A stretch of 43,289 bases of DNA from a virus. The stretch lies in IMG/VR virus record IMGVR_UViG_3300049043_000092, positions 1 to 43,289 of that record; one strand, 5' to 3'. Of this stretch, positions 1-43,289 are shown in pieces (the first letter of the stretch is position 1; each line of letters begins with the position of its first letter). The position numbers were made by a program, and so were the translations under genes. Under the pieces are notes generated by a model. It made no database searches and was not told the origin of the DNA. It worked only from the letters and a program-made list of their open reading frames with translations.

Positions 1-2941
1 AGCGCAGTCGAGAACAAGGTGTGGTTGCGGTTCTGGTCTGATCGGTCGATCAACGCCTACATCGACACGCTGGAGCAGATCCGCGACTACATGAACGCCA
101 TTCCTGGTGATGCCACGTCAGACACAATCCGTGGGCTGCAGGAGCAGGCGTTCAACAACTACCTGTTTGCCAAGGTGATGCAACGCAGTGATGCGATCGT
201 CACCCGCCGCCATGCGCAGGCGCTGCGCAGCCAGCAGGACGTGTTTGACATCGGCCCAGCACGCGTTGACTTTGAGGATCCAGAGATCGACCGGATCTTT
301 GAGATGAAGCCCGGCACTGTGGACAAGGATGAGCACATTGCTCGGGTGATCGAGGCGGTTGATAACCGCGACGCAACGCAGATGAGCCTGTTGATTGACA
401 CGGCCAGGCTGGGCATGGCTGATCCAAAGAGCCGCCTGGACAAGGACTGGTTCAACACGCACATGCGATTGGGCAATGCGTTGATCAAGGACAGTCAGCT
501 CGGCAACATCCAAACGCAGATCCGCATGAACGGCGGCTCCAACGTTGCGATGATGGCCTATGGGCCGCTGCAGCAAACGTTTGAGAATGGCGTGAAGCTG
601 GTGCCAGTAGCCACGCAGCTCACCCGTGGTCCGTTGCTGGAGGCCGCGCACATCAGCGCCCAGGCGCATCAGTACGCCTGGAACGCACTGAAGGCCACCT
701 GGAAGCGCGACATGGATCAAGTGTTCCGCCATGGCATCAGCAACTACAGCGGCAACATGGACACCTACGGCAAACGGCTGCTCACCAACCAGCAAGAGCT
801 GGACGACATGCAGGAAATCCTTGACATGCCGTACAAGCCAGCCGCCAATCCGTTCCTGGCGTTTCTGCATCCTGAAAACGCCGCGATCTTCACCAACAAG
901 CTGCAGGCGGCAGCGCGGATCCTTGCGTTCACCAAACCCCACGGCGCCAAGGAGTTCAGCCGCATTGAGGCCGCATGGAACGCCCTGTCGCTGGGTGACA
1001 CCGTTCCTGGGCGGCAGCAGGTGCGGGTCAAGGACATTGACACTTTCCGTGTCCTGGAAGCCCTACCTGCGCACCATGGCCGCAGTGGATGAGGTGTTTG
1101 GCAAGTACCACTTCCTCTACAAGCTCAAGGCCGATGCGGAGGTCAGAGCGCGGCTTGAAGGCAACCAGCTGGGCCTGTTCAACGACCAAGACCGCGCTGC
1201 CTGGATCCAGCGGCAGATTGATGACGCGATCTACAGCAACACACCCACCGAGTCAGACATCAAGGCGTTCCGCAAGCTGCATGGCCTGCGCGGCAGCGAC
1301 TTCACCGATGACGACATCGCAGCGCTGCTGGCTGAAGCCAACATGGCCGGCGCCCCAAAACTGGACACGCCTGAGGGCGTAGCGGCGATGGAGCACTCAG
1401 CCACGATGCGGTTCCAGAACAGCCCCCAAGGCGGCCTGGCCCAGAAGCTCGACCAGGGAATGATGGGCGCCCGCCAGGACTGGCGCGTTGATCGGTTCCT
1501 GATGCCGTATTGGCGCAGCATGTTCAACGGCGTGCTGCTAGATCACCGGCTGGCCACCTTTGGAATCATGGACACCGCCAAGATGCTCGGCGGTAGCAAT
1601 CCTTCTCCCGAGCTTGTGGCAAGGGTGAAAGCTGGCTGGGTCATGAGTGGCGGCCTACTGGCGGCCTTTGGTGCGCTCGATGCCGCCGGCTTGATCAAGG
1701 GCGGCAACGACCCGACGCCTGACAAACGCAACACCATCGCCGGCATCCGGCTGGGAGGCATCCCGGTTGTCAACACGCTGTTCCTGTGGAAGGACGTGCT
1801 CGACTCCGGCAATCGGCCGTGGCCAATGACTACGACGGCCAGGAGCTGCTGCTGGCGGTCATGAAGGTGTTGACCAATCATGTGGTGCGCCAGAGCGGCA
1901 TCCAGCAGGTGCAGATGCTCATGGATCTCATGCTCGATGGCAGCCGGCAATGCCGGTGAGCGGTTGCGGCAGTTGACGGCGTTTGTGGGCTCCGGCCAGG
2001 TGCCATTCATTGGTCACATTCGTGACCTGGAGCGCCTTACTGGCATGTCGCCACGCGATTTCTACCGCGATGCAGCCGAAACCCGGCGCAAAACTACCTG
2101 CTGGAGAAAGACAACCCCGCCGCCAGGGCCGAGCAGTTTCTGCGCAACTGGGCCTACGACACCTCCGGGTTGGTGGCTGGCGCCACGGGCGCCAAGCGCA
2201 AGACCACCGATCACCTGGGCAGCCCGATGGGTCACATCTTTGGCATTAACCTGGCCAAGGCGTTGCCGTTCGTGCCGGCTGCATGGCCCAGCGGCAAGAT
2301 CAACGACACGGTGTACTCCGAGCTGGAAGCTCAAGACTTGCTCGATCCGCCCCGCCCACTGATGACGCGGGTGCTGGAGGGCATTGCCATGAGCGACGAC
2401 CTGCAGGAGGAGTACAACGACATCCACGGCAAGATCAAAGGCAACCCAAAGCTGCCCCCCACGGCCCGGCTGGGGCTGGCTGGCGCCAAGGTGCAGGCCT
2501 ACTTCCCCATGCCGATCGAGGGCGTGGGAGCCAGCGGCATCCGGTTCAAGAGGGCGGTGGCGTGTCGCTGCCGCTGTCGCAGATCGTGGACAAGGTGACG
2601 GCTGGCAAGACCAAGAAGGAGGCCTTCTACGCCCTGTTCACCAGTCCTGTGTACCAGGCGATGGAGGACAACTCAATCACCAGCGCCAACCCACCTGGCG
2701 GCTTGCCGAAGGTGGAGCGCCGCAGGCGCAACGCTCAGCTGCTGATCAATGCCGTCACCGCCTACTACGACATGCTCACCCAGGATGAGCTGGAGCGCCG
2801 TGCCGCCAGCGGCACAAGCGCTGCAGCCAAGCAATGGAGTGACGCCAAGACGGAGCTGGCCGATCAGGTGTTCAAGCGCAGCATTGAACGAGTGCGCGTC
2901 ACAGCACCCCTGTTGAACCAGGGGCAGGGGGAGCACAATAG
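1..2941 (+). CDS. Large internal virion (polyvalent) protein, C-terminal part, frameshifted
   Basis: This is the 5'-truncated continuation of the large gene that runs off the other end of the window. The frame is open from base 1 (SAVENKVWLRFW) and continues through at least five frameshifts, near 1070, 1830, 1940, 2090 and 2560. The product is long, mostly helical and without a signal peptide. It contains a stretch with LPYWRSMFNG-like wording (MPYWRSMFNG), a hydrophobic segment around 1620-1700 (VMSGGLLAAFGALDAAGL) and the phrase RDLERLTGMSPRDFY. This resembles the C-terminal region of large phage polyvalent or ejected proteins, possibly an LPD38-type domain, which is an inference. In T7 order this is the gp16 position, directly before the tail fibre. 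The most likely stop is TAG at 2939-2941, reached after one more frame change. Confidence 0.7.
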
Positions 2942-2943
2942 AT

Positions 2944-2957
2944 CTGCACCAGTGCAG
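2944..2957 (+). promoter_or_regulatory. 14-bp palindromic element (perfect copy, before tail fibre)
   Basis: CTGCA-CCAG-TGCAG lies 8 bases before the GTG start of the tail fibre, just after the stop of the large virion gene. It is one of seven perfect CTGCA-N4-TGCAG copies in the window. It could be a phage promoter or an operator. There is no Shine-Dalgarno sequence between it and the start. Confidence 0.6.
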
Positions 2958-2965
2958 CCCAGTCC

Positions 2966-5737
2966 GTGCCGTTTAGCTACTCCCAGTTCACCGGCAACGG
3001 GTCCACCACGACCTACTCGGTCCCGTTCCCATACCTACTGAAATCACACGTCAAGGTCTACCGCAACCTCGTCATTGAAACCGGCGCCTATGACGCGCTG
3101 CTTGTTGATGGCGTTGGCTATACCTGGACAAGCGATTCGCAGATCCAGACCACTGCAGCGCCGGCCGTTGGCGCCAGGTTGACCATCAGGCGTGAAACTC
3201 CAAATGGCCAGCAGGTGGTGCAGTGGCAAGACGGCTCCACCCTGATTGCGGCTGATCTCAACACATCTGATCTCCAAAACCTCTACGTGGTTCAAGAGTG
3301 GGTGGACTATGCGGCCCGCTCCAATGAGGTCAGCCAGGATGCCATCGCTCAGGCGCTGGCGGCCGTAACAACAGCCAACGCGGCGCTGCCCAAGGCGGGC
3401 GGCACGATGACCGGCAACATCACGCTGGCGGGCAACCCCAGCCAGCCGCTGCATCCGGCCACCAAGCAGTACACCGATGCCGCCGATGCAGTGCTGCAGG
3501 CGGAGATCAATACCCGGTGGAACAAAACCACAGACACACTCGACAGCACCGAGGCCTGGTCCAGCGCTGACGACAAGGTTCCCACCGCCAAGGCTGCTGA
3601 CGCACAGTTCAGCACCCTGGTTCAGACCACGACGCCTGCCGGCGCTGGCTGGCCCATCGGCAAGCCCTGGCTTCAAAACGACGCCAGTAAAACCCTGTCG
3701 ATCTGGAACGGATCTACGTGGCTAGGCGTTGCTTCCGGTGGCACATTCACGACTCAGCCCACCGTTATCTACGTCGATTCCGTCAACGGTAATGATGCGG
3801 ACGACGGCCACCGCATCATCAATCCAAAGAAAACCATTAAGGCAGCTGTTACCGCCGCCAACGCCGGAGACATCATCAAGGTCGCACCCGGTGTCTACAC
3901 CGAGTCGCTGCCCATCGACATCACGGTGGCAAACCTGTCGATCGTGGGCGAGTCGCAGCGCAGCTGCTTCATCAACCCAACGGTTGCAACCGAGACCCAG
4001 GTCATGTTCCGCTGCAACAGCGGCACGTACATCGACGGGTTTACGTTTGCGGGTCTTAAGGCCTCTGGGGCCAGAGGCACCAACGCCATCGACAACGACG
4101 CGACCTATGGCCTGCCCGCCAACCAGGGCTGGGTTGCAGGCTTCTACCCAGGCTGCGTCGTCAAGAAAAGCCCGTACATCAACAACTGTACTAACTTTGC
4201 TGATGCGTCAATTGATAACAGCGCCTTCGACCCGAACAATTACCAAGGTACTGGTGGTGATGTTAGCTCTGCCCCGACTGGTGGTGGCATCATTGTCGAT
4301 GGTTCGCTGCCTGCGGTCAGTAGCCCGCTTCGCAGCTTTGTCATCAACGAGTTCACCCAGGTCTGCCTTGATGGTCCTGGCCTGCTGGTGTGCAACAACG
4401 GCTACGCCCAGGCGGTGTCGTTCTTTGGTTTGTTCTGCCACTACCACGCCAAGGCGCTCAGTGGCGGTCAGATCAACATGGAGGTTGGTACGACTGACTT
4501 CGGTCGGTACGGCCTGATTGCTGACGGCAAGAGCAGCTCTGCCATCTTTACTGCTACGGCCAATGGTGGTGCATCAGCTGGTGTTACGACCTTTGCCATC
4601 AATGCACCGACAGCCGCTGGCTCCTGGTTTGGCGATGCTAACCGCCCAGCTATCAACATGCTGGTGCAGATCGGTAGCGATATTTACCCAATCCTGTCGG
4701 CTACTGCCAATGGTGGCGGTTGGAACGTGGTGGTCAGTCGCCCTGATCCAGCAAACCGTGCCGTCAACCTTGGCCTGATCAATAGCCATGCGAACGGCGC
4801 TGCGGTGTCGTTTTTCCTGCGGTCGATGATCAGCACTGCGTCCCACACGATGGAATACGCAGGCTCTGGTACTAACTACAACGCACTGCCTGAAAACGGT
4901 GGAGTGGCTCAGGAAGGTAATGAATCCATTAGCCGGAACAATGGCAAGGTTTGGCTGACCAGCACTGACCAAAGTGGCAAGTTCAAGGTTGGTGATACGT
5001 TCCAGGTTGATCAGCAGACGGGCTTTGTCACCATTGACCCCAATAGCTATAGCCCGAACATTGTTCAAGACTTGTCGCCTGAGCTTGGCGGAAACCTTGA
5101 TGTACTGACCCGGAACATCTACAGTTCGCTCGGTAATGTCCAAATTAACGACACGCTGGATGTAACTGGTCCAATCCTTAGCTCTAGCGGTACTGCTGCT
5201 GCACCTGGCTACACCTTTAACGGTGATACCAACACTGGTATTTACCGCATTGGTGCTGACCAGCTTGGCGTTGCAACCAATGGTGTACTGCGGCTCTCGC
5301 TTTCTACTACTGGTGGAACCTTTGCGTTTCCGGTTGACGTACCACTTGGTACTGCTGCTGCTCCAAGCTTGACCTTTACCGGTGACTTGAACACTGGCAT
5401 CTATTCCAGTGGAGCTGACGTTCTTGATGTAACGACTGGAGGTACGGCCAAGGTTCGCTTTGATGCAACGACTGCACCGTTCAAGGAGATTTATAGCAAC
5501 ACGTATTACCCAGTGGTTACCAGTGTGGACATTGGTACTGCCAATGATCAGGTGCCGCTCAACTCAATGCTGGGCCAACTGGCGTTCCTTGATGACATTA
5601 CCCGCATCAGGGCGTCTGCAACTGCGCCAACCAACAACTTGGACATAAACTTTGAATATGTGTCCAATACATCCATCAAGATTCGGATGCGCGGCTCTGA
5701 TGGAACCGTGCGTTCTGCCACCCTCACCCTGAGCTGA
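2966..5737 (+). CDS. Tail fibre protein (T7 gp17-like N-terminus, beta-helix body)
   Basis: Intact 923-residue protein with a GTG start (MPFSYSQFTGNG). The first 150 or so residues match the tail-attachment domain of T7 gp17: FNIPF-like YSVPFPYLL, then TIRRETP and DGSTLIAADLN. A short coiled region follows (residues 115-175). From about residue 265 a segment begins with IYVDSVNGNDADDG and continues as KTIKAAVTAANAGD and VAPGVYTE, the usual opening of pectate-lyase-like right-handed beta-helices in cyanophage adhesins. Near the C-terminus two copies of a repeat (GTAAAP, TF.GD.NTGIY..GAD.L) occur at about 5190-5290 and 5345-5440. T7 gp17 has 553 residues, so this fibre is much longer. It would bind the host surface. 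The 3' half is less GC-rich than its neighbours, suggesting exchange of the receptor-binding part. Confidence 0.9.
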   Translation: MPFSYSQFTGNGSTTTYSVPFPYLLKSHVKVYRNLVIETGAYDALLVDGVGYTWTSDSQIQTTAAPAVGARLTIRRETPNGQQVVQWQDGSTLIAADLNTSDLQNLYVVQEWVDYAARSNEVSQDAIAQALAAVTTANAALPKAGGTMTGNITLAGNPSQPLHPATKQYTDAADAVLQAEINTRWNKTTDTLDSTEAWSSADDKVPTAKAADAQFSTLVQTTTPAGAGWPIGKPWLQNDASKTLSIWNGSTWLGVASGGTFTTQPTVIYVDSVNGNDADDGHRIINPKKTIKAAVTAANAGDIIKVAPGVYTESLPIDITVANLSIVGESQRSCFINPTVATETQVMFRCNSGTYIDGFTFAGLKASGARGTNAIDNDATYGLPANQGWVAGFYPGCVVKKSPYINNCTNFADASIDNSAFDPNNYQGTGGDVSSAPTGGGIIVDGSLPAVSSPLRSFVINEFTQVCLDGPGLLVCNNGYAQAVSFFGLFCHYHAKALSGGQINMEVGTTDFGRYGLIADGKSSSAIFTATANGGASAGVTTFAINAPTAAGSWFGDANRPAINMLVQIGSDIYPILSATANGGGWNVVVSRPDPANRAVNLGLINSHANGAAVSFFLRSMISTASHTMEYAGSGTNYNALPENGGVAQEGNESISRNNGKVWLTSTDQSGKFKVGDTFQVDQQTGFVTIDPNSYSPNIVQDLSPELGGNLDVLTRNIYSSLGNVQINDTLDVTGPILSSSGTAAAPGYTFNGDTNTGIYRIGADQLGVATNGVLRLSLSTTGGTFAFPVDVPLGTAAAPSLTFTGDLNTGIYSSGADVLDVTTGGTAKVRFDATTAPFKEIYSNTYYPVVTSVDIGTANDQVPLNSMLGQLAFLDDITRIRASATAPTNNLDINFEYVSNTSIKIRMRGSDGTVRSATLTLS

Positions 5738-5739
5738 TC

Positions 5740-6966
5740 ATGACTCTTAAAGCATCCAACTATCCGACCACCCGTCCAACACTGAATTTGGACTTTGCCA
5801 AGAGCAAGCAGCTCGACCCCCGCATCACCTTCAGCCGCAGTAGCACCGGCACCTATGTCGATGCCAACGGCGTGATTCAAAATGCTGCCACTGACACGGC
5901 ACGGTTTGACCACAACCCAGCGACAGGGGAAAGTTTGGGGCTGTTGGTGGAGGAGGCGCGGACAAATTTATACACGTACAGCGAGCAGTTTGACAACGCT
6001 GCTTGGACAAAAAGTTCTGCAAGCACCACGGCCAACAATGCCGTTGCACCTGACGGCAATACAGCAGCAGATCTGCTCAAGGAAGATTCAACAAATAATA
6101 CTCATTTTGCATATCAAACGCCTAGCTTTACGGCATCTACCGCTTATGCCGTTTCTGTTTTTGCGAAGCCAGCCGGAAGAACTCGACTTGCTGTTGGCGG
6201 CAACTCAAACTTAGGCGGCGGTCTTTCAACTGGGATTATTTTTGATCTAACTGGATCTGGTTCTGTCGTCGTTGGCGGGACTGGCACTGCAAACATTCAG
6301 GCATATCCAAATGGCTGGTACAGAATTACATACTCTTGGACATCATTAAGCACTGGCAGTTTCTTGTTAGGTTTTTATTTGGTAAGTGGCACTTCAACTT
6401 CCTACACCGGAGATAATGCGTCTGGAGTAAATCTCTGGGGCGCTCAGCTAGAAGCCAAAGCCTTTCCCACCAGCTACATCCCCACCACCATAGCCACCGT
6501 CACCCGCAGCGCTGACGTGGCGCAGATGACGGGGACGAATTTCAGCAGCTGGTATAACCAAAACGAGGGGACGGTTTTAGCAAGTGTCAGGCCTTACGTA
6601 ATTGGCAATCTATCTGTCTGGACAATTAGCGACGGCACAATAGCAGAAAGAATGCTTGCCTATTCAGGATCAGTTTTTAATTTTTACGTTGACGACAACA
6701 GCAGCAATCAAGTCAACATTGGCGGCTATTCATTTACGGCAAACTCTTTAAATACGCCTGCAGCCGCTTACAAATTGAACGATTTTGCCTACACTAGAAA
6801 TGGAGCTGCAATTACGACTGATACTACCGGCACATTGCCAACGCCGAATAGGCTGCAAATCATGGCTGGATACATTGGAGGAGAAATACAAAGCGGCACG
6901 ATCTTCCGCCTCGCCTACTGGCCCACCCGCCTTTCTGATGCCACCCTTCAAACCATCACCCAATGA
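5740..6966 (+). CDS. Putative second receptor-binding / tail-associated virion protein
   Basis: Intact 408-residue protein starting two bases after the tail-fibre stop. The N-terminus (LDFAKSKQLDPRITFSRSS, STGTYVDANG) and the phrase LLVEEARTNLYTYSEQFDN are typical of cyanophage and podophage structural proteins with concanavalin-like carbohydrate-binding folds; this is recognition by wording, not a database result. The middle (residues about 115-230) looks like a beta-sandwich: Y.VSVFAKPAGRT, NGWYRITYSW, GVNLWGAQLE. A second beta-rich part runs from about 265 to the end. The terminal segments are GC-rich while 6050-6430 and 6560-6880 are AT-richer, giving a mosaic appearance. Its place next to the tail fibre suggests an adhesin or fibre-associated protein. 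Confidence 0.65.
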   Translation: MTLKASNYPTTRPTLNLDFAKSKQLDPRITFSRSSTGTYVDANGVIQNAATDTARFDHNPATGESLGLLVEEARTNLYTYSEQFDNAAWTKSSASTTANNAVAPDGNTAADLLKEDSTNNTHFAYQTPSFTASTAYAVSVFAKPAGRTRLAVGGNSNLGGGLSTGIIFDLTGSGSVVVGGTGTANIQAYPNGWYRITYSWTSLSTGSFLLGFYLVSGTSTSYTGDNASGVNLWGAQLEAKAFPTSYIPTTIATVTRSADVAQMTGTNFSSWYNQNEGTVLASVRPYVIGNLSVWTISDGTIAERMLAYSGSVFNFYVDDNSSNQVNIGGYSFTANSLNTPAAAYKLNDFAYTRNGAAITTDTTGTLPTPNRLQIMAGYIGGEIQSGTIFRLAYWPTRLSDATLQTITQ

Positions 6967-7286
6967 CCATCATGACTACCTACTTCCTTAAGTTCACCGA
7001 CGAGGCCGCAGCTCAGGCCGCCCTGGAATCCGCTGGCATCTACGTCGCCCCTATTGGCAACAACCCTGGCTACTACCGCCAAGCCGACATTGGTTGGGCC
7101 TTTGATCCCATTGGCACAATCACCAAAGGTGGCGTGTGGGATGTGGAGACTGGCGAAGAACTGGTACCTCCGACCGTTCTTGATGGCTGGCACGCCAACT
7201 ATGTGGGTGACTCGCTGCCCACTGAGTTGTCTGAGTTCAACCTGGATCCAGCACCAGCCACTCCGTATCGTGTGTTTGCTGGCTGA
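6963..7286 (+). CDS. Hypothetical protein
   Basis: Intact 107-residue protein whose ATG overlaps the previous stop (ATGA at 6963-6966). A second in-frame ATG at 6972 (MTTYFLKF) may be the true start. The sequence is soluble, with DEAAAQAALE near the start, several Gly/Pro turns and GGVWDVETGEEL in the middle. I do not recognise the family. Translational coupling to the receptor-binding gene suggests a tail-associated or chaperone-like role, which is inference only. Confidence 0.7.
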   Translation: MTIMTTYFLKFTDEAAAQAALESAGIYVAPIGNNPGYYRQADIGWAFDPIGTITKGGVWDVETGEELVPPTVLDGWHANYVGDSLPTELSEFNLDPAPATPYRVFAG

Positions 7287-7324
7287 TGACCTGACTACTG
7301 GACGCGTCTATCAAGCCCGGTAGA

Positions 7325-7338
7325 CTGCACATACGCAG
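7325..7338 (+). promoter_or_regulatory. 14-bp palindromic element (one mismatch)
   Basis: CTGCA-CATA-CGCAG, one base away from the CTGCA-N4-TGCAG consensus. It lies in the 60-base gap between two genes and ends 8 bases before the TTG/GTG start of the small membrane protein at 7347/7350. Confidence 0.45.
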
Positions 7339-7349
7339 CTATTTGGTTG

Positions 7350-7529
7350 GTGGAACCGGCTACGGTCATTGCCCTAGTAGGCCTTGGCGGCTCCGGCGTT
7401 GCCGCCTTGTGGAAGATTGCTAACGGCCTAGGCCGATTTGAAGCCCGCACCAGCACGATCCTGGAAGGCATCAAGGAGATGCTGCAGGACCACGAGGAAA
7501 GACTGCGCCGCGTTGAGAGGCAGCATTGA
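7350..7529 (+). CDS. Small membrane protein, one TM helix plus coiled coil (holin/XhlA-like candidate)
   Basis: About 60 residues, starting at TTG 7347 or GTG 7350. One hydrophobic helix (VIALVGLGGSGVAALWKIA) is followed by a charged amphipathic segment (ILEGIKEMLQDHEERLRRVE). That arrangement resembles small phage lysis-associated membrane proteins such as XhlA-type holin accessories. The gene overlaps the next small membrane gene and lies upstream of a cell-wall enzyme, which supports a lysis role. No family can be named with certainty. Confidence 0.6.
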   Translation: MEPATVIALVGLGGSGVAALWKIANGLGRFEARTSTILEGIKEMLQDHEERLRRVERQH

Positions 7530-7714
7530 TGGATCGCTTTGCCGATTACGTCGCCCTGGCCGTCGCCATTCATGGCCTGGCGTTGGCGATCGTCAACCTC
7601 ACGCCCACCCCCAAGGACAACGAGGCGCTGGACGGTTACAGCAAGGCCATTGTCAAGGCCTACCGAGCCATCGAGATCCTGGCCGGTCTTGTGGGCCCGC
7701 TGGCCAAGCGCTGA
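7529..7714 (+). CDS. Small membrane protein (holin-like candidate)
   Basis: 61 residues, with ATG at 7529 overlapping the preceding stop (TGATG). The N-terminal half has one predicted membrane helix (YVALAVAIHGLALAIVNL) and the C-terminal half is amphipathic and ends in KR. Size, membrane segment and pairing with the preceding small membrane protein fit a holin or spanin-like pair. There is no diagnostic motif. Confidence 0.6.
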   Translation: MDRFADYVALAVAIHGLALAIVNLTPTPKDNEALDGYSKAIVKAYRAIEILAGLVGPLAKR

Positions 7715-7733
7715 CCCCGCAGTTGCCGTTGAT

Positions 7734-7747
7734 CTGCACTCCTGCAA
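7734..7747 (+). promoter_or_regulatory. 14-bp palindromic element (one mismatch)
   Basis: CTGCA-CTCC-TGCAA, one base from consensus, 32 bases before the start of the next gene and 20 bases after the previous stop. It is therefore intergenic and correctly placed for a promoter or operator. Confidence 0.45.
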
Positions 7748-7779
7748 AATAGGTTTGTTGTGCCCACTGGCCATACGCC

Positions 7780-8172
7780 ATGACCTCCAGCTACCGCGCT
7801 ATTGCCGCGCCTGGTGAGGTTGTTGTCGGAGCCCCTGCTCCGTTCCTGCAGCCCACGCCTGTCGCCGTCAACGCCACTGCCACCCTCACTGTTGATCAAC
7901 TGACTGCTGGCATCATCACCAGCACCACTGCAGCTGCGGTGACAGCAACGCTGCCGACCGGCGCGTTGACCGAGCCTGGCTTTAGCAACCTGTTCAACGA
8001 CTACGCCTTCCGCTGGAGCGTGATCAACACCGGCGGCACCAACGCCTTCACTCTGGCTGCGGCTGCCTCAGGTCACACCTTGGTGGGCTCCGGCACGGTT
8101 GCCGCCTCATCGTCCGCCACGTTCATCACCCGCCGGACAGCGGCCAGCACCTTCGTCACCTACCGAATCTGA
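7780..8172 (+). CDS. Small Ala/Thr-rich protein, probable virion decoration or fibre protein
   Basis: Intact 130-residue protein beginning MTSSYRAIAAPGE. It is rich in Ala, Thr, Val and Ser, with an expected all-beta character (TATLTVDQLTAGII, FRWSVINTGGTNAFTL, GHTLVGSGTV). It has no cysteine and no membrane helix. Such composition is common in capsid decoration and fibre-tip proteins of cyanophages. It is followed by a strong terminator, so it forms its own unit with the palindromic element upstream. Confidence 0.65.
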   Translation: MTSSYRAIAAPGEVVVGAPAPFLQPTPVAVNATATLTVDQLTAGIITSTTAAAVTATLPTGALTEPGFSNLFNDYAFRWSVINTGGTNAFTLAAAASGHTLVGSGTVAASSSATFITRRTAASTFVTYRI

Positions 8173-8187
8173 CCCCAACGGCAGATC

Positions 8188-8226
8188 AATCCCCCGGCGC
8201 TGCATTGGCGCACCGGGGGGATTTTC
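8188..8226 (+). terminator. Rho-independent terminator
   Basis: A GC-rich hairpin, CCCCCGG at 8191-8197 pairing with CCGGGGG near 8213-8219, has an inner CGC/GCG stem and is followed by ATTTTCT. It lies 16 bases after the preceding stop codon and ends that transcription unit. Confidence 0.85.
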
Positions 8227-8241
8227 TCTTGCGCTGAACCC

Positions 8242-8766
8242 ATGGCCAACCTGACCGGTCCCACCAAGCGCCCGCATGATTTCGGTTTCAAGCAGGGCGA
8301 CAGTCACCTTGTCGTCAACGACGACACGCAGACGCTGACGGCCTGGGATTTCAATGGCCGCAAGCTCTTTCTGCTCCCGTGCCTGGCCCGCGGCCAGGGG
8401 CGTGACACGGAATGGCAGCAGCCCAACACCGACACGCCTCCTGGCCTCTACAAGGTGGGCCAGGTGTGGCGCGACTACGACCGCCTGGGCGATGCCCCCT
8501 CAGCGCCGCAGTGGGATCTGCTGCCCTATGGCTGGTTCACGCTGGATCTGATCGAGCTGGAGGCCCAGGAGCGTCGCTACGGGCGTGCTGGCATAGCCAT
8601 CCATGGCGGTGGATCAGGGCTGGGTTGGCCCGGCTGCTGGCAGCCCGAGCAGGCCCTGCTGCCCACACATGGTTGCGTGCGGGTTCACAACTTGGATCTG
8701 CGCGATCGCATTGTGCCGCTGCTCAAGGGCGGCAACATTTACGTGTCGGTGTATCAGGAGGCCTGA
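8242..8766 (+). CDS. L,D-transpeptidase (YkuD-fold) family protein
   Basis: Intact 174-residue protein. The YkuD signature is present: His121 in IAIHGGG, then a loop, then THGCVRVHN with the catalytic Cys at 145 and His143. The N-terminal part (LVVNDDTQTLTAWDFNG) is the usual first strand pair of the fold. In bacteria these enzymes form or exchange 3-3 peptidoglycan cross-links. In a phage the enzyme could act as a lysis enzyme, modify the wall at entry, or take the place of the missing amidase/endolysin in this region. There is no signal peptide, so export would depend on holin action. It sits between a terminator and the small terminase gene. Confidence 0.85.
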   Translation: MANLTGPTKRPHDFGFKQGDSHLVVNDDTQTLTAWDFNGRKLFLLPCLARGQGRDTEWQQPNTDTPPGLYKVGQVWRDYDRLGDAPSAPQWDLLPYGWFTLDLIELEAQERRYGRAGIAIHGGGSGLGWPGCWQPEQALLPTHGCVRVHNLDLRDRIVPLLKGGNIYVSVYQEA

Positions 8767-8768
8767 CC

Positions 8769-9056
8769 ATGGCTGAGCTTGCCAAGGAGCTGGAGGCCCT
8801 GCACGCAGCTGTCGTGAGCGAGGTGCGGCATCGCATCGAAAACGGCAGCGTTGACGATGACGGCAACCACAAGCCGGTCAACAATGACGATCTGCGGGTG
8901 GCGTTGCAGCTGCTAAAGCAGAACGCCATTACCGCCAACCTGTCGGAGGCGGACACCACGCTGCTGCGCAGCCGCATGGCCGCCAAACTGGACTTCTCCG
9001 CCCTCAAGGACAAGGTGGTGCCGATTGTCCGGCCGGACGACACCGCTACCGCTTGA
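8769..9056 (+). CDS. Small terminase subunit (T7 gp18-like)
   Basis: 95 residues with ATG two bases after the transpeptidase stop. The N-terminus is helical (LAKELEALHAAVVSEVRHRIE), followed by DLRVALQLLKQNAI. Size and fold prediction agree with T7-type small terminases (T7 gp18, 89 residues), which recognise concatemer DNA with the large subunit. The 3' end overlaps the 3' end of the oppositely oriented large terminase by 11 bases. The assignment rests mainly on size, composition and position. Confidence 0.65.
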   Translation: MAELAKELEALHAAVVSEVRHRIENGSVDDDGNHKPVNNDDLRVALQLLKQNAITANLSEADTTLLRSRMAAKLDFSALKDKVVPIVRPDDTATA

Positions 9057-10848
9057 TGCCCCCGTAGGCCCTGCTGAGCGGCTTTGGTTTCCAGCCAAGC
9101 GCCAGAGCATCAATGCTGCTGCCGGTTTCATCAAACCAGGCCGTCAACAGCTCTGCCTGCTGCGCATCGGCTCGCACCTGCAGCTGGAGCTTTTGGTCCT
9201 GGGCCGCGGCGTCCGTGAAGAACTTGGCAGCTAACGCCAAGGCGTCAATGCGGTCATCAAACACCAGCGCCCCCCGCTCCACCGTGATGCGGCTCATCTG
9301 GTACAGCAGCGAGCGCTGATGACCGTTTTCCGGGTCGCGTTCCGCTTCGTGGTAGTCACGCCGGATCACGTCAGCGCTCACCACAAGGCGATGCTGCTGC
9401 ACTAGGGGCGCCAAGGTATCGACGATGCGGCGTTCCTTCTGCTGGCTGACGCGCACCTCCTCGATGGCGCAGGGATGCAGCTTCGTCATTGCTGGCTGCA
9501 GCAAGGCGGTGAACATGCCATCACCCATGTTGGATTCAGCCACCACGGTGTTCACCTTCCACCGCTGCGCCTTTTCCGCCAGCAGCTGCAGCACTGCCGG
9601 CTCATAGCCGCGGGTGGTGCCACCGGATTCGAGCAGAAACAGGTTGCCGTTCAGTTCTGCCACCACGGCCCAGGCCAGTTCATCACTGCCGCGGCCGGAG
9701 GGGTCAATCGCCAGCACGCAGCGCCAGGTTTCAGCCTGCGGCACCCAGCCCTGCAGCAGCGCCGGGCGGTGGTAGTAACGATCAGCGCCGAGGCCCACGC
9801 ACACCAGATCCGGGATGCGGTGCTCAGAAGACCAGCCAATCACCTCCGGCAGGGCCTTGGCATCGAGGTCCATCACGATCAGATCACCCAGCCGAATCGG
9901 GTAGCGATCGAGGGTGGAAAGGCGGCAGTTGAGTTGGAACTGCAGCTGCACCGAGGCCCGCGTCATGCGCATCTCGCGCTTCAGTAGCTCCTCATGGCCA
10001 AAACGTTCCGGGTCAGTCGGCTCGCCCGCTAGGGCCGTGTTCTCCTCCACGGCCGCGGCAATCGCTGGCGACAGGCTGCCTTCGTAGCAGTCCCATTCAT
10101 CCGCAGCGGCTGGGTTGGGAAAGCGCGCTGGCCAAAAGCGGATGGCGTAGTTCCGCTCGCGCACCAGGCGGAGGTACAGCGAACTTTCCAGGTGAGGAGT
10201 GCCCAGATAGCGAATCTGCCTTGGAAACACCTGCCGCTGTCCTGCAGCGGTGAAATCACGCGGGGCATTGGCATCAAAGCCCGGATCATCCGGTTTGATG
10301 ATCGCCTCCAATTCGGTGACGGCCTGTGCAAGCCGTTCCTGCTTGAGCGGTGTGATCGAGTTGTTAAGCGTTTCGATGTCATCCGGCAACGCCAGCGTGC
10401 AGCGTTTACCGGTGAGTGATGGGCTGAGGATTCCCACAGTGCGGACACTTGGGCTCTGGTCGATCACCGCCGGGCCTACATCAAAGGCCTTGATCGAGGA
10501 GCGGCCATCCGGTCGCGGCTCCAGACAACGCAGGATGTCCACATCGCGGATGCAGCGGGCCATGAAGGTGGCTACCTCCTCGGCCTTCTCGGCAGTGGCT
10601 GCAGGGATCAGCACCTTTTCGGTGAACGGGTCATGCCGCAACCGCCACAACGCATAGCCGCCTGACGCAAAGGATTTGCCCAGCCCCCGGTAGGCGGCAG
10701 TGATCGAGCGATCAGGGCCGACATCAAGCCATTCCGCCACCTCCAGCTGCCGCAGGGTGGGGGTATCAGCCAGGTTCAGCTCCCGCAGCAGGTAGCAGAG
10801 GAAATGCGGGAAGGGCCATAGCTCTGGCGGCAGCGGTTGCCAACTCAC
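9046..10848 (-). CDS. Large terminase subunit (T7 gp19-like)
   Basis: Intact 600-residue protein with a GTG start at 10848 and a good Shine-Dalgarno sequence (GGGAGGG) 8 bases upstream. The ATPase part has a variant Walker A (YRGLGKSFASG, residues 53-63) matching the T7 gp19 form, and a Walker B (LALPDDIE). The nuclease part carries LAIDPSGRGSDE, VVAESNMGDG and DRIDALALAAKF, with acidic residues at the expected RNase H-like positions. It pumps DNA into the capsid and cuts concatemers. T7 gp19 has 586 residues, so this is full length. It is leftward and convergent with the small subunit, unlike standard T7-like genomes where all genes share one strand. Confidence 0.92.
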   Translation of the reverse strand: MSWQPLPPELWPFPHFLCYLLRELNLADTPTLRQLEVAEWLDVGPDRSITAAYRGLGKSFASGGYALWRLRHDPFTEKVLIPAATAEKAEEVATFMARCIRDVDILRCLEPRPDGRSSIKAFDVGPAVIDQSPSVRTVGILSPSLTGKRCTLALPDDIETLNNSITPLKQERLAQAVTELEAIIKPDDPGFDANAPRDFTAAGQRQVFPRQIRYLGTPHLESSLYLRLVRERNYAIRFWPARFPNPAAADEWDCYEGSLSPAIAAAVEENTALAGEPTDPERFGHEELLKREMRMTRASVQLQFQLNCRLSTLDRYPIRLGDLIVMDLDAKALPEVIGWSSEHRIPDLVCVGLGADRYYHRPALLQGWVPQAETWRCVLAIDPSGRGSDELAWAVVAELNGNLFLLESGGTTRGYEPAVLQLLAEKAQRWKVNTVVAESNMGDGMFTALLQPAMTKLHPCAIEEVRVSQQKERRIVDTLAPLVQQHRLVVSADVIRRDYHEAERDPENGHQRSLLYQMSRITVERGALVFDDRIDALALAAKFFTDAAAQDQKLQLQVRADAQQAELLTAWFDETGSSIDALALGWKPKPLSRAYGGIKR

Positions 10849-10853
10849 AGCAA

Positions 10854-10880
10854 AGCCCTCCCGCGATTAACGAGAGGGCT
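10854..10880 (-). promoter_or_regulatory. Hairpin covering the terminase Shine-Dalgarno sequence
   Basis: On the minus strand AGCCCTC pairs perfectly with GAGGGCT across a 13-base loop. The second arm contains most of the ribosome binding site of the large terminase gene, so translation may be controlled by this fold. It might alternatively act as a weak terminator for the upstream leftward genes. Confidence 0.4.
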
Positions 10881-10950
10881 CTGCCCAACACCACCGGAAC
10901 AAGAATGACCGGCAGCAGCTCCCAGCACCACCTGGGTGACCGTGCCCACC

Positions 10951-11214
10951 CTACACGGCCTCATAGGCCTCGTTCACGTCTGCGGTGGCTTGATCATCAG
11001 CCTGAAACTGACCGCGGCGTGTGCGGGCACGCTTGCGTGGTTCCGGCTCTGGTGTCGGCTCCGGTTCCGCCGCGGGCTCCGGCGTTTCGGCAGCAGCAGC
11101 AGCTCCTTCCACCGCTGCCAAGAAAGCGTCAGCTTGACGCCCCAGAGCCGCATCAAGTGCCTCCTGAGGAACATCAGAACCCCAGCCAATAAGGCCCAAC
11201 CTGCTTCGTTCATC
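10951..11214 (-). CDS. Small acidic/basic linker protein, one frameshift
   Basis: About 87 residues starting at ATG 11214 (MNEAGWALL), with one frameshift near 11190 joining to a frame that ends at 10951. It contains a helical part (EALDAALGRQADAFLAAVEG), a Pro-Glu-rich linker (EPAAEPEPTPEPEP), a basic patch (RKRARTRRGQF) and a tail ending NEAYEAV. Such Pro/Glu linkers with basic patches occur in small phage DNA-binding or packaging-associated proteins. I do not recognise the family. It lies between the winged-helix protein and the terminase in the leftward unit. Confidence 0.5.
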   Translation of the reverse strand, partial: DERSRLGLIGWGSDVPQEALDAALGRQADAFLAAVEGAAAAAETPEPAAEPEPTPEPEPRKRARTRRGQFQADDQATADVNEAYEAV

Positions 11215-11234
11215 ACTGGTGACGTATGGCACAA

Positions 11235-11248
11235 CTGCAGGAGCGCAG
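11235..11248 (-). promoter_or_regulatory. Palindromic element variant upstream of leftward gene
   Basis: On the minus strand it reads CTGCG-CTCC-TGCAG, one base from the CTGCA-N4-TGCAG consensus. It lies 20 bases upstream of the ATG at 11214, the same relative place as copies on the plus strand. Confidence 0.35.
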
Positions 11249-11366
11249 AACAGATGAATTAAGCGTATCGAACTTGGCCAGCTAGGCCTCGTCTTCATCG
11301 CCAAACGCATCGCTGAACTGCTTGTCCAGATGGCCGCGGCGTTGTGCGCCACCTACGGCAGCCAGA

Positions 11367-11681
11367 TCAGGGTTGATTCAGGAAATACTGCTCACCGGTG
11401 TGCGGGTCACGGACTCTGGCAACCAATCGCAGCCGCTTGGCTTGAAGCCGTTTGATGGCCGCTGAGCAATCGCTGCTGTGAATCCCCAAAGCGGCAGCCA
11501 GCGCCTTCTGGGTGACGCGCACCCTGCCGCTTCGCCAGTCGCAGTGAAGGATCAACGCCATCAACACGGCAATGTCCCTCGGCTGGACCTCACGGTTTCG
11601 CAGGGCGGCCAAAAGAGTGTCCTTGCTGTAGTCGGTGAACAGCATCACGAAGCCCTCCAGGCCACGGTCATTGCTCTGCAT
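11367..11681 (-). CDS. Small winged-helix DNA-binding protein
   Basis: Two possible starts: ATG 11681 (104 residues, preceded by a CCA-rich leader) or ATG 11645 (MLFTDYSKD, 92 residues, preceded by GGAGGG at 7 bases). The second has the better ribosome site. The body reads as a winged helix: RDIAVLMALILHCDW, then VTQKALAAALGIHSSDCSAAIKRLQ as the helix-turn-helix, then LRLVARVRDPHTGEQYFLNQ as the wing. This pattern is seen in RepA-N/MarR-like replication and transcription regulators. As the first leftward gene from the divergent control region it may regulate that region or bind the repeat array there. Confidence 0.65.
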   Translation of the reverse strand: MQSNDRGLEGFVMLFTDYSKDTLLAALRNREVQPRDIAVLMALILHCDWRSGRVRVTQKALAAALGIHSSDCSAAIKRLQAKRLRLVARVRDPHTGEQYFLNQP

Positions 11682-11747
11682 GGGTGGTGGTGTTGTGGTC
11701 CCCAGGAAGCGGGTTTGGACCCTGAGATGTCGAGCTAACGCTCTCCT

Positions 11748-11881
11748 GGTAGTACATGCGTGCCTACTAGGAGTTGCCTACTAGGAACCTAGTAGTTGCC
11801 TACTAGAACGCATGTACCACCCCAGTCATGCCAAGGCTTCTCAACCCCCAAAGTCTAACTCGACTTAGACATAGTAGGCAA
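11748..11881. repeat. Iteron-like repeat array in the divergent control region
   Basis: Direct copies of TGCCTACTAG start at 11761, 11775 and 11797. Inverted relatives lie at 11787 (ACCTAGTAG) and 11870-11881 (CATAGTAGGCAA). The first block is enclosed by a near-perfect inverted repeat, GGTAGTACATGCG at 11748-11760 and CGCATGTACCACC at 11809-11821. An inverted pair GTCTAA/TTAGAC follows at 11853-11870. The array lies between leftward and rightward transcription units in the most AT-rich part of this stretch, as expected for an operator cluster or a replication origin. Confidence 0.7.
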
Positions 11882-12506
11882 AAAATCCAGTCCACCACTG
11901 ACGAATCGAAAATCTCTCTGATCTCTCTTCTGGTAAGAGAAAAAACCCTTTGACGGCCCATGGCCAAACCGTAGCGACCCCAAAGCCATGCCACCCCCAC
12001 ACCCCCGCTCGTTCACCCGCATACCCGCAGAGCATTTCCCAGCTCCACCCCCTTCGTCCCCAGATCGCTAAAGCCCGGCGACGTCGTGGGCCCCTCGCTG
12101 CTGTTTCCCGTTTTTGGGTCGCGTGATTAGGGGGAGTCCCCACTGCGCGAGGCGGCCAGCCCCCCCGTAGCCCCCCCTTCGGTTCTGGGCCGCTGGGGCT
12201 GCCTGCCTGCCTGTCTGTCTGGCGGGGTCTGCCGCAGTTGAGCCAGCACCTGCCCGGCCCTGGCTGGCTTGTCTGCGGATTGCTGATCCGCTGGCGGCCG
12301 TCCTGATGGGCCTGCCCGCTCTGAGCCGCTGCAGGGCTGCCCTGGGGGCTGGCGGCGGCACTGACACCCGAGGCGAGCCGCAGGGGCCTTGCCGGGGCTG
12401 CTGGAGGCCTCTGGCGGCGCTCTGGCTGCGGGGTGCGTGTTTCCTCCGGCCGCCCCATCCAACAACGTTGCAACCACCGCAACCGATGGGCTACCCTCTG
12501 GGTTAT
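11882..12506. other. Intergenic control region without a convincing gene
   Basis: An AT-rich part (to about 11960, with the stem TCTCTT/AAGAGA near 11934) is followed by a GC- and C-rich stretch without coherent codon use in any frame. A short tetranucleotide run (GCCT/GTCT units) lies near 12200. Long open frames here on both strands look like composition artefacts. Confidence 0.5.
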
Positions 12507-12520
12507 CTGCAGCAATGCAG
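12507..12520 (+). promoter_or_regulatory. 14-bp palindromic element (perfect copy, head of early block)
   Basis: CTGCA-GCAA-TGCAG, 24 bases before the first rightward gene at 12545. It is the only perfect copy in the early control region and would serve the whole rightward early block. Confidence 0.6.
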
Positions 12521-12544
12521 ACCGAACACCACCACCGAAAACCG

Positions 12545-12742
12545 ATGTTCACCACCATCACCACCGCGGCCGCGCTGTTGCTGGCGCTGCTGGCCGCTGC
12601 CGCTGTTCTGGTTTTGCTCTGGGCGACTGAGAGCCGCGAGCAGCGGGCCCGCCGCTGGCGGCGCCAGGGCCTCACGCAGCAGGCGATCGCCGACCGGCTG
12701 GGCTGCAGCCGCCGAACCGTGGGCCGATTGCTCACCGCTTGA
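12545..12742 (+). CDS. Membrane-anchored helix-turn-helix protein
   Basis: 65 residues. A single hydrophobic helix occupies residues 8-26 (AAALLLALLAAAAVLVLLW). A basic linker (REQRARRWRRQG) is followed by a Hin/resolvase-type helix-turn-helix (LTQQAIADRLGCSRRTVGRLL, residues 43-63). The start is preceded by an A/C-rich leader and no Shine-Dalgarno sequence. The combination suggests a DNA-binding protein tethered to the inner membrane, possibly anchoring phage DNA or sensing infection state; this role is inference. It is the first gene after the control region. Confidence 0.65.
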   Translation: MFTTITTAAALLLALLAAAAVLVLLWATESREQRARRWRRQGLTQQAIADRLGCSRRTVGRLLTA

Positions 12743-12818
12743 CCGATCGCCGCGGCCGGCCGGGGGCCGCACCCAACCCCGGCCACCGACACCGCCAACA
12801 CCACTCAAGGACCGACCA

Positions 12819-13087
12819 ATGACAGCCACCACCACCACACCCGCCGCACGGCTTGCCGCTGATTACGGGGTGACCGATGCCGCCGCCCTGGCGGTCGAGA
12901 CTGCAGAGCAGCGCCGAGGCGATGGCCAGCTGGGCCGGCCGGGACGGCCGTTACAGCCACAGCGACACCGAAGCAATCCTCGAAGGCCACGGCGAGACGT
13001 TTGGCGCCTGGGTCCAGCACTGCGAGACGCCAGGGGCTGCCCGACGTGTACGACGCGGCCGAGCTGCTGATCTGGCTCGGCTACTGA
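12819..13087 (+). CDS. Small hypothetical protein, frameshifted
   Basis: Reading across two frameshifts (near 12910 and in the GGGG at 13032-13036) gives an 89-residue protein: MTATTTTPAARLAADYGV at the start, a middle with SHSDTEAILEGHGETFGAWVQHCE, and the end LPDVYDAAELLIWLGY. The composition is that of a small soluble helical protein. The C-terminal WLGY recurs in the gene ending at 15355. The ATG is preceded by an A/C-rich leader shared with other genes of this block. No family recognised. Confidence 0.55.
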
Positions 13088-13151
13088 AGCCCGCCGCGGC
13101 CTGCCGGCAGCCGCCAGCAATGCCGGCCACCAACACCACCAACACCGACCA

Positions 13152-13382
13152 ATGACAACCACCACCACCCACCACCCTCGAACAAAGCGCCACCCAAAGC
13201 CAGCGCTACCGAGCTGGCCCGCTACGGGCTACGAAGGTAATTCCCGCAATGGCCCGCCAAGGCGCCTGACCTGATCCAGTGCGCCGATGCCGTTGCCGCC
13301 CGTATGGGCTGGAGCTTCTGCCACCGCTGACGAGCTGGCCCTTGTGGCCGTCGTCCGCGCCTACGTCAACGGGGAGGCCTGA
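13152..13382 (+). CDS. Small hypothetical protein, frameshifted
   Basis: It starts ATGACAACC directly after the leader containing two CCAACACCA-like units. At least three frameshifts are needed; coherent segments are PDLIQCADAVAARMGWSFC and then TADELALVAVVRAYVNGEA before the TGA at 13380-13382. The reconstructed product has about 76 residues with an N-terminal Thr run. Function unknown. It lies three bases before the next gene. Confidence 0.45.
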
Positions 13383-13385
13383 TCG

Positions 13386-13760
13386 ATGGCCGCCGCCACC
13401 ACACCCACCAAAACCGAGGAGCTCGCCGCTGTGCGGGCCCTCGCCGAGCGGCTGGGGCCACGCGGCTACCTGGGGCCTTGGCTCGCCGATGCGCTGCCCT
13501 GGCTCGCCGATCAGCTGCGCAGCGACTACATCCCGCAGCGGGCCCGGGCCATGGCCGAGGAAGCCGCTCGGGTGAAAGCTGAGGCCTGCTGCGATGCGAT
13601 TCGCCATGCGGCAGACCGCACAGCTGGAGGCCCGCCGCCTGCTGGAGGGCGTCAGCACCAGGCCGAGCAGCTGAAGGCCCAGGCCGAAGCCGAAGCCGAC
13701 AACATCCGCGGCCGGGCATGGAACGCCATCCGGCTGGCCACAAAGGAGCTGGAGCGATGA
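13386..13760 (+). CDS. Coiled-coil hypothetical protein
   Basis: 124 residues, open throughout, but the segment at about 13610-13670 reads better in another frame (RQTAQLEARRLLEGVST), suggesting two compensating indels. The first half contains AAVRALAERLGPRGYLGPWLADALPWLADQLR, which continues as Ala/Glu-rich heptads (AMAEEAARVKAEACCDAI and KAQAEAEADNIRGRAW). It ends ATKELER. It overlaps the zinc-finger gene by four bases (ATGA), so the two are probably translated together. No family recognised. Confidence 0.6.
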   Translation: MAAATTPTKTEELAAVRALAERLGPRGYLGPWLADALPWLADQLRSDYIPQRARAMAEEAARVKAEACCDAIRHAADRTAGGPPPAGGRQHQAEQLKAQAEAEADNIRGRAWNAIRLATKELER

Positions 13761-14080
13761 AAGAACCCAGGCCCAACCCATGGCCCGGCAACCCCAACGC
13801 CTACCCGTGCCCCTGGGGCTGCAACGGGACCGGCTCGATGCCGTGGTTCAGCCACATTCAGGGCGGAGTGTGCTTCAGCTGCCACGGCGAGGGTTGGATC
13901 CTCGGCCGCGGCAACCGGCCCGCACCGGTGAAGCGCAGCACCACCAGCACCACCAGGGGCCGCCGATGGCGCCGCGAGGGCGGCCGGATCGTGCCGGCGC
14001 GACGACAGCCCGCAGGCCCCGGCCCCTTCCCTGCTGCCCTTACAGCAGCACCAACACCACCAACACCACGCAACCAATGA
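13757..14080 (+). CDS. Small zinc-finger protein (DnaJ-type CxxCxGxG-like)
   Basis: About 107 residues. CPWGCNGTG at the start and CFSCHGEGW 25 residues later form two zinc-binding half-sites resembling DnaJ cysteine-rich repeats, common in small phage proteins. The C-terminal half is basic (RGRRWRREGGRI, RRQP) and ends in a Pro/Thr-rich stretch encoded by the A/C-rich leader of the following gene. A nucleic-acid-binding role is plausible. The part after about residue 60 may be affected by a frameshift. Confidence 0.6.
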   Translation: MKEPRPNPWPGNPNAYPCPWGCNGTGSMPWFSHIQGGVCFSCHGEGWILGRGNRPAPVKRSTTSTTRGRRWRREGGRIVPARRQPAGPGPFPAALTAAPTPPTPRNQ

Positions 14081-15030
14081 CAACCACCACCAAGCCCCGG
14101 AGGGGCGCAAGACCTACGACGGACCCACGCCAGAAGAGAAGCTGGCGGCCGATCTGATCGCCCTGATGGAGCAGGGCGTCAACCCATGGCGCCGGCCCTG
14201 GGCTGGCCACCAGGGCGAACACCGCAACTTGCTGACCGGCCACACCTACTACCGGCGGGAACCCGCTCCTACTGGAGGTCGGCAACCTCAGCCGGGGCAA
14301 CACCCTGCCGCTTGTGGATGGGCGCCGGCCAGGCCAAGGCCAACGGCTGGATGCCAGCCAAGGGCAGCAAGGCGGCCCGCATCGCGCAGCCGCGGCCCGT
14401 GGCCTTCGAGGATCCCGACAACGCCCAGCCGGGCGAGATCAGCAGCAGGGCCCGGAGCTTCACCGTGTTTCGCCTTGTGCCGGTGTTCAATGCCGCCGAC
14501 CTGGTTAGGCGTTGACGACGACAGCGCCGCGGCCCTGGCCCGCCGCATCGATGCCGCTACCGGCGACATCCAGCAACGGCCCGAGCCGGAGCGCCTGAGC
14601 CCACGCCGAGGACGCGCTGACGGCCTGGGAGGTGAAGGCCCAGATCGGCGGCGCGCTGGCCTGCTACAGCGTCGCCCACGACCGGATCAGCCTCCCCGAG
14701 CCGCGGGCCTTCGAGAGCCGCGAACACTTCGCCGCAACGTGGGCCCATGAAGCGATCCACAGCACCGGCCACAAAGACCGGCTAGCCCGGAACATGGGCG
14801 GCGCCATGGGGTCGCCCTCCTACGCCCGCGAGGAGCGGTAGCCGAGATGGGGAGCGCCATCCTCTGCCGCCGGCTGCAGATCGGCTCAGAGCTGCAGGAT
14901 CACGCCTGCTACCTAGGGCATTGGGTCCAGGTGCTCAAGGAGGAGCCGCGGGCCCTGCTGCAGGCGCTGGGGGCTGCCAAGAAGGCGGCCGATCTTGATC
15001 GCCCCGGAAGCCGCAACGGAGAAGGCTGGC
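14077..15030 (+). CDS. ardC: ArdC-like antirestriction protein, frameshifted
   Basis: Read across several frameshifts (about 14110, 14265, 14320, 14510, 14600, 14840, 14995) the product is a complete ArdC of about 315 residues. The N-terminal ssDNA-binding domain shows LIALMEQGVNPWRRPW, LLTGHTYYR, NPLLLEVGNL and LWMGAGQAKANGW. The C-terminal zinc-metallopeptidase domain shows GALACYSVAHDRISLPEP, the motif HEAIHSTGH with both zinc histidines and Glu, then SYAREE, LVAEMGSAILC and GHWVQVLKEEPRALLQAL. ArdC proteins bind incoming single-stranded DNA and protect it from restriction; they are best known from plasmids. The ATG overlaps the previous stop and follows the A/C-rich leader. The exact end is uncertain. 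Confidence 0.85.
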
Positions 15031-15031
15031 G

Positions 15032-15355
15032 ATGGCCACCGCCAACCCCGAAATCGGCGCCAACCCCGAAATCGGCGCCAACCCCGAAAACCGGCGCCAT
15101 CCTCACCGGCGCCACGAGTGCGCTGGGGCCTGAGGTCAGTGGCTGGAGGCTTACCCCTCCGGCCCTGGCCGGGCCATCCTCGACCAGGCCGACCGGCTGG
15201 GGCTGCTGCCACCGGGCCGGGTGCTGTGGATCTTGCAGGAACACCGCATCCATCCGCGCCGCTACAGCAACGCCTTAGAACGCTGCCGCCAGGCCGGCCA
15301 CCCAGTGGAGCCGATGCGCCACGCCGGGCAGCTGGTGGCCTGGCTCGGCTACTGA
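15032..15355 (+). CDS. Hypothetical protein with N-terminal tandem repeats, frameshifted
   Basis: ATG 15032 has a good ribosome site (GGAGAAGG, 6-base gap). The N-terminus encodes repeated NPEIGA units. After a frameshift near 15140 the product continues as LEAYPSGPGRAILDQADRLG, LLPPGRVLWILQEHRIHPRR and ends HAGQLVAWLGY at 15355. The reconstructed length is about 108 residues. A strong terminator follows 12 bases later, so this gene closes the ArdC transcription unit. Family unknown. Confidence 0.55.
15043..15096 (+). repeat. 18-bp tandem repeat inside a coding region
   Basis: Two identical copies and one partial copy of an 18-base unit (AACCCCGAAATCGGCGCC) follow each other in frame and encode N-P-E-I-G-A. 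The number of units may vary between related phages. Confidence 0.8.
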
Positions 15356-15367
15356 TCGACGGACTGC

Positions 15368-15392
15368 GGGCCCTCCATGGGCCCCCCTTTTT
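15368..15392 (+). terminator. Rho-independent terminator
   Basis: GGGCCC, a five-base loop (TCCAT), GGGCCC, then CCC and five T. It lies 12 bases after the stop at 15355. Confidence 0.85.
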
Positions 15393-15403
15393 ACCCTTTT
15401 GTT

Positions 15404-15417
15404 CTGCACCCATGCAC
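15404..15417 (+). promoter_or_regulatory. 14-bp palindromic element (one mismatch)
   Basis: CTGCA-CCCA-TGCAC, immediately after the terminator. It could restart transcription for the regulator and integrase genes. A frame beginning at ATG 15412 inside it (MHTLSAVFC) is short and hydrophobic and is not called as a gene. Confidence 0.4.
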
Positions 15418-15493
15418 ACCTTGTCCGCTGTCTTCTGCGCCGCTGCTACCGGCTTTTGCTGGTGGGCGCTGACGCTTCCTGTTCCCCACTGTG

Positions 15494-15507
15494 CTGCACC
15501 TTTGCAG
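15494..15507 (+). promoter_or_regulatory. 14-bp palindromic element (perfect copy)
   Basis: CTGCA-CCTT-TGCAG, 58 bases before ATG 15566. With the copy at 15404 it makes a pair 90 bases apart upstream of the regulator genes. A GC hairpin (CCCGC/GCGGG) follows near 15519-15537. Confidence 0.55.
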
Positions 15508-15565
15508 CAACCCTCAACGCCCGCGCCAATGGTGCGGGCCATGCCTACGACCTTCCCGGACCGTG

Positions 15566-15779
15566 ATGCGACTGACCCTCTCGATCGAATCCGCTCAGCT
15601 GCGTGGCTGTTGATCGCGCCGTGCGTCAGCAGCTCCGGTTGCTGCGCTCACAGCTTGATCAGCAGGTGCAAAGCCTGCCACCAGGTAATGACGCCTGGGC
15701 CGACACCAGCGAAGAGCTGCAAGCGCTTTCAGCCGCTCAGCTGACGTTTGAAAACGCCTTGTTAGAGGGTGGCGCATGA
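15566..15779 (+). CDS. Small hypothetical protein, one frameshift
   Basis: MRLTLSIESAQLRG is read from ATG 15566, and after a frameshift near 15605 continues AVDRAVRQQLRLLRSQLDQQVQ, then NDAWADTSEELQALSAAQL and ends LLEGGA. About 70 residues, helical, possibly coiled coil. The stop overlaps the next ATG (ATGA at 15776-15779), so it is coupled to the downstream winged-helix protein. No family recognised. Confidence 0.55.
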
Positions 15780-16156
15780 CGACCGCCGACGAACTGCAAC
15801 GTCTTGCCGGCTTGGCTGGCGCCTTGCGCCACGCCGGCCGGCCTATTCCGATCGGCGCCCTGGAGGTGCTGCTGGCGGTGGGTGCCGGGGTGGACAGCGC
15901 CACCGATCTGGTGGCCGCGATGTCCTGCCACGGTGCCCCGGTTGAAAAGGCGCGTGGAAGCCGGCCTGCTGAGCCTGTTGCGGGGCCGAGCCCGCTGCAC
16001 AACACTGGGCCATGCTCGGGTCGAGTCGCCGATGCCGCCGTGGCGCCGACGCGGCCGCATCCTGCACCGCCGCGGCCAGCAGGTGCTGTTGAGTGCACGC
16101 CGGGCGCAACTTGCTCCACAATCATTTGCAGAACATGCGTACTACAGTCCGAGTAG
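15776..16156 (+). CDS. Putative MarR-like winged-helix regulator, frameshifted
   Basis: The start MTTADELQRLAGLAGALRHAG leads into LEVLLAVGAGVDSATDLVAAMSCHGAPVEK, which fits the first helices of a winged-helix fold. After a frameshift near 15950 the sequence continues VEAGLLSLLRGRARC and later RRRGRILHRRGQQVLL, a wing-like end. The reconstructed size (about 105-125 residues) fits small MarR-type regulators. The stop is uncertain (about 16095 to 16156). Placed directly upstream of a second MarR-like gene and the integrase, it is a candidate lysogeny regulator. Confidence 0.5.
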   Translation: MTTADELQRLAGLAGALRHAGRPIPIGALEVLLAVGAGVDSATDLVAAMSCHGAPVEKARGSRPAEPVAGPSPLHNTGPCSGRVADAAVAPTRPHPAPPRPAGAVECTPGATCSTIICRTCVLQSE

Positions 16157-16157
16157 T
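16141..16157. promoter_or_regulatory. Inverted repeat, operator-like
   Basis: ACTAC-N7-GTAGT. It is immediately preceded by ACATGCGT (16133-16140), which recalls the ACATGCG arms that bound the 11748-11821 array. It lies between the two regulator genes. Confidence 0.4.
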
Positions 16158-16187
16158 CGATGGCTGCACATCCGAGGAGAAAACGCC

Positions 16188-16265
16188 ATGAGCCTCACGC
16201 TGATTGGCCTGGCCGCATGGCCCCAGGGCCCTCGTCAGGGCAAGAAGGACCTCTCCGCACCTTGA
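16188..16265 (+). CDS. Possible 25-residue leader peptide
   Basis: ATG 16188 is preceded by GAGGAG with a 9-base gap and opens a frame of 25 codons (MSLTLIGLAAWPQGPRQGKK to the stop at 16265). It sits between regulator genes in an otherwise non-coding stretch. It could be a leader peptide or chance; only the ribosome site supports it. Confidence 0.3.
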   Translation: MSLTLIGLAAWPQGPRQGKKDLSAP

Positions 16266-16295
16266 GCGGATCGGCAGCGATCGGCGTTCTTGCCG

Positions 16296-16323
16296 CTGCA
16301 CAGGTGCCAGACTCCTAGTAGTC
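16296..16323. promoter_or_regulatory. Palindromic element variant plus CCTAGTAG operator-like site
   Basis: CTGCA-CAGG-TGCCAG (16296-16310, one inserted base relative to consensus) is followed directly by GACTCCTAGTAGTC (16310-16323), an inverted repeat containing CCTAGTAG, the same octamer as in the 11748-11881 array. It is placed 17 bases before the MarR-like gene, suggesting autoregulation. Confidence 0.5.
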
Positions 16324-16339
16324 ACAGGAGGCACGTCCG

Positions 16340-16668
16340 ATGGATCTGGGTGAGCTGGAGCGGGGTCTGGCTGCTTTTGCGGTGCTGTCGCCGACTGCGT
16401 TTCCAGTGCATCACGCGCAGGTCTTCCTCGCTCGACAGCCTGACAGAGGGCCGCTCACCTACCGAGCCCATCGAGGAGGCCCTTGAGCCTGGACAACGGC
16501 ACGTGTGTCCCGCGTCTGCGCCCGTGCTCGGCTCCGAGCACTCGGCGCGGCTACCCAGGCCACGGCCTGGTGGAGACCTGACCGCGACCCAGTGGGAGGG
16601 CCGCCGCTTCCTCGGTGCGATCGACCGCCAAGGGCCGCGCCATGGTGCGCCAGCTGCAGAAGCTGTGA
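16340..16668 (+). CDS. MarR-like winged-helix regulator, frameshifted
   Basis: ATG 16340 has the ribosome site AGGAGG at 9 bases. The N-terminal helix reads MDLGELERGLAAFAVLSP. Reading across frames gives QVFLA, LTYRAIEEAL, SLDNGT and VSRV, the helix-turn-helix of MarR proteins. The wing is GRRFL and the end VRSTAKGRAMVRQLQKL is the typical C-terminal helix of MarR dimers. About 109 residues, short for MarR (usually 135-150) but complete in architecture. It would bind palindromic DNA as a dimer. Its upstream region carries two palindromic sites. It precedes the integrase by 33 bases. Confidence 0.65.
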
Positions 16669-16701
16669 GCGATCTGAACCAACACCACCAACACCACCAC
16701 C

Positions 16702-17714
16702 ATGACCAGACCACAGGGCGGCTCTGTCCGCAAAGCTGCCGATGGCAGCCGGAGCGCCGACGTGTCCGTTGAGCACTGGCGTGCGGCGCACCGGCAAGTG
16801 CCGGACCAACGCCGAGGGCCTGGCCCGCAAGCGTGAGCTGCTGGAGCAGCTGCTCAACTCGCAACGCCTCGCCGGTTGGCGCCTGGCCTGTTCTCCCTGC
16901 ATCAGGCCAGGGCCCTGAGCCTGCGGATCCGCTGGAGTGGCCGGGCCTATGAGCGGACGGCTGCGATCTACAGCCAAGCGGTGCTCGATCACTTCGGTAG
17001 CGATTTCCCGGTGCAGGAGATCACCGCGCCCCTGGTTGACGGCTGGCGCCAGCAGCTGCTGGCCCAGGGCAACCGCCGGCACGGTCAACATGAAGGTGTC
17101 GGCCCTGCGCTCGATGCTGGCCGATGCTCACCTCCATGGGCATCTGGCAGCGGTGCCCACCATGCCCCGCCAGCTGCGGCTGGCCAACACCAAGGACCGG
17201 GTGTTCAGCGATGACGAGCGCGACCTGCTTCTGCCGGTTGCTGGTGCAACGCGGTGAACCCGCCGCGGCCGACCTGCTGGTGTTCCTGCTGGAGACCGCC
17301 TGCCGGTGGGGTGAAGCGGAACGCCTGAAGGGCGGCGATGTGGACCTGGCGGCCGGTCGGGTGACGTCCTGGCTACCAAGAACGGCAAGCCCCGCTCAGT
17401 GCCGCTGACCCGCCGTGCCATGGATGCCATCGCACCGCATCTGCCAGCGGTGCAGACCCATCGGGTGTGGCCCTATGCCTACTGGCAGTTCAAGCGCCTG
17501 TTTGAGCAGGTGAAGGCCGCGGCCGGCATCGACGACCCGGCGCTGACGATCCACACCACCCGCCATACGTGCGCCAGCAAGCTGGCCAGCCGGGGCATCC
17601 CACTGCATCAGCTGATGGCCTACGGAGGGTGGACCTCCCTGGCTTCAGTGCAGCGCTACCTGCACCTGCACACACGACGCCTTGGCCAGCTGCGTGGCCG
17701 CGTTGGAGGCGTAA
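16702..17714 (+). CDS. int: Tyrosine recombinase (phage integrase), frameshifted
   Basis: About 335 residues when frames are joined (changes near 16770, 16890, 17085, 17240, 17375 and 17672). The N-terminal arm/core-binding part includes NAEGLARKRELLEQLL and YERTAAIYSQAVLDHFG. The catalytic domain has the first Arg in ETACRWGEAERLKGGDVDL, a Lys-bearing NGKPRSVPL turn, HTTRHTCASKL with the His and second Arg, GGW in place of the second His, and the nucleophile Tyr in VQRYLHLH. In the alternative frame the end is HDALASCVAALEA with TAA at 17712-17714, the usual terminal helix of this family. It would integrate the genome into a host tRNA gene; the attachment-like sequence lies 100 bases downstream. 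The start follows an A/C-rich leader. Confidence 0.9.
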
Positions 17715-17741
17715 AGTACATGCGTGCACCGGATCCAAAAA

Positions 17742-17779
17742 ACTGCCGCAGCTTTCCGCAGTCTGCGGAGTTCGGCAGT
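17742..17779. promoter_or_regulatory. Nested hairpin downstream of integrase
   Basis: ACTGCCG (17742-17748) pairs with CGGCAGT (17773-17779) and encloses TCCGCA/TGCGGA with a three-base loop. No T-tract follows, so it is more likely part of the attachment region or an RNA fold than a simple terminator. Confidence 0.55.
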
Positions 17780-17813
17780 CGGGTAAATCCCGAGATCCGT
17801 TGGCATCGACTGG

Positions 17814-17854
17814 GCGGGGGCATGGCGAAACGGGAGACGCAGCGGACTTAAAAA
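17814..17854 (+). other. Probable attP: partial tRNA-Leu(UAA)-like sequence
   Basis: The stretch reads as the 5' half of a leucine tRNA: acceptor strand GCGGGGG, then ATGGCGAAACGG-GAGACGC for the D-arm, and GCGGACTTAAAA for the anticodon arm, with the TAA anticodon in CTTAAAA. The 3' half (variable arm, T-arm, acceptor) is missing. It lies 100 bases downstream of the integrase. A host tRNA-Leu match next to the integrase was reported for cyanophage P-SSP7, which supports an attachment-site core. Confidence 0.8.
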
Positions 17855-17875
17855 CCGTTTCGCACATCTGAACAT

Positions 17876-17928
17876 CTGCAGAGCAAAGGCCATGACTCGC
17901 TTTGCGGGTTCATGGCCCACCTCTGCAG
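17876..17928. promoter_or_regulatory. Long two-stem hairpin between attP and RNA polymerase
   Basis: CTGCAGAG (17876-17883) pairs perfectly with CTCTGCAG (17921-17928), and inside it GGCCATGA (17888-17895) pairs with TCATGGCC (17910-17917). The 53-base structure lies 47 bases before the RNA polymerase start. Confidence 0.65.
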
Positions 17929-17974
17929 GTATGCGGTGGAATAGGTGCCGTAAAGCCCCTGCAACTGCCGCAAA

Positions 17975-20331
17975 ATGTCGTTTTGCGTTTCATCCACCCC
18001 GGTGGACGAACAGCGTCAGCGTCAGCAACGGGAGTTTGAACGGGCCCAACATCGAGCGATCAACAGCCGGGCCGAGCTGGTCGCCACAGGCCGCGAGGCG
18101 CTGACCGAACACGGCCGGCAACTGCTCGGTCGGAAAACGCCGAGCGGGTGACCGTGGCCCTGGGCCTGCTGCTAGAGGAGCTGCTGGCCAACCCGCACAA
18201 GGGCGGCGCGGCATCTGAGCTGCTGGCCGCTGCTGCTGCTGGTGCAACCGCGGCCCCAGGTCGGTGGTGCTGGTGGCGCTGTCGGCCCTGCTCGACAGCC
18301 ATCAGCCAGGCGCGACACCGAGCGAATCGGTGGCCAATGCCATCGGCCGGGCAGTGGAACAGGAGGTGCGGGCCCAGCGGGTGGAGGCCAACCGCTCAGC
18401 CGCGCTTGCTACGTTTGCTGCGTGCGCCGCCTCGGGTGCGCGCCATGGCCAGCCCGAAGGTGCTCCGGGCACTGCAGCTCGATCCCAGCAGCCTGGGAAC
18501 CAGCCCAACGGCGATGAGGTGGGCCTGCTGTTGCTGGAGCTGATCAGCACCAGCACCAGCCTCTGGTGACGCTGTCGCGCACCGCTCGGGCCGTCGGCGC
18601 CAGGCTGGTGGAGCCCAGCGAGGCGACGCAGCCAGCTGTTGCGCGAGGGCCATGCCGCAGCGCCTGCAAGCCGCGCCAGCTGGCTGCAGCTGGTGCAGCC
18701 GCTGGACTGGGAGGGGATGCGCAGCGGCGGCGGACACCTGGGCAACGCCGAGCCGCTGGTGCGCAGCGCGGCCGGCCACGACCTCGAGCTACCTCACGCC
18801 TCGAGGTGCTGGCGCCCGGCTGCCGGACGTGGTGAACGCCATCGCAGCGCCAGCAGCTGGAGATCGACCCGTGGATGGTGAGCCATCCAGCGGCAGGCCT
18901 GGGACGGCAGGCATCGAGGGCCTGTTCACGGTGCCTCGCGCCACCACCAAGCGCAGGCGAGGAGCCGCGAGCGGGTGCAGATTGAAGCCAGGCCTGCGGG
19001 AGTGCGAGGAGCTGGCCGGCCGGCCGGTGTGGTTCAGCTATTGCCTGGACTTTCGCGGCCGGCTCTACAGCCGCCAACCGCTATGCCACCCACCAGGGCC
19101 CCGACCACCAGAAAGGCCTGCGTGCTGTTCGGCCGTGGTGAACCGCTGCAGCGTGGAGGCGCTTCGAGTGGTTGCTGAAGGCCGCGGCGGGCCACTGGGG
19201 ACTGCGCAGGCAGCTGGGCTGAGCGGCTGCGGTGGGGCCGCGAACGCCTGCAGGACATGGCCGCCGCTGGTGGCTGCGCCGCTGGAGCAGGTGGGCTGTG
19301 GCGCCAGGCCAAAGACCCCTGGCAGTTCCTGCAGCTGTGCCGTGCCATCCAGCAGCAGGTCGAAGACCCCAGCAGCGCCTGCCGGGTGCCGGTGCGGTTC
19401 GATCAGACCTGCTCAGGCGTTGGGCATCGCCGCGGCCTTGATGCGTGATCGCCAGCTGGCAAGGCTCACCAACATCTGCGGCACCACCCGCCGCGATCTC
19501 TATGGCCATGTGGCAGAGAAGCTGTCTGCCCTGCTGGAACGTGACCTGCACGCCGGGCCGTTGAAACATGGCGGCTGGGCTGAGTTCTGGCTTGGCGCTG
19601 GGCGTCGATCGCACGATCACCAAGGCGCCGGTGATGAGCACCTGCTACGGCAGCCAGTACATGGGCCACGTTGAGCAGCTGGATGGCGGTGCTGGAGGAG
19701 CGCAAGGCGCGGCTGCCGGTGCAGCACTGGGAATGGGCTTACGTGAAACCGGCGCAGTACCTGGCCAAGCGGCTGAAGACAGTGCTCGATGAGGACATGG
19801 CCAGCTGTGTGCAGCTGCGGGCCTGGATCAGTGGCACCTGCCGGTTGGTGGTGCGCAAGGAGCGCAAGTTGCGCTGGATTGGTCCGATGGATTTCCCGGT
19901 GGAGCTGGGCCGCCAGCACGACCAACGCCAGGCCGTGAACAGCCTCACCCGTGGCCGGCGGCGGTGGCAGGCCGCCACCAATGCGGTGACAGCAGACGGC
20001 CTGAGCGCCTCGGCCACCAACCGCTCGATCACCGCCAACGTCATCCACAGCTTTGACGCGGCCTTCTGCCATGCCGTCATCTGCGCAGCTGCAGACCACG
20101 GCATTGACGTGCTGACGAATCACGACTGCTTTGCCGTGACTCCTAGTAATGCAGGCTGGTTGCATCACACGCTGCTCGACCTGATGCGCAGCACCTACGC
20201 TGCTGATTGGCTGGATGACGTGGCAAGGCAGATACGCTGCAGCAACAGGGATCTGGCAATCACTGCACCGCCAATGGTGGGGGATCTCGTGCCCCGGCGA
20301 GATCGGCCAAAACCCGATGCTGTTTTCCTAG
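17975..20331 (+). CDS. T7-type single-subunit DNA-directed RNA polymerase, frameshifted
   Basis: Read across many frameshifts from ATG 17975 (MSFCVSSTPVDEQ) to a likely TAG at 20329-20331 after NPMLFS, giving about 785 residues (T7 RNAP has 883). Conserved motifs are visible in order: LDFRGRLYS (T7 DWRGRVY); RFDQTCSG with the first catalytic Asp; RTITKAPVMSTCYGSQ with the Arg, Lys and Tyr of the O-helix; and VIHSFDAAFCHAV followed by TNHDCFAVTP, containing the His-Asp of motif C. The N-terminal promoter-contact region is the least clear because of indels. It transcribes late phage genes from phage-specific promoters. It sits directly after the integrase and attachment region, as in P-SSP7-type cyanophages. 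Confidence 0.92.
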
Positions 20332-20372
20332 GAGGCTTGCGGCCAACGTCCGATGGCTCTAGGGTCAATGTG

Positions 20373-20386
20373 CTGCATACATGCAG
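20373..20386 (+). promoter_or_regulatory. 14-bp palindromic element (perfect copy, before SSB)
   Basis: CTGCA-TACA-TGCAG, 42 bases after the RNA polymerase stop and 21 bases before the SSB ATG. An in-frame ATG inside the element (20381) could extend SSB by nine residues but is less likely. Confidence 0.6.
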
Positions 20387-20407
20387 CTCTTTGACAGCTC
20401 GTTTGAC

Positions 20408-21096
20408 ATGGCACGCGAATTGATGACCACCCCAGCAGGCCTGGCCTACTGGGCAAAGGTGTTTGACCCTGAAGAAAACCGCCTCGATCCCGGCAAGCCA
20501 CGGTCTTGGTCGGTGTCCCTTGCCTTAAAGCAAGACAGCAACGAAGCGGTGCAGCTGATGCAGCAGATCGAGGAGGCGTTCTTCTCGATTCATGGCCAAG
20601 GCGCCAAGCCATCCAAAAACGGTTGGCCATTTGTGGATCAGACCGACAAGGACGACAACCGCACCGGGCTGGTGGAGTTCCGCTTCAAGAAGAACGAAAC
20701 CACCCGCAAGGGCAACACCCTGCACGCCGCCGGCCGTCTACGACGCCAAGAAAGGCGCCGTGGCCAGCAGGAACCCTGATCGGCAACGGCAGCACCATCA
20801 AGGTGGCCTTCTCGGCCTGGGGCTGGGAAGACATGACCGGCCGCAAGGAGGCATCAGCCTCAGCCTGGAGGCGTTGCAGGTGCTGGATCTGGTGCCCTAC
20901 GAGGGCAAGGATCCGCGCGATGCTTTTGACGAGGAGGAGGGCTACGTGGCTGACACCAAGGCCGCTGCGGCTTTCCCGGAGCAGCAGCAGGAGGAAGAGG
21001 CGCTGACACCAAGCCAGCGGCATCCAGCAGCGTGCCGCTGCAGTGCCGAGGTTGAACGCAAACCTCGACGACGACGACGAAGAGTCGCCTTTCTGA
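20408..21096 (+). CDS. Single-stranded DNA-binding protein (T7 gp2.5-like), frameshifted
   Basis: ATG 20408 (MARELMTTPAGLAYWAKVF) opens a protein of about 229 residues (T7 gp2.5 has 232). The segment SWSVSLALKQDSNEAVQLMQQIEEA, then GWPFVDQTDKDD and LVEFRFKKNE, fits the OB-fold of this family. After frameshifts near 20750 and 20855 it continues NGSTIKVAFSAWGWED and SLSLEALQVLDLVPY. In the last frame it ends NLDDDDEESPF, the acidic tail with terminal Phe that gp2.5 uses to contact replication partners. The presence of this tail is notable because no phage DNA polymerase was found. Confidence 0.85.
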
Positions 21097-21457
21097 TGCG
21101 TACCGCCGACTTCGATGCTCCGCGTTCCGCTGATGTCCAAGGCCCGGCCACGCATCGGCCCCTGGTGGCGGCAGGCCCTACATGCCGGCCGCCTACATGC
21201 AGTGGAAGGCCAACGTGCGGCCATCCTTGCCGAGTGGTGGACTGTGCCGCCGCTGGAGCAGGTGAATTGCCTGGTGCTGGTGTTTCGGGGCCCTGCCCGT
21301 GGCGACCTCGACAACCTGGCTGGCGCGGTGCTCTGATGCCGGCAACGCCTTGATCTGGAACGACGACCGGGTGGGCGTGGTGCCCACCCTCGCCTTGCGC
21401 TGGAGAAAGGCATCCAAGAACGACCAATCCATCTACATGAAGGTGATCTGGGAATGA
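21095..21457 (+). CDS. rusA: RusA-like Holliday junction resolvase, frameshifted
   Basis: Starts at ATG 21095 or 21115. The opening (LRVPLMSKARPRI), the core GDLDNLAGAVLDA with the metal-binding acidic residues, and WNDDRV followed by the end YMKVIWE are the signature of RusA endonucleases, which cut four-way DNA junctions. Frameshifts lie near 21165 and 21335. The reconstructed length is about 120 residues, the family's usual size. It occupies the place where T7 carries the gp3 endonuclease, after the SSB, and so may replace it. It overlaps the next gene by four bases. Confidence 0.82.
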
Positions 21458-22264
21458 CACTTGCACCAGTCAATGAAGCAATCGTCATCACGCAGTATCA
21501 GGTACTGCTGGACGACATTGAAGAAGCCAAAAAAGCTGCCGTTCCTTCGTTTCGAGTATTGAGACGAAGGAGGGTGACAAGGCAGCCCGCAGCTACATCT
21601 TTCAACTGCGAAAGTTCCGAGCGAAGATTGAATCAGCGCGTAAGGATGCCAAGAGCTACGCCTTGGCTTACGGCAAGCGCGTCGATGAGCAGGCAAAAGA
21701 GCTGAGCTATCAGGTTGATGCCCTCATCCAGCCCCACCAAGAGCAGCTGGAAGCCATCGCCCGACGCGAGGCCGAGCGAATCGGGGAACATCAGCGCGTT
21801 CTTGATTGGGCCACCAACATCGGCATCGTTGGGTTTGGCGAGGGCTCGCCCAAAATCCAAGACCGGCTTGACGCGCTGGACGAGATCAGCCTTGAAGGCC
21901 TCAAGGAGTTCACCGAGAAGGTGGCAGCCGCCATCGTTGCTTCCCGCAAGGCCCTGCAGCAGGCGCTGAGCCAGGCGCTGGCAGCGGAGGAGCAAGCGAG
22001 GAAGAACTGGCACGCCTTAAGGCTGCAGGAGAAGGAGCGCGAGGCCAAAGAGAAGGAGGAGCGCACGAGGCGCGAGGCCCAGAGGAGAAAGCCGATGCTG
22101 AAGCGGCGATGGCAGCAGCCGATGCCATTGCCGCGGCTGAACGCAGGGCTGCCGAGGCCGAAGCCGAGGCCCGCGAAGGCAGAGGCGAAGGTTGCTCAGC
22201 GAAAGCCGGCGGCTCGGGCAAGAGTGAAACCTGCTCAACCAGCTGCGTCCGCCAAGCAAAATGA
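21454..22264 (+). CDS. Coiled-coil protein of unknown function, frameshifted
   Basis: ATG 21454 overlaps the resolvase stop. The first 45 residues (ITQYQVLLDDIEEAKKAAVPS) are joined after a frameshift near 21560 to KAARSYIFQLRKFRAKIESARKDAKSYALAYGKRVD, then YQVDALIQPHQEQLEAIARREAERI. The part after 22070 reads best as Ala/Glu-rich coiled coil (AEAAMAAADAIAAAERRAAE). Total about 270 residues; the stop may be 22264 or 22322. The pattern of charged heptads resembles phage proteins found beside recombination genes, but I cannot name the family. It lies where T7-like phages normally carry primase-helicase. Confidence 0.6.
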
Positions 22265-22415
22265 TTTAGGCGCTAGCGCTTTACCAGTCCTAACGAATGT
22301 GCTTTGCGAGCGGATTCTTTGAAGATTAACGACTGGGACCGCAAACAAGTTGCAACTGCAATCGTCTGCGAACAGCTTCATCCGGCTGTCCGCGTTGACT
22401 GGGGAGGCGGTCGCA

Positions 22416-23018
22416 TGAAATGCCCCTACTGCGGCGCGATATGAAAGCCGGGTGAGCGACACCCGGACACGGCCCGAAGCTGATCTCCGCTATCGGCGCT
22501 GCGCCCATTGCGGCAAAGCGTTCACCACCTTGGAAACGGTCTGCGTTTACGCCGGCCGTGGCCGTGGTTTTGTGGCGGATCAGATCGACACAGCACAGGA
22601 CTTCGGCCCGCCGCTGCAGGTGGTGCCGGATCCGGTGCCTGCTGCTGCCAAAGCCAAACCCACAGCTCGCTATGTGGCAGCGCTCAACACGGAATCGCTG
22701 GCTGCCGTATCGCCTGATGTGCAGTTGCTGCTTGTCGAATGGTGGAATGTGGCGCGGCGCTCCAAGCACGGCCAGAAAGCCACCTGGACTGAGGCGGCCT
22801 GGAAAGCCAGCGTCGGCCGCGTTGCAGCGCTGCCAATCGAGCAGCAGCTTGCCCTGGCGGCGGCTGGCGTTGAGCACGGCTGGCAGGCGCTGAAGATCGA
22901 CTACCTCGACAACGGCAGCGCACGAGACTGCAGCGTTGCCCACCGCCACCGGCCGTCCCATGCCAAAGGATCCGGCCATGCTCGGCCGCGTTGGATCAAT
23001 GGCCAGCCTGACCCCTGA
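22416..23018 (+). CDS. NrdR-like zinc-ribbon protein, frameshifted
   Basis: ATG 22416 has a ribosome site GGGGAGG at 7 bases. The N-terminus is the zinc ribbon of the NrdR repressor: MKCPYCG, after a one-base frameshift SRVSDTRTRPEADLRYRRC, then AHCGKAFTTLE, with four cysteines. The ATP-cone of NrdR is absent. Instead a helical region follows (VSPDVQLLLVEWWNVARRSK, TEAAWKASVGRVAALP, QQLALAAAGVEHGWQAL), about 190 residues in total. An upstream in-frame stretch from TTG 22319 (KINDWDRKQVATAIVCEQ) could be an N-terminal extension. It may be a transcription factor or a DNA-end-recognising protein of the replication module. Confidence 0.65.
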
Positions 23019-23703
23019 GACATTCCTGGCTGTTGCCGAGATGGTGGCCGGCCATCTGCGGATCAAGGAATCCGACCGCTGGAGCCCGCATGTGTGCCGG
23101 CTGAAGTTTCACAGCTTCACCACGGAGTTTCCCGAGGTGAATGAATGGCAGTTCACGTGGGCTGCGGAGCAGTGGATTCAGGGTCTGGCCCCTGGCTTTA
23201 CCCGCTACCCCACGTGGAAGGAGCTGATGGCACCGCTGTATCGCACAGAGAACGGCTGGGCGAATCGCAGCTGGGGCTTCCGCTCAGGCCTGCCCCCGTA
23301 TGTGGCCCCAACTGTTGGCCAGCTGGCGATGCTGCCCAGCGCTTCCCGCTCGATTGCGCCAAGCGCGGATGCAGTCAACGCAGATGCCTATGCGCTGTTT
23401 GAGTCGGATGAATTGCCAGCGCTGCCACCTGGGCCAGATCACGGCCCACCGCTGACGCCAGCGCGATGGACGAGTACCTGGCCTGGGTGGCCGCGAGGAG
23501 GCCAATGGAGCAACTGTTTGACAGAAGCGCCGTGCAAGGAATCCTTGAGCGCGGCTTGCTCAAGCGGCAAGTGGAGCGTCCTGCAATTCAACAAGACAGG
23601 CCGCGATGTGGTGCTACCAACCAAGCAATTTTTGCTTGATCACCCTGAGTTTCAAGACATGGAGTTCAGAGACATAGCGGCATTTCGAAGGATTCACAAA
23701 TGA
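22960..23703 (+). CDS. Hypothetical protein in the replication module, frameshifted
   Basis: Likely start ATG 22960 (MPKDPAM) or 22978 (MLGRVGSMASLTPETF). Coherent to about 23460: LAVAEMVAGHLRIKESDRWSP, EWQFTWAAEQWIQGL, YPTWKELMAPLYRTENG and WGFRSGLPPYVAPTVGQLAMLP. It then changes frame to MDEYLAWVAARRPMEQLFDR and back to FNKTGRDVVLPTKQFLLDHPEF before TGA 23703. About 245 residues. The Trp-rich central block is distinctive, but I do not recognise the family. With the coiled-coil and zinc-ribbon genes it replaces the usual primase-helicase and DNA polymerase segment. Confidence 0.6.
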   Translation: MPKDPAMLGRVGSMASLTPETFLAVAEMVAGHLRIKESDRWSPHVCRLKFHSFTTEFPEVNEWQFTWAAEQWIQGLAPGFTRYPTWKELMAPLYRTENGWANRSWGFRSGLPPYVAPTVGQLAMLPSASRSIAPSADAVNADAYALFESDELPALPPGPDHGPPLTPARWTSTWPGWPRGGQWSNCLTEAPCKESLSAACSSGKWSVLQFNKTGRDVVLPTKQFLLDHPEFQDMEFRDIAAFRRIHK

Positions 23704-23931
23704 GCTGGGATTGCTTTCGCAAAGGGCAAGAGGTGCGCATCCGCTCCAGCGGCGGCTGGATGCGTGCTCACGTCACCGACGTGCATAGCGACTCCGTTTC
23801 GGCTGTTGTCACGCGAGGCGCCACGGGAAAAGTTGGTACGAGTTTCTGATTTACGCAACATCACCCCATGGAAACCAAACGACAAGAGCAGCAGCTTGAA
23901 GTCAGCCGATCAGCGGTTAATCGACTGGTGA
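23700..23931 (+). CDS. Small SH3-like hypothetical protein, frameshifted
   Basis: ATG overlaps the previous stop (ATGA). MSWDCFRKGQEVRIRSSGGW and AHVTDVHSDSVSAVVTRG read like a small five-stranded barrel (KOW/SH3-like), continuing after a frameshift near 23830 as LVRVSDLRNITPWKPND. The stop is at 23929-23931, about 77 residues; without the frameshift correction the frame closes at 23849. A nucleic-acid-binding role is possible. Confidence 0.5.
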
Positions 23932-24041
23932 GCCACGGCAACAAGCACCGCAACGACTGCGTAGAAGGCAGCTATTCAGCCGGCTATTGGGACGGCTACA
24001 TCCGCGCTTTACAACACGTTCTGGAGGCTGAAAACGAATGA
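23868..24041 (+). CDS. Small hypothetical protein
   Basis: 57 residues, intact: METKRQEQQLEVSRSAVNRL at the start, then NKHRNDCVEGSYSAGYWDGY and the end VLEAENE. It overlaps the end of the previous gene in another frame. The second half (EGSYSAGYWDGYIRALQ) looks like a short phage-specific helical motif. Function unknown. Confidence 0.55.
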   Translation: METKRQEQQLEVSRSAVNRLVSHGNKHRNDCVEGSYSAGYWDGYIRALQHVLEAENE

Positions 24042-24066
24042 CCTGGAATCCAAGGGTCAAGCTGGG

Positions 24067-24267
24067 ATGAGCTTGCCCCGAGAACCCGACCTAGGCAGCG
24101 GCATCAGCCGGCCAACTGGTCGCTGCCGCACCCGTAAGTACCGCGTTCGCGTTTTCAATCACGGCGCCAGGCCGCTGCTTGTGCAGATGCAGGCCGAGAA
24201 CAAACGATCTGCCTTGAAGTACGCCGCCAACCGCTGGCCTGGTGCCGTGGTGGAGGTGGTGGATTGA
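24067..24267 (+). CDS. Small basic hypothetical protein
   Basis: 66 residues from ATG 24067: a basic stretch GRCRTRKYRVRVFNHG, then LLVQMQAENKRSALKYAANRWPG and the end VVEVVD. It looks like a small alpha/beta DNA- or protein-binding unit of the kind often found beside phage exonuclease genes. The stop overlaps the exonuclease start by four bases. Confidence 0.6.
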   Translation: MSLPREPDLGSGISRPTGRCRTRKYRVRVFNHGARPLLVQMQAENKRSALKYAANRWPGAVVEVVD

Positions 24268-25015
24268 AACTCCTAATCGACACCGAGGTGTATCTCTATC
24301 GCGCTGCATCCGGCTGCGAGATCGAGGTGAATGGGCGCCGGATGACTGGTCCTACCTCTGTCGTCATGGCGACGCCCAGGCAGTTCTGCAGGACACCATC
24401 AACGAGTTCCGCGACATCTGCCCGGACCATCAGCCGGTGCTGGTGTTTGGCGATCGGGCCAGCTTCCGCTACGGCATCTGGCCCACCTACAAGGCCAACC
24501 GCAAGAAGTACGCAAGCCAGCTGGCTACCGGCAGCTGGTGGAGTGGGTGGAGAAGGTGGCCCCGCGCCCGCGGTTGGCAGGTGGAGCGGCTGCCGGATGT
24601 GGAGGGTGACGACGTGCTGGGTATCCTCTGCGAAGAAGGCGACGTGATCGCCAGTATCGACAAGGATCTGCTCACCATTCCAGGGCTGCACCTGCGTGAT
24701 GGTGGGCTGATTGATGTGAGCCGAGAGGACGCTGATCGAGCGTTCTTCACTCAGGTGCTGACTGGTGACGCCAGCGACAACTACCCCGGCTGCCCCAGCT
24801 ATGGGCCGGTGACCGCAGCCAAGGCCCTGGCCGGCTGGAAAACGGAAGCCGATTTCTGGAGAGAAGTGGTGAACTGCTACATCCTCGAGGGGCCGTTTGC
24901 AGATCGCCAACAGGCCGAGGCCCATGCGCTCACCCAGGCCCGCTGCGCCCGGATCCTCAGGGCTGGCGAATACGACCTGGCAGCCGGCACTCCTCTGCTT
25001 GGAACCCTCCGGTAA
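24264..25015 (+). CDS. 5'-3' exonuclease (T7 gp6-like), frameshifted
   Basis: ATG 24264 (MKLLIDTEVYLYRAA) carries the first Asp of the FEN/5'-nuclease fold. After a frameshift near 24330 it continues VLQDTINEFRDICPDH, LVFGDRASFRYGIWPTYKANRK, then VEGDDVLGILCEEG, SIDKDLLTIPG and LTGDASDNYPGCPSYG, the conserved metal-binding and helix-hairpin-helix segments. About 250 residues (T7 gp6 has 300). It removes RNA primers and degrades host DNA in T7. It is the last gene of the replication module; the palindromic element follows within 12 bases of its end. Confidence 0.88.
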
Positions 25016-25026
25016 CCTGAGCATGT

Positions 25027-25040
25027 CTGCATCAATGCAG
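25027..25040 (+). promoter_or_regulatory. 14-bp palindromic element (perfect copy, head of virion genes)
   Basis: CTGCA-TCAA-TGCAG, 12 bases after the exonuclease frame ends and 21 bases before ATG 25062. It marks the switch from replication to virion genes. Confidence 0.6.
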
Positions 25041-25061
25041 TGCTACACCCTCTGGTCACGG

Positions 25062-25224
25062 ATGAATTGTTTGCAGCGCCTGCAGGACGTGTTTCCTGTA
25101 GCGGCATCGCGCAGCATGACCATTCGTGAACTTGATCACCTGATTGGTCAACAGGGAGTGATCACCTACCTGCAGAGGTTGGCCGAAGGAGAAGGGCGTC
25201 CCGTTCAACGTGGAGGACCTCTGA
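25062..25224 (+). CDS. Small hypothetical protein, one frameshift
   Basis: About 54 residues from ATG 25062, including MTIRELDHLIGQQGVITYLQ and ending VPFNVEDL after a frameshift near 25195. The alternative start at ATG 25118 (MTIRELDH) gives 35 residues. The stop overlaps the next ATG. Small proteins in this place of T7-like genomes (gp6.5/6.7) are virion-associated or of unknown function. Confidence 0.45.
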
Positions 25225-25627
25225 TGTGTTTCGGAGGGCGGCAGCCTGGCAACAATCACGATGCCGGACACCGGGGCCTACGACCGCATGGCCCAGATGC
25301 AGTTCGATGCAATCCGGCAGACCCAGGACGGCGCCGCACGGATCAAGCAGGCCGAGCTGAACCGTGTGACCGCCGATCAGCAGGAGGTGCTGCAACAGCT
25401 GCGGGATGTCACAACCCGCAGCGCCAACGATACCGCAGCCAACGCCGCACGGATGGCGGCATTGATCGGCACACCGCCACCGGAAAAGACGGCAACGGCC
25501 CCGTGATCGGCAGCGATCGCGCTGAGAAAAGCCAGGCCGCTGGCAAGCGTGGTCTGCGAATTGACCGCGCCACAGCCAGCACGTCCGCTGCTGGCAGCGG
25601 CCTCAACATTTCCACTGGAGGTATTGA
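25224..25627 (+). CDS. T7 gp7.3-like tail assembly protein, paralogue 1, frameshifted
   Basis: MCFGGRQPGNN opens the gene; after a frameshift it reads MPDTGAYDRMAQMQFDAIRQ, QAELNRVTADQQEVLQQLRD, and after another frameshift near 25500 GKRGLRIDRATASTSAAGSG ending LNI. The C-terminus corresponds to T7 gp7.3 (GGKKSLSVARSSGGGINI), a short virion protein needed for tail and adsorption function. The middle is coiled coil. About 130 residues. It shares the MCFG start and GLNI end with the next gene, so the two look like a tandem duplication. Confidence 0.65.
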
Positions 25628-25629
25628 TC

Positions 25630-26030
25630 ATGTGCTTCGGCAGTCGTCCATCGCCGCCGCAGGTGGTGTATCAGGGCCCAAGCGAGGAAGAGATGGCTGC
25701 CGACCGAGCAGCCATCGAGAGCTATCGGCAGGCCTCCCTCCAGCAACAGCAGCAGTTTGCTGATCAGCTGCAGCAGCAGATCGACCGCGCCAACGCCCAG
25801 ATGGAGGAACAGCGCGGCCGGCTGCAGAGCGAACAACAGGCGGCGATGGCGCAGGCGGCAGCGCAGCAGCAGGGTTCCTGACGCCGTGACCACTGCTCAG
25901 GCTGAGCCGGTGGCGGCGATGACCACCACAGAGGTCAAGGCCAAAACCAAGGACAAGGCCAGCCTCAAGATTGCGCCAGGTGCCACGGCTGCCGCCAGCG
26001 GTGCCGGCTTGAACATCGGGGTCTGGATGA
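25630..26030 (+). CDS. T7 gp7.3-like tail assembly protein, paralogue 2, frameshifted
   Basis: ATG 25630 follows GGAGGT at 8 bases. It starts MCFGSRPSPPQVVYQGPS, continues with a Gln-rich coiled coil (SLQQQQQFADQLQQQIDRAN, MEEQRGRLQSEQQ) and, after a frameshift near 25880, ends KDKASLKIAPGATAAASGAG-LNI. About 130 residues. The SLKI...GLNI tail matches paralogue 1 and the C-terminus of T7 gp7.3. Its end overlaps the portal start. Confidence 0.65.
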
Positions 26031-27707
26031 GCTGCGAACGCGACTACCGGCAGCTAGAAAGCGACCGGAATAACGACCTCGATCGGGCCCGCACCGCTGC
26101 CCGCTACACGCTGCCGTACCTGATTCCGCTGAGCGACACCTACACGCCGGGGCAGAACGAGCAGCACTCGCTGCCCTGGAACGGCATTGGCGCCAGGGGC
26201 GTTCACAACATCACCAGTCGGCTGACGCTGGCGTTGTTGCCGCCAACGGAGACGTTCTTCCGCTTCACGATCGACGAGATCGAGATGGCCCAGCAGGAGC
26301 AGCAGCTGTTGGCCGCTGGCGTGGATCAGAACAAGCTGGCGCAGCAGAAAAGTCAGTTCGATCTCGACTTGGCAAAGCTGGAGCGAGCGGTGTTGCGCAG
26401 CATCGAAACCAGCAACGATCGCGTTGCAGTTCACGAGATGCTGATGCACCTGATCGTGGGCGGCAATGCGCTGCTCTACGTCTCTGAGAAGGGGCTGCGC
26501 TGCTACCACCTGGATCGCTATGTGGTGCGCCGCGACCCGATGGGCAACCCGCTGCAGGTGGTTGTCTGCGAGGAGCTGAACGTTGACAACCTGCCTGACC
26601 GGGTGAAGGCCATTGTCGATGACGATGAGGGTCGCACGGCTGGCATGGCCGATGACGAGGACAACAAGGATGAGCAGTGCCGATTACGACCGCACGGCTG
26701 AAGCTTTGCACCTGTGTGGAGTGGGGAAGACCAGAAGGTGGTCTGGTATCAGGAGGTGAAAGGCCAGGAGATCCCTGGCACCCGAGGCACTGCGAGCAGG
26801 CCGGTGAATCACCGTGGCCTGCCGCTGCGGATGTACCGCATCGACGGCCACCACTACAGCCCCGGCTACATCGAGGCCGCTTGCCTGGCGGATCTGCAGA
26901 CCGCTGAAGCCTTGAGCCAGGCGATTGCCGAGGGTGCGCTGGTGAGCGCCCAGGTGAAGCATCTGGTCAACCCCGCTGGCATCGCCAACCCCAAAAAGCT
27001 GGCCGAGGCGCCCAACGGCGCTTTTCTGCCTGGCACGGAAAAGGATGTGTTCACCATTCAGGTGAACAAGGCCGACGATACTGCGGGTGGCGATGGAGGG
27101 CCTGGCACGCATTGAGGCCCGGCTGGCGCAGGCGTTCATGCTGGCTGATGTGCGCGACAGCGAACGCACCACCGCCGAGGAGGTGCGGCTGCACGCCCTG
27201 CAGATCGAGAACAGCCTTGGGTCGATCTACTCGATCCTTACCACCGAGTTTCAGCAGCCCTATGTGGCCAGAAAGCTGGCCTTGCTGCTGGCGGGCCGGC
27301 AGGCTGCCGAAACTGCGCCGACATGGGCGGGAGCCGGTGGTGAGCGTCTGGCCTGGCTGCCGTGGGGCCGTGGGAACGACTTGGAGAAGTCCGGCCAGGT
27401 TCATGGGGATCCTGCAGCAGAGCATCGGCCCCGAGGGCATCGCCACCGACGCGATGCCGGCTGAGTCTGATTCGGCCGGCTGGCCGCTTCCATGGGCATG
27501 GACATCATCGGTTTGGTCAAGACCCTGATGAGCAGCTGGCGGCTGAGCAGCAGCAGCAGCAGCAAATGGCCATGGCACGGCAGGCGATGGCGGCCGGCAT
27601 GGCTGACCGACAGGCCGGCCACGGCCGCGGCCATCGGCCAGGAGATGGCGGCGCCACCGCCTGAACAGCAACCCACTGACCAACCACCTGAACAACCCAC
27701 CGCATGA
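26027..27707 (+). CDS. Portal (head-tail connector) protein, T7 gp8-like, frameshifted
   Basis: ATG 26027 (MSCERDYRQLESDRNNDLDR). About 560 residues versus 536 in T7 gp8. Segments follow gp8 closely: ARTAARYTLPYLIPL, SLPWNGIGARGVHNITSRL, LALLPPTETFFRFTI, HLIVGGNALLYV, LDRYVVRRDPMGN, QVKHLVNPAGIANPKKL and RTTAEEVRLHALQIENSLGS, ending in a Gln- and Pro-rich tail. Frameshifts lie near 26690, 27085, 27300-27360 and 27460. The dodecameric ring forms the DNA channel and nucleates capsid assembly. The stop overlaps the scaffold start (ATGA). Confidence 0.93.
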
Positions 27708-28569
27708 CAACCACACCCAGCACAGGAGACCTGCAGGCCATGGTCTGGCCCTGGCCAGCAGGACGTATTTGATCAGTTCCTCTCGGAGCTCGACGGGCAG
27801 GCCAAGGAGATTGCTGAACGCTGCAGCAGCGCCGGCAGCGGATGGCGAATCCAAGCTGCTGGCCGGCAAGTTCAAGTCGGCGGAGGATCTGGAGAAGTCC
27901 TACCTGGAGTTGCAGAGGAAGCTGGTGAACGGCCGCAGCCGGCGCCTGAACCCGCTGCCCCCTCAGCCGTGAAGACGCGGTGGGTCACTACGGCGAGTCG
28001 ATCGTCGCCGCCGCCGAGGAGGCCGGCATTGATCTGGGCGCCTGGGACAAGGCGGTGAAGGCCGGGCAGGACACTGCTGAGCAGCGGCAGAAACTGGCAG
28101 AGCAGACCGGCATCCCCACCCAGCTGATCGAGCAGTACGAGGCGGCGTTCCGGCCCAAGGCCAACGATCCGAAATTGCCGGACAGATCCAGCCGGCCTCA
28201 GCGATACGGACGTGTCCGAACTGAAGGCGCTGGTGGGCGGCGAGCAGGAGTTCACCAGGCTCAGCCAGTGGGCCGTGGCCAACATGGCCGCTGACGAGCT
28301 GGCCGACTACAACGCCGCCGTGGACAGCGGCAACAAGGCGGCGGTGCGGCTGGCATTGCGGGCGATGCAGGCGCGAGCCAACGTCAAACCACAGGGTGAA
28401 CCCGAGCTGATTGGCGGCGGCAAGCCAGCGCAAGCGCGATGCGTTTAAGAGCCAGGCCGAAATGCTGGAAGCGATGCGCAAGACCAACAGCAAAGGGCAG
28501 CGGCTCTATAACACCGATCCGAAGTACCAGAAGTGGTTTGAGCAAACCCTTGCCAGATCCAACTATTAG
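27704..28569 (+). CDS. Capsid assembly (scaffolding) protein, T7 gp9-like, frameshifted
   Basis: ATG 27704, preceded by an A/C-rich leader. Joining frames gives about 288 residues (T7 gp9 has 307): QQDVFDQFLSELDGQAKEIA, then KLLAGKFKSAEDLEKSYLELQRKL (the conserved GKFKS.EDL motif of podovirus scaffolds), VGHYGESIVAAAEEAGIDL, VSELKALVGGEQEFTRLSQW and the basic C-terminus MRKTNSKGQRLYNTDPKYQK. Several frameshifts lie at 27750-28440. It guides procapsid assembly and leaves before maturation. Confidence 0.85.
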
Positions 28570-28593
28570 GGATAATGAGGCTCAAGAGTTGAA

Positions 28594-28607
28594 CTGCACG
28601 GGTGCAG
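28594..28607 (+). promoter_or_regulatory. 14-bp palindromic element (perfect copy, before major capsid gene)
   Basis: CTGCA-CGGG-TGCAG within an 18-base stretch whose arms AACTGCAC and GTGCAGTT pair perfectly. It lies in the 112-base leader of the major capsid gene, 74 bases before its ATG. It is the most extended palindrome of the family. Confidence 0.65.
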
Positions 28608-28681
28608 TTGAACGGGCCGCCTTTGGGCGACACCCCGTTTCAGCACAGCCATGAGGCAGGGGCTCGCAGTCCTTTCCTTCA

Positions 28682-29940
28682 ATGTCCACCCTTACCAACC
28701 TTGACCGTCTTGGTCAGATCAGGAACCGGCCGGCGAAGTTGACGCCCTGCTTCCTCAAGCTCGGCATGGCCGAGGTGCTCGATGCGTTTGACCGCAACTG
28801 CGTGTTCAAGGGCAAGGTCAAAGAGCGCAACATCCGTGGCGGCAAATCTGCTGCGTTTCAGATCACCGGCCGCACCACCGCTGGCGTACCACATCCCCGG
28901 CACGCCGATCCTTGGCGACACCAGCATTGCTGGCGTTTCAGCGATCGCAACGAGCGGATCATCAACCTGGACGGCCTGCTGGTCGCCAGCGAGGTGATCT
29001 ACGAGCTGGACGAGCTGATGAATTACGTGGATGTCAGCGCCAGGACACCACGCATCAGCTGGGCCAAGCCCTGGCGCGTGAGTGGGACATGCGCTGCGCC
29101 CGTGTTCTCGATGGCGCAGCCAAGAACACCACCGAGCCGCTGAGCTGCCAGCTGGCGCCACGGTGACCGGCTCGATCAGCACCACCGCTGCTGACCGTCA
29201 CGGCGGTGGGCAGTGGCCGGCTGTCGCCAGGCATGACGATCAGTAGGCAGCGGCGTCGACCGCTGGCACGCACGATCGTGAACCAGCTGACCCAGACCAA
29301 TAACGACGCGGCCGGGCCTGCGCGGCACCTACACGGTGTCGGCGTCGCAGACTGCCGGCAGCACCACGATCACCGCCACCGGCGGCCCGAACGCCGGCCG
29401 CATTGGTCAGACGCGAAACCTTGAGCAACGGCTATTGGGCGGCCACTCAGGAACGCCAAGGGGGATGAGCTGATCGCCATGATCAGCAGCCTCAAGGTGA
29501 AGATGCAGCAGAAGGACGTCCCTGTGGACGACATGATCTTCGTGACTGCGTCCCGAGGAGTACGACCTGCTGCTGGATTCCAGCCGCGCCATCAACGCCG
29601 ACTTCAACGGCCGCACTGGCGACCAACGGCGGCTTTGGCGAAGCGGTCGCATCCTGCGCGTGAAGGGGATCCCTGTGATCTGGAGCAACCACGTCTCCCA
29701 GCCGGCCTACGTCAACAACGCCACCTACGACAAGAACTCTGACTATCAGCAGGACTTGTCGAAGTGCCGTGGGATCATGTTCCACCGTGATGCCATTGGC
29801 GTGCTGACGCTGCGCGACATCGGATTGCAGATCACCCCTCCTGGCGGTGATTTCAATGTGATGTACCAAGCGTCCCTGTTTGTGGCTCGCATGGCCATCG
29901 GCATGAGCGTGCTCCGCTCTGAGTGTGCTGGCGTAATTGA
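28682..29940 (+). CDS. Major capsid protein (T7 gp10-like), frameshifted
   Basis: ATG 28682. Segments characteristic of T7-type capsid proteins: FDRNCVFKGKVKERNIRGGK, GKSAAFQITGR, HIPGTPILGD, then RIINLDGLLVASEVIYELDE, DVPVDDMIFVTA, EEYDLLLDSSRAINADFNG, KGIPVIWSNHV and GIMFHRDAIGVLTLRDIGLQ. About 420 residues. It contains an extra beta-rich stretch at roughly 29160-29400 (VTAVGSGRLSPGMTI, TYTVSASQTAGSTTITATGG) not found in T7 gp10. The end is near SVLRSECAGVI, with the stop at about 29936 or 29940 after a one-base frame change. A terminator follows. Confidence 0.92.
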
Positions 29941-29976
29941 GACTCCCGTAACCTGGCAAAGGAGTGGTTCCCGCGG

Positions 29977-30007
29977 CCCCCACCTGTGTTCCGGGTGGGG
30001 GCTTTTT
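29977..30007 (+). terminator. Rho-independent terminator after the major capsid gene
   Basis: CCCCCACC pairs with GGTGGGGG across a 9-base loop and is followed by C and five T. The position matches the terminator that follows the capsid gene in T7. Confidence 0.9.
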
Positions 30008-30050
30008 CATGGCACCGGTAGCATGAGGGCATCACCCGTGCAGAACAGTT

Positions 30051-30706
30051 GTGGGCATCGCCAACCAGGCCGTCACCCCTGGACGCACCACGCTGTTGGA
30101 AGCGGTCAACACCTTGCTGTCGGTGATCGGCGAGCAGCCGGTCAACAGCATCGACACCCAGCAGATCGTGGAAGCCAGCTGGGCTGAGCGCACCCTGCTG
30201 GAGTTCCACAAGGAAGGACAGACCCGCGGCTGGAGCTGGAACAGCGAGCTGGCCTATGAGTTTGCCAAGGACAACGCCGGCCGGATCACGGTGCCGACCA
30301 ACCTGATCAGCTTTGCCCCAGATGCCTACGAATGGGCAGGGCGGTTCCAGCTTCGCGGGCAGAAGGTTTACGACCGCGACCAGCGCAGCTACACGCTTGG
30401 CGCTGATGTGGCCACGCTCAAGGCTGATGTGGTGTGGCTGCTGAGCTGGACGAATCGCCCGAGGTGTTCAACCGCTGGGTGACCATCCGCTCAGCGCGGG
30501 TGTTCCTCGGCCGGGCGCCGGGGGACAGCAACAACTTCCGCTATACGGCGATGGATGAGCAGCAGGCGCTCACCGGAGCTGCAGCGGGTGGAGCTTGAGC
30601 AGGTGCAAGCCAACAGCCTTACCGGCGGCCCTGGCCTGCGGCCGTTCCCCACCTACTCGCCAGGGCTGGGGCTGCTGGGTCGCAACCGGGGTATCTGCGT
30701 GGCTGA
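30051..30706 (+). CDS. Tail tubular protein A (T7 gp11-like), frameshifted
   Basis: GTG start at 30051 (MGIANQAVTPGRTTLLEAVN). LLSVIGEQPVNSIDTQQIVE, TRGWSWNSELAYEF and FQLRGQKVYDRDQRSYTLG follow T7 gp11 (GEPPVSTLE, RGWTFNIE, GGYVYDRTSQS). After frameshifts near 30445 and 30580 it continues DESPEVFNRWVTIRSARVFL and ELQRVELEQVQAN. About 218 residues (T7 has 196). It forms the adaptor ring between portal and nozzle. The stop is most likely TGA 30704-30706. A TGCAG-containing half-element (CACCCGTGCAG) lies about 10 bases before the start. Confidence 0.88.
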
Positions 30707-33700
30707 GTGGTCAGTTACACCATCCCCAACCTGTTCCAGGGGATCAGTCAGCAGCCGGATCCACAGCGCGACCCGGCCCAGGGCGAGATCCAAGTGAACG
30801 GCATGAGCAGCACGGTGGGAGGGGCTGCGCAAACGGGAGGGCAGCACCTGCATCGCCAAGGTGAGCACCAGCAGCTTTGGCGATGTCTTCTTTCATCAGA
30901 TCCTGCGTGATGCCAGTGAGCAGTATCTGGCGGTGATCAGCAAGACAGCCATCCGGGTGTTCGGCCTTGATGGCACAGAGAAAACCGTCACCGCTGCTGC
31001 CGGGGCCTTCAACTATCTGACTTCGGTGGTCAGCGCCAAGAGCGACATCAGGGCCGCCTCGATCGCCGACTACACCTTCATCAGCAACACCAAGGCGGTG
31101 CCGGCCATGAGCGCCTCCCTGGCGCCTGCCGTGGCCCGCCCTGCCGCCAACGAAGCGTTGGTGTGGGTGAAAACCGCCAGCTATGGCCAGAGATACACCC
31201 TGAATGTCAACAGTCAGCAGGTCACGGTGAGCACCGCTGCGGCCCCGGTGGTGACCAGTGGCGTGACGAACACCGAGAACCGGATCAGCACAGCGGAAAT
31301 TGCCAGCCAGTTGCGTGGGGCGCTGCTGGGCGGCCCAGCGCTGACGCTGACGCCTGACGGCATCGGCCACCAGCCTTAATGGAACGGCAACGGCCGTGAT
31401 TACCACTACCGACGAGGGCGGCAGCGGCCTGACGGTGAACGTAACCGGCAACGGCAGCGCTCTGACGGCAACGGCGATCAATGGAGCTGGGCAAGGCTAC
31501 CGGGTTGGGGACCGGGTTTTTGCAGCAAAGGGTCTACTTGAAGGTGGCGCAGTGACATCCATTGACTTGGCAGATGTGGCAACCAGTCTCAGCGGCGTGC
31601 TGAACGATTTGGCCACCACCGGCGGTAGCGGCAGCGGGCTAAAGCTGAACTTGATTGGCAACGGCACCAAGCTCACTGTTGCCACGGTGAGCGGCACCGG
31701 CGGCACCGGCTATCGAGCTGGCGGAGTACGTGTTTGTAGCTCGCAACCTGCTGGGCGAGGGCCCGGCCAGCACGATCTCAAGCGAGCAGCCGTTCACCAC
31801 ACTCAACGCCACCAGCGCAGGCCTGGCTACCACAAGCAGCGGGCGCGGAACGGGCCTCACGCTGGACGTCACTGGCGACGGCACGAAGGCGACAGCGGTG
31901 GCGCTGAACGCAGGCGGGCGGCGGCTATCGGCTGGGCGATCGGATCTTTGTGGCCCGATCAGTGCTGCGATGGCACTGGTAGCGCCACCACGCCGATTGC
32001 ATGTAGCCACGATCATGGCGGTAGCCAACACCGACACCACTGCGGTCAAGATCGGCACAATCAAGGCGCCATGTGGTGGACGCCACCCCCTGCAGGTGGC
32101 CACGGTGGCGACCGCCACGGCGGGCCCGCTGACGGGGTGACGATCGCCCGCAGCGGCTCCGTGCTGCACCTCACCAGCAGCAGCGCGATCACCATTGCCG
32201 CCACGGACGCAAGAGCCAACGCCGACATCACGGCGATCACCAACAGCGTGCAGACGTTCACCGGGCTGCCAACAATCGCCCCGCAGGGGTATCAGGTTGA
32301 AGTGATCGGCGACCCAGGCAACAGGTTCCAATGGCTATCACGCTGCAGTTCGTGCCCCGCAGCGGCACGTTCGGCGAGGGTGCCTGGCAGGAGACCGTAA
32401 CGCCCAGGGGTGAGTACCTGATCAACGCGCGCCACCATGCCGCATCTAGCTGGTGCGGCTGTCCAGCGGCACGTTCCGGCTTCTCGGGGCCGGCCAACGG
32501 CAGCACGCAGAGCGGCAGCAGTGATCCCCTCGTGGGGGCAGCGCAGCGCGGGCGATTACGACACGGCGCCGGACCCGAGTTTCATTCGGGCTATCCGATC
32601 CAGGACATCTTCATCGACAAGAGTCCGGCTTGGCGCGCTGGCTGATGAGAACGTGATCCTCAGCTCGAGCCCGAGGACTTCTCGAGTCCTCTTCCCCGAG
32701 AGGCTGGCTGACGACGGGTTCCGGAACAGCGACCCAATCGCACTCTGGCGGCCAGCAACAACCGGGTGAGCGCGCTGCGCTACGCCGCGCCGGATCAGGT
32801 CGAGCTGATCATCTTCATCGATCAGATTCAGTTTCGCTTTAACTCAGCAGAGGCCACGCCTGACGCCTGGCAGCGGCGCAGATCACGGTGCTCACCAGCT
32901 ACGAGATATGATCCCAACTGCCGCCCGGTGCCCGGTGCAAGGCACGATCGCGTTCTGCCAGGCCAACGGCCAGTGGGCGCAGTTCCGCGAGTTCAGCGTT
33001 CGAGGTGCTGGCACCGGCGCCTGGTGGCCGATGCCTCTGACCTGTCGCTGTACGTCTTCAGCTATGTGCCAGCGCAAGTCTTCAAGCTGGCAGTCAACGA
33101 CACGGGCAATGTGTGGTTTGCAGTTTCCAGCAAGTCTGGCTTATCAAAAGCAAGTTTACGTCTACAAGTATTTCTATCGCAGACAACGGCAGCGGCGTTG
33201 AGCGTGCGCAAAGCAGCTGCTGGAGCTCACCGGCAGCTGAATGGCGCGGTACGGCGAGGTCCTTATCGGTGCCGTGTGCGTGCAGGAGGTCGATGTACCT
33301 GCTGGTCCGAATCCGGGACCCAGGTCTGGCTGGAGAAAGATGCAGGTCGCAGACCGCTTGAGCGATGTCGTCGCCGAGCCGTACGCCCATGCCTGCTGGA
33401 TCCGGCGGGTGAGCACCGACCTCGGCAACGCCAGCGGCCTGATCCGGGTGGCGGCTGGCGCTTACAACGCGACCGACGAAGCACCACGACCTGGACGCCT
33501 GCCGTACGCGATTGCAGCTCCAGAACCCAGGCCTGGTCGCGGTTTTGCGAGCGGCGACCGACGGCCGGCGTGCTGGTCGGCGCGGCCACCGGCGGCACCA
33601 CGATCAGCGGCCAGCGGCGACTGGTCGTCAACGCGCCGATGTGGTTTGGCGAGGCGCTACGACTTCGCGCTACCGCTTTAGCCGCTTCAAGCTCGTGCAA

Positions 33701-34096
33701 GTGAAGTGGGCGGCGGCAAGGCGGCAGCCAACGTTGATGCGCACGCAGGTGCGGCGCGCCGCAAAGCTGCGCTACCACGAGAGCTGGTACTTCAAGGTAC
33801 AGGCGTGGTGGCTAGAGCGGCGTGACGCGGCGAGCTACGTGTTTGACGGGACCGATGCTGGGCAGTTCCAGCAACTCCCGGCCTGGGCAGCAGCCTTGCC
33901 AAATCGGGCATGAGCCGGAACGCCAGCCGCTACTACGAGGGCGTCTTCCGCATCCCGATCGCGGGCACGCGGCGAGAACGGTGATCGTGGAGCTGCATCA
34001 AGCGACACGGCCTGCACCCTTGCAGGTTCGACCGCCTGCGAATGGGTGGGACGCTGGTCGCCGGTCAAGCGAGGAGCCTGCAATGAAGTGGTCTGA
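30707..34096 (+). CDS. Tail tubular protein B / nozzle (T7 gp12-like) with repeat insertion, frameshifted
   Basis: GTG 30707 (MVSYTIPNLFQGISQQPDPQ, compare NLKGGISQQPD in T7). Further matches are IKTA/FNYLTSV and IRAASIADYTFISN, VKTASYGQRYTLNVNSQQV, DEQVELIIFIDQIQF-like ELIIFIDQIQF, and a C-terminus SDTACTLAG...EWVGRWSPVKRG corresponding to the T7 end. T7 gp12 has 794 residues; here about 1130, the excess being mainly an insertion of three related repeats at 31411-31975. At least ten frameshifts are needed, dense between 31970 and 33950. The hexameric nozzle closes the tail and releases DNA. The stop is TGA 34094-34096. Confidence 0.88.
31411..31975 (+). repeat. Three diverged coding repeats inserted in the tail nozzle gene
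   Basis: Repeats at about 31411-31545, 31621-31765 and 31834-31975. Each reads G-S-G-L, a beta strand, GNG or GDG, about 15 variable residues, then GYR.G(D/E).(V/I)FVA. They resemble the Gly-rich beta repeats found in adhesin-like parts of cyanophage virion proteins. They follow the N-terminal third of the nozzle protein and probably protrude from the tail. Confidence 0.75.
34012..34025 (+). promoter_or_regulatory. 14-bp palindromic element (perfect copy, near 3' end of nozzle gene)
   Basis: CTGCA-CCCT-TGCAG lies inside the last codons of the nozzle gene, 88 bases before the gp13-like start. Two weaker relatives follow: CTGCACGGGTGGAGCAG at 34106-34122 and TTGCATAAATGCAG at 34242-34255. The cluster could drive gp13-gp16. 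Confidence 0.45.
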
Positions 34097-34113
34097 GCCC
34101 GACGCCTGCACGG

Positions 34114-34548
34114 GTGGAGCAGCATCGGAGCTGGATGCTGGCGCTGGCCCAGGACCGGCTGGAAGGCGCTCTACAGCCACGGCGGAACGGGCGAGGATGC
34201 AAGCGGTGCATGGAAAGCTGGCGCATGGCCGACATTTGCCGTTGCATAAATGCAGATGACGGGATGGCCAGTGGGAGTTTGCGGCGTGACTGGCCAGGCG
34301 ATCTGGCTGCTTGCCACGGATGGCCTGCTGGCCACCGCGCCGCGACCGGCTGCAGTTCATCCGCGAGGGCCGGCTGTGGGTGGATTCGCTGTTCTAGCGA
34401 GCACGGCTACCGCTACCTGGAGAATTGGGCCCTGGCCAGCAACCGCACCACCCTGCGCTGGCTGCAGCACCTGGGCTTCACCATCGACACGCCTGAGCCG
34501 ATGGGGCGCGGCTGCCAGCTGTTCTGCCACTTCTGGAGGGAGGCCTGA
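34114..34548 (+). CDS. T7 gp13-like virion assembly protein (GNAT-like), frameshifted
   Basis: Likely GTG start 34114. After frameshifts near 34260 and 34395 the central part reads WPVGVCGVTGQAIWLLATDGL, then RLQFIREGRLWVDSLF, EHGYRYLENWALASNRTTLR, WLQHLGFTIDTPEP and QLFCHFWREA. This follows T7 gp13 (LAIGGNCGDQCWFVTSD ... WNYVWVGNTSHIRFLKTIG ... FQLFTI), a small protein required for internal virion protein assembly with an acetyltransferase-like fold. About 144 residues (T7 138). TGA overlaps the gp14 ATG. Confidence 0.8.
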   Translation: MEQHRSWMLALAQDRLEGALQPRRNGRGCKRCMESWRMADICRCINADDGMASGSLRRDWPGDLAACHGWPAGHRAATGCSSSARAGCGWIRCSSEHGYRYLENWALASNRTTLRWLQHLGFTIDTPEPMGRGCQLFCHFWREA

Positions 34549-35375
34549 TGGATCCGATTGGAGGAATCAGCCTTGCCCTGGGTGGCGCTCAGGCAATCTT
34601 AGGCGCCCTCGGCGGCGCTGCGGAGAACGCTGCGGCTAAGCAGGAGCACATGAATCAGGTGGCGTTTCAGAACGCCAACACGGCCTATGCGCGGTGGCAG
34701 GCCGGCTTCAACCAACGGGTCAATGGCGTCAACGCCGAATACAACTACTGGCAGCAGACGGTCAATTACAACCAGTCGCTGGCCTACAGCCGCAGCATGG
34801 CCAACTACGAGATGCTGCGGGAGATCGCGTCAGGCCGATGTGGTGGGCCGCACCAGGGCCGCTGCAGGGGCGGACTTTGTGCAGCGCAGCGAGGCGATCA
34901 GCCAGGCCGCGGCCGAGATGTCGATGCGTGAGGCCGTGGCCTATCAGCAGTATCAGGTGGCGGCGCTGAAGGCGCGGGGCCGCGCCATGGCCAGCGAGCA
35001 GGAGGGTCATTCGATCGACCGGCTGATGAATGATTACGCCCGGCAGGTGGGCGACTACCAGGCGATCCAGAGCATCAACGAAGGGCTGAGGACCAGGCAG
35101 TACAGCCGCGAGCAGGCGGCCACGGTGGCCGACTACCTGAGCAAGTACAACTCCCAGAGCTTCTACGAAGCGCAGCCGCAGATGGAGCCGATCGCTCCGT
35201 TTGCGCCGCTGCCGGCATTGCTTGAGGCGCCGGCACCCACGATGACGGGCTCTGGGCCGAGCGGCGCTGCTGCAGGCCTGCGGATTGGCAGTGGGCTGAT
35301 GAGCGGGTGTGCACTGCCGGCATCAACACCTACGTGGGCCTTGAGCGACCGGGCCACCGTGAGGTCGAAGGATGA
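34548..35375 (+). CDS. Internal virion protein, T7 gp14-like
   Basis: ATG 34548 with GGAGGGAGG upstream. MDPIGGISLALGGAQAILGA and LGGAAENAAAKQEHMNQVAF form a hydrophobic, Gly/Ala-rich N-terminus followed by long helices (MSMREAVAYQQYQVAALKAR and YSREQAATVADYLSKYNSQS), as in gp14 proteins that form the outer-membrane pore on ejection. A frameshift lies near 34830, and one near 35310 leads to the end INTYVGLERPGHREVEG. About 275 residues (T7 gp14 has 196). The stop overlaps the next ATG. Confidence 0.8.
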
Positions 35376-37799
35376 CCAGAAGCGACCTGCAGCAGAACCA
35401 GATCGTTCCGGCCGCCCGGCCGCTTGATTCGTTCATCCAGCCGGCTCGGGTGAACGTCGACGGAGCCGCTGCGGCCCCAGATGATGCCGGAGCCTGGCGG
35501 GCTGCGGATCATCCCTCAGGCCAGCGGCGGCAGCGTGCAGGGCGTCAATCGATTCGCCGAGCTGGCGCAGGCGCTGCGGCCGTTCAGCGAGAACGTCATC
35601 GACCTTGCCGGTCTCGGCGCCAAGCTCTACGCCACCAACGAGATACGAGAAGGGTCGCAGCGAGGCGATGCGGGCCCAGGTGCTCGCCAACCAGCAGATC
35701 CTGCAGTCGGGTGCCGAGTACGCGGCGGAGAACCGCAGGCTCGACAAGGTGGATCCGATCGGTGCGCTGATGATGGATCGGGTCAACCCGTTCCGCGCAG
35801 CAGGCCGCCAAAACGCGCTGGCACGGGTGGCGGGCACCGAGATCCAGCGGGCGGTGCTCAACGCCTACCGGACGATCCCCCGGCGCAGCCGAGCTGCCGC
35901 TGGAGTCACCAGCGCTGATGCAGCTCCACGCCCAGGCGGTGGAGGGCGTCACCAAGAAGTACCAGCTCGATTCGGGATCGCCGGGCTTCATCGAGTATGT
36001 GCTGCCGGAAATCGCCCAGGCGCAGCAGAAGCTGTTTGATCTTCATGCCACCAACGTCTCCAACAACATGAAGGAGACGGCCTGGCGGCAAGCGCTGCTG
36101 AGGCAGTTGGCATCTACGCCAAGGCACGGCAAGCCGGCATGGTCGAGTGGCAAGAGTTTGACCCGGTGACGGGGCGGCCCGTGCAACGAGTGGCGCGGCT
36201 GGCGGAAGACCCCGCTGGCTGGCAGCGCGGCGTGCAGCTCCTGTTTCGCCAGGTCGCCAACCGCCTGGCCAATGAAACCGGCATCACCGGCGAGACATCG
36301 GTGTTGCAGCGCAAGATGTTTGAGCGCATGGCCGAAATGGCCGGCGAAGCTGGGAATGAGGAGCTGACAAAGCTCTTGAAGACCACTTCATTGGGCCCAC
36401 CCGGCAAGGACGGCTTTACGCCAACGGTGGGCAGCCTCTACGGCATTGAGATGCTGGAGGGGAACAGCAAGATTGCCCAGATCCAGTGGCAACAGCAGCA
36501 GCGGCAGACGGAGCAGGGGCTGCCAGCGGTTTCAGTCCGAGCTGGCCAGCGCCACCTATGGAATGGCTGATGGCCCAGCGCGGGGCGCTGCGATCCAGGG
36601 GCTGGTCGAGAAGTACGCAGCTCAGGGCGTGCCGCTGGGCAAGCTGATGGAAGCCACCCAGGGCATGAGCAAAACGCTCGATGACGTGGCCGGCCGCAGC
36701 TACGACCCGTCGAACATGGATGCGCTGCTGCAGGAGCATGCAGGAGCGGGTCGGCAACAACTGGAACCCCGGCAATGCCGATCGGGAGTTTGAGTCGAAC
36801 CTGGCAACCGTGGCCCCGGCTGAGCGTGATGCAGCCCGCAGGCGCTACGCAGAGATCCGTGCCGCCAAGGAGAAAGAGAAGGTGGACATGCCCGATGGGC
36901 TGATCAACCCGATCATCGCGGCCAAGATGCGCAGCGAGCTTCGCGCCAACTACCCCAGCACCGCCACCGAAGCCGCGCCTGCGAAACGCCGACGTCACGG
37001 CGATGCTGGCCTGGGGCCGAGCCGATGTCGCGGAGTCCTCCAAGCGACAACTGGTGGCTTACCGGCGGCACGTCTACAGCCGCATCAAGGAGGCCATGAC
37101 CAAAAAGGGCAGCAAGCTCGATTCAACCGAGGTCACCGAAGTCACCAGCCGGGCCCTTGATGAGTACGGGCAGAAGAACAAGGAGGCCCTGCAATACCTG
37201 TTTCCCGGCGTGGGCGATCAGCCCTCGGTGGGTGGCGCCATGCCGCAATCCCCTCGCAGTGGCCAGCGCCAGGGTGGCGGCCAGCCCGCAGCGGCAGCAC
37301 CGCCGCCGGTGTTCCCTTCGGGTCAGCTCGACAACATGTCCAACCGCGCCAATCGCCTCAAGGCCGGCGAGGTGGTGATGGATCTGCCCAGCGTGCAGGA
37401 GGAGCTGACGCGGATGATGAATGGCCGGTCGCCCAGTGCTGCAGCGATGCGTGCGGCGCGGGATGCGGGGTTCGGAGGCAACGTGGGCCGCTGGCTGATG
37501 CAGCAGGCCGATGGCTACCGCGACAGCTTCAAGATTCCTGCTGGGGCCCGTCAGCAGCTGCTGCGCAGCAGTCGTGATGCGGAGGGCATGAGTAGCGCAG
37601 TTGCCGCCATGACGCGTCCCGTGACCGGCGCTGTGGAGCTGGCCGGCCGATCGGTGATGGATGCGCTGCTTGGGGTGACACCGAGCTACGCAGCGCCACG
37701 CATGGCGTTGGCGAGCCCGCCAAGGATGCCGACCAGCCAACCAGCCAGCGGCGGCGGCGCCTTTCCTCGCAGCGCCAGCACCAGCTGGGACAGACGTAG
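35372..37799 (+). CDS. Internal core protein, T7 gp15-like, frameshifted
   Basis: ATG 35372 (MTRSDLQQNQIVPAARPLDS). Joined frames give about 809 residues (T7 gp15 has 747). Representative segments are GGLRIIPQASGGSVQGVNRF, SGAEYAAENRRLDKVDPIGA, GFIEYVLPEIAQAQQKLFDL, GEAGNEELTKLLKTTSLGPP, AERDAARRRYAEIRAAKEKE and LKAGEVVMDLPSVQEELTRM. Almost entirely helical, as expected for a core-stack protein ejected into the periplasm. Frameshifts lie near 35480, 35650, 35880, 36110, 36520, 36740, 36980 and 37680. The likely stop is TAG 37797-37799 after QLGQT. Confidence 0.75.
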
Positions 37800-37804
37800 T
37801 TGCC

Positions 37805-38175
37805 ATGGCTCGAGCCAAGGGCGCCAAGTTTCCTGAGCTTGTTGCTGCGCAATGGGCGCTTGAGTCGGACTGGGGCCGTTCTCCCAGTGGCCGCAACAAC
37901 TACTTTGGCCAAAGGGGGCCCGGCACCAGCAGGGCAACCCGAGAAGTGGTGAATGGGCGCGAAGTCAGCACCACTGCGAGCTTCACGGATTTTGCTCAGC
38001 CCATCAGACAGCGTTGGGTTCCTGGTGCAGAACTGGTATCAGGGCCGCGGCGGAGCGAACAACGCCAAGACGATTGAGGAGGCCGCTCGCATCCTGAAGC
38101 GCAACGGCTACGCGACCGATCCCGAATTACGTCAACAAGCTGCTGCGCATCGTTCGCAGCGCAAGGAGGTCCTGA
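37805..38175 (+). CDS. Glucosaminidase-like peptidoglycan hydrolase (GH73 type), frameshifted
   Basis: ATG 37805. KFPELVAAQWALESDWGRSP carries the catalytic Glu in the typical AQ.ALESGWG motif, followed by SGRNNYFGQ and, after frameshifts near 37990 and 38120, FLVQNWYQG, NNAKTIEEAARILKRNGYAT and DPNYVNKLLRIV. This is the FlgJ/GH73 glucosaminidase pattern; length about 123 residues. It would cut glycan strands during DNA injection, the job done in T7 by the transglycosylase domain of gp16. Here it is a separate gene just before the large internal protein. Confidence 0.82.
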
Positions 38176-38178
38176 CCC

Positions 38179-39222
38179 ATGCCACAAGAGCTGAAGCAAG
38201 TGAATGGCCGCTGGGTTGTAACCGGCGATCTGCGCAGCAGCGATCTGGTGCCGCAGGCCCCGGCCGAGCGCATCAAGCCCGGTAGCGGTGAAGCCAAAGC
38301 CATCGCAGGGCCAAGCCGCGCAAGCCGTGGTGGGCGCAGCTACAAAACGATGTCAAGTATGAGCTGAATCAGCTTGGCAAAGATCCTCTGTCGTCGCTGG
38401 ATAGAGCGGCAAACTTTGCCTGCCAATCACGGCGTATCGGGCATTGGATTAAAGGAAGGCTTGCTTGGCTACTTTGGCGCTCAAGACAACTTTAATCGAC
38501 TCAGCTATTCCGCTGTCCAGCGACTCCAGGGCCGCAAGAAGGCCGACCCCTCATCTGGTCGTTATGGTGAATACCTCGATCGCAAGATTGATGCGACTTA
38601 CCGCTTTTCTTGGCGCTAAGCCGCCATCGCAAATGACGCAAGCCGAGCGAGAATCTGATCAATTTCGTCGATCAATCGTTGGCAACGTGATAGCAGAAGG
38701 CGTCACGGGAAAGATGCAGGCTGCCATGCAGGCAACCACGCTGCTGGGCCGCACGCTCCGCGGTGGCGCAGCGTTTGCCTTAAACGAAGCGCTGAGCACC
38801 GCGTTCGATGACAGCACCGCCGGCAACCCGGTCGATGCGCTCAACATGATTCCGGGCGTCGAGCTGCCAGGCGCCGTGAACGTCGGGCAGGACGACATGC
38901 TCGACGCCTACCTCAAGAGCATCGTTCCAAACGCTGGCACGGGCCTGGCGGTTGGCGCCGGCGCCGGCCTTGCAGCTCTTGGTTCGGCAACGTCCGCCGC
39001 AACATCCGCGCTCAGCGGGCTGTGCAACGGGAAGCACAAGAACGGGCCAGGCAGGAGGCCATGGGCTTTTTGCAGAAGGATGAGGCCGGCGGCCATGGCT
39101 TCACCCCCAAGCGCAGCAACCGCCGGAGCCAGCGGCACCGATCACGCCGCAACCCACGGTGGCCGAGGAGACGCTGAGCGCTGTTGATGCACTGCGGCAG
39201 CGGATCAGGGGTGGCGCGTGGT
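38179..39222 (+). CDS. Large internal virion protein, N-terminal part, frameshifted
   Basis: ATG 38179 follows AAGGAGG at 11 bases. MPQELKQVNGRWVVTGDLRS is joined after a frameshift near 38310 to WWAQLQNDVKYELNQLGKDP, GVSGIGLKEGLLGYFGAQDN, and after another near 38600 to SQMTQAERESDQFRRSIVGN, GGAAFALNEALSTAFDDSTA and GTGLAVGAGAGLAALG, a hydrophobic segment. It ends, in one frame, LRQRIRGGAW with TGA 39220-39222. With one further indel it would fuse to the next frame (EAAPEPPAAAAPEPA), so it may be the start of the same giant protein. Confidence 0.65.
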
Positions 39223-42200
39223 GAGGCTGCCCCGGAGCCGCCAGCTGCCGCTGCTCCAGAACCTGCGATGCCACCGGCTGCCGTGGCGCCGGAGCCCAAG
39301 CCCGATCCCCACGATCGAGAACGCCACCACCGAGAACTTCGGCAAGGCCAGAGACGCCACCACCCAGCCGCTGCCGGAAGCCGATCCGGCCATCAACTAC
39401 TGGGACTATGACCAGTCGCTGCCCGAGAGCACGGCCCTGGGTCGTTCGTTGTCGGAACTGAGCGACCGGGAAATCACCACGGTGCTCAACAACCCCGGCT
39501 TGCCGGTGGTGGAGCGGGTCAATCAGGTCATCGAGGCCCGTGGCGCCATCAGCGCCCCACCGCCGCTGTCGGCGCAGCTGGTAATGGCCCCCAAAGGGGT
39601 TCTGGCGGACGACTACCTGCGGGGCCTGCCGCGCACGTTGGGCGCCAGGGAGGACTATGAGCTGCGGCCACTGTTCGACCCCGAGTCTAATCCGGACCTG
39701 TGGCGCCGGGCCCAGGCGATCAGCGGCGTGGATGACCCAAGCCAGCTGAGCAACGCCGACATGCTCGACACCCTTAGTGCCATGGAAGGCGACGGCATGG
39801 TGCCGATCGACAACCGGCTAATGGGTGCGCAGATGATGCCCGTTGGCGACATTGCCGCGGCGCCCAAGGTGTTCCAGTACAAGAGCGGCGTTGACGAGCA
39901 GGGCCGGCAGCTTGGCAATTCGCTGTCGGGGCTGGAGCGCTGGGATCCGGCGGCAGAGGGCATCACACAGGTGTGGCGCGACGCTGCTGGCGAGATTGGC
40001 CCGCCCGGCCAGGTCTACATGGTGAATGGCCACAACCGACTTGCTGAAGCAAAGCGCCTGGGAATCCCCTCGCTGCGGGTGGAGTTCCTCACTGCACCCA
40101 CCGCGGCCGAGGCCCGGCTGGCGGGCGCCGTGGCGAATGTGAGCGCCGGTAGCGGAACCGTGTTTGACGCGGCCAAGCTGGCCCGCGAATACGGCATCGC
40201 CGATCCGGCTCAGCTCAAGGCCCTGGGCAAACCCGGCGCCAGCGGCTTTTGGAAGGACGGCATTGCCCTGGGGCGCTTGCCGGAGGACGTGTTCACTGCG
40301 GCGGTGAACGAGCAGATCAGTGTTGGCAAGGCCGCAATCATCGGCGGCTCAGGTGCTAACGAGGAGACGATGCGCTCGGCCTACCGCTACCTCGTGCAGC
40401 AGGGGCCCGACAGCGTGACTGAAGGCCGCCTGCGGCAGATGATGGCAATGGCTTCCCGATCGCCTGCGGCATCGTCGGCAGACCAGCCTGACCTGCTGAC
40501 CGGCACCGAATGGGGCCAGCAGTTCAATGCCGGGATGCTGGCCAAGGCCGATCTGGCCAACGCTGTGGAGCAGATGCTCAAGCGAGAGAAGAAGCTGTTT
40601 GGCTTCGTGGGGCGCCAGGCCGGCCAGATTAAGCGGGTAGGACAGGTGGATGCCGGCGCCGCAAAGGAGATTAGCGGCGAAGCAGGGCGTGCGTTCGCCC
40701 TGTTCGATCAGATGAAGTTCGAGTCGGGCCCGATCGGCGATCTGCTCAACGAAAACGCTCCAAGAGTGCTGGCTGGCGAAAGCGCTGGCGATGTGGCCAA
40801 GAGCATGAAGAACCGCCTGGCCGCCGAGATCAAGAAGCTCATGGGTCAGGAAGTGGCACCTGCCACTGATGTGGTGCAGGAGGACATTTTCGCCGCCGCC
40901 GGTCGCGCTGCCGATGTTCCGCCGCCGGCCGCCGACCTCACCCCCCAGCAGCGGATGGCGGCCGAGGCCCAGCTGCTCCACGAGGGCATCGCTGGCGGTG
41001 AATTGAGGCCACCGAGCACCCGCTGCCGGAGCTGCCAGAGCCAGCCAGGGTGCGACTGGATCAGGTGGATCTGAACCAACCCGTCACCCCCGGCAGCCCC
41101 GCCGCCCAGGCCATTGCCGATGAGGTGCGGCTGGCAGTGGAGCACAAGCAGATGGACGCAGAGATGGGCTGGCTGCAGGAGCAGGCTCAGCGCGATGCTT
41201 TTAACTACGATGCGCTGACCTTCGATCAAAAGCAAGAAATCCGCAACGCCGTGGCAGGGGTGCCCGAGGTGGCGATGCCGCCGGCCAACAGCGTGACCGG
41301 CAAGAAGGTCCTCAAAGAGATCAGCGACCTGCAAGAGCGGATTCGCTTTCAGCAAGGATGAGCGGCTTCCGGCTGCCAGAGAGCGCGGCAACACTGAGCT
41401 TGTGCAGCAGCTGGAAGGCGCTATCCCCAAGTGGGAGAAGCAGCTGGCCGACCTGCAGGCGAAGTACGGCATCGAGCCCTCAGCCCCTGCCCTGCCCCTG
41501 CCCCCATTCGCCCCGAGCCGGTGCGGCTGACCGATGCAGCGCAGCAGCCGGAGTTCCTGCTGTCCAGCGACCTGAGCAAGTCCGCCCCCCGCTATGGCCG
41601 TTACACGGTGGCGTTTGAGTCCGACCTGGACCGTGCCGCCTATGTGCTGGCCAATGATGCGGTGAAACCCTCCAAGGCGGCTGACGAAGTTCCGCCAGCT
41701 GGTCAAGGAGGCCGGCCTGGAGCTGGATGCCGTGGTGGCCCATGGCAAGCGCGTGAAGGCTGCCCTGAAGCAGGCGGCCAAGGAGGGGCCGGTCAGCGGA
41801 CAACTCGATCTGCCGGCGCAGCCGTGGAGGGGTGGCGGACAGATCGACGAGATGGCCCTTGATGGCTGGGACTCTGCTGACACCATGCCATTTGACGCCA
41901 AAGCGACCCGGCTGGAGCGCCAGATCGAGGCACTCAAGATCATCCGCCAGGTGGCCGGCCCCGACGTGCAGGTGCGATTCGAGGATGAGTACCTCAAGAA
42001 GATCAAGAAGATCAAGGGGGCGGAGTGGGGCGGAGACGGGAAGGCCACAACCCTTCAGGGCGGCTTCTACCGGCTCAGCGAAGACCTGATCATGCTCCGA
42101 GGCGTCATCCAGGGCAGCGACCGCAAACTTCGGGAGTCGGCCTTCCACGAATCCTTCCACCGGCTGCAGTACCTGGCACTCGGCGAGAAGGAGGCGAAGA

Positions 42201-43289
42201 TCCTTGATAGCAACTGGGCCCGGATCAAGGTCGCCGTTGGCTCTCAACCACATCACCGGCTCGCCGAGCACTGGCAGGCCGATTGCCTACTCTGAGTCTC
42301 AGGCCGTTGCGTTCCAGCGCTATGCAGAAGCAAGACGCGAGGGAAAGACCCCGTGGTGGCGATGCTCGGCGGATACGAACCGTCCACGCCGACCATCCAA
42401 AAAGCGATCATCCGAGTTGTCGCGGCCTTCGATCGCGTTGCTGACATTATCGAGAAACTTTTTAATCGCTTTGCGAACGGCACGCTTGATTCGACGCGAG
42501 GAATCTTCGAGCGAGCGCGACGTGGAGATTTAATCAACCAAAGCGAATACGCCTTTGAGCAGCCTGGCTCTGGCCTAGACATGAATGGTTTCCAGCGGTG
42601 GATGGAGGCAGCGCAGCTGGGATCAGCAGCCGATTGCGCCACCAACCAAGGCTGGCATCCAGCGCACCCAGCGGCAGATTCGATGCCAACAACCAGGCGA
42701 TGGATGACATTCGCCGCAAAGCACAACAGGAGGGCTGCCGATCATGTCTGGCAACAACTGCGACGACGCCTTCCAGCAGATCCGCGAGCTGCGGGACCAG
42801 AACCGCGAGCTGCAGAAGCAGGCGGACGACATGGAGCGCCAGCTGCGGGCGGCTGGTGTCTACAGCAAGGTGGTCACCGGCGATGGCGTGATCGTGCCAG
42901 GGCAGAACGGCCCGCTGGAGCTGAAGGTTGCGGATGTGCGGCGGTCCTACCAGCAGCTGGCGGGGAAGATGTCGTCGCAGGAGGTGGCGATGACCGTAGT
43001 GGCCCGTGGGTTCGACACGGCCGCCAGGCCCGTGGGCTCCGAGGGGCGCTTCCTGAACTACGACCGGCTGCTGCAGCAGGTGCAGGTCAAGAACAAGGAA
43101 GACTTTGCTCGGTTCGTGGAAGCACTGGGGATCCTGTCGCGCGACCACACTCCTGATGACTTTGCCTTCCTGACGGAGAAGTACGGCAGGGATCGAAGTG
43201 TTCGAGCTGGCCGAACGGTATCTCAGGGATCTTGGCGCCAGCCGGCCTGACATCATGGCCAAGGCTGCCACCATGACCGCGCCGATGCT
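39223..43289 (+). CDS. Giant internal/polyvalent virion protein with ParB-like and HExxH domains, runs off the window end
   Basis: After a Pro/Ala/Glu-rich linker the product contains (i) a ParB/Srx-like nuclease-fold segment at about 39840-40140 (MPVGDI, GPPGQVYMVNGHNRLAEAKR, LGIPSLRVEFL), (ii) a long helical region, (iii) VQVRFEDEYLKKIKKIKGAEW, GGFYRLSEDLIMLRGV and FHESFHRLQYLAL (about 41960-42180), a putative zinc-metallopeptidase (HExxH), and (iv) ELQKQADDMERQLRAAGVYS, DVRRSYQQLAGKMSSQEVAM and MAKAATMTAPM at the window end. Frameshifts lie near 39310, 41005, 41360, 41510, 41690, 42240, 42350, 42610, 42720 and 43195. The last residues continue naturally into base 1 of the window. Such multidomain ejected proteins are known as polyvalent or DarB-like defence proteins; T7 gp16 occupies the same place. 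Confidence 0.7.

Follow-up and report, generated by a model that had tools for sequence, protein, structure and literature searches.

Half a tRNA-Leu(UAA) gene behind the integrase as a probable attachment site in a T7-like virus related to freshwater cyanophage S-SRP02

In this virus the segment after the tyrosine integrase gene very probably acts as attP, the phage's attachment site in a module for site-specific integration. The window, by which we mean the whole 43,289-nucleotide stretch that was analysed (IMG/VR virus record IMGVR_UViG_3300049043_000092), is T7-like, with terminase, RNA polymerase and other homologues of its nearest annotated relative, the freshwater Synechococcus phage S-SRP02, spread across the record. 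It carries an integrase of the tyrosine recombinase family followed by the 5' half of a tRNA-Leu gene; this arrangement is conserved, the tRNA homology ends at the anticodon loop, and the anatomy is common to the window and P-SSP7. The attachment-site reading, already put forward in an initial annotation of this DNA, is strongly supported by the anatomy, by its conservation in every relative found, and by the precedent of two phages of the same anatomy, S-TIP37 and P-SSP7, which integrate at tRNA-Leu during lytic infection and form no stable lysogens (PMC8776855). In that work the attP motifs corresponded to the first half of tRNA-Leu, and deletion of either int or attP in S-TIP37 demonstrated that both are required (PMC8776855). 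Coordinates of the features are collected in Table 1.

Table 1. Features of the candidate integration module and its surroundings, in window coordinates.
Feature	Position	Strand	Evidence
MarR-like winged-helix regulator gene, frameshifted in record	16340..16665	+	45-63% identity to S-SRP02 p020 by tblastn, over two frames
Tyrosine integrase gene, frameshifted in record	about 16714-17714	+	77% nucleotide identity to S-SRP02 integrase; Pfam PF00589; frame switches; points toward tRNA half
Candidate arm-type sites (P arm) for the integrase: CTGCCG/CGCAGTC/GGCAGTC repeat cluster upstream of tRNA half	17741..17780	.	Direct repeats; arm hexamers repeated in most relatives
tRNA-Leu(UAA) 5' half running from acceptor strand to anticodon loop (putative core region of attP)	17816..17853	+	Primer consensus; cyanophage tRNA-Leu matches; relatives keep it after int
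Candidate left core-type arm GCAGCGGA, on the 5' side of the anticodon stem	17839..17846	+	Kept in Leu- and Met-type sites
Presumed 7-bp overlap CTTAAAA, anticodon loop	17847..17853	+	tRNA identity stops here in Leu-type relatives and P-SSP7; Met-type loop CTCATAA
Dyad CTGCAGAG ... CTCTGCAG past the core; P' arm sites or an RNA hairpin are candidate roles	17876..17928	.	Conserved in relatives
T7-like RNA polymerase gene, frameshifted in record	18011..20328	+	tblastn with S-SRP02 p025; PHROG 414 RNA polymerase for window 19671-20420

The half tRNA starts approximately 100 nt past the end of the integrase and has its anticodon, TAA, at 17849-17851; the initial annotation had recognised it at 17814-17854, bounds that we refined by a few bases. 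Starting at 17816, 34 bases agree at 31 positions with a consensus of cyanobacterial trnL(UAA) primers, which we took from the published primers quoted in PMC8220813; the next best fit in the window reached 23/34 on the plus strand and the best on the minus strand 22/34, indicating that a tRNA-Leu(UAA) half is there by more than chance. Annotated cyanophage tRNA-Leu genes match it at 86-89% identity over 37-43 nt. The longest exact run shared with the complete tRNA-Leu(UAA) genes that we compared was 19 nt, none of them being identical; this counts against an attachment site, although for the D-loop variant found in the window runs of 25-26 nt are shared with S-SRP02 and the loci L039, L005 and L007. 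Neither ARAGORN nor Rfam recognised a complete tRNA in the window, as would be expected since only half of one is present.

The half tRNA stands between two other features of such a module, with the integrase gene directly upstream and the T7-like RNA polymerase gene after it, and a regulator gene precedes the integrase. The presence of this regulator, together with the KilA-N gene and the Arc-like protein of S-SRP02, lends something to a reading in which the phage would be truly temperate and integrate here, its stable lysogens being maintained through repression by the MarR-like protein (or by KilA-N or Arc-like proteins in relatives). We consider this improbable. The S-SRP02 homologue of the window gene, p020, falls in PHROG 9665 and is 37% identical to P-SSP7 gp0.7; because this family is shared with P-SSP7 and S-TIP37, neither of which lysogenises stably, a MarR-like regulator is no argument for lysogeny, and the hint of prophage life that the initial annotation drew from the regulators finds no support. 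In addition, KilA-N lies between int and attP in some relatives only and has no match in the window, and a scan of early S-SRP02 proteins turned up no CI-like repressor.

The integrase itself has many indels relative to its relatives and no single open frame in the window. Its C-terminal part alone matches the Pfam family Phage_integrase (E = 4e-14), and the S-SRP02 homologue matches the same family (E = 3e-20) and the PHROG integrase (1e-46). The catalytic residues remain legible, with the Arg in TACRWGEAERL, the H-x-x-R motif in IHTTRHTCASKL and the Tyr in SVQRYLHLHT, in agreement with the tyrosine recombinase first described as carrying these motifs and ending at 17714. It could be argued from the broken frame that the integrase is dead and the site a relic, a concern that the initial annotation had also raised; this appears very unlikely, since most window genes with S-SRP02 homologues between approximately 11 and 36 kb are likewise split over two to three frames, including those for RNA polymerase, capsid, portal and tail tube, while every gene reads in one frame in the five relatives examined, whose integrases are intact. 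Within the first 11 kb of the window, the genes for terminase and tail fibre are unbroken. Uneven, low-quality sequence in the window, and not decay of the integrase, is therefore behind the broken frames.

To assess conservation, we used the S-SRP02 integrase as a query against IMG/VR and obtained 17 relative loci, in each of which a tRNA 5' half comes after int (14 of tRNA-Leu(UAA) and 3 with a CAU anticodon), as it does in S-SRP02 itself and in the contig L003. A separate scan of IMG/VR with the tRNA-Leu half as a pattern returned 37 contigs, in 31 of which an integrase immediately precedes the half; of the remaining six, two (L023 and L054) carry complete tRNA-Leu genes and resemble cyanomyophages. 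Although the similar 5' half of the tRNA-Leu(UAA) genes in these cyanomyophages might suggest that the half tRNA is what decay has left of a tRNA gene once carried by the phage and takes no part in integration, we regard this as very unlikely, because the half recurs beside the integrase in every int-bearing relative found, also where the lineages have unrelated flanks, and because the halves end at the anticodon loop or stem, whereas decay would preserve neither the end base nor the position.

Several individual loci deserve mention. L003 (RFQY01000156.1), the sole contig found in one scan of genome contigs, is a 6.6-kb contig binned in a Rhodobacteraceae metagenome-assembled genome; its integrase resembles that of S-SRP02 and is accompanied by a tRNA-Leu(UAA) half, and it is probably a misbinned cyanophage. 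In L026 and L033, which come from two samples, the tRNA-Leu half lies beside the RNA polymerase gene without an integrase, and the terminase block adjoins in inverted order. In the short contig L038 (88-1566), the RNA polymerase is cut down to its N-terminal part, which comes after the tRNA half and leads into the peptidase/terminase region; this is either a deletion form or an assembly chimera. Phage S31-C1 (L076, 2501-2573) has a complete tRNA-Met overlapping the 3' end of its integrase gene, unlike the half tRNAs seen elsewhere. When IMG/VR was scanned for whole tRNA-Leu(UAA) genes, in which an attR junction was sought, no related integrase adjoined them in the right arrangement; one hit (L068) looks, by its open reading frames, like an unrelated alphaproteobacterial prophage. 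Neither attB nor attL nor attR came to light in the sequences searched, which counts against the reading.

Within the site, identity to the tRNA extends to the end of the anticodon loop and no further, and a partial inverted copy of the stem arm comes next. The resulting core layout is GCAGCGGA-CTTAAAA-nCCG in Leu-type sites and GCAGCGGA-CTCATAA-TCCG in Met-type sites. The window has a mismatch at the first base past the loop, leaving a weakened right core arm, and this counts against our reading. Short repeats flank the core, such as GCAGAC/TCTGC in the S-SRP02 clade and others, for example CAACCA, in distant clades; arm hexamers are repeated in most relatives, their sequence differing by lineage. 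The initial annotation had mentioned operator-like sites in this phage, and we agree that the repeats exist, although they are better read as candidate arm sites. Many relatives (L010 at 6227, L012 at 6451, L058 at 5083 and L028 at 2582) have a palindrome, GTGGATGCGTCCAC, that lies 100-150 nt before the tRNA half; it is degenerate in the window (17716) and may be an operator. At 17876-17928 and the equivalent positions in relatives, between the tRNA half and the RNA polymerase gene, an inverted repeat, TGCAGAGCA ... TCTGCA, is strictly conserved; after it comes GGTGGGGTGGAATT, which in the window reads GGTATGCGGTGGAATA. The downstream dyad has a strong predicted fold in the window (z = -4.1); since there is hardly any covariation across relatives, a DNA site is as likely as an RNA hairpin. 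No promoter-like sites were found between int and the RNA polymerase gene in the window.

Comparison of Leu- and Met-type relatives suggests that the target of integration can change within a lineage. The Met-type (CAU) locus L084 and the Leu(UAA)-type locus L058 are 96% identical over 3.9 kb and have integrases that are 99.4% identical, yet they carry different tRNA halves; the difference at the site (5190-5240 in L058) is confined to approximately 40 nt of tRNA and a few bases after it, between flanks that are identical or nearly so. In the integrase tree, the Met-type L006 and L008 nest among the Leu-type L010, L017 and L058 with strong support; support is weaker for the grouping of the Met-type L014 with a Leu-type phage. 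The two kinds of half have the anticodon-stem arms GCAGCGGA/TCCG in common and differ in the 7-bp loop, suggesting that one integrase could serve several tRNA genes. On balance we favour the view that this lineage changes its target by exchange of the tRNA half alone, with one integrase serving tRNA genes that share the anticodon stem and a 40-nt cassette sufficient to retarget the phage. The label tRNA-Met for the CAU halves refers to the anticodon and to similarity to the annotated tRNA-Met of phage S31-C1, and such a half may instead derive from the isoleucine tRNA with a CAU anticodon.

We can postulate how the module would operate. The tyrosine integrase would bind the arm-type repeats and act at a core made of the anticodon-stem arms GCAGCGGA ... 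TCCG; in the host tRNA-Leu(UAA) gene, strands would be exchanged within CTTAAAA, the 7-bp anticodon loop. Cyanobacterial trnL(UAA) genes are known to harbour a group I intron, which in a host would interrupt attB. The Met-type sites, which keep the stem arms and change the loop, are as this assignment of the overlap predicts. Upon integration, the 5' half supplied by the phage would join the 3' half of the host gene, and since the phage half is oriented the same way as int, a whole tRNA gene would be rebuilt at the int end, while the displaced host 5' half would be left at the other end. Integration by this phage itself, if it follows P-SSP7 and S-TIP37, would be transient and not true lysogeny. 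Counting against the scheme, the early S-SRP02 proteins that were scanned included no recognisable excisionase.

The combination of an integrase with a tRNA half is known from marine T7-like cyanophages and apparently had gone unreported in the freshwater lineage of S-SRP02, to which the range of the module is now extended. S-SRP02, on Synechococcus SR-C1, is a cultured isolate with a site that can be tested. The exchange of Leu and Met halves between near-identical phages represents a natural experiment on how tyrosine integrases gain new targets, and bears on why essentially lytic phages retain an integration module. The tRNA half could also be used for host assignment.

Among known systems, one parallel is P-SS2, a Prochlorococcus siphovirus whose 53-bp site contains 36 bp of tRNA-Met (PMC2784084). 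It resembles the Met-type relatives in being a cyanophage with an integrase and a tRNA-Met-derived site, a likeness drawn from its published description, and differs from the window in being a siphovirus with bet/exo. The phages S-TIP37, S-CBP1, S-CBP2 and S-SRP01 have the same order as the window, with int followed by a tRNA-Leu 5' half and the RNA polymerase gene, but their half is that of tRNA-Leu(CAG) and not UAA. S-SRP02, isolated from freshwater in Singapore (PMC8790148), has an unannotated tRNA-Leu(UAA) half at 16335-16381 like that of the window; in contrast to the window, this half lies 1.4 kb past int, behind the KilA-N gene. The published description of S-SRP02, in the portions accessible to us, reports no tRNA genes and makes no mention of an attachment site (PMC8790148). 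P-SSP7 (L069) and P-SSP2 (L074) have TATAAT approximately 20-30 nt upstream of the half, where a tRNA gene rebuilt by integration would need a promoter, while the window lineage is without it. A host-type -10 element supplied by the phage for the rebuilt tRNA was accordingly considered and set aside as a general feature, being clear only in these two phages and not enriched in the window lineage. The integrase of P-SSP7 is also only about 25% identical to that of S-SRP02. P-SSP7 has the same order as the window, with the MarR-like regulator (gp0.7), int, the tRNA-Leu(UAA) half and the RNA polymerase gene, and the match to tRNA-Leu just after its integrase, which the initial annotation had mentioned, was indeed found: in both P-SSP7 and P-SSP2 a tRNA-Leu(UAA) half lies 120-140 nt after int, and its homology stops at the same base as in the window.
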